Below, one piece after another: positions 1-64,000 of a stretch of 64,000 bases of DNA; within the stretch, counting starts at the first letter, position 1; each line of letters begins with the position of its first letter. Under the pieces are notes generated by a model. That model did not search any database and was not told the origin of the DNA. It saw only the letters and a list, made by a program, of their open reading frames with translations. Both the position numbers and the translations under genes were made by a program. Source of the DNA: Deuterostichococcus epilithicus. Lineage: Eukaryota; Chlorophyta; Trebouxiophyceae; Prasiolales; Stichococcaceae. The DNA lies in assembly GCA_033439295.1 (NCBI GenBank), contig JAVTLE010000015.1:1364001-1428000 (forward strand), written 5' to 3'.

Positions 1-32
1 ACAAGTGGGTGCGCCACCGTGGCGCACCTGAG

Positions 33-169
33 TCACCGCCGAGGACCACAGGGTGGTCGGCCCCATTCTGCTGCTGCGCACCTTCTGCATGTTCAAGTCT
101 GCGAAAGCACACCTAGAAATCAGAAACTGCACATGCAGACCGAAACACGGCTGCTTCACAAGTTCTTAA
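33..169 (+). CDS. Possible last exon of a gene lying to the left (partial)
   Basis: A short open stretch follows an AG at 31-32 and ends at a TAA at 167-169. The middle of it reads GPILLLRTFCMFKSAK, hydrophobic then basic, and looks more protein-like than the other frames. No family is recognised, and nothing further left is available to test the splice. It could equally be non-coding DNA. Confidence 0.2.
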
Positions 170-1216
170 ACACTGAAGCGTCGGCAAAGCGCTGGGCGCT
201 TGCCTTGGACGCTTCTGCGTCGGAGGCTGCTGCGGGCTGTATTCGATGTCCGAGTCCAATGGAAAGACCTTCATGATGTGTTGAAAAGTAGAGCAGTAGC
301 TCAAGAGAGTGGCACATGCGAGGCTGGTGCTGCAAGGAATCTGAACTTGAGGTTCATATCATATTGTATGGCGAATGCCGTATGTACGGTTCGCGAGATA
401 CTAGATGTGCCAGTTGTCTGCACCGCAACGAGAAAGCATGCATGAGCAGTTACATTCTGCGCAGACGATTGCAAATGCGCAATTGCAAAGCTTGAATTTG
501 AGCTTGCGGGAAGCAGGAGTTGCTGTGATTTGGATTCCCCAGCACGTGCGTCGACGTGGCAAGTCTAAGAACTTGGCCTCCTCCAAGGCAGCTGCATCGC
601 TTGGTGCACATCGGCCTTTGCTAGTCAGACTTGGAGTTTGCTCGGAAACACGACAAGCAGTGCACATCTGCCAAGACGCGCGAAGCATCACAGTTGAAGC
701 AAGCGAGGAGCGACAGCGGCCCCGAAGCTTGGCCGTTTGATAATGCAGGGCGTTCTGGCTCACGGCGCGGGGTTCATCTGCGCTTCTGAGAATCAGTCTT
801 CAAGTATCAAGGTGGGCAGTGCCGTTCAAGACCCCGCTTCCTGCTGAGAAGGCGTCCGGAGTGCGATTAGTCATGACCGACTCGGTGAAGAGGTGCAGCT
901 GACTGTGCGTTGCTCGAGTCATCAGTAGCGCTGTTTGCTTTGAATTTCTTAACCATACGGGCGCGAAGTGTCCCTCGGACGATAGGCAGAGTGTTGTACC
1001 CGCGCGCGCTTGTATCGGCCGACGTCATCGCCGTGAATTGCCAGAAGATTCACCTAGATGCAGCGGCACGACGTTGATCACAATTGACAGCAGATTAATC
1101 TTCAATCAAGTCCACGCATGCGCGCATGTATGTGGAGCATCGTCTGCCTTGCTTTTGATCTGGCCCTCGCTGGGCTGTCGAAGCTTTTGGTCCCTTGGCT
1201 GCAGGCCTCGCCCCGC
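170..1216. other. No supported gene
   Basis: About 1 kb with only short open frames of unconvincing composition. It probably holds the 3' UTR of an upstream gene and the promoter and 5' UTR of the methyltransferase gene. The methyltransferase frame stays open upstream to an ATG at 1118, so its true start could be that one. Confidence 0.4.
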
Positions 1217-4200
1217 ATGAACAGCATGCTGGCGGCATCACGCTCGCCGCTTCTGGCCCGCTCGCCGCTGTTGGCGCGCTCCTTCGGCGGCCGGCAGAAT
1301 GCCGCACGCAGGGTGGGCGGCATCCAGACGTCAGCTGTGCTGGAGGTGGAAGTGACGAAGGTGCATGCTCCAGGTGAGCAGCGTAGTGCAGCTGGTCCAG
1401 TCATGGTCGTGCTGCCATGGTATCACGGGGACTGCCCAGCCAGCATCAAAGTATGTCAGCCCACGCCGCCGGCTAGGCGCGCTTTGCCGCTTCCAAGCTG
1501 ACGCCTGGTGCTGCCACCATGCCTCAGGCGCGGCGGGCACAGCGAACATCAAGCCAGCGGAGGCGGACCGTCAGAGGTTTCAACTGCACCCGTCTGTGAA
1601 CGCGTGGCGCGCCTATGATCCCGTGGCCACTGTGGATGACAGTGCATCCATCACCACCCAGATCCAGAACCTTCTCCAGGTGTGGACGATGTATTTTTGG
1701 TTGTCTGTCGATGCATGAGCTGGTTTTGGGCTGCTTTCAGTCCGAGGGAACAGCCCGAGTATGGCTGTGTGTCGCATGCAAATCTGCTTGCTTGTGTTGC
1801 AGGGCGTGCAGCGGGGCTTCCGTTCATCTGGCACGAGCGGCGTGTTCGAGAGCCGCGAGTCCGCCGCCTACTGGACATACCACGTCGGCCGCATGGGCTT
1901 CTTCACTCTGCAGGGCGTTACAGGTGAGCATAGCGTGCTGTGTTCACCTTACAAACATGTCGGGTGGCCTGGCAGCAGCAACATGGCAGCAGCAACTCAT
2001 CCAACCAGGCACTCAGAGAGCACACTGCAGGAAGGTCCTCCCTGTGCCGCACAAGTGCCTCCCTGTTTGCAGCTGTCACAAAACTTGCGCCTGGTGCAGT
2101 CTCAAGCCACCTGACGAAACCAACTAACCCTGTCTCGGGATTGGAACATGACACCGAGGCACGAGGGACACTTTGTGCATGCTGGCAGGGCTGCTGTCAG
2201 CGCGCACGTCCAGCGCCGCCTCTGGCGAGGCAGAGGGCGGCACTGGGCGCCGTCTGGAGAAATTGGTGCGCAGCGGCGTGGCTGGCCCTATCGCAGAAGC
2301 GCTTGCGACGTACGCCCAGGACTTCGAGAACATCAAGTGAGCATGTTGCTGGCTTCCTCTACGATTTATCCTGCACTGGTCTGGGTTTCCCGCCCTTTTT
2401 GGGTTTGTGCCTGGGTACATTGCTACGAAACCTGTGTGGCCCTATCATCTGGCTCACAGGCACCACTGTGTGTCCACTGCAGGGCAGGGCTGTACAAAAT
2501 GCCGTGGGACATGACGACGCCTGGGCACCGGCAGTACAACCCGCTGTTCGTGCTGCGTAAGGCGGCGGCCTTTGTGCGGGAGGCTGCTGACACGCTCGGC
2601 CGCCGCGACCGCCAGGCGGACACCTCTGTGTGGCTGGACTCACGCCTCTACCCCGACTACTACCGCAACACCTTCCACTATCAGGTGAGGGGGACCCAGC
2701 ACCATCTTGAAGGCGCTGCTTCTGGCGCTCCACTCGAGAGATGTTCCTTCCTGCTTGCAGTTGGGGCCGCACAGGCCTGCTCTTTACCACACCACCAATC
2801 TCTGCAGGGGCGCAGCGCCTGCTGCTTGGCTTCGGATGTGCTGGCTGTTAAGCGTGGGTCGCAGCGGTCAAACGCACTATGAATCACGCACCGTGAATCA
2901 GTGTCTTTGAAGGCGTAATGCCTTGTTCCCCACATTCCTCCTGCCACAGCACAGCACAACACACACTTATCGGCACTGCTGCTGCCCGCAGACGGACGGC
3001 TGGATGTCCAAGGAGTCAGCTGACGTCTATGAGTCGTCGACAGAGACGCTCTTCCTCGGCAAGCAGGACGCGATGCAGCGGCAGACGCTGGTTCCCCTGC
3101 ACCACCACATGCGCGGCCGTGCAAATGCCGGCGCAGGCATGAAGCTGCTTGAGGTCGCATGCGGCACAGGCCGGTTTGCGACCTTCGTGAAGGTGCGCGC
3201 TGCACAGAGGCGCCAGACTTCGGGACCTTGGAGGCCCTGGCTTGGAGGCATTGGGGTGCTGCTAAAAGAAGTGCTAGTAGCACATTATAGCGAGCAGACA
3301 GGAGCAGTAGCTGCAGACCCTGTCGACACCAGCGTGCCAGCTGATGGGCTCGACAAAGTGCGACTGGCAGGCGCACAACACGCCCAGAACCCTGCAACCC
3401 TTGTAGACATGCCCGCGCAACAACCTTCCATCATCCGCAGGACAACTACCCAGAGATGGACGTGACGTGTCTCGACCTGTCGCCCTACTACCTGGCTAAT
3501 GCGCGCGACAACCTGAAGTACTGGCGCCAGATCCGTGCGCCCGCCTCCCAGAAGCACACCAGCGACACCTTCATCCAGGTGCGTGAGCAGGACAGCTGGT
3601 TGATGGCTTGCAGTGGGACTCGTGCTGCTATGGATGCGGAGATGCGGTGGCATCCGTGAGTGATCTAGAATGATACACTCCTGTGTTTATTTTGTCAATG
3701 TGGCGATGCAGGCAGCGGCAGAGGACATCTCTGCGGACGACAACAGCTATGATGTGGTAGGTGGCTCTTGTCTCTCACGATCGTAAACAGATGCTTGGAC
3801 CGCGCAATGGTGTCGCAGTTGAGGGATATTTGGTTCAAGAACCCATGCTCGTGCTTTCCCGCAGCGCATTTCGCGAGGAGCTTGTCTGCTGACCTGCATA
3901 CCTACCTGCTCAGCGTCTCGTGTGCCCGCAGGTGACCTGCATCTACCTGTTCCACGAGCTGCCGGAGGACGTGCGCCGTAAGGCAGCCGCCGAGATGGCC
4001 CGCGTCTGCAAGCCTGGCGGCCTCGTGGTGAGCAGTCCTGGTGTCTCGCCAAACAGAGAACAGCGTTCTCTAGAACTGTACAGTCCCCATGTTTTCCGGT
4101 TGTCTAGCGGCTTTTTCAGCCCTGCTCTGCGGCGTCAAGACTGGCACTTTGTCATGCGAGCAAGTTTCCTCACACTACCCGCGTCACAATGTGCAGGTGC

Positions 4201-4880
4201 TGACCGACAGCGTGCAGTACGGTGACCGCGAGTGCTTCGACGCAACGCTGGGCGCCTTCTCCAACTTCAACGAGCCCTACTACCAGGCCTACATCAGCAC
4301 CGACCTCGGTGCGCAATCCGGTTTCAACAGCTACTACATCGCTTTTCACAGTGGTTCTTCGCTGCTGTGTCTGTGGCGGTGGTGGGCTGCTCAATTCCAT
4401 CCAATCGCAGCTGGCAGTCGCTCCTTCACCTGATGCCGCTCATCTTTGCACCTGGCGCTCGTGACACCTGCCACTCACGATCTTGGCTTGGCCGTCATCA
4501 CAGGCAAGCTCTTCGAGGACGCCGGGCTGCAGCCGCACATGAAGACGGTCGCCTCGTCGACCAAGGCGCTGAGCTTCAAGAAGCCGCTCACCCCGCCGTC
4601 GGACGCCGCGAGCGCCCCCCCGCCGCCCGCCGGCAACGCTGTAAACAGGTGTGTTCCTCTCCGCACTGTTTTACCCGTTCGTGCAGGGTTGTGCTGTGGC
4701 AATGCCAGCTCTGACAGCCGTTGCAGGCAAATGCAGATGAGGTCACGACTGATGCTGGAGTACGGAGTTTGTCAAGCCGTTTATCGTGGCCCCGGTTGTC
4801 GCAGGTCCCGGCAGCCGACCTCGGTCATGGCCTCGATTGGCGGCAACCGCCCTGTCAACATCTCCACTTCCTCGCAGTGA
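1217..4880 (+). CDS. Chloroplast-type SAM-dependent methyltransferase
   Basis: Multi-exon class I methyltransferase of unknown substrate. Exon 1 (1217-1373) encodes a basic, Ser/Arg/Leu-rich leader with a repeated RSPLLA unit, a plausible plastid or mitochondrial transit peptide. Exons at 1543-1679 and about 1801-1930 continue in phase. The SAM site is clear: LLEVACGTGRFATF (about 3150-3190, motif I), then DVTCLDLSPYYLANAR (about 3458-3510), VTCIYLFHELPEDVRR (about 3932-3980) and MARVCKPGGLV. It ends with KLFEDAGLQPHMKTV and a Pro-rich tail; the last exon closes at a TGA at 4878-4880 in phase. A TGTAA poly(A) signal lies at 5099-5103. The fold and class are clear; the acceptor is not. An N-terminal domain of about 200 residues before motif I is not recognised. 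An in-frame ATG at 1118 is an alternative start. Confidence 0.82.
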
Positions 4881-5098
4881 GTCCGGGATATGCTCGGAGC
4901 GACTTAAAAGCTGCAAGCTCCGGCAACATGCAGTGTTTCGACTGGCACCGAGAGTGTGTTCGTTGGTTTGTTTTGAAGTGGGATGCTATCTGCCAGACAC
5001 TTCTGCGCAGACTGATGCAACGTGGATATTTCGAGGGAGATCTAATTCTTGACGCACGAGCTGGTGCGGTTGTATATACTCATTCGCTTGCAACACCT

Positions 5099-5103
5099 TG
5101 TAA
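5099..5103 (+). terminator. TGTAA poly(A) signal of the methyltransferase gene
   Basis: TGTAA, the usual green-algal polyadenylation signal, lies about 220 nt after the methyltransferase stop. The rest of 4881-5448 shows no gene and should contain the promoter of the cis-prenyltransferase. Confidence 0.45.
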
Positions 5104-5448
5104 AGTTTCTAGTGTACAGCTGCCGCTCTTCATGCCGGTCAACATTTGGTCAACAGAAATTGGTCAAGGTTTGCAACTTTGAATGGAGAGAATGAAAGCG
5201 AGTATGCCAGGTTACATTCAGCATCCCACAAGCGATGACCACCAATTCCGATGTTTCTTCCGCTTCTTAGCTCCTTTGAGTGCTGCAGCGCACACTGCTC
5301 GCCTCACGCGCACACTCGAAGCTTAATTCTCGACTGAGTACCGGTCTTCTGATCGCACAGACCTGCCTTGCTGTCAAGCATGAGGTTGTGAAACATCTTT
5401 GGTTCTGCGTAAGCATTCTTCGAATATTGTCGACGCCTGGTACGAGGC

Positions 5449-7703
5449 ATGCCGCAAGATTGGAGTGAGGCTGTTGCAAGATGGCTCCGCCGCGGTGCCG
5501 CAGCGCTGTTGCAGACTGGGCCCGTACCTAGGCATGTGGCATTCATCATGGATGGCAACAGACGGTTCGCTGATCGATTGCACCTGGATCGATATGGAGG
5601 GCATAGCCGGGGCTACGACAAGGTACGATCACCGCCTGGGACAGATCTACATGGGTGCCTCCTTCTGCTGCCCTCGGCACAGCCTTGGTGCCGAAGTTTC
5701 TTTCAAATCAACAGCACCGTACAGCCGTGAAACCCCGGAGTTGCTACCTGTGAAAAGCGCACATGACGGGCACGCGTCCGTCCTGCCGCCGCAGCACCGG
5801 TCTTGGCCTGATGGCCGTCACGGCTGGCTGCACACCAGCTGCGGCCGTAGGGATCGACACTGCTGTGTCGTGACATGTTTGAAGGATGCACCCATGCAAG
5901 AATGAGCCGGATGCCACAGGGAGTGCTCTCTGGAATCTACACAGCGTCAGCACCCGACCGGCACGCCTGAAACTGTGCAGCTGGTGCAAGCCCTGGAGTG
6001 GTGCCTGGAGCTGGGCGTGCCCTGCGTCAGCGTGTACGCCTTCAGCCTGGAGAACTTCAACCGCAGCGCCAAGGAGGTGGACCTGCTCATGGGCCTCGCG
6101 CAGCAGAAGCTGCTCGCCATCCTGCAGGTGCGGGGAACTTGCATCTCCCGGGACTTCTTGGCTCCTTCCGGGGCTGCTTGCTGTGGCGCCGCCATGCACG
6201 ATGAAAGCAACATTTTGGGCACTACCGGCAACAACTCGCTGGACGGACACGGCTTGGCGGTGCGCAATGTGCGTGTCCGTCGCAACTGTGCAGGGCATGC
6301 TGCGGCTTGCCGCGGCATTGTGTGCCCTTCCAATGGCTTGCCAGCCGAGGTCCCTCCCGAGGGCCTGGGCCCTCAGCGCAGCCCCACAGCAGGCGCCCCC
6401 GCATCAGTGGGCGTGCCTCTGGGCGCAGGAGCGGGGCGTGGTGGAGCGGCACGGCGTGCGCGTGCAGGTGCTGGGGGATCTGCGGCGGCTGCCGCCCGAG
6501 GTGGAGGCCGCCGCGCGGCGGTGCATGGCGGCGACGGCGCAGCAGCGCCGCTGCGTGCTCAACATCTGCCTGGCCTACACGTGCGAGCAGCAATCCTTCG
6601 CCCGTCTGCCTTCTGCCCAGGGTCACACGAGCCTGCCGCCCCCCGCTGCCTCATCAGGGCACCGCGCTTCATCAACATCTGTTGCCTTAGCCCCTTCAGG
6701 AAGGCTGTGAGCCGCCAGAAAACGTTGCCGCAACCTCACCCCAAGGAGTCCGTCCGAAGTAGCGCATGGCCTGCAGGTCGACGCAGGAGATGTGGCAGGC
6801 GCTGGCGGCGGTGCGGCGCCAGGTCGCACGCAGGCAGCTTGCGCCCGCAGACGTTAGCATAGACACTCTGCAGCGCCACCTGTACACCGAGGTCCGCGGG
6901 TTGACAAGCTATGCGCACCAGGGATTGCTGTGTACACATCTGTGACAGTCCCTGGCTGCAGCTCTCACGCCTGCATTGCAAGGCAGAGGCGAGTGGAAGC
7001 CGCTGCCTCGTACTCAAAACTGAAAAGATGGCGAAGGGCTTGATACGTCACGTCGAGAGAGATCGAGACATCCCTCTCCAGTCCGTTCCCCAGTGCTCTC
7101 CAACTTCATCTTTGTGCTGCACAGGGCTGCCCGCCGGTGGACCTGCTGATCCGCACCTCCGGCGAGACGCGGCTGTCCGACTTCCTGCTGCCGCAGTGCG
7201 GCCACGCCGGCCTGCAGTTTTCTGCGGTCTTGTGGCCCGAGTTCTCCTTCCTGGACATGCTGGGCGCCTTGGTTCAGTACCAGCGGGACGCGGCGACGCT
7301 CCAGCAGGTCTCGGATGCTGCAGCGGAGGGGTCGCTGGCCTTCCGGGGGGCAGCAGAGGGCCGCGATGAAGGTTTTGCAGCCTGCAGGGCCGGCACCGTC
7401 CGAGCCAGCTCGGTGGTTGACGAGGCGAATGGCACGGCGGGCGGCACCGAGGCGGCAGCAGCCAGAGGCAGCGGGCCCAGAGTCGGCGAGCGGCTGCATC
7501 TCAGAAGCCGCTGTGCAGCAGACAGCACGGGCGCCGAACAAGCGGCCGGCGCCATGGAGTGTGCATGCACGGCCTCTGCAGCGGCGGCTGCCAGGGCAGC
7601 ACTGCCGTGCAAGGCCGGGCTTGGCGGCAGGACCTTGACGCTCAGACAGTACGATGTCGTTGCATCAAGTGCGAGGGCGGGAGCGCTGCTAGTGTCGCAA
7701 TGA
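5449..7703 (+). CDS. Cis-prenyltransferase (dehydrodolichyl/undecaprenyl diphosphate synthase family)
   Basis: Elongates a short all-trans isoprenyl diphosphate with cis isoprene units to make polyprenyl diphosphate, the dolichol precursor or a plastid polyprenol. Five coding exons: 5449-5622, 5981-6127, about 6429-6580, about 6777-6890 and about 7125-7703. Family motifs appear in order: HVAFIMDGNRRFA with the catalytic Asp, VYAFSLENFNR, LNICLAYTS and the C-terminal DLLIRTSGETRLSDFLLPQ region that binds isopentenyl diphosphate. The start MPQDWSEAVARWL followed by GPVPRHVAF matches the short N-terminus of eukaryotic DHDDS-type enzymes, so no transit peptide is needed. After the conserved core there is a tail of about 140 residues rich in Ala, Arg and Cys that the family lacks. 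Neighbours give no operon-like hint. Confidence 0.9.
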
Positions 7704-7935
7704 CTGTATCTATCGAGATGTTACGAGGTTCAATGTGCAGAAGGAGGCACCTTGCAGGGGAGTATTTAGACAGGAAAGAACGAACCGCATACAATTTGAT
7801 GCAGCAATGCAATCACGAGGACGTTGCTACGGATGATGGAAGAGACCCTTTATTCCGACAAGCAGCACGCTTCGCTGCTAGTTGACAGAACACCCGCCCC
7901 GTCCGTGAGAACGCAGAGGCTGTGCCTCTAGCCCA

Positions 7936-10900
7936 TCAGGCAGGTTGATCTGCAAGCGCCATTGCCGCCTCTCCGCCAGCTGCAGTCGACTGCTTGTCCA
8001 GCTGCAGCTGTCGGATTTGCTCCTTGGCAGAAATAAGATAGCACCACCACATCAGTCGGCCTGCTGTCACTTGCATACAGCCAGATCCTGGACATGTTGG
8101 GCTGCCCTGCGGCGGCGTGGCTCACAGGCATGTCTTGACGCATGTTGTGACGTGCAGTAAGCCACAACTGCACAGTCCCCTCTCGGCGACAGCCCAACTG
8201 TGTGACGTATCACCGTACGTTGTATCACCCACCTTGAGCGTCTCAATCTCCACATCGCGCCGTGCGACCTGCTCCCTCAGCTGCACCACCTCCGCGGCCA
8301 CCGCGGCCGGCGCGCCACCATCGCCGCCAACGCCCTGGCTGTCCACTGAGCGGGACCTGGCGGGCGCAGCGGCGTCGGCTGCAGTGGTCGCCGCCGGCGG
8401 CACGCCCGAGCCCAGCCGTGACGGCTGCTCGATGGAGGCTCGCCGCTCGCGCGGGCTCAGCTCGTCCGGCGAGTGCATGCCGTGCGCCTGCGGCACCACA
8501 AGCCGGCGCGTGAGGCTCGGAGGTGGCACCCACCTGCGGCTAGCTGCTCAACGCGGCCACACGCGCACACTGCTTGTTGCCGGCGCCCGCAACGGTTCCA
8601 TGTGCAGGTAGTGGCGAGTAGCCCCAGTGGACAGCTGCACTACATGCGTCTATACATGAGGTGCTAATCACTGCATGCATGCTGACCCAGCAGGTGAGCA
8701 GAAGCTGGCGTGCCGCCTCACCTTTGCGGGGTACACGAGGACGGGGCACGCCGCATTGGACACCACATACTGCGACACCGTGCCGCCCGGCGTGAACGCC
8801 TGGCACAGTGCAGGCACCGAGATCAGACTCTTGCTCCTCACGGCCCCTCGCTGAGGTCATGAAGTTTCTGAATCGACCGCCATCAAGACTGACCAGCGCA
8901 GCGGCGCAGGCCCATACGCACATGGCATGCCGGCAGGGCCCGGTCACTAGAGCGCCATCACTCTGCCATGCAAAACGGCTGCATGTGCTCAGGCCGCCTG
9001 CTTCGTGCCTTTTTGAAGCGGCTGCCGACGGAGCGGCCGACCACCAGCAAGTCCAGGCCCTCCTCTTTTGCAAAGGCGCAGATCCTCTCCCTCGGGTCGC
9101 CCTGCGGCGACGGTCACAGGCGCTCGTGGGTCGGCAGGCGGCAGCACGCAGCCCGGGGTCGCAATGGGTGCACCAGGGTCGCACTGGGTGCATTCCTGAG
9201 GAGTCGTGCTAGCCGCCATCCGACCAGGAGGTCGCGGAGCGTGTTGACACAGCGTGGCGGCCTCCCTAAGCTGCTGTGTGCCGCAGCCCAGCGGCAGCCT
9301 CTGCAGATGCCTGCCAAGTCAGGTGCGCTGTTGCCGCAGGCTCCATCGCCTCCTATAGGTACTCCTGCAACGTTCCAAGCTAGCGCAGGGGCTCGGTGTC
9401 GAGGGTTTGGAGAGCACAGCGCACCCGCAGCTGCGTATTCAAAGCGACCTCGAAATCGGCGAGCTCGTCGCCGGCAGGGTCGTCATCGCGCGGCGACCGC
9501 GGCGACAGCGCCTGGTCCGCCCTGCTGCTGCCTGCCGATGTCAGCACCGGCTCTGCGTGGTTTGCAGGCAATGTGATCAGGAGCCGCGCGGGGGGAAGGG
9601 GGAATGGGGTTCATTCCCCTGCGGCTTTGTGAGCCCCAAACCAACATGCGCTCAACAATGCGGAGTGTGAGCATCAGCGCCATGTGCTGCCACAGGACAT
9701 TGAGCCTCATAGGCAGCTTGAACAGCGACAGCATGCAAGCGCAGCAATCGTGGCTTGTTGGGAGGGGGAGAATGCATGCTGCCATCAGGAGGTCGCGAAA
9801 CAGACGCACCATTAGGGCTCGGCTTTGAGGTCACCCGAACCACGAAGACCTGTGCACACGAAGGGGGCGCGCATGTCACGATGCTGCGACAAGCATTTGA
9901 TGCTAATTGCCGTTGCTTTACTTTATGTGGTCTCAAAAGCCTGACCGGCAGTTCGAGGCAACCAAGTATCAAGGAGGCGCCGCACACCCGGGGGAGACCC
10001 ACTGCAACAGTAGGTTTGTGGCGCACCTGATCCGAGCCCTGCAGCAGGTGCGAGGCCGCCCACTGCAGGAGATGGCGCCCTGCGCAGGGGCAGCAAGTGT
10101 GCTGGTGGAAGGCGCTGGCTGAAGCTGAAGCATGCTCCCAAGCTCCAGCCCAACAATTCAAAAGAAGGGGTAGTCGCCTGATTCCGATCGGGAGTACCCA
10201 TTCCCCACTCTCCTCCCAGCACTCGCATGGCAAACCGATCGTCTTCACCAGAGCCGCACCGGAGGACTCCTGCTCGAATGCGAGGCCGACTTTGCGCGAG
10301 TCGGAGGGCGCGTACTGCGCCAATCGTCCGGGCGACAGCGTCCGCACCAGCGCCGGCACAGACTTCTGCCCCAGCGACGGCGCCCGCTCGGCCGACGCGC
10401 TTCCGGCTGGCGCCTGGCACATGTGGCACCAGGCGACAGTCAGCTTCATGTTAACAATCTGAGCTTGACGGCATGCGCGAGGCTGCTGCTGTGGTGCTGC
10501 ACACCTGCCACAGGGGCGCAAGCCGGCTGTGCACTCTCGTGCACTTTCATGTCGTCCTGCATCGCATCTCAGCGCTGCGACATGGCTGTGCAGCATGTCA
10601 AGTGTGTGTCGTACAACAGGAAGGCGTCAATGCAGCGACGCCGTGCAGTGCTCCTCCCCCAGTGCGCCTGTGCCCCCGAAAACCTCAGAGCAATCGTGCT
10701 GTGCCTTTGTTTTGTGAGAGTCCTTCGCTGTTGCACCTGCTCGGCGACTGGCGACAGGACTGAAGACAGGCTCGCCGTGCCGCTCTTTGCTGAGTGGATG
10801 CGCAGCTTGTTGAGCTTCAGCGCAGCGTCCGGCCTCACGATCAGCAGCGGCACCCTAGCGGCAGGGGCACCAGCTGATCAGCATTGGGCATGCAGCCGCC

Positions 10901-12089
10901 ATCTGGGCATGCACAGCATGGGGATCGCTTGATTGCGGCAGGTGCAGTGTCAAGCGGATGTGCCGGACAGGATTCAAGCCTGGGTAAGCAGTGTCACCAG
11001 ACTCCGGCCAGCCAGCACAGCGCATGTCGACAGATATGACACGATGATCTGTGCCGGCTGCAAATGCAATAGTCCCTCGGTGACTTGGCAAGAAGGTCGC
11101 CCGGAGGCATCCTTACTTGGTGTGCTGCAGGGTGCGGCCGCTGACACTGCCCAGGCCCCACTCGCCGGGGATGACCTTCGTCATGGCCGCCTTGACTTTG
11201 GCGTCCCGGAAGCCTGCGAGCAAACACGGTAAGCACTCTCGGTGCCGGCCAATGCTGAGGTTTCAGGCAGCGGCTGGGCGGCAGGAGGACCACTACATAG
11301 CCACTCATCCCCCGTCCCACAATGTCTTGGTTTCTGTGCATGCAGCAGATGCCACGAGTGGCTGCGGCAGCCCAGCACGCACCCATAACCAGGATGTCAA
11401 GGCCAACTTGCTCAGCCCAGTCCAGCGTCGCTGCCGTAACGTTCGATCCGGTCAGCTCCACGACCGTATGCGGGTACCGCTCCAGTGAATCCTGCAGCAA
11501 GCCATAGAAATCTCATCAGCTGGCATGACCCTATAACTTCCGGTTGCAGTGCACCTGTGGGTTAGCCTCCCGTTCTGCTTACATCACTGCATCGCATCAC
11601 TGCATCGCAAAGGTGGGCACAGCAGCAAAGACTTTGACAAGCTTTAAATGCGCTGGCAACTCGCTCTGCATGATCCGCCAATAGGTGTCAGCGCGTTCAA
11701 GCATGCGGCTTCAGAGTGCCTCAGAGTGCTTCAGCGACGTCTCACCTGCAGGCTGTGCATGAGAGCGCCGCCCGCCTGCCACGAGGGCTTCTTCCCGGCG
11801 CCCTGCTTTGCGCCATGCACATGGACAATGTACAGCTCGTCGCCCGGGTGGAGGCTCGCGCCCTCTGGGGCATGTTGTCTCTGCAAGAAATGTTGCTGCC
11901 TATCAGTCGCAAGGAGATTACAAGGCAGACACGTGAGTCCAAGATAAAAACTTTGCATGAATATGGGGTTTCAGCACTGCCGCGCACCCGCAGCAGATAT
12001 TGCTTGGTGTATGTCCAGGAGTACAGGGCGCTCTCTGCGGACCAGTTCGACACACAAAGCGCAATCTTCCTGCGCGACTGGGTCACCAT
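7936..12089 (-). CDS. Tandem universal stress protein (two USP domains plus coiled-coil tail)
   Basis: About ten exons on the minus strand. The start at 12089 gives MVTQSRRKIALCVSNWSAES, a typical USP first strand and helix. Next come EGASLHPGDELYIVHVHG (about 11880-11745), a helix ending in EQVGLDILVMGA (about 11400), a GLGSVSGRTLQH exon (about 11130) and RVPLLIVRPD, closing domain 1. A second domain begins at SRKVGLAFEQESSGAALVK (about 10290), continues at AFAKEEGLDLLVVGRSVGS (about 9090-9020) and ends at GGTVSQYVVSNAACPVLVYPAK (about 8785-8720). The exon at 8529-8236 is Ser/Ala-rich and leads into the heptad-like QLREQVARRDVEIETLK. That joins in phase to the last exon (8022-7936), EQIRQLQLDK, stop at 7936-7938. 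USP folds bind ATP or small ligands and respond to stress; the coiled-coil suggests oligomerisation. Internal exon borders between 10.2 and 9.1 kb are uncertain. Confidence 0.78.
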
Positions 12090-12304
12090 CTCTTTTGACT
12101 GGGTGTTTGCACACTGACCGGGAGCTCGCTTTCAGGTTGGCTAGGGATCGGTTCCAAATCTCGGTGAACTTCCGATATTACGGCTGCGCTTGCATGCAAA
12201 AGCGATTTGCACTTTGGTTGAAGATTTTCGTGAATTGGGGCGTGCAGCTCGTTGAGTTGTGTGCCAGATTGCACGTTGAAGAATGACCTTGATGAGATCA
12301 CCAC
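12090..12304. promoter_or_regulatory. Shared spacer of a divergent gene pair (USP / DUF952)
   Basis: Only 215 bp separate the ATG of the minus-strand USP gene from that of the plus-strand DUF952 gene, so both 5' UTRs and core promoters must lie here or overlap the genes. No TATA box or other named motif was identified. Confidence 0.35.
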
Positions 12305-13083
12305 ATGTTCCGGAACTTCCGGAAGCCCTGCTACGCAAATTTGCTCATTGATCAACTTGGTACACGCACCATTCGTCCCTGCAGCGAGTTGGATCTGCCA
12401 ACACTTGCCACCGAAGGCTCGCGCGCAGGAACGCCTCTGCTTTGGATGCCCGACCAGCGGCTGTATCACCTTGTCCCCACAGCGCAGTGGGAGGAGGCGG
12501 TCACGTCTCAGCAGCCCTACTTCCCCAGCACCTACAAGCAGGTGGTGTCCAACCTTCTTGCACAGGAAATCTCCCGCACAAGGATGTGTCATGACATGAT
12601 CAGAGCCTCGAGACGGCTTTCCCAGGTGACCCACAGGATACTCGGCCTGACCTTCCTGTTCTAATTGCCAGGATGGCTTCATCCACCTGACAGCAGAGCC
12701 GGGTTATCTGCTGGAGGTGGCCAACCGCTTCTATGCGGATGTGGCCGGCGACTGGGAGGTTCTGGTCATCGATCCATCCAAGCTCACCAGCCAGGTGATC
12801 AGATTGCACATTGAATCGATCTGATGAACATCTCCTGATGACTGCCTCTAATGCCTGGGAGGCGTGCCATTGGTAATGTGCCGCTGTGCCGTTTCCATTC
12901 TGACACATGCCGCTGCAGGTGAAGCACGAGGCGGCGGCGCCAGTGGGGAACAAGCCGGCCGCCAGCGCCGACGAGCGCAAGTGGCCGCACTTGTATGGCA
13001 CCATAGACTTTGACAGCGTCGTGCAGCGGCTGCCAGTCCGCCGTGACGGTGGCGGCCGCTTCTTGGATATTGCACAGCAATGA
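12305..13083 (+). CDS. DUF952 family protein
   Basis: A small three-exon gene. Exon 1 (12305 to about 12540) ends in the domain start RLYHLVPTAQWEEAV...PSTYKQ before a GTGGTG donor. Exon 2 (12671-12793) gives DGFIHLTAEPGYLLEVANRFYAD...WEVLVIDPSKL. Exon 3 (12919-13083) gives HLYGTIDFDSVVQRLPVRRDGGGRFLDI and ends at TGA 13081-13083. The opening HLVPTxxW, the DGFIHLT motif and the closing HLYGxID are the DUF952 signature. The family has a fold related to ADP-ribosylation enzymes, but its biochemical role is unknown. The residues before the domain are unremarkable, so an internal ATG at 12448 is a possible alternative start. Confidence 0.85.
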
Positions 13084-13492
13084 CAGCTCGGTGTGAGAGG
13101 GAACCGAATCGGAGTGAAATTGTACGAGCTTCCCGGACAAGCTCTATTGCCGTTTGACGTGTGGCACATGGAAGCGAGAGTTTGCCGCAGCATTTGCCGG
13201 CGTCAGCGTGCAGGTTTGACAGAATTGCCTCCGGTCACTGCTGGTGCGCACTGATTACTTTTGAGGACACAAAATACACAACCTCTGCAATTCTTTATGA
13301 CCGGCACGACTAGCCGTCGACACTTGCCAATGAACTCTGGCGCTAGGGGCGGATGCAGGATGCAGAGGCTGGCGCTAATGACCTAACTGGCCGCTCCTAA
13401 TCCTTCAAGCCGCCTTCAGGTGTGCTGGCGACTGCAAGGTCCTGCCTCTTTTCGGCTTTACCAGCGGGAGCCAGACAGGCTGACCCGCCGCC
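13084..13492 (+). promoter_or_regulatory. Spacer holding the promoter and 5' UTR of the eL18 gene
   Basis: About 400 bp between the DUF952 stop and the eL18 start. No open frame of protein-like composition on either strand. Expected to carry the DUF952 3' UTR and a strong ribosomal-protein promoter; no specific motif was identified. Confidence 0.35.
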
Positions 13493-15432
13493 ATGGTGAG
13501 CTGCAGTCTGCTCCGCACCCGCCTGCCTGGTCGCAGGAGGCGGCAGCGTCCAGCTGCAGACTCTTGCCAGGATGTGTGCAACGTGGGTGGCGAATGTGCC
13601 GCTGGAGTAGGCGGAGCGCAGCAGAATGACGTTCTGCATGCGCTGTGCAGGGTATCGATCTCGAGGCCGGCGGCCGCAACAAGAAGAAGCACAGGACAGC
13701 GCCAAAGTCGGACAATGTCTACCTGAAGCTGCTTGTCAAGGTGGGGCGCGCTGATGCGGTCTGAAATTGCAGGGGTGTGACATCCGGGGTCGCGTCAGCG
13801 GGAAGGGCAGCAGCATCGGCCACAGCACACAGAGTCAAGAGGAGCGCAGCTCACCTGGTGTGATGGGAGCGCTGCGCACCACGTCTGGAGGCGTGGCGTC
13901 CAGCGCTGAGCAACGGCTGTGCATCTATGGACGGAAGTCGCGCGCTTTGACTTCTAGCCAGCAGCTCCGTGGGGCCATCAATGTTGGCCGCCTGGGCAGG
14001 GGATACAGGCGCTTTCAGTGGGCGCTGGCGATGTGGCTCAGCAGCAAGCGCTTTGCAGCAACAGTCCTGGGACCTGTCAGTGGGAGATGATTCCAGCAGC
14101 AGCAGCACACGCCCTTCGCGAGGGCTCCCAGCATGCTGGCCTAGTGAAGTATGGTTCGGATCCATGCCCTGGCATCTTGGGTGCCCAACCCCCTAAACCT
14201 TCGTGTGCTGTTGCCGTGCAGCTGTACTCCTTCCTGGAGCGCCGCACGGACAGCGGCTTCAACAAGGTCGTGCTCAAGCGGTTGTATCAGAGCAAGCAGC
14301 ACCGCGCGCCAATCTCGCTGTCGCGCCTCGCCCGCTACATGGCCGGCAAGGTGCGCCGCCGCCACAGAACCCCGTATCATGCCTGCAGATCACACTCATG
14401 CAGCTGCTGCCATACAGCAAGTGTCGGATCGCGACGTGCTCGAGCTCATAAGGCGGGCCTGTCTTGGCTGGTTTCCCCATTCTTGGTATGTGCTCAGCCC
14501 AACCCTGTGCCTGATGACAACCTTGCAGGAGGACAAGATCGCGGTGCTTGTGGGCACCATCACGGACGACAAGCGGCTGTTCGAGGTCCCCAAGCTGCGC
14601 GTCGTCGCGCTGCGCTTCACGGAGACCGCCCGCGCCCGCATCCTCAAGGTGAGGCGCTGGGCTTTGTGCTCAGCTGAGAACCTTGCGCATGCAGCTGCGA
14701 CCCCCTCGGAAAGAGCGAGCTTGGCAGGCCAGCAGAGCAGGGGGCGGCAGCATGGACCAGCCGATGTCGAGCAACACAAGGAACCGGACACGGCCTGACC
14801 CGGCGGCCTGGGGCCAGATCCTCAGCAGGACGGCATTTGGTAACGCTGACAAGCTTGTGGGTTTGCGGGTTGTCTCGTCACGAGCGAGAGACGGGGTTCA
14901 ATTAGTGGGTCAGAATGTTCATTCAGGCGCTCAATCACACCATGGTGTCACTCGTCCCGACAGGCGGGTGGTGAGGTGATGACCTTCGACCAGCTGGCGC
15001 TGCTGAAGCCGACGGGCACAGACACCGTGCTGCTGCGCGGCCCCAAGTCGCAGCGGGAGGCCAACAAGCACTTCGGTGCCCCTGGGTGCGTCCGCCCAAC
15101 AGGCGACGCCATTCTTGCAGTCTTCACGAGCACACATGCCCTGCTAGCATTGCCGAGCCTGCAGTGCCACTGCAACGCATGTCAGCCGCCGTTGTCCTCT
15201 CCTCCATACTGGTTGTGGCTACAGCACAGGTGCACCTTGCACTGACCTGACCTCAAAAGTGCATGGAGCACACCCGCTTCTTGTGGGTTTTCCCCGCCGA
15301 CCTGCTAACGGTTTGTCTGTTCTGCACTCGAACAGCGTGCCGCACAGCCACGTCAAGCCGTACGTGCGCAGCAAGGGCCGCAAGTTCGAGAAGGCGCGTG
15401 GCCGCCGCAAGTCGCGCGGCTACAAGGCCTGA
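13493..15432 (+). CDS. RPL18: 60S ribosomal protein L18 (eL18)
   Basis: Cytosolic large-subunit ribosomal protein, 186 residues from six exons: 13493-13495, 13651-13740, 14222-14350, 14529-14648, 14964-15085 and 15336-15432. Every junction is in phase. Recognisable eL18 blocks are [89 protein letters not shown] and the basic end [20 protein letters not shown]. Coding exon 1 is only the ATG: the sequence reads GCCATG then a GTGAGC donor, and the next exon opens with Gly-Ile-Asp, exactly where eL18 proteins continue after Met. Length and ends match the family. A TGTAA signal lies at 15591-15595. Confidence 0.96.
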
Positions 15433-15590
15433 AGAAGTCACCAGCAGCAGGCCCGGCTGTCTCGGCAGCCCCTCGTGCTGCGAGCGGTTGGGAACCTTGG
15501 CTGGTGCAGGCTGTCATGGCTTTGCCTGGCAGCTGGTTGTTGGTGCAGGCTGGCAGGTTACGCGGCGTACCTGGAGCATCGCCATGCAAT

Positions 15591-15595
15591 TGTAA
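15591..15595 (+). terminator. TGTAA poly(A) signal of the eL18 gene
   Basis: TGTAA lies about 160 nt downstream of the eL18 stop. The remainder of 15433-15827 holds no supported gene and should carry the 3' UTR and the promoter of the sulfate-binding protein gene. Confidence 0.5.
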
Positions 15596-15827
15596 ACCAG
15601 GCACACACGACTCCCTGCAAGCCAGCAACAATGCACGCCTGTCACAGCCCTGCAGACAACGTCAGCCACAGGTTCTCCTGTCGAGCGATGCAACATGAAA
15701 CAGGAAGTGGCTGCTTCCAGGATTACGTCACTGCACATGCTAAGCAAACAGCAGGTGCAACAGCATGCAATTTAGCACTGTCGTTCTATACTACCGCTGC
15801 ACACATCAGCACTGCATCGGGTGTTTG

Positions 15828-18800
15828 ATGGCAAGCGTACAGCTGGGCTCTGTGCGCTTGCAACATCCAAGAGCTTTCACGACCACCCAGCCTGAAGCGC
15901 CGTGCGCCTCTGCCTCTGTGCTAATTGTATTGAATCTTGTGCTTTGCTTCGCTTGCTTCGCACAGACTATTGCGCTTGTGTCTACTTCGACGAAACAGTC
16001 GCCGCCTGTCCTTGCAGGCGCCTGGCTGTGGCAACACCCCAGCCTAGCTTCAGCGCCAGATCGGGGCCCGAGGGCACAGGTGAGAGGTTTTGTGAGCTGC
16101 TATAGCGACGTGTGCGCTCAGCCCCGGCGATCTGGCGCTGTATAACCAAGTCACGTGTCGGCACCTGCAGGCTCAACGTGCAGACCGGCCCCATCAAAGC
16201 CTCGCCGACACGCCTGGTGCGCTCTGTTGCTGCAAATCTTGCCTGGGCACCCGCCTTGTCTGTAGGCCCAGGCTATCGTCGCTGCATTTGAGGTTGAAGC
16301 GCAGCACGCTGGCTGCAGGCGTGTCACAGGCGTCGCAGCTGCAGCAGCGGCAAGAGGCCTGCTGGCCAAGGCGCCGGCGCTTGCCAGCAGTGCCGCTGGG
16401 GGCGGCAGCAATGGCCCATCCTCAGGCAGCGGCGGCGGCGGTGGCGGCAGCGGCGGCNGCGGGGCGGGGGCGGCAGCTCCGGCAGCGGAGGCGGCGGCGG
16501 GTGGGGCCCCTTCGGCTGGGGCAAGAAGAAGGAGAACAAGGTCAAGCCCGTGACGCTGACGCTGGTGTCCTTCGCAGTGTCCAGGAAGGCCTACTCGAAG
16601 GTGAGCAGGTCACAGACGTGGCCATGAGACCAAGCTGTGGGCACCACCTCGACTCCCATGCTGGACAACAATGTGACTTGCGACTCCAGAGGGCGCCCTG
16701 GTGTGTGCTGCAGATCGTGTCGCGTTTCTCGAAAGAGTATGAAGCGGAGACGGGCGTGCCCGTCGGCTTCCGCCTGTCGTTTGGCGGCTCCGGCACCCAG
16801 GTGAGGCGCTGCACTCCCTGATCCCCATTCACAGGAGGGCACCGATCTCCATGCAACCACACGGTCGCCCTGGACGCCGCATCACTAAGGTGATGGCAGC
16901 ACCAGGGAGGAATTGGCGCCTGTCCGCATCCGCCACCTGCCCACCCTCGAGGCTACTCAGACGCCATCACCTGATGCCTTCGCCCGCATGACAACACTGA
17001 TTTGCAGGCGCGGGCTGTCATCGGCGGCCTGCTTGGTAGACATCGCAGCAGCACAGGCGTCCCTGATGCGGTTCTGTGCCTCTGTCTGCGGGCGCGGGCG
17101 GTGATTGATGGCCTGCCGGCGGATATCGCGGCGCTGGCGCTGCCGCTGGATGTGATGAAGATCGCGGACTCGGGGCTCATGCGGCGGGACTGGCGGAAGG
17201 CAGCACCCAACGACGGCGTCGTGGCGACCTCGGTGGTCGCCATCGTCGTGCGCCCCGGCAATCCCAAGGGCATCAAGGACTGGGATGACCTCACCAGGTG
17301 GGCTCACTTCATTGAGCTGTCGTGGTGCCTGGTGCCTGATGTGTAACGCTCAACCCTGTCAACAGAGCGAGCAAGGGTGCCTGGCGAGGGCACGGGCGAA
17401 GGGAGGAGGTATGCGGAGGACATGTCGAGCTTCCGAAGACTGGCCATCAGCGCATCATCGTCCAAAGAGCCGTGGATTGCCAGGCCGGGGCATGCTGGGC
17501 AACCGCTGCGGCCGACAGCAGGCCACGAAACCTTCGCCAGAGACCGGTTTCCATATCTGTTGCCGCTGCTGATGGAGGCGTGGGCTGGGCAATGGCGCAG
17601 GGACGGTGTGGACACGGTCACGGCCAACCCGAAGACTGCGGGCGTCGCGCGGTGGAACTTCCTTGCGCTGTGGGGCCACAAGATGCGGCAGGGCGATGGC
17701 GCCGCCCTCAAATACGTCACCACGGTGGGAGCCGTCTCGTTGTCCATGACACTCGAGCTCCGACCCAGCTCCGACCTGCATGCCTGGAAATGTAGAGTCA
17801 GCCTACCTATCCAGCTCAGCATGCTCACAAGCATTGAGGCAAGGCTCAGCTTGAGCCCCACCAGGAAACGAGCGCTTTGATGACAGCGTCAAAGGACCAG
17901 GCGCCGGTGCTACTTCTCAACGGCGTGGTGCCGCCGTCCGGCTGCAGGTGTTTGAGCACGTGCCCATCCAGCCGCGGGACGCGCGAGAGGCGTCGGACGT
18001 GTTCTACAAACAGAAGACGGGCGACGCGCTGCTGACCTACGAGAACGAGGTCATCATGACCAATGCCAGCGTGGCGCCGGCGCGCCGCCTGCCCTACGTC
18101 GTGCCCCAGAACAACGTCGTGGTGAGTTGCGCAGGCAGTGAGTGGCCTGTCTCGTATGCTGACACAACCCCTGCGGAACCGGGGTTGCTGCCGGCTGTGA
18201 TTGGCCACGGCAGGATGGACTGCCGCCCAAAGGCGCTGCGGCTACGGCGCACCATGTTTCGTACTGTGCCCTTGCTCCCCATGCCCCCCTGCTTCTCCGC
18301 GCTGACTGAGCACCTGAACAGTGGCGCATATCAGAGCAGCACCCTGAAGCAACAAGTCGAAACAAAAAAGACCAAACCCTCGACAATGTCCTGTCGCTGA
18401 AGCTCGCAGATCAAACTTGCGGGTTGACCTTACCGACGGCTGGCTTCAAGCATTCAAACAGCCACCGACTGCACTCAGCCTTTCCCTGCCCATGTGCGGC
18501 GCAGATCGAGTTCCCGCTGGCCATCATCGACCGCAACGTGGACAAGCAGGGCCCAGAGGCGCGCGCCGCAGCGGAGGCCTTCATCCAGTACTGCTTCAGG
18601 CCGGAGGCGCAGCGCGAGTTCGCCGCCTGCGGCTTCAGGTGCGGGGTGTGGCGTCCTCCAGGCAGTGCGGCACGAGCAGCCCCTGAATGCCTCTGAACGC
18701 CTCTGAATGTTGCCGTGCCCTGCTGGAGGCGCTGCGGTCGGGATGACGTCAACAGCAAGGGCTCCGTCCTGCGCGGCTTGCGGTCAAAGAGTCAAGCACA

Positions 18801-19561
18801 CCCTGCAGCAGATTCGCAGTCTCGATCGTCACACTCTGGACGGTCACACTGCCAGCACGATGGCGCCACTCAAGCAGAACCCTGTTGTTTGCAGGGCCGC
18901 TTGCTGGAGTGGCCGTGTGCCACGATTCCACGTCCTGCTGCTGCTGCTGCTGCTCCATGTGCGCCGCGTCAGGTCCATCATTCGTAACTGTCAAAGTCTG
19001 CTCATGTTAACCACTGCAGGTCCATCATCCCGGAGGTGGCGCGGGAGACGCCGCTGCCGGCGGTCAAGACGACCTGGACTGTGGAGAAGAAGCTGGGTGG
19101 CTGGGACGTCGCGCAGGCCAAATTCTTCAAGGTGCCTGCCAGAGCAGCATGCTGGACAGGATGACAATGTGCCTTGCCTGCTGCTGCCTGCCGCGCCGGG
19201 GTTGCCGCGCCCTGCCTGCGGCGCCGGTGCAAGCCGTCCTCCCCGCCGCACGCTGTCGTCCACAGGCCAGGCTGTGCCATTGCGCCGATGCTGGAGTGCC
19301 TGATGGGGTTGTGGGCTCCCAAGCCTGGATGCACCTGCTCGTCCCAGCCACAGTGGCTCGCATTGGCGGCCCCGCGCGTCACCTGCCACCGCCGCCGCCG
19401 CACTTCTGCAATTGCCCCCTGCCCTCACTTTGCGTGCGTGGTGCGCGCTGCAGGACCAGGGAATTCTTGACAAGATCCAGCGCGAGGTGGGCGAGATGAA
19501 GGTGCAGGAGCGCCTCGCCTCGCAGAAAAACTCCGACTCCTGGTTCTCCTGGTGGCCATGA
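15828..19561 (+). CDS. SBP: Chloroplast sulfate-binding protein of the sulfate ABC transporter
   Basis: Substrate-binding component of the plastid-envelope sulfate ABC transporter known from Chlamydomonas, related to bacterial sulfate-binding proteins. The start MASVQLGSVRLQHPRAF leads into a basic, Ala-rich leader that fits a transit peptide; a set of in-phase early exons exists (acceptors near 16065, 16171 and 16320). A Gly/Ser linker (about 16400-16510) precedes KPVTLTLVSFAVSRKAYSK. Then come VSRFSKEYEAETGVPVGFRLSFGGSGTQ, ARAVIDGLPADIAALALP, VVAIVVRPGNPKGIKDWDDL, VTANPKTAGVARWNFLALWG, GDALLTYENEVIM and the end QERLASQKNSDSWFSWWP, stop 19559-19561. All are hallmarks of the family. The frame changes by one across the N at 16458 inside the Gly run, so that N does not stand for exactly one base. 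The exact first exon is inferred. Confidence 0.9.
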
Positions 19562-20257
19562 TGAATCTAGCGGGTGGGGGGGGCAGTCAGGTCAAGGTTA
19601 TCTCTGCATCGTCGTTCTCTTTGACATCAACAACCGCTGGACGCTGACCCTGCCCGCACTGGCTGCTTCGGTGGCTGGGAGCTGCGCCTCGTGGCCAGCA
19701 CCGCAGGGCAAAGAGCAGTGCAGTGTTTTACACGCCGATGGCTGCGGCGGCGTGCTAGAAAGTACAAACGGCCACAGAGTCAGATCCTGGCAGCCGCCGC
19801 CGTGGACCTTAGACGCAGGCCAGATGCAGGACTGGCGACTTTGATGTCGCCAGCTCCGTCGAACTGGATTTCAAGCTGGCCGTGTGCCACTGAGGACACG
19901 ACCTGAAATCAGCTGCAGGCACGTTGTTTGTAAACGCATAGAGACTCTGAGAGTCTGCCAGTCCAGAAGCAATCCATACTGCAAAACGCACACAACATGC
20001 AGGAAGGCAGACAGACAGCAGAACAAGTGTGGCATGCACCAAAACACTAGACCAGATTGTTTGTCATGATGGGTATGTCCGCGCAACATAACTCGTACTT
20101 GTCAGCAAGCCTGGTCTGGTTGTTTCCTCAGGCGTCGACAAGCAGGCTCATAGCAGCTCCAAACAGCCATATAATGCTCGTTTGTTCGTTGACCTCCCAA
20201 CAAACACCGCTGAAGCTTGAATTGCCATTGCTAGGACTCCACAGCGCTGTAGCAGCA
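19562..20257. other. Convergent intergenic region, no supported gene
   Basis: About 700 bp between the stops of two convergent genes. A TGTAA at 19929-19933 may be the poly(A) signal of the sulfate-binding gene. No coding potential or clear repeat was noticed. Confidence 0.4.
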
Positions 20258-20915
20258 TCAGGCGCCGTCCCGCTTGGCTGCCTGCCACATGAGGTGCACG
20301 CGCTTTCTTAGGTCCGCCAGCGCGACGCCGCAATAAGTGACGTCCCTCCAGGGGTTCGTCTTCGGTGCGTCGGGCAGCGCCGCGCGCAGGAACGACTTGG
20401 GCGACGAGTGCTGCACCCCCCGGAACTGAATGCGGCCTGTGCAGTCGCACAGGGTAGGGTTCGGCCAGGTCACCTTGAGTGTGTGCGGAACGTGCAGTCT
20501 CGACCCGCATTGCAGGCTAAGCTGTGCCGTGCAAGCTGTGTAAAGCAAGCTGCTGCCTGTGCTGCTCGCAGCAAGATGTAGTTGCCCAAGCCGTGACCCA
20601 GTTGCACATCACTTCCAGCACACACATGGCAACGACAGTGCTTTCACCTCAGGCCCTGGGGCGGGGCCAGGCGGCCACAGACCCCGCACAGGGAGCAGGT
20701 TGAATGGCGCCGCGGCGGAGACGCGCACCTTCCGGCGTGATCGTCACCACGACCGAGTCGTCAGGGGCGGCCCCGCCGCTGCCGTCGGCGTGCTGCACGA
20801 CGAGCTCTGCGGGGCCGGCGCGGACCATGCCCGCAGCCACCAGGTCCCTGAGCACATTCGGCCCCATTGCATTGATGCCGCCGGGCAGCGCCTGCAGGAA
20901 CGCGGACAGATCCTT
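20258..20915 (-). other. RAMA-like domain at the C-terminal end of the giant gene
   Basis: Two exons. The first gives GGINAMGPNVLRDLVAAGMV, then RAGPAELVVQHADG and SVVVTITPEGARLRRG. The second gives GRIQFRGVQHSSPKSFLRAA, then NPWRDVTYCGVALADLRKR and ends KRDGA. This follows the RAMA layout: a helix LxxLLxAGhhxxG, a strand pair, hxSPSxF/W, then a W.xVxYxGxxLxxhR ending as in plant and animal MPND proteins. RAMA domains are linked to recognition of modified DNA. If the gene stops at 22040 instead, this domain would belong to a separate smaller gene starting near 21770. Confidence 0.62.
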
Positions 20916-23900
20916 GTGTGATCATGCTCAGGCCCCTCGACACCCGAGTGAGCGCGGCGGCAGGCAGGAACCACCCTGCCGGGCAGGCCGGGGTCAGGCA
21001 GGGCGGCAAGGGGAAGGGCTGCAAGGGCCGAGCTTGGTGGTTTTGACAGAGAGCGAGGCCTCAAGTCCCGCCGGCTGCTGCGCCCCCAGAGGCTGCCATT
21101 GCGACTGCATCCCCCACATGGTGAGGGTCCCCGGCTGCATGACCACGCGAGGCGAGGGGCTCACATCCAGGAGGTGCTTGTTGGTGGGGTTGGGTGGCAG
21201 CGCCGCGGGGCACAAGCTGAGCAGAGGCTCGTCTGCCGCATAGCCGGCCAGGATCACGGTGCCGACGGTCGACGAATCGCCGCCGCTGCCGTCGAGTGAG
21301 GCCCTGCGATCCGGCGTGCTGGGGGCCGCCTCGGCCGGCNCNNNNNGNGNNNGCCGCCCGCGGCGCCACCATCGCGGTCGCGCCGCGGCGGCGCTGCCAT
21401 CGCGGCGTCCGCCCCGTGATCGGACTCGTCAGAGTCAGAGCTGTCGCCGCCGCTGCTGTCGTCTGTGTCTGCATCAGTGGCCAGCGCGCGGTCGAGCGCC
21501 TGTTCCTGCGCCGTCCTAGAGCGCCGCACTGCGTCCGCCTGCTCGGCGGAGCGCCGGCGCAGGAAACCGCCGCCGGCGGGCGCCGCCGCTGCTCGGCGCT
21601 GTCCGGCGCCTGCGGCGCTGGCGCCGTGGCCGCCGGCGGCCCCCCGGCGCCGGCGTCAGGCTGCGTTTCCGTCGGCCCCGCCGCCACCACCTGGCCGCCC
21701 GCCGAGGGCTGCGCTCGCGCAGCGGAGCTGGCGTGGCTGTTCCGGGCCATCAGCTCGTGCATGGTCATGGTGCGGCCCGGAGTGGCTGTCGTCAGAGTGC
21801 CGGCCGTGCGGCCGCCAGCACCGCTGCCGCCCGCTGCCTCTCGGCCCTGCCTGTCCGCCTGCAGGGGTTGGCACTTGTGCTTAGGCACGACTGGGCATTC
21901 AAGAGCGTGCTTGCAGTGCAAGTAGCTGCAATCGACAGTGAGGTAGCAAGTGACAGCGAGGTATCATAGGGCAGCTTCGGTGGTGCAAGCCGTGATGCTG
22001 CAACGTGCAGGGTGCCGCGCAGCGCGGCCGCGGCAGATATCAGGCACTGAAACCCATGATTTGCTCGAAGCCCACCGGCTTCGACTCGACGCACAGCAGC
22101 ACCATGGACGTCTGTTCTTTGTCTGATGCTGTTTTGTGCCTTTCAAGCCGGTTCCAATACACACTGGATCTGTGGCCAGTTTATGCACACCTGCTGTACA
22201 GACTCCTGCTGCTCATCCTCCTCGGTGGCCTCCTGCACGCGAATGCTGGCCTTGCGCCTGCGCTTGGGGCGGCGCCCATCTGGGGCCGCCGACTGCGCAC
22301 GCTTGCCGCCGCCCGCCCTGTCCTTTGTCTGCCGCAGCGCGGCCTCGGCACTGCGCGGCAGCCGGGGCGCTGCGCTGCGCGGCAGCCGGGGCGCTGCGCT
22401 GCGGCGCCCGGCAGTCGCGATGGGGCCGCCGGCGTCAGCTGCCAGCAGGGTCGCGGCCGGTGCGCCGCCCTGCCGTTCAACAGCAGCGTGCTCAAGCCAA
22501 CATGAAGTAGGTGCAACACGATGGAAGTTTGCAGCGCCGGAAAGTTTTTCTGTCGACACCAGCCTGGCGGGTGCGGCCGGACGGACATCATCAAAACCAG
22601 GCATGGATGCTGCTGATACATGCTGTGCATATGCAACAGGTGCAACCCCACCTGAGGGGCGTCTGTGTCTGTGACGCTTGGCTGCACCGACGGCGAGCCG
22701 GGGTGGCGGCCCCTGGCACCGCCCTGCGCCCGCCGGCAGGCCTGCAGGCTATGCCTTAGGTCAACGATGGCAGCACCAACAGGTCGTGGGGGTGTGGCAT
22801 GGATCGGCCACTCGAGGCTGCCCGACGCCTGCTGGAGAGTGCATTGCACAAGGGCTCAGAACACCACCTGTCCAGGCACAGACGCTGTCACGCGCGTGGT
22901 CTTGCACGTGTCACAGGCTGCGTGGTGGTGACTGCGCAGACAGGCAGCCTACCTCCTCCTCGGCTGCTGCGTGCCAGGCGAGTGCGGCCGGGCTGTGCCG
23001 CCGCCGCTTGCTGGGCGGCTCGTATTTGCTGCCGTCCGAGCTGTCGGATGCCACGGCCGCCGGCGCCGGCGCCGGCCGCGCCTCGACGCCGCTGCTGACG
23101 ATGTGCACACGCAGTACCAGCGGCGCCAGCCGCTCAGCGCGCATGTGCATCAGGTCGCCGGGCCGCAGCGCCAGCGCTTCTACAAGCGGCTGCCAGCGCC
23201 CCACCCTGGCCGCCGACTTCGTCTGCAGGTGTATGGTGCGTTGGTACTCCATGCCGTCCGGCAGCCGCAGCGTGCACTGCGTGTCTGCCGTGATGCGCCA
23301 CTTTCGCACTGCCACCGCTGGGACATGCAGCTGTCCCAGAGCGCGCTTTGACAGCGGGAACGCGACGGTACCATCGTCGAGCACGACAGCGTGTGTGGCC
23401 GTCTGGGCGGGCGTGGCGGCGCCCTGGGAGCTGGGTGGCAGCGGCCAGCGGTCTTCTGCCAGGGCGGTGCGTGGCCGGCGTTGGCCTGGGAGCGCCATTG
23501 CGCCGGGCGGCACCGTTTGCGCATGGCTAGCCCTGCGCCGCGTCAGCTGCTCCCCCGCCGGCGTCGAAGCTGCGTCCAGGCGTTCAGCCTCTGCAAGCTG
23601 GCCGCTGGTGCCAGCGCCACCTGGCAACTGTGACGCCGCTCCACCCTCCCAAGAGCTGGAGGGGGAGCCTCCGGGGCCGGGACCAGCGGCCTGGCTGCTG
23701 CCGCCGAGGCAGTCAAACGCGGCCTGGTCGTCTGGCTGTTGAGCCGCTGGAGGGCTGACAGGGCCGTCAGGACAGCTGCTTGCGGTGTCGGCGTGAACGA
23801 CGGCTGCCGCTGCGGCCGGCCCGCCGCCAGCCGCCGACAGCTCCTCTCCGCGCGCAGCTGCGTTGCTGGCGGGGCCTGGCGCCGCCGTCGCACCATCGCT

Positions 23901-26900
23901 GGCATGCGCAATGCTGGCATCAGCGGGCGCCGCGTCTGGCTTCTTTGCAGCTGCAGCGGCGGCGGTTAGTGAGACGGCCGACTCGACGGCCACCGCCGCG
24001 GGCGCTGCAGGGCTTCTGCCGTCAGTGGGCGCGTCTGCCGCCTCTGCTGTCCCGCTGCCGACCAGCGCTATGCCAAGCTGGTCCGCAGTCGCGACGACCA
24101 CAGGGTGGGCATCATCGATGCCAACAGGTGGCGCCATCAGCCACGCCTCTGCAGATGCGGCCGCGGCTGGCGAGGGATTGCTGTCAGCCGGCGTCGCCGC
24201 CGCCTCTGCGGATGTACCGCCATCGGCTGGGGCGGCTGCTGCCAGAGCCCACTCCTCTGCGAGATCGGCGCCGGGCTCAGCGCCGCTGCCAGCAGCCGGC
24301 GTGGCGCCAGCAGCGGCAGCGGAGGGGGCGTCGCCATCACCGCCCAGGGCGTGCGCCGGGCACGCCAATACAGCGTCGCTGGCGGCCACCATTCCAGCTG
24401 CCGGCCACTCTGCAGACATGGCAGAGGCCGCAAGGGCCACCGCTTCCGGCGCAGCAGCCGCCTCCGCAGCAGGCGAAGTAGCTCTGATGGCGCTGGCGCT
24501 GCGCCGCTGCAGCCACTGCAGCAGCGAGCTGCCGTTGCTGTCTGCCGGCTGCTCAGCGGCCCAGCTGCGCAGCTCCTGCAATGAAGACAGACGGAGTAAG
24601 ATTGGAATTGGCAGCAGGTCCACAGCTTAGGAGCCCTGCCCAGATGATATAAGGCGAAGGAGCAGCAGCTGACGAAGTGGCGTCCTTGGCCTTAGGACTG
24701 AAGCCGGTGACAACTCCTGTGCTAGGCACTCAGCACTTTGTAGTCCGCAACTTTTGCCTCGTGTGGCAGGTCTTCAGAGTTCCGTCCTGTACGCACCTGT
24801 GCGCCGCCAGGCAGGAAGGCAGTGGGGCTGGCACTGTCCAGCTGGCGCTCCGCGGGGGCAGCGCCTGCAGGGTAAGGAATCCGCAGATCGGTTCCACTTA
24901 GGCTGCAGACTGCCATTAAGCAGGCTCCGCTGGGAACAGTTGCCATGCCTATCTGGAAACAGTTGCCATGCCTGTAACGACAGTCAAGGTCATTGCCACC
25001 AGTAAGGGAAGGCACGACAGCTCCTTCATGCACAGCCGTGCTTGCTTCTCACTTCAGCGAGCTGCAGGACTGGCCAGCATATCAAAGCTGCCTCGAAGGG
25101 CAACACAAGCGACATGTGCAGGCTGGCACAGCTTGTCAGCGACCATACCTGCATCGCCTAGCCGCAGGGGCGAGGGCAGGTGCTGCCCGAGTGCGGCCTC
25201 TTCGGCCTCAGCTCCACTGCGGCCGCCATCGCCACTGGCCAGCCGCTGAACGCTAATGCCAGATTCTGCCGGGCTAGCACCGTCGCCGCTTCTGGCAGGC
25301 TGCTGTCCGGCACCTGGCGCAGCTGCTGCCGGCGGCGGCTGTGCAGGTCCAGCCTGCGCTGGCGCCTGCGCTGCGGCGCCTGCTTCGCCGGTCCGCTTCA
25401 GGCTGAGGTGCAGCTCCAGCGGCTGCAGGAGCGCGGCCCGCATGGCGATGGTGTCGCCGGCACGCGGCTGCAGCTGGCCAGCCACTTTCGCCCAGAAGCT
25501 CACCGCGCCATACTTGGCGCGCGGCCTGCGGAAGATGGTGGTCTCCGTGCGCCGGCCGCTTGGTAGCACGAAGCCGGACACCACATCGTTGTGCACGCCC
25601 CAGGCATCGAGCGCTGCCGCCGGGATGTGTAGCGATGTCGCGCAGCCTGCCGGCAGCGTCCAGCTGGCGGTCCTGCCGTCGGCGCTCACCATCGCCGCCG
25701 CGGACCGGGCCGATGACTGCCCGCGAGGCTGGCGTGTGGCCGCCGGCTCCGCCGGCCGCGCCACCTTGGATACATGGATGCTGGGTGCGGTGCTGCTGCT
25801 GCCTCTGCCCCTGGCGTTGTCGCCGTCGCCGGCCGCCGCGGCCTCCTGGCAGAACTGTAGCACGTCGCCTGGAGCGAGCTGCAGCGCTGAGTGCACCCGC
25901 TGCCAGCCCTCGCCCTGCAGCCGCGATAGGCACGGCACAAATGTGCAGTCCGCAGCCGTGCCGCCCGGCAGCGTCAGCATGCAACCCACGCCGCCGGCCG
26001 CCTTGGGCGTTGCGGCCACAGTGCGGCCGCCAGCCATGAAGCGCGGTCGCTCGCCGGGCGGGATGTGGCAGCCGTCGCCGCTGTATGCCGGCAGCAGGCG
26101 GATGCAGAACGCCGCATCGCCACTCGCCGCCTCCTGCTGGTCGCCAGCCCCCTGGCTGTAGGGCTCGGCATCCGACTGCTGCATGGCAAACAGCAAAATC
26201 CCGATCACTGCCGTGCAGTACACATCCATCATGACCCACATGAATCCGATAGCAGGTAGGCTGCTCTACAACAACAGTCTTTCATCAGAGAGCCATCGAG
26301 CCTCAGCACCAGAGCTGGAGAGGCAAGGCTGGCCGGCAGCAGCCCTTGCCCATGTCCATGCGGGAGATGATGCAGCGGTGCAAGATAGGACCTCGGCACA
26401 CCTTTGGGGCTGCGGAGCGCGAGGTGCTGATGTGGATCTGCAGGGGGTCCAGGCTGCTGACCCGCATGTGAATGACGTCGCCGGCCTGCAGCTGCAATGC
26501 CTCCGCCACAGGCTCCCACTGGCTAAACCTGAAGTAGCTGCTGCTGCTGCTGCCGTCAAGCAGGCGGCGCTGAACGCTGAGGCGGCCTGGCAGCTCCAGC
26601 GTGCAGTCGCAGGACTGCGAGACGCCCCAGTGCTCCAGCAGCTCCGTCGGCAGCCGCAGGTTCTGGACCCGAGACTGGGCGACTGGCCACTGCATTGCAT
26701 GACATGAATCGCGTTTCGAAGGAAGTGCTTGGCGGTGTCATCAGGTCCACGCTGCCATGTCACGGCGCGGGATCATCATGCAGTGGCTGTGACTGCTTCA
26801 GTGTCGGTGCTTGGCAGGGCACCACTTGTGCATCACGGATACTGGAGAAGGCTCGAAGGGTCCTGCCTGTCAACCTCAGCAGTCAATCACCAGGGAGGGC

Positions 26901-27322
26901 CCACCTGGGCAGTGCCATCTGGCAGGTACTGGATGATGCCGCAGCGTTCGCGTGCTGCTGCCTTCGGGTTCTGTGGGGTGGGGACGGTGGCGGCTGAGGG
27001 CGGCAGCTTCCGCACATGGAAGCGGCGGCTGCCGGGTGCCTCCTGGCGGAACTCCACCAGGTCGCCGGGCGCCAGCTGCATCGCTTCAGCAACAGCGGGA
27101 AAGCCGTCCCGGATGCGGCTGCGGCCCGCCACATAGAAGCAGGAGTACTCGTTGCCATCGGGCGGCAGCAGCGTGCAGGGCCGGCGCGGCCTGGGCCCGG
27201 CGGTGGATGGAAAGAGGCCCTCCAGACCGCCTGGCATCTTGAGACTCCCGCCATGCCACTCCTGGGACAGCCAGACCTGAAAGGTGGCCGCCTCGGCCGG
27301 CTGCGGCTGCGGCGGCTCTGCT

Positions 27323-27354
<32 letters not shown>

Positions 27355-30300
27355 CGGAGGCGCAAAGCCTGCGGCCGCCGCTGCAGCCGCCGACAGCTTC
27401 TGCACATGGAAGCGACTGATGCCGACCGCCTGCTGGCGGATCTCCAGGACATCTCCAGCCGCCAGCTGCAGCGTCTCTGACACGGCGCGCCAGCCGTTAC
27501 GCACGCTTGCGTAAGCGGCCCTCGCAGCGGCAAAGCATTTGAGCTCTGTTCCTCCGCTGACAAGGAAGGCGCATGGGCGGCGGCCTTTGCTGCTGTCAGG
27601 GTCTGGCGGGAACAGCTCGCCGCAGCCAGCGGGGAGGCGCAGCACCTCCCCCGAGTATTTGGCTGACAGCTGCACATGAAACAGCGCCGGCTCCGGCAGC
27701 TGGGTGCCTGGCTGCAGTTCGGCTTGCGGCTCGGCCTGCAGCAAAGGGCACAGAGGTCTTTGGGCTGCATGGCCTTGACATAGCCTTGCCGCCAGCCAAT
27801 GCGAGGCTGAACATGTGAGGACGGACCGTTCTGCGACAATGTGGGAGCGTGAGTGCCAGAAGCTGAGTTTGGGCAGCGCCAGACACAGTGTTCCACAGGC
27901 AAGCAAGATGAGGGTGGGTACCTGTGCGGGGGCGGTCGCCTGTCGCAGTGCGGCGACGCGCTGCGCTTTGGCGACACGGAAGCGGCCGCTGCCGGGGGCC
28001 TCCTGGCTGAAGCGCAGCACGCTGCCAGGCTTGAGGCACAGAGCCCTGTGCACGTCCTCCCAGCCACCGACAATGCGGTTTGATGACGCCCTGTAGCGCG
28101 AGGCGACCTCCCAGCCGGACGACAGCACAAGGGTGCACCGTCGGACGGTGACGCAGCCCGACCCACACGGCCCGTTTGGCGTCGGCGTGATGCTGTCAAA
28201 CAGCGGCCGCTGCTCCTTGGGGATGGGGCAGCTGCTGCCATTGTACATCTCGCTGAGCTTGACGGTGAAGGTGGCGGCAGCGGTGCCGGCGGCCGCCGAG
28301 GCTGCTACTGCCTGCGCTGATGCTGCCGCCGCTGAAGCCGCCGCCGCCGGCTGCACCGGCGCTGCTGCTGCCACTGCTGCTGGAGCTGCCGCCTGCTCTG
28401 CTGCTGCCTGCTGTGCCGCCTCCTGCGAGTGCGGATCAGATTCGTGAGGTGCAGGCTGCTTTGACTACTATGTTCAGCATGGCCCTTCGCCATTTTATCT
28501 CTCGATATGTGCAACTCTGTATGAAGCTGGTCGACTCAGGAGCCAACCTCAAAGAGTCTTAGCGCTAGCAATTTGGCATCAGCATGGCCCGCACAGCATG
28601 CGCAAATACAGAAGATACAGATGACTGGCGGTGAGGCACGATGAGCGTGCTGCTGGCCTCACCACTGCCGCTCCAGGCGACTGCTGCTCGCTGTCGCATC
28701 CCTCGACAACCGCATAGGCGGCGCACGTGCTTTCAAAGGACGGCAGCTCCTCCAGGCCAGCCTCTTCCTGTCGTTGCAGCAGGTGCTGCTGCTGCGAGGC
28801 CGACCGCTCCGTGATGGTGAGCTGCACCCGCAGCGGCCCGTCCGGCGCCTGAGGCTGTGCGTGCAACTTGACGGCATCGTCGGGCCGCAGCTGCATCGCG
28901 TCGGCAACCGCCGGCCAGCCCAGGATGGCCGCACGGCCGTCGCTTTCGCTTCGCAGCTTGAAAGTGCACTCATGCTGTGCTCCGCCCGGCAGCACGAAGA
29001 TGGCAGCAGACTTGAGCGGCAGCCGCCAGTGCCTCGCTGCAACAGCGGGCAATTCGATGCGAGAGCCCTGGCGATTGGGCATCCGCCACAGTACACTCCC
29101 GTTTCCCGTGATGCGGCAGTTGCGCATGCTGGCCTTTGGCGCTTTCTTGGCTTGCCGCGGCAGGCGCAGCTGCAGCTGCGCAGAGTGCTGCTGCGGCAGC
29201 GGCGGCGGCGGCTGCCTCTGCTGCCCAGGCTGCTGCCACCCTGGCTGCTCGGACGGCTGCGGCAACTGCTCGGGCTGCTGCTCCGCCGCCCGGGCCGCCC
29301 GCTTGGCAATCTGCGCCGCTGCCCGCCTAGCCACCTGCTGCGCCGCCCGCTGCTCCTTCTGCAGGCGCTGCCTTGCCAGCCTCTGCTCGTCCTTGTGCGA
29401 CGGCACGGCAACATACAGGTCCGGCTTCTTGCGTTGCCGCCCAGTGCTGACACCTGTGTGAGGGCTGGCGAGCGCTCCCCCGGCGCCACCCTCAGCCTCG
29501 CCGCCGCCGGTGCGGCCCATGGTGAACCGCAGCGGCGTTGCTGGCTCCGCAGCGCCTGCCAGTTGGGCTGCAGTCGCAGGGCTCGCTGTGGTCGCGGGCT
29601 CCAATGACTGCCTGGCAGCGGCGGGTGGGGTCGCGCCAGCGGCGAGCCCGCTTGACAGGGTGGCCGCACTGCGCGCCGGCGTGCCGCCAGGCTTTGATTG
29701 CTGCCGCAGTCTGGATGCCGGCGCCTGCACCGCTGGCCGCCACGCAGCTGGCGCCTGCTGCTGCTGCTGCTGCTGCCGCCGCCGCCGCTGCTCGGCCAGG
29801 CGCTTGGCCATGGCCGGCGGCGGCGCAGGCTCTGCCGCGTATTGCTCTGGAGGCTTTCGCATGCGCTTGCCGGCGGCGACACCGCCAGTGGCTGTCCACT
29901 CCTCCGAGCGGCCTGCGGCCACACGAAAGCACAGGGAGCTCAGGTCCGGCATGCTGCACATAGTCAGATGCCCTGGGCTGCTCGCTGTAGACGACAGGCC
30001 AGCAGCTGCGGATACGCAGGGTTGCCCCATGCAGAGGCATCTCAAGTGGCAGTGAGTGTCAGCCTCCATGCACGACGCTCCACCTTGGGCATGGGCTAGG
30101 GGCGCATGCTCAGCCCGCCGTGCCGCGCCAGCTGCAGCTGCGGTGCCGCCGCGGCCCTGCTGCCGATGCGGCCTCCTGGCCGCGGCCGCACCGCCGCNGC
30201 TGCTNCGTGGCCGCGCTGCCGACAGGNGNCCGCCGCGTCGGGGCGCCCGTGGCGCCGCCGCCAGCGACACCAGCGCAGCCTCCATAGCCGCCGGGCCGCC

Positions 30301-30981
30301 GCCGCCGCTGACCGCGGCAGCCTCCCGCCGCGCCGCCTGCTCCACCAGGCTGACAGCGCGGTTTGAGTGCACCGCCTGGTACTGCGCCGGCGCCTTGACG
30401 GAGCGGCCCGAGGAGGTGACGCCCACCGGGGGACGCAGCATCGCCGCCTCGGCAGCCTCGGCCGCCAGCGCCTTGGCCGCAGGCGTCACCCTCATGGGCG
30501 GCGCGCCTCGCAGCACCTCTGCCGNNANGCGCTGCGNGNTGCGCGGCGCGGCGGCGCAGCCGCCGCCGCCGCCCGGCCGNCGCGCCAGCGCCGCCACGGT
30601 GACCGCCTGGCGCCCACCTGGGCCCAGTGGCAGAACAGGTTCTCCAGTACGACGGTCGAAGCCAAGGCAACCTGGACCTGGCCAGATATCGCTGCGAAAA
30701 ATCGTTGGTGTCGCTGCTCCCTGGTTGCATGGCATGGTCAGGAGGGGCCATACGCCACCCTGTTGCAAGCATGTCCCGGGAGTCGAAAGGATGTCTCGCG
30801 AGTTTGGGTCCCAGAGCTGAAGAAGCTGCGCCAACCAAGGAGAAGCGCGCATGGATTGACTGAGGCCTGGCTCATGGCGGACGCTGCAAGAGGGCGCACC
30901 CCTGCCGGTGAGCCGCACGCCCGCGCGCTGACTGGGCGCGCTCCTGGCGCCGCCTNTGCGGGCGCGCTTGGCGGGGGGGGC

Positions 30982-31012
<31 letters not shown>

Positions 31013-34000
31013 CCGGCCTCCTCGAGGGCCCGCTTCTTCTCCAGGCGCTCTGTTGCGAAATTGATCAGGCTAGATCAGCGAGAAGTCAGATCGGAGGAAG
31101 CGTTCCGACAGCAGTGCTGTCGGCGCACGGCAGGCAGCGACTCATGCAAGGGCGATGCAGGGCTTGCGTATTATGTGACTTCATTGATGCTGCCCAGCTT
31201 GGTCGTGCAGCGCATTCGGAACGGCTCCAAGAAGACAGACGGAAGCAGTTCATGCAGCCGATCTGATAGGGTCGAGGACAAGGAACGCACTGGCGCCGGC
31301 GCCCAGGTTCGAGGGGTTCCACCACATGCTGCAGGCAGCATCCAGAGTTGTGTCAGCATCAGCGCGCCCGCAAGCACCCCACGCTGGACGCAAGCCTCGT
31401 ACATGCTTTGCGGAACATGCAGCGCTGTGTTCTGCCTGCAGCTCAGGCTGGAAGCAGCACGCCAGGTGGTGAACAAGACACTCACTTCTTGATGCAGGCG
31501 ACGACGGCGGGATCGTGCACGCTGTGCTTCCTGCACACAGCAGAAGTGGTCTGTTGGTGACTGTCTCTGACATTGTGAACCAAGCACGTCCAATCGGAGT
31601 CTGTTGTGCAGAGCACTCGGTCAGCAGCTGGCTGGCAGCGGTGAAGGCAGGTACTTCAGCGGATGCCTGGCACTGCTCGAGATCAGATGCCACCGATGCC
31701 ATATCAGGAGGGTGAACGACAGCCAGGAGATAAGGCCCGGCAGGCTGCATGCGCACTTGCGATTCTCTCGGATGTGGTCCCGCATCTTGACCTTGAGGCC
31801 GGAGCCCATGAGGTGGTGCTCTGACACGTACATGTAGCCGACCGCCTGCGCCAGCGACATGTGATTTTGCAGGCGTCAATGCACGTGGGTGGGAGGCGGT
31901 GTGATATGGTTATATGCATGTGACTGCCGAAGGCTGCCGCGCCGGGGCGGCACTCACCAGAACCATGAGATGGCGGAGCTCCGAACAGGACAATCTGTGC
32001 CCAGTGTCTCAAGCAGCAGTGTCTGCATTGGGGGCAGCATCAGGAGGTGGACGGTCGGCTCACCGTCTCCGGCAGCGCGTCGCAGAAGGTGATCCAGGCC
32101 TCGCGGGAGATGCGGAAATTCTCCCCCACATTGACGGCCCAGATGCGGCCCTTCGTGAGCACGCGTGTCAGGTGCTCCAGCTGCTCGTCGAACATGCCCT
32201 GCGCAGCGGCAGCACTGGCGTGGTCGGCAGCAGGCGGCCTGGTGCATGTGGCAGGTAGGTCCTTTGCGTGCTGCCCCTGCGCTCCGGCATGCATGTTGAG
32301 GGCTCCAACTGCAGCATGAACATGGCATGGATGCCAGAACATAGTGATGCCAGAATGGGCAGCACACGACCATCCCATACTGCATGTTCGTCCATGTCGC
32401 ACCCTCTTGTAGACAGATGCACGCCAATCGTGCCAGTACCTCAAATGATGATGTGCAATGGAGACGTACAACCGCATGTTCGAAAGCCTAGGGCCTCGAG
32501 CTGACAGTGTGAAACCGCAGGACGCTGCAAGAGGCTCAGACTGCACCCCGCGAGCACAAGCGATGCCTCCCAGAAATGCCCGTGCAAAGAAGCCCTGTAG
32601 CCTGCTGTCCTCAGTGCCGCCCCTGAAGATCATCAGGTTGCTGACTGGAGCGCAATCGAACTGGACCAGTGGAGGCGGTGTGAGGCAGCCAGGGAAGCAG
32701 GCCAGACTGAACAGCAGAGAGGCAGCAGCGGTGCCGCCAGGAGCGCACCTCTTCGAAGTTCTGGATGTAGAGCACCTCCACACGCGTGTTCTCCTCGAGC
32801 GCATCCAGCACCGCGTTGATGACGGACGGGCGCGCATTGATGCCCAGGTACTGCTTCAGGCGCAGGACGCGGCCCTCGGCCTCGAACTTGGTGCTGTTGG
32901 CGCGCACCAGCGCCAGAAATTCGCGGATGGGCGTGTTCTGCGGGGGCAGCGCTGAGAGTTCTTGTGATTAGCAGGTGAAGATAGCGGGAGGGGCAGCGCA
33001 GAAGCGGCGCAGGCTTGTGCAGCGGCAGTTGACTCGAGGACGGGGTGCAACCTCTTGCACGAGGCCGCTGCAGGAACTGGTTTACGGGCTTCACAGGGGT
33101 ATGGCCGATGCAAGGGGAGCAGCCAGTTTCGCGGATGCCATGCTGCCAAAGGCCATGCTGCTTGACGATGCAGCACATTGCATGCTGGCGGACCATCGCT
33201 GGTGGGTGCAAGAGGCAGCCTTCGGTCAGCTGTCGATGTCGCATCGTTGAACAGCGAGGATGGGGAGCGCACATCGGAGGGGTTGCCGCCCGGATTGCGC
33301 TTGGGGCGGCCGCAGACGATGGCCGCTACCGCCGCCCGCGGGTCCTCCGTGCAGGGCCTGCAGTCCAGCGCCGTACCGCCGGGCCCCGCGGGGCCTGCCG
33401 CCAGCAGCTGGGAGACTATGCCGCCGCCGGCGGCGGCCACGCCGCTCAGGCTGAGTGCAGCGCCACTGCCGCTGCGCCCCGCGGCACTCAGGTCGAGCGC
33501 AGCGGCAGTCATCGCGCCGCAGTGACCAGGACCTTCGGTGCATGGCAGGCAGCCAGCCGCGGCGGCGCTCAGTGCAGCGTCTGCAGCCACCTGCGCGGGC
33601 AGGAGGGCGCTGCAGACGCCATCGCCGCCAGCCGCCGGCCCGCCAGCAGCAGCGGCGGCAGCGCCGGCTGGGCTGCTGAGCGCAGACACTGCCGCAACAG
33701 CCACGGGCGATGCCTGCAGCGGGATGGCCTCTGCCTCTGCCGCCTCTGCCGTGTTGTGCAGCATTGAGTCTGCCGGCTGCGCAGCCTCTGTAGCCGCCGC
33801 AGGCGCCGGGTCGTTCATCTGCACCGCCGCCGCTGTTGAGGTGGCTGCACCCTCCTCCTGGGGCAGCAGCTCTCCTGCGGGCTGTGCCAATGCCGGCATC
33901 GGCGCAGGCGGGTCGATGACCGCTGCTGCCGAGGCGACGGCAGCCTCCTCCAGTGCAGGCGGCTCCTCCACAGGCTGCTGTGCCGCCTCTGGCGCCGGCG

Positions 34001-34289
34001 CAGGCGCCAGCATGTCGGCTGCCACCTGCAGCGCCACCATCTGCGCCGCCGCCGCCGCCGAGGTGCCAGCGGCCTCCTCCTGCGCAGGCGCCTCCTCTGC
34101 GAGCTGCTGCACCACGAGCGCCTGCATCGGCATAGGGGGCTCGATGACCGCTGCTGCCCAGGCGGCAGCAGCCTCATCCTGTGCCAGCGCCTCATCTGCG
34201 GGCTGCTGTCGGCCGCCACTCTCTGCGACATCAGGCTGCGGCTCAGCCGCGACCTGCGGCGCCTGCACTGCCAGGAGATCCACCAGATC

Positions 34290-34332
<43 letters not shown>

Positions 34333-35588
34333 GGGTCGTGCGGGTTCGCGCTGTCCGCCGGCAGGTCCAGCGGCTGCAGCCTGAGGCGGCCCTGTTGGCG
34401 CTCCACAGCCGGCAGTTCGTCGGCGGCTCTGAGGCCGCCGCCACTGGCCTCCGAGTCGTACCCGTCAATGCCCGGCAGGGCAGCGCCGGCCGCAGACTGC
34501 TGGCTCAGGCGAATGCAGCGGCCGGGCTCGGCCGACGAGGGACGAGCCATCATGGAGGTGCCGACTTCATTGTCCGGGAGCGGGCCCCTGCCGCCAGATG
34601 CGTCCGTCATGTAACTGTTTAGCCCTGGCAGGCCGCACGATCCGTCCATGCTGACGTGGCCGCCAGCTGCTGGCGGCGGCGCCAAGTCAAACACTGGCAG
34701 GCCGGCGTTGACTCGCTCCTGTTGGGCGGAGATGGCCAAGTCCTCCACACGCTGTGGGAGGTCGTCTGCCGGCGGCTCCTCGTCAATAGACTCGGGTTGC
34801 GTGTCAAAGGACAGCTGCGGCGCCGGGCTGCCAGGCAGCGGCGCTGGGCCGCTGCTGGCGCTGACGGGTGCCACCGGCAGGCTGCTGCCCGCGGCGGGCT
34901 GCCCTGGCAGGCTGTCGGCGGCTGTCGGCGGCGACGCGTCGGAGCTCACCAGCTGCAGCTGCACGGGCGACTCCTCGGCGCATGGCGCGCCACCGGCATT
35001 GTCGCGCCGCTCGCTGTCGCATGGCCGCCGGCNGGCGGCGCCGCCGGTGGCCTCCACAGCCAGCGGCGGCGCCGGGCTGCGACCTTGCACCATCGAGGCC
35101 AGCTGGCCGCTGTGCGTCCAGGGCTCCGCCGTGGCGCGCAGACGCTCGAACAGTTCGTCCGGCACGCACACCCAGGTAAACTTGGTTCCCGGCTGGGTGT
35201 CATTCAAAGACCCTGCATGCATCATAGCGACGGTCTACCAGCAACCATGTCAAGAGCTGGATTGCTGCAGTGACGAATGGGGCTCGTACACGGGCTCATA
35301 CATTCCTTGGCTATGCACTAGTGAGTAGTGAAGTCAAAAGCATCATCACATGGTGCCAGCGCTCTGCAAAGCGGCAATGTGGCACAGCAACGCGGCAGGC
35401 CCTTTGGGACGGGCAGGCCTGATGAAAAGCATCCCGAAATGCAGCAGTCATGGGTCCAGCGCTGGGCATGTCAGCAAGACTAACACGAACTTTGCGCATC
35501 TCGCCTGCATGGTAATCCTCCGACACAATGTAAGGCGTCTCGCCGTCCATAAACATGCGGACCCGGGGCCCTGGCAGCGCCGCCAGCA

Positions 35589-35627
<39 letters not shown>

Positions 35628-36147
35628 CATGGGCGATCATGCGGTGCTCTGGCTGCTGCACCGTGAGCGATGGCGGCTGCGGCTGCCAGCACTGCGCCTG
35701 CTGCTGTGGCATGCCGCCCTGCAGGGCGCTCGCCGGCACCGGCTGGTCCCATGGACGGCTGTTGCGCCACGGCGTTGGCTCCGACTGATCACGCCCCTGC
35801 CGCTGCAGTACTGACGCCTCCAGTCGTTCGCCTTGCATCGTCGCCGGCCAGTGCGCCGCCGGCGTCTGCTCATGCAGGCTGCTGGCCGCCGTCTCTTGGC
35901 CAGGCAGGCCACGCAGGCAGGAGACAGCGGCTGCTGTTGCGCACTGGATTTGGGCCTGCAGCTGCTGCGGCTCGGGTGGTGCGTCCCAGCGCTGCCTCCT
36001 ATGTATCGCCAGGCCTGTCCTGGTGGCGGAGTGAAAGTGCAGGCCGTTGCACAGAAGCGCTGGTGCAGCCGGCTCATGGTGACGCTGCTGGTGCGCCATC
36101 AAGTGTGGCGGCAGATCAGAGGCCGGCAAGATTCCCGGATTTGGCAT
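20258..36147 (-). CDS. Giant multi-B3 / RAMA-like chromatin protein
   Basis: Read as one gene of about 20 exons and roughly 3,500 residues. Exon 1 begins at ATG 36147 and has a run of 12 Gln (35625-35590). An Ala/Pro/Glu-rich exon (about 35214-33290) has a 13-Gln run. The LRR-like MWWNP module uses exons 32937-32749, 32198-32064, 31845-31757, 31530-31486 and 31328-31291. A Lys/Glu/Ala helix ending PPAKRAR begins at 31049. Then come three basic RKxPxxY motifs, eight B3-like domains (29130-23095), a Ser/Asp acidic stretch and a RAMA-like domain, stop 20258-20260. Donor and acceptor phases agree at the module junctions and at every junction checked from 28657 to 22194. Weak spots are the exon 1/2 border, the Ns at 30.2-31.0 kb and 21.34 kb, and the last third: an alternative terminal exon stopping at 22040-22042 would split off the RAMA part as its own gene. 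Nuclear DNA binding is inferred from the domains. Confidence 0.72.
22351..22398 (-). repeat. Perfect 24-bp tandem duplication in coding sequence
   Basis: Two identical 24-bp units. In the giant gene's frame they give the repeated octapeptide SAAPRLPR. Being a multiple of three, the duplication keeps the frame. Confidence 0.9.
23095..29130 (-). other. Array of eight B3-like DNA-binding domains, within the giant gene
   Basis: Approximate spans: 29127-28810, 28275-27965, 27690-27395, 27285-27000, 26689-26405, 26125-25765, 25690-25395 and 23405-23095. All share the B3 end pattern GW/W..V..ALxLxxGDxhxh followed by a last beta strand. Two classes are visible. Class B (domains 2, 3, 4, 6) starts with a F.V.LS..Y.G..C.IP pattern and has LxPGDVLxFxQEA then FHVxK. 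Class A (1, 5, 7, 8) has a LxLPxxxxxxW pattern, then GDxIxM and PLxLxI. The order is A-B-B-B-A-B-A-A. B3 folds bind DNA in plant ARF, RAV, LAV and REM proteins; target sequence here is unknown. Confidence 0.75.
29755..29775 (-). repeat. CAG microsatellite, 7 units (poly-Gln)
   Basis: Seven CTG units on the plus strand, read as seven Gln directly after an Arg run and the second RKxPxxY motif of the giant gene. Confidence 0.9.
31291..32937 (-). other. LRR-like module ending in MWWNP, within the giant gene
   Basis: Five exons join in phase (0, 0, 2, 2, 1). They read NTPIREFLALVRANSTKF, LKQYLGINARPSVINAVLDA, LEENTRVEVLYIQNFEE, EHLTRVLTKGRIWAVNVGEN, FRISREAWITFCDALPET, VGYMYVSEHHLMGSGLK, MRDHIRENRKKHSVHDPAVV and finally CIKNMWWNPSN. 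The repeating hydrophobic pattern is like a short leucine-rich repeat. I recall similar MWWNP-ending modules in other algal proteins but cannot verify that here. Function unknown. Confidence 0.7.
34293..34331 (-). repeat. CAG microsatellite, 13 units (poly-Gln)
   Basis: Thirteen perfect CTG units on the plus strand, read as 13 Gln in the Ala/Pro-rich exon of the giant gene. Confidence 0.95.
35590..35625 (-). repeat. CAG microsatellite, 12 units (poly-Gln)
   Basis: Twelve perfect CTG units on the plus strand read as CAG on the coding strand and encode 12 consecutive Gln near the end of exon 1 of the giant gene. Confidence 0.95.
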
Positions 36148-36889
36148 GGCTGCCCCAGTCCTTCCCGCGGCTGCATGCCGCGTGATTTGGCAGCTTTCTA
36201 GCCGACCATGGCGCTTCAGAACTTTCGATTTGTTGGGTGATTTGCTGGTTTTAGAAAGTCTTGTCCGCCTGCTGGAGCGAGGTGCCGCAAGTCAGTGCAT
36301 TGTTTTCAAATGATGGCTTTGCACGTGAAGCCGAAAATTTGGCCACGAAGGCAGGGGTCAAGACTTGCAATGCTTGAAGCATGCGATCCAAGCAGGTGCA
36401 CAAGGTAAGCGTGCGTACGCCATCCAGAAGACGACAAGTTTGAAGCTCGGGACGTGATGCACTCACCGAACACTGCAGGCCTCGTCGGCAAGGCACCAGC
36501 TTATTGCACGTCAGTGATGTGCGTTGGATACTCCTTGTTTCAGAAACCGTGTTGCCACGCGTTCTGCTGCTTCTGCAGCAACACGGCTGCGGTAAGGTTC
36601 ATAGAGTTGCGAATAACTTGGGCGCCCTGCAGCAAAATCTTGGGAGGCCCTTGTGCATGCAAGCCTGCCTTACAACGCACAGTACGCATTGCAACTGGCA
36701 CCTGACGCCTCAGAGGCCTGCCTTGCGCATCCCCAGCTGCTCTCTGAACGCGAAAGCCAAGGAGACATTGTACTGATTATCTTGAACGCGCCCCTCAAAA
36801 GCTTGGCCATATGCAGCTCAGCAAGTCGCATGTCATCCTGAGCAACCCATGCGGATTCTTTCATGCACCCTTCGTTCATCACAGCCGTG
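36148..36889. other. Divergent spacer, no supported gene
   Basis: About 740 bp upstream of the giant gene's ATG and of the first supported exon of the next plus-strand gene. It probably contains both promoters and perhaps undetected 5' exons of the plus-strand gene. No motif was recognised. Confidence 0.35.
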
Positions 36890-37885
36890 AGGGCTGCGCA
36901 CTGCACGCGGCCTTGCCCTTGCGGCACCTGCGGCAGGGCAGGCGACAGGTTGTCCTCCCGGCACCTTCGACACCCTCAGAAGTGAGTCAACACACAGGTG
37001 TGGGCACGGCACCGCCAGACACACGCATGACATTCCCACTCCGCATGCTCATGGGAGCCCGCAGCCACATGATGCTGAAGGCGCTTTGCCCCCTTCCAAA
37101 GCAAAGGGGGCCCCTTTGCAAACTGTTTGCTGTCTGTACGTCTCCAGGCCTGGATGCGCCAACGCTCTCACCGGTGACATCCGACAAGCAGCTCGACATC
37201 GAGGAGGCCTGGCTGGCAGAAATGATCCAGGCAAGCACCCTGGTGAATCTGGGCACAAGTACAGCGCTGTTGCCGCCCAGCCACACAAATGATACAGACT
37301 GTATACTCTTAATGCGACATTGCACCACCATTGGCTCGTGTTGCTGCCTCACGCTCCTGGATGCTGTGAACGCAGACATGGCAGGACGAAGAGTGGCAAC
37401 CCCAGAGCAACCATAGAGCATTGGGAGAAGCCGTAGGGAGGGTGAGGCATTCATCTCCCTCGTTGCATTGCTATCAATGCGTCACAGCTGTCACAGCAAC
37501 ACTTCGGAATCCGTAGTGCACAGGCGTACCGCGTGGTCCGGTCGTCCGGCGACAATGACATCGGCTCCATTCTTCTTGCCATCGCGACCGACCTGGAGAT
37601 GTTCTTTAGCACCACCACTGACACGTTCACAGGCAACTTCGAAGTTGCCAACAAGGTGAGACACGGCACACCACACTCGCATTATTGAAGTTACAACTTG
37701 ACGGTTGCTGGGCTGCCAATCCGCCAAGACAACTAGATCGGGTGCTGGTTTCGTTGCAGGCAGTAGAGTTGCTCATGTCGAACGATGGCCAGGAGGTCTG
37801 CTGCCAGAGCGCCGATGACACCAGGCGGCTTGAGACGGTTGGCACTGCAAAGTCGCGGCAGGAGGAAGCCGATGCTGCTGAGTAG
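36890..37885 (+). CDS. Unrecognised protein, C-terminal exons
   Basis: Not assigned to a family. The last exons are convincing. About 37148-37230 reads APTLSPVTSDKQLDIEEAW then LAEMIQ; about 37528-37654 reads AYRVVRSSGDNDIGSILLAI then ATDLEMFFSTTTDTFTG; 37760-37885 reads AVELLMSNDGQEVCC and an acidic Gln/Glu/Ala end EEADAAE with a TAG stop. The first of these introns appears to use a GC donor (CAG then GCAAGC) with a normal CAG acceptor and keeps phase 0. An exon ending near 36981 with a GTGAGT donor (GCPPGTFDTLRS) fits in phase 1. The start was not found. The protein looks soluble, with no membrane segment or clear domain. Confidence 0.5.
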
Positions 37886-38502
37886 CTACTGCTGCAGGAT
37901 CATCAAATTCGGACACTTTGGACGGGGTTTTTGAGTTGATTCGAGAAGGATATCTGAGTTAAATTGCTCAATGCCCAAAAAATGCTGGATGTGCTAGTGT
38001 ACAAGTCGGGCGAGCAGCTGTCATTGCATCTGAGCCGATAGGCACGACTCCGTGGCTGCTGCTAGGTCGTCTCGATGCCGCATCAGCGCGCCAGCCACTG
38101 TTGCGGGCGCAAAGCCCATGCTCTTCAGCTGGCGGTAGTTCCGGCAAAATTCTACGACCTGCACATCAAAACCGGACCAGCTCGCGAAACTGTCTCATTT
38201 CACAAATCTAATATCCTGAGATTTCAGGCCTGTTGCAGTGCAGCACAGTTTCAAGCTGCAATGCAGACCGGCGGATGCACACCTGACCCTGTTCCTCCTG
38301 GCCATCATGCGCTGCCAAGGCCATCGCCACCTCCTCTCGCTGCAGCAGTGCAGGTCACAGACTGTTCAAAAAGCACTTTTGCAGCTTGACATATGGACGC
38401 GTTGCGGGCTGCGGCTTGCAGAAACAACGGTGGCGGAACGACATATGAGCGCCTGGCGGCTGTGGCAAAGCGGCGAACCACCATCCACAACAGACCTATG
38501 GG
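37886..38502. other. Convergent spacer, no supported gene
   Basis: About 600 bp between two convergent stops. Short open frames exist on both strands but none with convincing composition. An additional 3' exon of the minus-strand gene near 38305-38490 cannot be excluded. Confidence 0.35.
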
Positions 38503-39091
38503 CTAACATGGCCATGGAAAAGGATTGAATTGGCCAACCTCGTAGCCCATCTGCATGTAGCGTTCCAGGACGAGCTGGAAGGGGTCGTCCACTGTCTGCG
38601 GTGCCGCTGCGCCCGAGCTGCTGGCGGCGTCCTCAGACAGCACCCGGCGCTCCAGGTCGAAGTCGAAGGCGGCCTGCGTGCGAGCGATCTGGTCCAGCCC
38701 CATCCGCAGCAGCACCTGCCAGGATGCCGCAGGATCTGATTTGCGGGGACCCGGCCGCTGTCTCGTTCATACCAGATTGCATGTTGGGCGATGGCATGGC
38801 AGTTGTGGAAACTCCTAAGGCACGTCAGCTGCCAGGAGCTTAGACTGGATAACTGCTTCCCACCGGTGGCATTGTACGGTACTGCTCGGCGATCTGCACC
38901 CGCAGCAGCGGGTTCTGCGAGCCCCCGCCGCTCGGCGACAACGCTGCGGCAGGCGGCGGCGGCGGCGGCGGATTCTGTCGCGACTGGGGATACGGGCGGC
39001 TGTTTGAGTGCTGGCCGAGCACCGGATAGAAGGGACCGTCGGAGCCTGACGCCACAGCCCTGTCGCCATGTCCCCGCTGGTCTGAGTACAT
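38503..39091 (-). CDS. Small unrecognised Pro/Ser-rich protein
   Basis: Two likely exons. The first starts at ATG 39091 (MYSDQRGHGDRAVASGSDG) and contains seven consecutive Pro followed by Ala and Ser/Gly, ending LLRVQIAEQ. The second begins after a CAG at about 38716 with VLLRMGLDQIARTQAAFDF, continues VDDPFQLVLERYMQMGYEV and ends PFPWPC with a TAG at 38503-38505. The second exon is helical and conserved-looking; the first is disordered. The intron donor is one of two closely spaced GTAC sites, so the junction is unsure. No family recognised. Confidence 0.45.
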
Positions 39092-39742
39092 TCCTGCCGT
39101 ACACTATCTTCTGCTTGCCTGTGGTCAATCAGTATTATTTGCTATCGGTGCAGCTCGGTGCTCACGAAGACGGTCTGCTGAGCCTCTGGCTGGCCAGCTC
39201 CGGACTGCTAGCTGCCTGTGTATACCAATGTATACCAACTTGTATGTTTCAGCGGGTGTGCCCCTCGGACCAAGGTCCGATGAGCGTGATTATCGATGCT
39301 GCACTGGGTGATATGCTACTTGAGAACTTGCTGCGGCAGCCGTCGTGCATTTTCGCTCGCTGGGCTGAAGCGAGGGAAGTGCGCTCCGACACCCTGATGA
39401 TGCCCCTGTTGCAAATTGCACTGATGGTCTGATGGCCGGACCCACCTATGGTGTTTCCACACTTGCAGCGATCCATGCTCCAAATCATATTCTGCAGAGC
39501 ACTACAGTGTCGTTTGCAGCCTGTGCGCGCCCGTGTGCATGTGCACATGGTGTATTGTGTGTAGCCATCAGCTAGGTCATAGCTTCAATTTGAAATTGAG
39601 AGGACAAGGGTACGACAAAACGACAGCCGTCGAGAAGACTACCGTGATACTGATGGTTGAATCATGAGCCAGCAAACAGCGCTGCTGTGACATAGCGCAG
39701 TGTCACTGGCAGCGCCAGCACCTGACCAACGCACACGGCGGC
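39092..39742. other. Divergent spacer, no supported gene
   Basis: About 650 bp between the small minus-strand gene and the SWEET gene. Less GC-rich than the genes on either side. No coding sequence supported; presumably the two promoters. Confidence 0.35.
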
Positions 39743-41331
39743 ATGGTGGATCCCGTCTTGCTGCTCACGGATGTTGCGCCCGCGCTCGGCGTCGTCACAG
39801 CAATCCTCCTATTCTTCAGTCCGCTGTCGGCCGCGCGCAAAGCGGTGGCACATGGGTCGCTGGGGGTGAGGTTGCCGCTGTGTTGCATTGTAGTGCAGAA
39901 TGCTGATCGCCTGTCAGGGACGGTGTCCGAATGGTGTCTTCTCCGAGAGTGCTTGGTGATCAAGCAGCCAATCTGCCAATGCCATCGTCCTCACGCCGCT
40001 GTCTCACTACACGCAGTCATTAAACCCCATTCCATTCCCCCTCGTTGCGGCAAACTGCGGTGGCTGGGTCGCATACGCCATCACAACCAAGTGCGCAGAG
40101 AACGCAAGAGCATATATACTCGTTAGTTCGTCGCTGTAACCCCGTAAACCTCGTCATGGTGAACCCTAGATGTCTGGTGGTAGGGACCCCTACGTCTTTT
40201 TGGCGAATGCCCCGGGCGTCGTGGTGGGTTTATACATGATGATGATCTCGCTGCGGCTGTCGGACACACAGGTGCGACACTGCGTACGTTTGATGTATGG
40301 ACCTGAATAACCATTTGGACCTATCGGCGGCGTCAAATTCTCATTGCCAACCAGCAAGTCTCGGCAAACTGTGCCCTGCGCGCAGACGGCCGACCGCATC
40401 ATTCTGCTGGTGCTGATGAGCGCCGCCCTCCTGGAGGCCGTGGGCTTCCTGGGTGCCATGGGCGTGCTGCTACACACCGACCTGAAAACGCTCTGGTGCG
40501 GCTGCAACCCTGCGCCGCCGTGACGCTGTGGGTACCCAAACATGCTCAGCCACGTGCCGCCGAATCCTGCGATTGCCATCAGCACCTACGGCAAATTCAC
40601 GACTGCCACTTGCCTGTTGACCCAGCGAAAAACGGTCCTGCTGCTCCAGGGGTCTCGTGGCGAATGGCATACTGCTCGTATTCTACGCATCGCCACTCAC
40701 CTCGTTGCTGAAGGTGTTCCAGACGCGCTCGAATGCCTCGATACACCTGACCATGGCCATCATGACGATCCTGAATGGTGCGATTTGCTCTGGTCATAAT
40801 CGTCATGTGCGTCAGCACCCATCCTGCTTGATCACGGTGTGGTCATGCTCTGACGTGCTGTGGACACGTTGTTGCTGTGGGCTTCTGCAGGAATATTGTG
40901 GGTGGTATATGGCTTGGCCATAAAGAATGCGTACATCTGGGTGAGATGCACCACTTTCCATGAAGCAAGGGAACCGGCGTGTAAATCGCCGATTCGCACG
41001 TCGCAACTCAGACGAGGAGGCCCACACCCGATATAGGAGGCCCACACCCGATATGTCGCGCAGGTACCCAACTCTGTGGGCGGCATTCTCGGGCTTGTGC
41101 AGGTCATTCTGTACATCGTGTTTTCCGGGAAACATCAAAGGTCAGTACCTCCCAGCCTCCTTGCTGCTTGTCCCATCAGCTGACACAATGCCCTGTGTGC
41201 TATCGTATATGTTTGAGTGTGTGCGCCATACTTTCAGACGCTGCAAGCATCAATCCTGCCACTGATGTGCAATGTGCGCCCACAGCGACATTGACGAGCC
41301 GCTTTTGGCTTCCCAGTCGGAGGAACCCTGA
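39743..41331 (+). CDS. SWEET (MtN3/saliva) sugar transporter
   Basis: Bidirectional sugar uniporter, 231 residues from eight exons, all in phase: 39743-39865, 40017-40090, 40184-40271, 40386-40495, 40650-40777, 40891-40940, 41064-41140 and 41286-41331. It starts MVDPVLLLTDVAPALGVVTA and shows seven membrane segments in the SWEET 3-1-3 layout. Signature parts are FFSPLSAARKAVAHGSLG, LNPIPFPLVAANCGGWVAYA, ANGILLVFYASPLTSLLKVF, LNGILWVVYGLAIKNAYIWV and PNSVGGILGLVQVILYIVF. Both Asn of the substrate pocket (in AANCGGW and PNSVGG) are present. The end, SDIDEPLLASQSEEP, carries an acidic dileucine-like EPLL, a possible vacuolar or endosomal sorting signal. An alternative last exon ending at 41265 is less likely. 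Confidence 0.93.
41015..41054 (+). repeat. Perfect 20-bp tandem duplication in a SWEET intron
   Basis: Two identical 20-bp units (41015-41034 and 41035-41054) lie in the intron before exon 7, ending only 9 bp before its CAG acceptor at 41061-41063. Confidence 0.9.
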
Positions 41332-41666
41332 CGCAAAGTATGAGCTGTGACGTTTGGGTTGTAGAAATCTGCCGCTGGCCTCAGCAGAGAGGGGTTGCCG
41401 CAGACAACAGTAGCGAGCTCAGGTTGCAGTCATGTATGCTGCACGATCCTGTTGCATGGTTTGATTGGTTGGAGCGTTGTGGAGATTGTGGAGCTGCTCG
41501 CAGTCGCAGGTTTCTCTAGGTACAGGTGATGTTCCGCTTTAGGAGTGATAGCAGCACTTCCATCAGCAGGATCATCAGCAGGAAAGATAGGCTTGTACAA
41601 ACCAGATGCAACTGGAACAAGAGCACGTCAAAACACTGAAGCACAAAACGACGCTAAGAATTGCAC
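41332..41666. other. Convergent spacer, no supported gene
   Basis: About 330 bp between the SWEET stop and the poly(A) signal of the minus-strand DUF3253 gene. No open frame of note. Confidence 0.35.
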
Positions 41667-41671
41667 TTACA
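41667..41671 (-). terminator. TGTAA poly(A) signal of the DUF3253 gene
   Basis: TGTAA on the minus strand about 20 nt past the SECIS-like hairpin, so the hairpin would lie inside the mature 3' UTR. Confidence 0.5.
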
Positions 41672-41689
41672 CCTGCTTCCAGCAACAAA

Positions 41690-41760
41690 GACGCCAGGTT
41701 TCTTCCGGGCAGCGCAGACCGCCGAAGCGGCTTGAAGCACCGCCATCATACCCTGGCACC
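41690..41760 (-). promoter_or_regulatory. Putative SECIS element (form 2) in the 3' UTR
   Basis: Lies 16-86 nt after the DUF3253 stop. Stem I pairs GGTGCCAGGGT (41760-41750) with AACCTGGCGTC (41700-41690), 10 of 11 pairs counting G-U. The quartet uses ATGA (41749-41746) against a GA-containing AAGA/GGAA (41705-41701). Stem II (TGGCGGTGC against GCGCTGCCC) holds about eight pairs with one bulge. Twelve nt after ATGA come the two apical A residues (41733-41732), then a mini-hairpin GCCGC-TTCG-GCGGT (41731-41718), as in form-2 SECIS. Read by eye, not scored. Confidence 0.72.
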
Positions 41761-41775
41761 GCCGCCGCTACATTC

Positions 41776-42286
41776 TCACCCACCTGCTCCGCCGGAGGCT
41801 TCACCTTCTTCCGAGGTGGCTTTGAGACGCAGGCGGATCGGACCCTTGAAGCTTGTCGGGTCTACAGGCTTTCCCTTCTGGGTGATGTCGATCTCGCCCC
41901 GCTGCGCCAGCTCCCGCGCTGCGGCCCACGTCGCCTCCATGAACGATCTCCAGTCTGCGCAGATGCGCACAGGATGATCAGATCGTGTGCGGTCATGTCC
42001 TTGCACATGCTGCTCGTGAGTGCCTTTGGATGGTCGCTGCACGGGGGAGGAGGGCACCTGGAACCTGCAGGCTGCGCGGCACCTCGGAAGGTCAGCAGCT
42101 GGCGCCTGGCCGCCGTGCACCCAAAATGTTCCTTATTTGCTGCTGCAGAACCTGATTTGTCACTGGTTCTGGCACGCTAGTGGGGCTCTGCTGCCGCTGC
42201 TGCGGGGCGCGCCGCTGTGTGTCCTGCCGGCGACGCTTTGGTGCTGCCTCACCGGCAGCCATGCTCGACGCACGTTTGCGAGGCAT
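41776..42286 (-). CDS. DUF3253 protein with in-frame TGA: candidate selenoprotein
   Basis: Two exons, 42286-42058 and 41954-41776, joined in phase 1 across a 103-bp intron. Exon 1 starts MPRKRASSMAAGEAAPKRRR, a basic nuclear-type leader, then VTNQVLQQQIRNILGARRPG, ASC, a TGA at 42092-42094, then PSEVPRSLQVP. Exon 2 gives DWRSFMEATWAAARELAQRG, EIDITQKGKPVDPTSFKG, PIRLRLKA and stops at TGA 41776-41778. DUF3253 proteins read ...CPSEVAR..., then DWR.LM...R, then I.VTQ.G.PVDP...GPIRLR. Homology continues straight through the TGA, which sits exactly at the family's Cys before Pro-Ser-Glu. No GT-AG intron can remove it: the only nearby GT and AG are 13 bp apart. With the SECIS-like element in the 3' UTR, selenocysteine is the simplest reading. 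Otherwise it is a 64-residue fragment with a broken tail. The family's function is unknown. Confidence 0.8.
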
Positions 42287-42606
42287 CGGCGGCCCAGGTG
42301 GTGCGCCCTGATCTCCTGTGAAATTGGGGACAGGGCATGCAGACTGGCTTAATCACAGCCCTGCCGACGTGCCAGCCTGAAAGTGGCCATAAAACCCTTC
42401 TTGGAGCGGGTCCGTGGCCTGGAGTGAACACGACGGATGCATGCAGCTGCATCACACAAGTGCCCAGGTGCACGACAAGGCGTCTCGGAGGAACATCGCC
42501 ATTCTTTCAAGCCTCCACAGCGACCAAGCTCTGCGGCTGATCGACAGAGGTCCTATACTGCAAGCTGCAACGGAGCTGGCACATAGTCTTGCAGACACCG
42601 AGCGCC
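42287..42606. promoter_or_regulatory. Shared spacer of a divergent pair (DUF3253 / COQ8)
   Basis: 320 bp between two divergent ATGs. No protein-like open frame. Expected to hold both core promoters; no motif recognised. Confidence 0.35.
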
Positions 42607-45600
42607 ATGGCAAGGTTTCTGGAAGACTTGGGTCGAGTGGCCCGTGGAGTTGGCCTGGTGGCAGCCAAGGCAGTGGCGGAAAGGTGCGGGACCGGCGCAG
42701 TGTGCATATGCCGTGTGCCGAGTCTGGTAGAATTCTGAAAAGAAAAGCTGAATATACAGCTACTCGACCGATGCAGTTCCGCCGTCAAGGCCGTGGCGCG
42801 CGGCGATGTCGAGCAACGGCTGCGGGCGGCCGCCGCGCAGGGGCAGCAGTTTGCGCAGGCAGCACAAGATGCCGGCCGCAATGCGATGCGCCAGGGCGCT
42901 GCAGCAGCGCAGACGGGCGCCCGCAGCGCTGCGGAAACTGCACAGAGCGCGGCGCAGCAGGCGCAGAGCGCCGCGCAGAGCGCCGCGGAGAATGTCGCGC
43001 CGCAGCTGCGCGAAGCGGTTGGCCAGGCCTCTGCGCAAGGCGCCACCATGAAGGTGAACTGTTTGGGCTTTGACTGAGAGAAGCATCTTGTCGTCTTGAG
43101 TGAGGGATCTGCACGAGCCGCGCTGCTGTGTGCTGGCGGCGCTCTGCTTGGGATGGCACAGGCAGCTGCAGCAGCCACCAAAAGAGATGCTTCGATGGTT
43201 GCCATCTGAAGCAGCTGCCTGATGGAAACACAGGACACAGCGAGTGCATTCCTGAGGCGCGGGGAGGCAGAACTGCAACGGACAGTGGACGGCACGGCAC
43301 AGCATGCGACTCGCGCGGCTGACGACCTGCAGCGGGCGTCCGAGACGGCGGCGCGGCGCGCAGCTGCAGGTGAGCTTGTGGGTTGCCACTGGTCTGCAGG
43401 ACCTGCCCCATTGCCCCATTGAGCGAGCGCCTTCCGTGACATTCTGCCCGTGATCAGCCTGCAGCGAGCCGCCTATCACAAAGCCGCCCGTTGAGGCAGC
43501 AAGCAACTGCGGTGGACGCACGACCGGCAAGCAGAATGTGGCTGCGCAGGGCAAGCGCGGGCGCCGGCTGCCGCTGCAGCTCCTGCGTCCACCGCGCCGC
43601 CCACAGCGGCGCCGTCCAGCCCTGGGCTCGCCTTCGACCCGGCGGCTGCGGCCCGTGCCGGGATGCTGGCGCAAGCGCACTCTGCAGAGGCCGCCGGCTT
43701 TGCTGCCGCGCAGCGGTCGGGCCCCAATGCCCACCCGCTGCCCGACGCCCAGCCGCTGACGCTCCCGCAGCCGCGGGCGCCGCAGCCCTCATCGCAGCAC
43801 GCCGCAGCAACGGCGGCTCGCCCGGAGCAGCAGACCTCGGCGAAGCAGGCTGCTGCAGCGGCCGGCAGAACGGCGCCGCAGGCTGCCGCCACTGCTGCGT
43901 CAGTGCCGCTGCCCTCTGGCGAGGCGGACCCCATTGCGGATCTGCAGCAGGCGCAGGCGGCTGCGGCAGCATCCCGCGGCGCGGGCCAGGGCGCAGATCA
44001 GGCTCGCAGCGGTGCGCTGGCCAGGACTTCGCTCCGTGCAGACGCCGATGGCAGTGCCGCCGGCGAGCCGCCTGGGGCCACGGCGGCCGACCATAGCAGC
44101 GCCGACAGCTCAGCCGGAGCCGCCAGGACGGCCGAGGGCATCGGATCAATCTCTGCGGGACCTGCAGCTGCGGCGGCGTCGGTGCCGGCGTCGGCGCCTG
44201 CAGCAGCGAAGGAGCCGGAGGCGCGGCGTAAGCTGCGGCAGCGGCGCGTGCCGTCGAGCCAGATCGGGCGTGTGATGGGTTTTGCGGGGCTGGGGGCGCG
44301 GCTCGCGGCGGGGACCCTGGGCGACTCGATCAGCAACATGTTCAGGTTTGACATTGGAAGCCCTGCTTTCATTCATTGCACAAACCCTCCTGATATGTAT
44401 CATTAGAGGCCTACACATGGCAGATGACTTCCCAGAAGCCTCTTTCTGGCAGAACACTGTCCAGACCCGCATGACATGCATGCGAACTGCAAATCAGAGT
44501 CGGCTCCGCGACAGCAGCACAGCCCGCAGTCGTCTGGAGTTGGCGGGGCCGGCAACACAGTGTGCGCCCTCCGCAGGGCCAAGGACGAGAATGCGCCGGC
44601 GCACAGCGCGGTGCTGAGCGAGGCCAATGCGGAGCGGCTGGCGGAGGCGCTGTGCCGCATGCGCGGCGCCGCGCTCAAGCTGGGCCAGATGCTGTCCATC
44701 CAGGATGACAACGTGCTGCCGCCAGCATTCCAGAAAGCCCTCGAACGCGTGCGCGCCGGTAGGTCCTCGATGGACTATACCCTAAGTCCATCTGCGCCAA
44801 CATGCCACTTGCAGTTGTTCCGGGACATTCGAGCCGTAAACATCCCAACGTGTGTCCTGTGATGCGATGACTCTGGCTGTCGGGGCAGTGAGAGCTCTGA
44901 GCCGCCTCGCCACGCATCACAGGCTACACAAGGCGTGCACAATGGCACTTGAGCGTCAGAAGAATCCACGACAGCGGTCCGAAGCCTGACCATGTCTCTG
45001 CATCCCTGCATACACTCATAGCGGAGGCTTCACCGGCTTTCATTTTCTGTCTTGGATTGCTGTCCCCATCTGCCGTCATCACCTTGCATGGCAGGCGCGG
45101 ATACAATGCCGGGGCGGCAGCTGGAGAGGGCAATTTCCAGCGAGCTGGGGCCCGACTGGCGCTCCAAGGTCGCCGACTTTGACGAGGAGCCGCTCGCTGC
45201 CGCCTCCATTGGCCAGGCGCGGCAGCCCGCTGCTTGCCTGCAGCCAGCTCGTCACCGCTGCACCCGCACATCAAAATCCCCCCTGTGCCGCCAGTGGGGC
45301 AGCGACTGGAAGCTAGCTGCATTGCAGTGGCGAATTGCGGTGCAGTGCAGCGTCGATGCATTGGGTGCTGACATCGTGCAGTTGTGTCACCTTCGCAAAT
45401 TCTCGGTGGCGCCTCGCCATTCTTGCGCTGGGTGCTGTGGCAGGTGCACGCGGCCACGCTGCACGATGGTCGGAAGGTCGTCATGAAGATCCAGGTTGGT
45501 TGCCCTGCCTGCTTAGGATGCACACACCCTGCACCACCCGCACCGCCGCGCGTGTGCTTGAACTGCCCATCGCATCGGCCAGCACCTCCCCCTGCTTGTC

Positions 45601-48308
45601 ACACCTGCGCTGCGGCATGTCACTGTTCAACCTTCCTCCCAGTTGGCTCCTGCAGTTGCACACTCCTGCTGAGGCTGTCTCGACGTGAAGCGGCCTTCCG
45701 TGTGGCCCCGCAGTACCCGGGCGTGGCGAAGAGCATCAGGTCAGATGTGGACAACCTGCTGCGCCTCATCAACACCTTCAACCTGCTGCCTGAGGGGCTC
45801 TACGTCCGCCAGGCGGCGGAGGCGCGTCGTCTGCCTCATGATGCTGAATGTTGCTGATTGACGCTGGAAAGACGGATCAGAGCTCGGTTCCCTCGGATCG
45901 AGCGGCAGCTCGCGTCCAGGAGGCTGTGGCTCTGAAGAGCGCTCGCGAGCCTCGGCTGCCACGGTTGCGTCAACTGCAAGCGTGTTGCAGATTCGATGCT
46001 GCTGTGCGCGCCAGGTGGCGAAGGAGGAGCTGTCGCTGGAGTGCGACTACGAATACGAGGCACAGTGCCAGGTGTGCCCCTTTCAATGTTCTCTTGCCCT
46101 GTCCTCGGCTCAGGCCGCGGGTTGAGAAGGAACGACCCAAGCTGCAGGTTGGGGTGCAGGGGTTTGCGCAAACCTGCAAATCCCACCCTCCCAGCGACCC
46201 TCCGCCGCAGGCGCGCTTCAAGGGCCTGGTGGAGGCCAGTCCGGAGCTGGTGGGCCGCTTCTCGGTGCCGGGTGTTGTCCCAGAGCTGTCCGCCAAGCGG
46301 CTGCTGACCACGGAGCGCGTGCCCGGTGTCCCCATCGACCAGGTGGGCGACGTTTTCAAAGCCATTAGCACTCACAATCTGGCATTCACACCTCCGGCTT
46401 GCCGCAACCGTCGTCCCCTGCACAGGCGCTCTAGTGCCAGACCCAGCGCTGCTGCTGCCACGCATTGCCTTGCAGGCGTGTGCTTTCTGCACACAGCGGC
46501 CGTGCACCACAGAGTTGCGCGCGCAGTCACGACTTGCGGCACCTGCGGCACGGGTATCGATGCCGCCCTACAATCCTAACCATGCGCTCTGCCTGTGGCA
46601 ACGCAGGTGCGGCACCTCTCGCCTGCTGTGCGGGACGACATCGGCACCCGCCTGCTGCAGCTGACGCTGAAGGAGCTGTTTGAGTGGCGCTTCATGCAGA
46701 CCGACCCCAACTGGTGCGCGTCTCGACCGCTCAGCTGTGTGCACTCGGTGCAAGCGTGATTGCTTCGCGTCAAGACAGCCGCTGCAGCTGGTCGCAAAGC
46801 ACTTACTGGCGCCTAGGAAGTGACTTATCAGCATGTTTGCCCACTCTTCTCAGGGGCAATTTCTTGTACGACGAGGAGAAGGACGTGCTACACCTCATCG
46901 ATTTTGGTGCCAGCCGGGAGTATCCTCAGCCCTTCGTCGCTGTGAGTCCTTGGGCCCACACCGTATCATCAGCCCGTACCACCGCCTTGAACTTCAGTGT
47001 AGCATGCATGCACGCATCTGACTGCCGCGGCTCAGGTGATGGCAGTCAGTGCATTGTAGTGGCAGAGCATTCTGCACACGCCTAGGTGTCCCCTGGCTGA
47101 GGTGACGGCCTGGCATGCGCAGGACTATCTCGAGATGGTGAAGGCGTGCGCAGATAAGAATTCTGACGGGGTCATCGCGCGCTCCCTCAAGTTGGGCTTC
47201 CTGTCGGGTGCGCGTTTTTTTTGTCGGGCAAGGCTGCTGCCTTGCATGTGTGCTCAGAACATGCGGCGATATCTCAGCACTGCTGCAGAGCTACAAGACG
47301 GGTTGGAAGTTGATTTCCTCCTGTGGCAGGCGTCCCCCATGCGGATGCAGCCGCCTGTGTGGCGATGATTCGCTCGAGTGGGCTTGAGTGCACGGGACAT
47401 GATGTCTGTTTTTGTGCTTGTGCTTGCGACAGGCGACGAGAGCAAGACGATGCTGGATGCGCACTGCCAGGCTGGTTTTCTTGTGGGCGTTCCCTTTGCG
47501 CACGAGGGCGACTACGACTTTAAGCTGCACGGAGGCAAGCCTCTGATGTTTTGGGGTGTGCGTCCCATGGCGCGGCACGCCCCGCAGCCTACCCATGCCC
47601 GGGATCGCTCGCAGATTGTGCGACCAGTGACGCCGCACGCCCTGAGCGCTTGCTCCGAGCAGAATGCCCAGGAGCACTGATGGGGGTCGCATCTGGTGAC
47701 GCGCCTAGAGCCTGTGCATGCCGACGCTGCCGCCGGCAGCCGGTGCCGGCACCAGGACCCGGCACCAGAACCTACGGAGAACACCGGTCCGCACGTTGTT
47801 GACTGGCTGACGGACTGTTCAGAGGTCTCCATTCCAACATGTCTCGGTTGCTGTGCAGACATGACGCGGAAGGTGGGCAACCTGGGCGCGACGATGATCA
47901 AGGAGCGGCTGGTAGCGCCGCCACGGGAGGCCTACTCGCTGCACCGCAAGCTGTCCGGCGCTTTTCTCGCCTGCATCAAGCTCGGTTCGGTGCGCTGCAC
48001 CTCTAATGTTCCTGTATTTTGCAGTGTCTTCCTGCTTACCTAGGCTGGTCCGGCGGCTGTGGCATCGTGGAGGCGACGCCCCGGAACCCGGCTCCCGGAA
48101 ATGCATCCCTGGATCTCCATTTCAACCAAGAAAGGAAGCAGCGAATGCTGCCGTGCCAGCGCAGTGTTGAAGGTGCCTAACGCGGTAGTTCATGTCTGAT
48201 GTGCAGGTGGTGCCGTGCCGCCAGCTGTTCCTGGACACCTATTCGCGTGCAAAGGCTGCCGAGGCTGCCACGTCCTCCTCCAGCAGCGAAGATTCGGATG
48301 CGGCATAA
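42607..48308 (+). CDS. COQ8: ABC1 atypical kinase, COQ8/ADCK3 type
   Basis: UbiB-family atypical kinase/ATPase needed for ubiquinone (coenzyme Q) synthesis in mitochondria; a plastid paralogue is possible. It starts [20 protein letters not shown], like COQ8 N-termini. Motifs follow in order: [20 protein letters not shown] (about 44254), then the family KxGQ in [13 protein letters not shown] (about 44668), the Ala-rich loop PLAAASIGQ (about 45190), VVMKIQ (catalytic Lys, 45478), [10 protein letters not shown] (about 46035), [13 protein letters not shown] with GNFLYDE and the metal-binding [10 protein letters not shown] (about 46890). It ends [20 protein letters not shown] with a Ser/Asp tail, TAA 48306-48308. 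Odd feature: between the N-terminus and the KxGQ domain, exons from 42771 to about 44250 encode a long Ala/Gln-rich, LEA-like helical stretch far longer than the usual linker. No obvious presequence precedes it. Confidence 0.93.
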
Positions 48309-48766
48309 ACTCGGGGCTGCGGCGGGCAGGATGGGTTATATCGGATTGTTACAACGAATATTCTCAGGCCCGCGCCATGATTGTGGCCGGGACACGTCCG
48401 TGTGCATTCGATCGATGTCTTGGCGGCACATAGGCACGCAAAGGTTTCAAAATTCGATTGCTGTCACTGCGCCTGTCGGCCAGTTTCGAACAGACTGAAT
48501 TCAGCGCTCAGCGATGTCTGGCAACATTCACAGGCGCTGCCCTGTACGTGGGCTTGGAAGGAGCCCACACTGAACTACGGCGGCATCGCCTTCCCCGACC
48601 CACTATGACTGACCCAGCCTTTGTCTCCAACTGATCCCGTTCGACAGCCCCTCAAGGTTTAAGCCTCATGCTGTGCTGAAGCATGCAACCTGCAACTCCT
48701 TCGCCTCCTTCGCTTATCGTTTCCGAAATATTGAGCTTTCCGAAATATCGAGCTGCGCATGCCGTA
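48309..48766. other. Convergent spacer, no supported gene
   Basis: About 460 bp between convergent stops of the COQ8 and RPC8 genes. Two TTCCGAAATAT(T/C)GAGCT copies sit back to back at about 48721-48752, a small tandem repeat of about 17 bp. Otherwise nothing seen. Confidence 0.4.
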
Positions 48767-50282
48767 TCAGTCATCCGCACCGGCCATGGGTCCCTCCGCC
48801 TCCCCTCCCCCCTCCTCCTCCTCCCCGGCCCACCAGCTGACGAGGCCCAGGCCGTCGGCATTGATGTCGCCGATCACTGTCATTGGCGCGTACGGTCTTG
48901 CCTTTGTGCCAATGGCCTCGACGCCTGCCTCAGCGGCGTCCTGCGCAGCCGAAACATGCGAGATGGCGATCATCTGGATACATGATGGTCTGATGTCTTG
49001 TTTGCCGCGTGCTAACCTGCAAGAGGCTCGATCCTGGCTTGCTGAGAATGAAAGCAGGGACCCTAGTGCAGGCGGCGTCGAATTGACGAATTGACCTGAC
49101 CCCACGCATGCACACGCCGGAACGGGAGCAGTTCGCCAAACAGACACCTGCATCTCCATGCGTGTTGGCACGGGGTGGAACTTGACGCTCTGCACCCGGA
49201 AGCGGATCTCCTCCTCCAGGTCCAAATACATGTCATTGCCGTCAAACTTCCAGAGCCTGCGCAGGTGGGGCACACGCGTGAAAATGAAGTTCTGCTGGAA
49301 ACGAGGGTGGCGATGCAGCGCAGCTGAATGCTGGCAGCAAACATTTTGAGGCTGGACCTGACATTGCCCCATCGGAGCAGAGTGCACGCTCACCAGAGCT
49401 TTTCGCTGGCATCGTATGCTGACGGCTCCTGCATGGCGTACTTCGGCACGGCAATATCTGAGAAGAAGCCCAGGCTCACTTGCAGGCCCTCGCTGCAGGT
49501 GCACAAAGCTCAGCGTCAGCAGCAGCGCATTGAGGTGCAGAGACAATTCGCCTGGGCCAAACTGCTGTGATGTATTACTGTGCCCTGCAGCATTTGTGTG
49601 ATTGCACGCAGAACTGCATTGTCTGCAGATGCGGCTGCAGCCTTTCCTTCCAGGAAAGAAACTCCACCTGGTGGACTTGAGCAGGCGGCCGACGATTACC
49701 TCGCCAACGAACGGCAGGAAGACCACCAGCCGGAACAGTACGTCAAATATGGCCGCGCCGTCGGAGGGGTAGATGAAGCCGCCGCTGATGTCTAGGATGT
49801 CGTACACTGTGATCACCAGCCCCACGTCCGGCACGACCTTGTCTGCAAACATGCGTTTCGGTTTAAAAAAACTATCTACGCCTGGAGGACTAGCCGCCAT
49901 GCCTCAGCCTTGAAGAGCGCGGAGAGCAGCCGCCGGCGCTGAGCCTGGCGTATTTGCAACTGTGCAGCTGAGAGTCAGTCTCTAGAAAAGTCATGCGACA
50001 GACGTTGCATGTGCTGCCTGCTCTCTGACGGCTTTTCTCCGTGAACTGCCATTTCGAAAGTGTGCGGGGCAGCTGCGGCGGCGGAGGAGCTCACCCACGA
50101 AGGTCTTTGTCAGCGTCGCCTTGATGGCGTCCGGAAGGGGGCGTCCCAGCTGGTCCGGCTCGACTCTGCAGTGACACCATGCGCGTGGACAAGCATGATC
50201 GTTGCATGTTGGCGATTTGCATGGGAGGGAGATGGCGGCGCACGCACCTGACGCTGTCCTGAATCTTTACGACCTGAAACAT
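48767..50282 (-). CDS. RPC8: RNA polymerase III subunit RPC8 (Rpb7-like)
   Basis: Stalk subunit of RNA polymerase III (POLR3H/Rpc25), pairing with the Rpb4-like subunit for initiation. Exon 1 (50282-50248) gives MFQVVKIQDSVR. Exon 2 gives VEPDQLGRPLPDAIKATLTK and ends TFV with a GTGAGC donor near 50093. Exon 3 (from about 49842) gives DKVVPDVGLVITVYDILDI, SGGFIYPSDGAAIFDVLFRL and VVFLPFVGEVIVGRL. Then come EGLQVSLGFFSDIAVPKYAM (about 49490-49430), DLEEEIRFRVQSVKFHPVPT (about 49220-49160) and the last exon, with VSHVSAAQDAAEAGVEAIG, YAPMTVIGDINADGLGLVSW and a Glu/Gly tail, stop at 48767. The MFxVxxxxDxVR start, GFIYPxDG and FxPFVGEV motifs and the C-terminal S1-like OB part define RPC8. All checked phases agree. 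The acidic tail GEEEEGGGEAEG is an unusual addition. Confidence 0.93.
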
Positions 50283-50597
50283 GTAGTGCAGCGGCACGGA
50301 CGGTACTGTGGTAAGGCTGTGTGCAGGCCTTCAACGTGCCCCACAGCCCCACTGCATCTGACGGTGCACCTGCAAGGGGTATTGAACTTCAGAATCGCTA
50401 CAAAATCGCTCCCCCGTCTTCGCAACTTCTCAGTGGCGCTGCTTGCGCGACACAAACTCACCAACGCACCACATGGACGTTGTGACTTGATACCGAAGCC
50501 TGACAGGCTCCAGGCATCTGCTGCGCATGCTTGACTGACGAGCGGCGCCTGCAGTGGTGTTGCATCTAAAAGCTGTGTTCGATCGATCGGCTTTTGG
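50283..50597. promoter_or_regulatory. Shared spacer of a divergent pair (RPC8 / GH20)
   Basis: 315 bp between the ATGs of two divergent genes. No protein-like open frame; presumed to hold both promoters. If the GH20 enzyme has an upstream signal-peptide exon, it would have to lie here. Confidence 0.35.
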
Positions 50598-53500
50598 ATG
50601 GAGTGCCCGATCATCCCTGCGCCGATCAGCTTTGTCAAGCATGATGGGCAGCTTCAGCTTGGAGATGTTGTCGCAATCAGCTGCACCGGCGACTCCCAGG
50701 GCGTCAGCGAGCTTCTGGCAGCATACTTGCGCGACAGGCTAGCCATCGCAGCGCGGTCGCCCACGGTGTGTGCCGTGCGCACCATGTGTGCACATCATGC
50801 GTGCCCTCGAGAAAGTCTAGCTCAATGATGCGTGTCGATCAGTCGGTGGCAACGGTGGCAGATGCACTCCACCTGCACCTGCCTACAAGCCTGCTGCGCT
50901 ACCACAGGACGCTCCACATGGCACATGCACCATCGCACTCGACTGCTCAGCGGCGAAGTTGGTCTCCCTGGAGGGCTTGCCCCTGGCCAACGAGGGCTAC
51001 GAGCTGGCGGTGAGGCCTGACGGCGTGTCCATCCGTGCGATCGCGCCCGCGGGCGTCTTCTACGGCGTACAGAGCCTGCTGCAGATGCTGCCGGCGGTGC
51101 GAGACCCCGCGGCAGGGCAGGCGCCCATCGTGCTGCCCGCCATCTCGGTGAGGGGCTGCAGAACGCGCAGTGCCACACCTTCCTACTGCAGCCCGCTGCT
51201 GCTGCTGGCACGCTGCACGTGTCACATGCGGGGGCACGCCGTAAACAGACAAGTCCCTGCATGGTCGCCAGTGCAGGCCGCAAATTACCCGTCATGGTCT
51301 GGACGATACGAAGAGGGATAGGGCATGTCCCTGCAGAAGCAAGGCAGTCTGGTTCATGACCTGCCGCAGATTGTGGACGCGCCACGCTTCCTGTGGCGCG
51401 GCGTGCTGCTGGACTGCGGCCGCCACTTCTTCCCGCTGCCCTTCATCAAGCGCTTTCTGGATGTCATGGCGCTGCACAAGCTCAACCGCTTCCACTGGCA
51501 TCTCGTGGAGGACCAGGTGCCCAATAAATGACGTCCTCATTCACTCGCGTGCTGAATTGCTTGGTTGCACGGACACGCATGCAGACAGTTGGACCTGGTC
51601 AGGCGCAAGCAGCGTGCACCAACTCTGCCAGGTCCATTGCCTAGCTGCCGAGCCATCGGCGCAGGCAATAGCGCTGGGGGAACTCTGCAGCCAGGTTTTG
51701 ACGCATCTACGCTGAAGGGCGACAGTCACTACTGCAGGGCTGGCGGGTGGAGGTGCATGCCTTCCCGCAGCTGACGAACGTGGGCGCTTGGCGCGGCGGC
51801 CGTGACGGCGTGCCGCGCTACGGTGGCTACTACACCCAGGACGAGGTGCAGGGGGTTGCCCATCTCCCTGTGCAGCGTCTGGCAGTCTGTGGGGACCATC
51901 GTCTGCTGCAGACAGACTGGGGTGGCATGCTGCACCCATCAGAATGCACTGCTGATCACAAGGCGCCCAAGCCTGTGCTCCCGCCTGTGCAACCTCTGAC
52001 GACCAGAAGCTCGTCAGGCACACTCAATCCAGACCTGCTGGTTCTATTCACAGATGAGGGAGGTGGTGGCGTATGCGGCGTCGCGCTTCATCGAGGTGGT
52101 CCCCGAGATCGAGCTGCCGGGGCACTGCTGCTCCGCACTGGCGTCGTACCCGTACTTGGGATGTGAGCTCCGATTGCCTTTTCGACCCTGCTGACCCGCC
52201 CTGTCCTTGGCTCTTGCTGCCCCAGGTAGACGTACTTGGCGGTCTAGCACGCCTGTGCACGTACACTGCGCATATCAACCATCGAGCTTGTCTGCTTGCA
52301 AACTCGACATCTCTTGATCTGCGCTCCATGCCAGTTTCTCACTTCTCGCTCTGCGCCGCCAGGCACGGGGCAGGTGACGCAGACGCCGTACTACTGGGGC
52401 GTGCACGAGGACGTGTACTGTGCGGGCAAGGAAGAGACTTTTGATTTCCTGGAGGCGGTGCTGCTGGAGGTCATGGCCATCTTCCCCTGCACCTACCTCC
52501 ACATCGGCGGCGATGAGGTGCCGTCGGTTGTGCGGCCCGTGCTGATTGCGCACAGACTGCAAGCCCTCCTGATACTGCTGCTCTACTGTAGCTTGACTAC
52601 CTTCGGGGGGTTCGGGCTGCCGAGTATATGTGCCCCTCCGGTGTGCACAGTTGTGCCAGCAGTGCGATATTGCGAGGTCACATTGAAAGCAGCATCTGGT
52701 GCTGTGCCGCCACGCCCTTCGTCCCTGCACACGTGCAGTGTCCCAAGGTGCGGTGGGCGGAGTGCGAGCGCTGCCAGCGGCGCATCGCGGAGGAGGGCCT
52801 CGCCGACGAGTACGAGCTGCAGTCCTGGTGCGCACGCTTGGTGTTGCCCAAGCACATTCGATGCTACGAGGTGTCCACAGAGCGCTGTGGCGGTCTCGTT
52901 GCAGTGTTTGCAGTAGCTGCAGTCCCGGTGCTTGCGCGCACGACAGTCCCATCACAGTCAGTCCCACAAGTTTGCCGACAGCGCTCAGCGCCTTCGACAG
53001 CGCCATCGAGGCCGCGAGCGTATCGACACAGCACTGCGATGCTCGCGTCACAGTGCCACTGCCGTGCCTTTGCGGGCGTCAATTGACGACGCAGCGGCGC
53101 AGTGACGGTCCGCAAAAACATCTGGTCTCCGAGGTCGCACGAGGTTCTGTCGACCAGATGCGGCCAGTTGGGGTTTGTCAGGCTTGGACTGCAGTAATGC
53201 GGTTGACGACCTGTTTCGAACGGGGGTGCAGGTTTGTGGGCCGCATAGGCGCCTTCCTGGCTGCGCACGGCCGCATTCTGGTGGGCTGGGACGAGATCCT
53301 GGAGGGCACCGCAGACGGGCGCCGCCTGCCGCCCGACGCCGTCGTCATGTCCTGGCGGGTGCGCCTCACTTGCCGCTCAGCAGAAGCGGGGAGGGTCCGG
53401 CAGAAGCTGGGCGGGGCACGGTGCAGTCCCGCCAGCCAGGCAATGGCAGAATGGCAGGGTGGCAGGTCCCTCTCAAGCAGCAGCGCAAACCATGGACGTG

Positions 53501-55135
53501 GCCGCCACTTGGCTCGTTCAAGACCGCAGGTTTCTGAATGCGTGGACTGCTGGTCACATGGCATCTCAGGTGGCATGCAGAATCTAACTTTTGACGTTAT
53601 CTTGGTTTGTTCTGCCGCAGGGCATCTCAGGGGGCGTGAAGGCGGCGAGGGCGGGGCACCCGGTCATCATGACGCCCACCAGCCACTGTTACCTGGACTA
53701 CCGGCAATCGCTGCGCGCCGGGGAGCCCGGCGCTTGGTGTGAGTCTTTCCTGACGATACCTGAATGTCCTGCGAAGTCCTGCACCATCATCAAGGTGTTA
53801 CACGAGATACGGCCAGCTTGCTTCCATCACCCATGATACATATAGTTTCCACGTTGTACTGCAGACGTGATGCTGCTCCTGGTATGCTCATGGTTTGGTA
53901 GCGTCACAACCATTGTCCCAAGGTGACACAACCTTCAGCGTCAAGAGCAACCATCACCCTTCGTCTCACTGCAGACGCGCTGCTCCCGCTGGAGATGGTG
54001 TACGCCTACGAGCCCATCCCGCCGGAGGCGCCGTCTGCGCCGGCAGACCTGCTCGAAGCAGAGGCGGGCGCTGCATCAGGGGCGGCGCCCATGTCGCCCA
54101 ACGGTGGCGGCACGGGCGACAGCGACGGTGACGGCGACATGGACTACTCTGCAGCCGACGGGTGCGGCTGTTTTTACTTTTCGCGTGCCTGCGCTCCTGC
54201 TGTCTCCTCACGGTCGGCATGGCCTCTGTGCCTGCGCACGTGCTGCCTGCACGGCCTGCATGGCCCCTCTATAGATCTGTTGCACGAATGCAGGGACTCA
54301 GCGCCTGGAGCCGGAAAATGGTCCTGCCACTGATCGAAACTGATGATCGCCTTGCCGCCTCGAATGTTGCAGGTACACAGCAGACGGCAGCGTCATGGCG
54401 GCAACGGGGGACGATGTTTCAGTATCGGCGGCCAGCGGCGCAACGCCGGAGGAAGACCTTGCCAGCGAGCCACCACTCATGCCGCCGGATGCGGAGTGGG
54501 CGCTCACCGCCCTGGAGGCACGCCTCATCCTGGGCGCCCAGGTGAGAGTGTACATGGTTGTCGGCCGGCACCTCCACATGTCGAGAGCGTCTTTGGATCT
54601 GCGGCTTGTGATGGGGCTGGCCCCTGCTCAGGACCTGCCACAGGCAATCTGAAGATTCATCCACCACAGCGGCATGCTGCACAGAAATCGTTTGCTGATG
54701 CACACCAAGGTTTACTAGACGATGCGCGATGGACAGCCGCTTGCCCTAGCAGAATTTGAGGCATGCCCGAATCGAGATTTTTACACACTCCAGCATGGCC
54801 AACGACGTCGTGCACATCAGGTTGTGCAGGCAAGTTATAAGTATGCTGCTCCGCGCTGCACCCCGCATGCAGGTATGGCCCTTGTTGCAACAGCATGGCA
54901 GACGTTTGTGGCGGTCGGCAACTGAAAGCGGTTGTGCCCGCAGGCGAACGTGTGGACAGAGTACATTCAGGATGAGCCGACGGCGGAGTACATGCTGCTG
55001 CCGCGCATGTGCGCAATGGCTGAGGTGCTGTGGTCCCCGGCGGCACGCAAGGACTGGGACAGCTTCGTGGCGCGGCTACCCACGGTGCTGGCGCACTTTG
55101 ATGCGGTGGGCATGCGGTATCGGCCCCTGGGGTAA
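50598..55135 (+). CDS. Beta-N-acetylhexosaminidase, glycoside hydrolase family 20
   Basis: Retaining exo-hydrolase that removes terminal GlcNAc/GalNAc using substrate-assisted catalysis. It starts MECPIIPAPISFVKHDGQLQ, the N-terminal beta domain opening. LANEGYELAVRPDGVSIRAI and GVFYGVQSLLQMLP follow, then the barrel start RFLWRGVLLDCGRHFFPLPF and HKLNRFHWHLVEDQ. Next are GWRVEVHAFPQLTNVGAWRG, RFIEVVPEIELPGHCCSALA, YLHIGGDEVP with the catalytic Asp-Glu pair (about 52503), ILVGWDEILEG, VIMTPTSHCYLDY and NVWTEYIQDEPTAEYMLLPR, ending MRYRPLG, TAA 55133-55135. Two oddities: no signal peptide at the chosen start, and two Gly/Asp/Pro-rich acidic exons (about 53978-54160 and 54371-54540) inserted before the final barrel strands. 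The usual HWHLTDDQ reads HWHLVEDQ. Confidence 0.92.
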
Positions 55136-55604
55136 AGCGGCGGCGGGTGCAGCCGGTGAGACCCCAGCTCAGTGAATGATTGTCGAACCAGGACATGCAA
55201 GCGCTGGGACGGCGGCGGGCTTTGCGCCAGGCTCTCGCGGCGCATTGCATGCCCGCTGCGAGGGTAGCCGGTGCTCGGCTGTGCCGCGCCACGCTTTGGC
55301 ATACGCTCTTTTGATGCATGAGGTTTCTGATGCCCACTGTGGCAGCCATGGCGAGCTGGCGAGCATTTGTCAGCCTTGCTGTTGCTGCTGCAATGGGCTG
55401 GAGGACACTTGATCTCATTGCTGCCACACGCCTGGCAGAACACGGTAGAGTGCAGGCCGAAGTGGTGACGGTAGATGAAGCACTATCGAACTCTAAATCG
55501 CCAGTGCATTGACGTGTGTGCACTGATGTGGCGAGTGATTCTGTGAAAAGAGCGCGGAGTGCAAAGACGACCAAATTGAGAGCAGCTCCTGATTTCCGCA
55601 AATC
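55136..55604. other. Convergent spacer, no supported gene
   Basis: About 470 bp between the GH20 stop and the likely EMC3 poly(A) site. No gene supported. Confidence 0.35.
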
Positions 55605-55609
55605 GTTAC
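55605..55609 (-). terminator. TGTAA poly(A) signal of the EMC3 gene
   Basis: TGTAA on the minus strand, about 45 nt after the TGA at 55655-55657, which supports that stop as the EMC3 end. Confidence 0.45.
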
Positions 55610-55654
55610 AATTTGCTACTGGAAGATACTCAGGAGCTACTGGACGTGCCGACT

Positions 55655-57400
55655 TCATAGTCGACTCCGCAGCAGCCTGGCGGCGTCCGCCTCTGCTGTC
55701 TCGAGCTTGCTCTTGTAGGGTGTCTGCAAGGTACCAACATCAAGCGTTGTTGACACGTTTCAAAACCCTGTAAAACAAGACAGCCAAAACAGCCGAAAAG
55801 CAGTATCTGTGCAGCACGTCCTCGCGAGGATCATCCACGGTGTGCACCCATGTTAACCACGCGTGCAGGCGGGCCGCCACGCGCGGAAGCAACACACAGT
55901 CACGCACCAGCTCGAGCGCCTGCTTCTCGCTCTGGAAGGCCTTCTGGATGTCCACCATCCCGCCGCCACCCATCTGCGCCATCTGCTGCTTGTACACCTG
56001 CGAGTCGTCTATCGTCTCCTCCCTGCGGCACAAAGGATCTGCGCTGTTATGGCTGCTGGACGTCCAGGGAACTCGGCACCACACGCAGGGCCGGCACTTC
56101 ACTCTCGAGAGTGTGAGGCGTCAGAACCAGGAGCTGTTTCAGCGCAGCCAACTACCAGCGATGCCATGACCCTCCTGTGCCGGGCAGCCACCTGTAGCGC
56201 CGCCGCGGCCGCGGCCACCCGGGTGCGCACCTGAAGACCAGCATGAAGACACCGCGCGCGCCAAACAGCAGCAGGATGTAGAAGGAGAGGGAGGTGAAGT
56301 AGGTGACGTCCAGGGCGGGGAGCTCGATGCCGCGCTGCAGCATCGGCCTGAAGGAGGGGCTGAGCTGGAAGGGCACCTTGCCCAGGATGAAGCCCGCAAA
56401 AAAGTAGTTGACGAACATGCCCATCACGATCTGCGCCTCATACAAATCATGCCGTGATAATTTGGACATCTACGAGGATGCACAGCAAGGTCTCCGCGCA
56501 GGGCGGAGCAGATGCTGTCCTGCGGAGTGGAGCTGCGATATCTGCCCACAACGATATGGGGTTCTTCATGGTGGCCGACGTCGTCATGGCATAGCAAAGG
56601 AAAGGACTGCGCACAGCAGCTCGACAGCTGGGGAGGTGGTGCAGGACGCAGGCTGCATCATCGCAGCGCCTTGCGCTGGCAAGACCACAGTGCAGGAGAT
56701 GCGCGTAGGGGCGCGCGCCTGGGGCAGGAAGCCAGTGAGGTTGCCCTTCATCATGTTCATCATCATGTCCGGGTTGCTCATCATCACCTCCTGCGGCGTC
56801 CTCGACGCCGACTTCTGGTTGAACACCCCCACATCCTGCAGCAGGTCAATGCGTCAGCCTCGAAGCTGAGCTCGAGTCGCACCAGGTCCTGAACCCTGGT
56901 GGCGTGACACATGTTTCGACCATGTGGAGGCAGGTGGCTTCTGGCGCAGAGAAGTGCTGAGCCGAAGATCCCTGCCGACTGCCCAGTGCCTGGCGAGCAC
57001 AGACTGCATCACCTTTGCAGTGAAGAAGTGGCGGCGCTCCCGGAAGGCGGACTCAGGCAGGTAGCCGCAGTTGGTTCGCAGCACCTGCGACCGCACCAGT
57101 TGCTGCTTCTCCGCCAGCTCCTTCAGGTCCACGGCCGTGTCCGGGCTGCCCGCCATCAACTGCGAGCGCGAGTCATTGTACCATGAGGACTGGAGTGAGG
57201 GCTTGGGACCGAAGTAGCAAGGCAGCTCAACGATGGAGACAGCCTCCTTTGAGCTTATGAGCCTCCGGCGCAGCAATCATGTGAACTTTGATGCCCACCT
57301 TGCTGATGTACTGCCGCAGGACCATCATGAGAACGACGGTCAGCGTGAGCGGGATGAGCACCCAGTCGCGCACCGCCGCATCCAGGGCGAGGGCGTGCAT
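55655..57400 (-). CDS. EMC3: ER membrane protein complex subunit 3
   Basis: Core subunit of the ER membrane protein complex, an insertase related to Oxa1/YidC that places tail-anchored and multipass proteins in the ER membrane. It starts MHALALDAAVRDWVLIPLTL with the first membrane helix, VVLMMVLRQYISK. Then come a cytosolic coiled part, LKELAEKQQLVRSQVLRTNC and YLPESAFRERRHFFTAK; the Met-rich EVMMSNPDMMMNMMKGNLTG; and the helices GMFVNYFFAGFILGKVPFQL, RPMLQRGIELPALDVTYF and SFYILLLFGARGVFMLVF. The C-terminal IDDSQVYKQQMAQMGGGGMV and AFQSEKQALELV match EMC3. The 3' end is unsettled: the frame runs on to a stop at about 55740, or splices to a last exon SKLETAEADAARLLRSRL ending at 55655, which the poly(A) signal favours. 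Confidence 0.9.
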
Positions 57401-58088
57401 GGTGCCTAACTGCACCCGGCCTGCACAGTGAGGGGTTGCGGTTTCAGCCTTTGCTGTCGACTTTGCTGACCGAGTTCATGCGCATGCCGTTTCATTGACG
57501 CGCCTGGCCACAGGCGGTGACGAGCCTTGAAGTTGGTGCTGGAGGATACGTCCGCGTCAACAGTCTTTACGTCAGAGCGTGTTCAGGCAGTCTGGCTGTG
57601 CTCAGCTGTGCCTTCCGCTGCTGACCCAGTTGCGAGAACTGCCTTCGGAAGATTCACGCCTGTCTGGTCAGGGCGCTATATGCAGGAGACTGAGGAGGAA
57701 GAGAAAGTGACCCACTGCACAGGAGCACAGCGCATAAGGAGGAGCACTGGCCCGATCGAGTGTTGTGCACGTGCCGCACGTTTCTCCGGAACCGAAAGAG
57801 AGCTCTGCCTGGGGTGCCGACGAAGTTTTACTTGTTGAGTTCCTCACGCAGGGCGAGGCCTCCGCAGTGCCTCGCCCAGCTTCGCAAGACTGCCGCTGCC
57901 GATGCAGGCACAGCTGGTATCCTCGACTCCGTCGCTACGTGTTGCCCTCCACACAAGTGCATGTCGCTTGGCTGCTGATCGCGCGCCCGCAATCTCAGGC
58001 TTGCGGGAGCAGCTGACGGGCCTGCAGCCTGACCGTCATCACTCGCATATACATGACGCCCGGTTCAGAATGACAGGTTGAGCAGCAC
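57401..58088. promoter_or_regulatory. Divergent spacer between EMC3 and the MATE gene
   Basis: About 690 bp between two divergent ATGs. No protein-like open frame was accepted. Probably two separate promoters. Confidence 0.35.
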
Positions 58089-61000
58089 ATGCACAGCAGC
58101 GGCGCCGCACCTCGATCTGGGACGATGGGCCTCCAGAGTCTGTTGCTGGCGGACGAACCGCGGCCACACGTGCTGTTCCCGCAGCGAATGGTCCAGAGTA
58201 GTCTCACTGGGGACGCACCGCTTGACGAGGGCCTGCTCCTCAGCGACTCGGACTCAGATGGCGGACCGCCATTCCTGCAGGTATGGGCGCGTGGCAGCAG
58301 AAGCCGTGATGCCTGCTGTCCACTGTCCTCTCCTTATACAAACAGCGGTAGTGACGCCAATGGTCAGCCGGCATGGGCGTGCAGCCAATTAAATATGATG
58401 CAGCACCTGGTCTCTCAGGATCGCCTGTTGGATGCTGAAGACTACAGCAGCAGCGGCGCCAAGCTCACCTTCGCCCTGGTGACCAAGGTGCGCAGCTGCT
58501 GCGGTTCCTGATCTGTTGGACGGATGGCGGGGCGCAACCTGCATTGATTTGCTTTGCGTCCTGACTGGCACTGCATCGTGAGACACGTGGCGGCACAGAG
58601 CTCTCTGACCCCACTCTGCTATCCTCCCCCCCAAAATCACAGGAGGTGCAGAAACAGGCGCGGCTCACCGCGCCGCTGGCGGCAGACTTGGTGCTGACCC
58701 ACAGCCTCACGCTCATCAGCCTCGCATGGGTGGCTCAGCTCGGCACCCAGCCACTCGCTGCCGCAGCGCTGGCCGCTGCGTGCTACTCCATGCTGGGTCG
58801 CCTGATCATCAGCGGCCTGTGCGGCGCGCTCGACACCCAGGCAGCCCAGGTGATGTCACTTTAAAGCACACAGATCAGCAGGTAAACAGGCTGCACAAAC
58901 TTTCTCTGCTGTGGAGACGGACCCCAGAGAGGATCTGACAGCGAAACGCTGTCGTTTCGTCAGAACAATGCCCGACACCCTGTGCATGCTGCTGAATTCC
59001 CACAACTCACTCTCAACGCAGGCGTACGGCGCTGGCGACGTGGAGTCGCTGCCCATCATCCTGCAGCGTGCAGTGTGCTTCTGCCTGCTGCACTGTGCGC
59101 CGATCACGGCGCTGCTGTTCGGGGTGCCATACATCCTGGCGGGCCTCGGAGTGGAGCCGCTGCTGTGCACGATGGCGCGGCCGTACTTGTGGGTCCTCAT
59201 CCCGCGCCTGTGGATCGAGGCGTTCAACAGGTGGGCTTGAGGGTTGAATGACTGCGGGTCCCAGGGGCGCACACGCTTGCGCCATTAGTCCTTGTGAACC
59301 GAGACGTCACCCCTTGCGGTGCCGCGCAGGCCAGCTGGCGTAGCGCATTGCGGCGCTCGGTGTGTGTGTGCAGTGTTTTTACAGAGTCGGCGGGATTCTG
59401 AATGCTCCGTCCGGCCGGCATCGCCCGTTTGGATCCGTTTTCGGATGTGCAGGCCGATCTACGGCGTGCTGCTGGCGCAGCGCATTGTTGCGCCGCAAAT
59501 GGGCATCACGGCCGTTGTCACCGGGGTGCACGTGCCCGTCTGCTACCTGCTGATATTCCAGGCGCAGGTGCGACGCTGACGTTTGCATCCTGTTCAGGGT
59601 CAGATTGTCGCATGCCGCTGGCCCGGCTGCAGGCCTGGCCGCAGCATTCTCAATACGCACACCTTTGCGCTATGGCACAGCGCATGCTGTTGGCAATGAC
59701 CCGGCAAACAGGCTCGCCCTCCCACATTTCCTGCAGTCCACTTGTAGGGCAACCATCTGTAACAACACGCCCCACTGTGCCCCTCGCAGCTGGGCTACAT
59801 GGGCGGCGCCATTGCCATGGTCATCGCCAGCATCAACAACATCGTCCTCACGATAGCCTTCGTGCTGGCGCACCAGCTGGTGCCACGCACCTGGGGCGTG
59901 CCCTCTCCCGTGGCGCTCAAGGTAAGGGATCTCTTCGCAATTATCCCCATAGCCCGAGCTTACGCTCGCTTTCCCCTTTCCCCTGCGACAAGCTGTCGAG
60001 CGACCCGTACTCTGGACGTGGCAAGCTTGTCCCAGTGGCTTGCTGATCTCTTGCACAGGTCTGGGGGCAGGGTGGTTGGTGATATGGGGCAAGAGGCTGC
60101 GCCGGGCTGCCGTGGTGTCCCTCCAAACCTGTGTCAGCCTGGCAGTCGCTGGGCCAACACCCTAGGTGCTGGGTGGGCCCAGCGCAGGACTAGGGCTTTT
60201 TTGAAATGAGAAAAATCTCTCCCATACGCCGTGCGCCTGCCGCTAACTCCGATCCCGGCGCAGGACTGGAGCTTCTACGCGAGGCTGTCCTACGCGTCCT
60301 GCGCCATGAAGATTCTGGAGGCGTGGTCCGCGGGCGTCACAATCCTGCTGGCGGGCCTGCTGCCACGGCCAGAGGTGGCGGTCGCAAGCATAACCATCGC
60401 GTCCGACCTGTACACGGTACGGCCAGCCAATTGCAGCGCTTTGGAGGAAGGTTTGAGCATGGTTCTCGGTCTGCTGTGGAGGTTTCAGGCCTTCAACGGT
60501 GCTGCACTGCGGGCAACGTGCAAGTGCACGGCCTTTCGCTCGGCAGGCAGCATGCGTCTCGCAGCAAAACCAGCTGTGTGATGCCGGCCCTCCTCCTCAG
60601 CTTCTGGTGGAGAGCTCCTGCGAGTGGCTTGATTCGCGTGGCTTCCGCAAACTCCATCAAAGTGTCTCCGTCCATCATCATGAGCAGGTCCTCAGCATGG
60701 CGTTCATGGCAGGCGGCATGGTGGCCTGCTCAAGGTGCCCTGTGTTTTCCGATTCTGCTATGTTTCATGGTGTCGCTGTGTCTTGAAGCTCTTGCTGTGT
60801 GCATGTCCGCCTGCTGCAGTGAGACACCCCTCGAGCATGCGGTGTGCGCCTCTGCGCCAGGCTGTACGAATCGGCCGCGGCGGTCGCACAGCAGAAGTGC
60901 TGACAGTGCACGCGAGGCGGGTTCCCGAAACGGTCGAACCTCGGCACAGGGTGGGGGCGGCGCTGGGCGCGGGGCAGGCGCTGGGGGCACGGCTGGCCGC

Positions 61001-62561
61001 CCAGGCGTCGCTACTGGCGGTGCCGGCGGTGTGGCTGCTGCTGGCGGCCTTCCTGCTGGAGCGCCACTCCCAAGACCTGCTGCTGTGGCTCTTCACCAAG
61101 GTGTGCCCCAGGCTGACTGCAGGCTCAGCGATGGTGACCCTTGCGAAACCTAAGATGAGGCGCGCATCTGCGCGTGATGACGCACAAAGTGCGCAGGGCA
61201 TGGCACAGCATCCGATGGTTGGCAGGCATTTGGTCCTCCGCAACCCTGTGCAACCCTGAACCCGGCGCGCGCAGCAGGAAAGTCCCCCCGGGGGGGGGNG
61301 GGGGGGACGCCTAGAGGGCCTGATTGTTGGAGAGGCACGTATGCCACATGCGGTGTGCGCATGAGACATGACACAGACACACGTCTCCGCAGGGTCGGAC
61401 TGGAGCTGGTGCTTCGGCTGCGCCACCTGCTAGACTGAACTGGTGCTTCTGGTGTATTGTTGGAGTTTCGGCGTGCCATATGCTCATTGGTCCGAGCCAG
61501 TGTGTGCATGCGGTGTGCGTGCGTGCGGCGCACACTTCGCAACTGGTCTTTGTAGGGCGACGACCTGGAGCTGGTGCTGCGCCTGCGCCACCTGCTGGAC
61601 CTGGTGGTCATCATGGTGCTGCTGACCGGGCTCCAGGCCATCCTCGCGGGCATCATCGCGGTGCGTCTAATGTGTTTATATATATTATTATGGATACTTG
61701 TCCCAATCACGTCGGCGTGTGGCTGTCGAACCCCTTCTGACCCCTTGTTGACGAGTGGTGCGAGCCGCGGCAGCTTGTGCGGCGCCGAGCTCGCTGCGCC
61801 GTCGGCTGCTTGCCGGGATGTTGATCCAGGTTTGGCACGTCTCACACTGTGTATAAGGTTTCCCTCCTCAGGGGACGGCCAAGCAAGCTAAAGGCGCCTA
61901 TGTCAACCTGGGAGCATTCTGGGGCATTGGCCTTCCTTTTGGTGAGCAGACGGCCAGTGTGAACGACGTGCATCAGCATCAGGCTGTGCCAATATCCTGA
62001 ACCCCGGATTAGCACTTAGCCCCAGCAGCAGCAACGAAAGGGTCTTGAGCATGCACAATTCGTCTGCGAGGCTGTGCACGTGCAATCGTGAGAGCATGAT
62101 CCGCTTCACGCACGCAGGGTGCTACCTGGCATTCGGCAGTCCCGGGCGGGGTTGGGGCGTTGAGGGGCTGCTGGCCGGCCTCATGATTGGGCCGCTCGTC
62201 CAGGTGCCCCAAAAACTCCTCGTCGCTTGCGCCTCTGTCCCTTGCACTCTGCTGCATGTTCTGTCTATGAGCTCTGTCGCATTGCGGTGCATCGGAGCCA
62301 TTGGAAGAAGGGCCAAGCACCACGTCAAAACCCTTGCATGCCATGCGCAGACGGGTTTCTTTGGCGCAATCGTGGTGCGTCGCTGTGAACCCTGCAAAAG
62401 CCCTGCATGATGCCGACCCTGCCTGATATGTGCATATGCCTGCGGCGGGCCGAATCGCTGCATACCCCAGGGAACGTCAGCGACCGCCTCCTGCGCAGGC
62501 GCGGCTGAACTGGAAGAGCGAGGCCTTCACAGCCTGGAATCGCACGAGCTTGGGCCGGTAG
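58089..62561 (+). CDS. MATE family transporter
   Basis: Multidrug and toxic compound extrusion transporter, an H+ or Na+ antiporter with 12 membrane helices. About twelve exons. The cytosolic N-terminus MHSSGAAPRSGTMGLQSLLL ends in an acidic Asp/Ser run, SDSDSD. Helices follow in QARLTAPLAADLVLTHSLTL, MLGRLIISGLCGALDTQAAQ, AYGAGDVESLPIILQRAVCF, YGVLLAQRIVAPQMGITAVV, MGGAIAMVIASINNIVLTIA, AMKILEAWSAGVTILLAGLL, AALGAGQALGARLAAQASLL, LLDLVVIMVLLTGLQAILAG, GAYVNLGAFWGIGLPFG and RGWGVEGLLAGLMIGPLVQ. The pattern of SGxxxALDTxxxQxYGAG and the Pro-containing YxxGLP near helix 11 mark the eukaryotic MATE family. The end is WNRTSLGR, TAG 62559-62561; a TGTAA lies at 62792-62796. Substrate unknown. Confidence 0.9.
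61293..61308. repeat. Poly-G run interrupted by N in a MATE intron
   Basis: A C/G homopolymer tract with one ambiguous base. It lies in an intron, so no coding consequence is expected; true length uncertain. Confidence 0.7.
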
Positions 62562-62942
62562 CAGTCATGCAGTCCGCGCCTGTATACTACCTATCCAGAG
62601 TAATTGCCGTTCACAACGAGCTCTTGTCTGATTCTTTATTTGAGGGACCTGGCCGTGTGACTGCGTGCTCCCAAGCTGGCCATCATGCCGCTACATTCAT
62701 TCCAACGCCTTCCCCGGCGGCCTACGGACTACTTTGCTTGTGGAAGTTTTTTTGCTTATTTGTTTGAGTCCTGCTATCATCAACCACGGTTTGTAACATG
62801 TTTGCATAGGCAAGCACCTAGACCTGCATGATTCGAATGTATTGGAAGATTAGCTCAGCTCGCGAATCTGGCTCGGACAGGGACACTGATGACGACACAT
62901 GCATGTCTTCAATCATTGCAGATAGAGTTTCCGGGACACTAG
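62562..62942. other. Convergent spacer, no supported gene
   Basis: About 380 bp between convergent genes. The MATE poly(A) signal TGTAA is at 62792-62796. Nothing else recognised. Confidence 0.4.
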
Positions 62943-64000
62943 CTAGCTTGTGAAGTAGCCTCTAAACACACGCTGAGATGCGAGACTGACTGTTTTATAA
63001 GCCGACCTATGCATATGGGCCCCCGTGAAGATTACGGCGCTCTGCGTGCGCAGGTAGATGTGTCTTGTCAGCGTCGCCCGAATAAAACGAGTCGAATAGC
63101 GTCGCGCCAAGATTCGAGGCCTCGGCATCACTGCCTGGTTGTTTGCTCGACCCTGCAGCTGTTCAGCACGTCCTCCGCAGGTGAGCCAATGCAGGTGGGC
63201 AGCGTCCTGTGTGACCTCCAGAAGCTCAGCGGCCGCTCGCTTGCCGGTGTCCGCGAGCGCTCGCAGCACGCGGCACAACTTGGGCGCGCGCGACACAGCC
63301 ACGCACAGCTCCGGGTTCTTTTGCACCTGCAGGAGGGGCAACGTGCAAGAGTTCTTGGTTGAGTACTCCGCGTGTCAACGTGCAAATGTTATTGTGTGGT
63401 TGATTGGTCCGCGTGTCAACGTGCAGGTGTTGTTGTACCCGCCGAGATCCGCGTATCAGCTGACAACTTTCCACACATGTCAAGGGCCGATATGGCGTCT
63501 ACCAGCAGCAGTCGTGTTTTGGCGACGTCACACGTGTGCTCACAAAATTGCAAGCCCACAAGTTGATGATGCAGCTGGTGTGGCTCACCTGGCGGCGCAT
63601 CAACAGCAAGACGGCATCGCGTACGGCGTCGCTGCCAACCGCCAGGTCCTCCAGCCACATCTCCACGGCCCTGTCATGCGTCTTATCCTGTATGGAGGAA
63701 GATGGACTGGCTGTCAAAAAATTACTAGATGTTTCATGAGTGCACACACAGCACAAGGTGCAGAAACATCCCGAAACAACGGTGCTGTTGGACCAAGGCC
63801 ACACAGCTTGCCTGCTGTGTGCCTGGTGCGACGAGCGCCGCGCTTGTGCGGTCTGCAGGCTGGGATGGGGCCTGCACCATGCATGCGCAAGTGGGTTCAG
63901 GCAATTGCTCAGTCAAATTGCAGACTTCAGACCACAACCAGGCGCCTGTGATGTCTGCAGAGCATGCACAGATTCGTACACACACCTGCGACAGCTCCGG
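62943..64000 (-). CDS. Unrecognised helical protein, 3' part (runs off the right edge)
   Basis: Minus-strand exons continue beyond the window. At the very edge PELSQ is followed by a GTGTGT donor. The next exon (about 63690-63592) reads DKTHDRAVEMWLEDLAVGSD then AVRDAVLLLMRRQ and ends in a GTGAGC donor. The last exon, from about 63329, reads VQKNPELCVAVSRAPKLCRV, LRALADTGKRAAAELLE and LHWLTCGGRAEQLQGRA. It stays open to a TAG at 62943-62945. The conserved-looking part is all helical, like an armadillo or HEAT-type repeat, but no family is assigned. The tail beyond about 63150 is less protein-like, so the real stop or a further intron may lie there. Confidence 0.5.
63367..63455 (+). repeat. 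Imperfect 41-bp tandem repeat in an intron
   Basis: Units start at 63367 and 63408, sharing TCCGCGTGTCAACGTGCA and a following TG-rich part with a few changes; a degenerate third start (TCCGCGTATCA) is at 63448. They lie in an intron of the partial right-edge gene. Confidence 0.65.

Follow-up and report, generated by a model that had tools for sequence, protein, structure and literature searches.

A candidate DUF3253 selenoprotein of a green alga with an in-frame TGA at the conserved CPSE cysteine

Our analysis of a 64,000-nucleotide stretch of the Deuterostichococcus epilithicus genome (hereafter the window) indicates that a DUF3253 gene on its minus strand very probably represents a new selenoprotein family with cysteine homologues, as judged from sequence comparison. 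The codon, its frame, the splice sites, a SECIS-like element and the decoding machinery are all present in the sequence, and from these we infer that the UGA at 42094-42092 would be decoded as selenocysteine (Sec) by the eukaryotic pathway of tRNA-Sec, SepSecS and eEFSec.

The DUF3253 gene and its reading frame

When the coordinates were re-derived, a two-exon gene was obtained at 42286-41776 with the following features, all on the minus strand.

42286, minus strand: start codon ATG, gene start
42058..42286, minus strand: exon 1, encoding the basic N-terminus MPRKR..., helix 1 and GASC-TGA-PSEVPRSLQVP
42092..42094, minus strand: in-frame TGA, the proposed selenocysteine codon, at the CPSE cysteine of DUF3253 and right behind a Cys codon
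41955..42057, minus strand: intron of 103 nt, GT-AG, placed by the restored homology ...VP/DWRSFM
41776..41954, minus strand: exon 2, encoding DWRSFM...GPIRLRL..., with the terminator TGA at 41778-41776
41693..41757, minus strand: SECIS-like element in the 3' UTR, with an AUGA core, 12-nt spacing to the apical AA, an apical mini-stem and a 3' GA
41667..41671, minus strand: TGTAA, a poly(A)-signal-like pentamer 104 nt past the stop, which we take to be the green-algal poly(A) signal

The product has 135 residues, of which the TGA is residue 65, and would read ...RRPGAS-Cys-Sec-PSEVPRSL.... With Cys put at the TGA, the Pfam model of DUF3253 (PF11625) matched residues 46-120 and so spans residue 65 (E=1.7e-24, 86.3 bits against a gathering cut-off of 22.1), and exon 2 by itself scored 59.4 bits, showing that the homology is intact on both sides of the TGA. 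The coordinates and reading of the gene in the original prediction were borne out, with a splice placed by homology and a domain match that crosses the TGA. Past the TGA all 70 codons are open (70/70), the splice sites are undamaged and the GPIRLRL motif is retained. The NCBIfam search gave no match for the protein, and the Pfam scan found no N-terminal DUF2256 domain (PF10013). In the 46.8-Mb genome the gene is the sole significant DUF3253 match, with one other at E=0.445.

The SECIS-like element and the selenocysteine machinery

The hairpin at 41757-41693, which would direct Sec decoding, starts 18 nt past the stop and 231 nt of mRNA past the UGA, on the correct strand and no more than 85 nt into the 3' UTR, just outside the interval covered by the original prediction. 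The published SECIS rule of NTGA-AA-GA requires 10-13 nt to the AA and 15-39 nt to the GA, with energies below -12.6 for the whole element and below -3.7 for the upper stem (PMC2375036). The hairpin satisfies this spacing and energy rule: AUGA and the apical AA are 12 nt apart, the GA follows after another 26 nt, the minimum free energy is -32.4 kcal/mol and the upper stem energy -22.2. Its 3 unpaired bases before the AA might lead to rejection by a published filter that allows at most two consecutive unpaired bases. It also has a single bulged C between helix II and the core. Long apical mini-stems are described for almost all O. tauri SECIS elements and for a number of those of Chlamydomonas (PMC2375036). 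Compared with shuffled sequences the fold is stable (z=-3.0, 2/200 shuffles as good), and a longer stretch of 106 nt folds less remarkably (z=-1.86, 10/200 shuffles as good).

The Rfam model SECIS_1 aligned to the hairpin over its whole length (1-64) with 19.8 bits, which falls short of the gathering score of 35; the E-value was 1.1 for 4227 families and 1,601 bases, which by division corresponds to about 2.6e-4 for SECIS_1 alone. The Rfam scan of the whole window (E<=10) lists no SECIS_1 match, as E-values rise with the amount of sequence searched. In a genome-wide SECIS_1 search at E<=10, with 133 of 412 candidates scored, the DUF3253 hairpin was not among the matches listed, and the only one listed was that behind a SelT/SelW/SelH-family gene (below), with 21.3 bits. 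The 19.8 bits are sub-threshold, but this SelT-type SECIS, in the same genome and with the same architecture, itself reaches only 21.3. The two elements have a plan in common, with 12-nt spacing, 8 helix II pairs, a mini-stem of 5 bp, and 5 unpaired nt on the 5' side and 2 on the 3' side; helix II of the SelT-type element has one mismatch. A SECIS scanner, written after the candidate hairpin was seen, placed it at the top of its 19 rows, which stand for 14 distinct sites because some loci overlap, when run on 421 kb of strand sequence, with a score of -35.8 against -26.7 for the next site, which was the SelT-type SECIS. In simulated sequence, scores reaching -35.8 occurred 8 times per 24 Mb under a third-order model of the sampled DNA and 45 times per 24 Mb under a second-order model of the GC-rich parts, which gives a chance of about 1.7e-4 to 9e-4 per 500 nt for so good a hairpin.

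The original prediction had referred to the Sec machinery of green algae such as Chlamydomonas, and genes for this machinery are present in the genome studied here, together with two further genes that have a TGA at a Sec-type position.

G000:C15:818479-818564, minus strand: tRNA-Sec gene (L001), 77.4 bits against a cut-off of 47, anticodon tca
G000:C3, about 819.6-820.6 kb, plus strand: SelT/SelW/SelH-family gene with a CGSU motif (L005) and a SECIS downstream
G000:C4, about 1319-1320 kb, minus strand: GPX with a TGA at the catalytic column, as judged by eye (L039), reading NIASA-TGA-PLQ-NSNY

Exons of SepSecS and eEFSec were found, the latter with matches in 0/14 control genomes, as were selD-like exons, which exon by exon lie below the curated cut-off and whose region contains no SECIS_1 match. 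The exons of L005 read ISFCGSUSY..., and the SelT/SelW/SelH model, whose cut-off is 34.2, gave the spliced peptide 65 bits; the gene is presumably SelT. The unspliced L005 fragment matched no Pfam family, and we think that PF10262 found nothing genome-wide at E<=1 because the exons of this gene are split. The GPX reached 35.9 bits against a cut-off of 27 with Cys put at the TGA, and has Pro-Leu-Gln behind the TGA where Gly-x-Thr is usual. Its flank gave no Rfam SECIS match, and a SECIS-like hairpin candidate about 124 nt past its stop was obtained under relaxed rules only; another GPX in the genome reads Cys (NVASQCGYT). For PF13911 there was one weak match in the genome (E=0.033), and TIGR01438 gave 15 matches with 0 above the cut-off and no GCUG end in the three loci L020, L021 and L023. 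Judged by this gene content, the organism should make selenoproteins. As a separate observation, a PsaA/PsaB match at G000:C21:139151-142539 is in two pieces with 2 TAA and 1 TAG inside, and is probably a plastid gene interrupted by an intron; psaA/psaB on this contig mark the host as a photosynthetic eukaryote.

The conserved column, the homologues and alternative explanations of the TGA

The claim that the TGA falls exactly at the CPSE cysteine agrees well with the alignment of 120 homologues (the top entries listed when 8000 candidates were scored and 4452 proteins reached E<=0.001), in which this column is Cys in 118/120, Ser in 1 and Thr in 1. The residues behind it are Pro and Ser in 120/120 and Glu in 116/120. 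A third homologue search added the best 120 of 291 and brought the set to 238 proteins, where a regular expression read Cys in 233, Ser in 1 and Thr in 1, the 3 missed ones reading CPG or CPT. The site could be read in the same manner in 41 of 80 bacterial loci, with 37 Cys, 2 Gly, 1 Glu and 1 Ser; one of the two Gly readings (L119) is an artefact of the regular expression, and none of the 41 readable loci has a TGA at the site.

Sixteen homologues (P0002, P0121-P0134 and P0137) look eukaryotic, a label which is our reading from their sequences. The comparison with relatives for Cys or TGA at this column, which had been proposed as a check, gave Cys in 16/16 of them, and in 14/16 a Cys-Cys pair stands where the window has Cys-TGA. 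The motif PSE[VI]PR, which the window has too, occurs in 16/16 of these proteins and in 0/222 of the others in the set, and most of them have long, basic, low-complexity N-termini like that of the window protein. Outside the 16, the sole protein of the 238 in which the regular expression found such a pair is P0188 (DUF2256-DUF3253), with Cys-Cys before PSD. By plain alignment score the top three of the 238 for the window protein lie outside the eukaryote-looking set, and the mean alignment score to the window is 182.6 for this set versus 154.6. In a tree built from the window protein and 55 of the 238 homologues (56 rows), which has too few columns for firm placement, the window protein can form one clade with the 16, though this is weakly supported (75/0; present in 71% of bootstrap trees), and the branch of the window protein is long. 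The lack of Sec-containing relatives among predicted proteins means little, because gene callers would mostly truncate such proteins. In viral contigs 93 stretches fit a pattern, none of them a relative.

The window protein agrees with 23 of the 25 columns that are at least 85% conserved in 54 rows, with the TGA counted as Cys. An Arg found in 54/54 homologues is replaced by Trp at product residue 86 (TGG, 41928-41926, minus strand), which falls in helix 3, presumably the recognition helix, and one further conserved position differs. From the sequence, these two mismatches would fit mild divergence or early decay, and decay would leave the SECIS unexplained. This bears on the first alternative to be considered, namely that a Cys-type DUF3253 gene has recently suffered a nonsense mutation, leaving a unitary pseudogene or a null allele confined to the strain, and that the hairpin downstream of it arose by chance. 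The invariant Arg that is Trp here and the long branch of the window agree with such a history, and the gene, as the sole significant DUF3253 match in the genome, is without a functional copy for comparison. However, the hairpin bears the hallmarks of a SECIS and is properly placed and oriented in the 3' UTR, where the chance of such an element is of the order of 1e-4 to 1e-3; the frame past the TGA, the splice sites and the C-terminal motif are all preserved; and the stop hits the one column where a Sec/Cys exchange makes sense. We therefore regard a nonsense mutation as improbable. An error of sequencing or assembly, with TGC or TGT as the true codon, needs a single-base change and is less probable still, as a SECIS-like element in the same transcript would not be expected.

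The original prediction also held that no legal intron can remove the TGA. This is correct in so far as no GT/GC-AG intron skipping the TGA keeps CPSE, because the first AG past the TGA sits in the Glu codon of PSE, but 121 frame-keeping GT/GC-AG introns of at least 30 nt that would remove the TGA are theoretically possible. Alternative splicing of this kind is nevertheless a negligible explanation, since each of these introns deletes the almost invariant CPSE. Overall, the selenoprotein interpretation is supported by the SECIS-like hairpin, the Sec machinery, a CxxU gene with its own SECIS in the same genome, and the Cys homologues.

Predicted fold, a possible redox role and comparison with known systems

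In an AF2 model of homologue P0124 the domain blocks have pLDDT values of 83-95, and their order (helix, strand, helix, helix and two wing strands) resembles that of the structure 2ns0 and of many winged helices. As read from this model, the predicted fold of DUF3253 is a winged helix. The window protein would then be small, a winged helix preceded by a basic tail, and its Cys-Sec pair would lie at the junction between a short strand and the beginning of helix 2 in the helix-turn-helix. Only tentatively, we suggest that the two vicinal residues could be linked in a selenenylsulfide, and that their redox state might switch a winged helix that binds nucleic acids. Oxidants would close the pair at the junction of strand 1 and helix 2 and thereby re-set the recognition helix, so that in the algal nucleus selenium might make the binding of DNA or RNA depend on redox state. 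If this is true, the Cys-type DUF3253 proteins would be thiol switches. The gene neighbourhood in bacteria (54 ORFs from 21 loci) did not indicate a pathway. The ORFs scanned were 54 of the 126 listed near matches in 24 of the 80 bacterial loci, and among the families listed (25 of 64) no Pfam family occurred in more than 3/54; the commonest were FAD_binding_3, EAL and SbmA/BacA with ABC domains (3/54 each), and photolyase occurred once.

Most known selenoproteins are enzymes with a thioredoxin fold or other oxidoreductases. A DUF3253 selenoprotein, if confirmed, would add a winged-helix-fold family to them. It would also mark the CPSE cysteine as a chemically active residue of a large family (at least 4452 proteins) with no assigned function, and, as Sec is generally taken to persist at sites whose reactivity is important, the function of DUF3253 would become directly testable. 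The statement that no DUF3253 selenoprotein has been described stands within the open-licence literature, where a text search across 5.39 million papers did not find the word DUF3253. A survey of algae covers 137 species and 42 selenoprotein families, and its main text, in the portion available, names no DUF (PMC7539508). Three hypothetical Ostreococcus selenoproteins have been reported (PMC2375036), and the protein may have been described previously under another name, either among these or in the 'Hypo' family of the algal survey (PMC7539508).

In the members compared here of DUF3253, a family that includes PDB 2ns0 (RHA04536 from Rhodococcus), the position of the TGA is occupied by Cys, with Ser, Thr, Gly and Glu as rare exceptions, and many bacterial members carry an N-terminal DUF2256 domain, which the window protein is without. 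The eukaryote-looking homologues are closer in character, having in common with the window PSE[VI]PR, the preceding Cys (14/16) and, if long enough, basic low-complexity N-termini, and they differ in having Cys instead of the TGA. With the known algal selenoproteins the candidate would share the TGA for Sec, a SECIS in the 3' UTR and Cys homologues (PMC7539508). Among those covered in the available text of that survey, a DNA-related Sec protein is nearest in theme to the window protein, and the 'Hypo' family, with 80% of its members having Sec, is unlike DUF3253 (PMC7539508). The fold is similar to that of the Zalpha Z-DNA-binding winged helices of ADAR1 and other proteins, at 17-19% identity. 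By eye, the contact Tyr of Zalpha does not appear to be conserved in DUF3253. The regulators SqrR, BigR and AbfR are winged helices with a reactive Cys. These redox-responsive proteins are among the weaker fold matches only, and the likeness to DUF3253 is one of fold and of the proposed logic, in which a reactive residue would control a nucleic-acid-binding winged helix.
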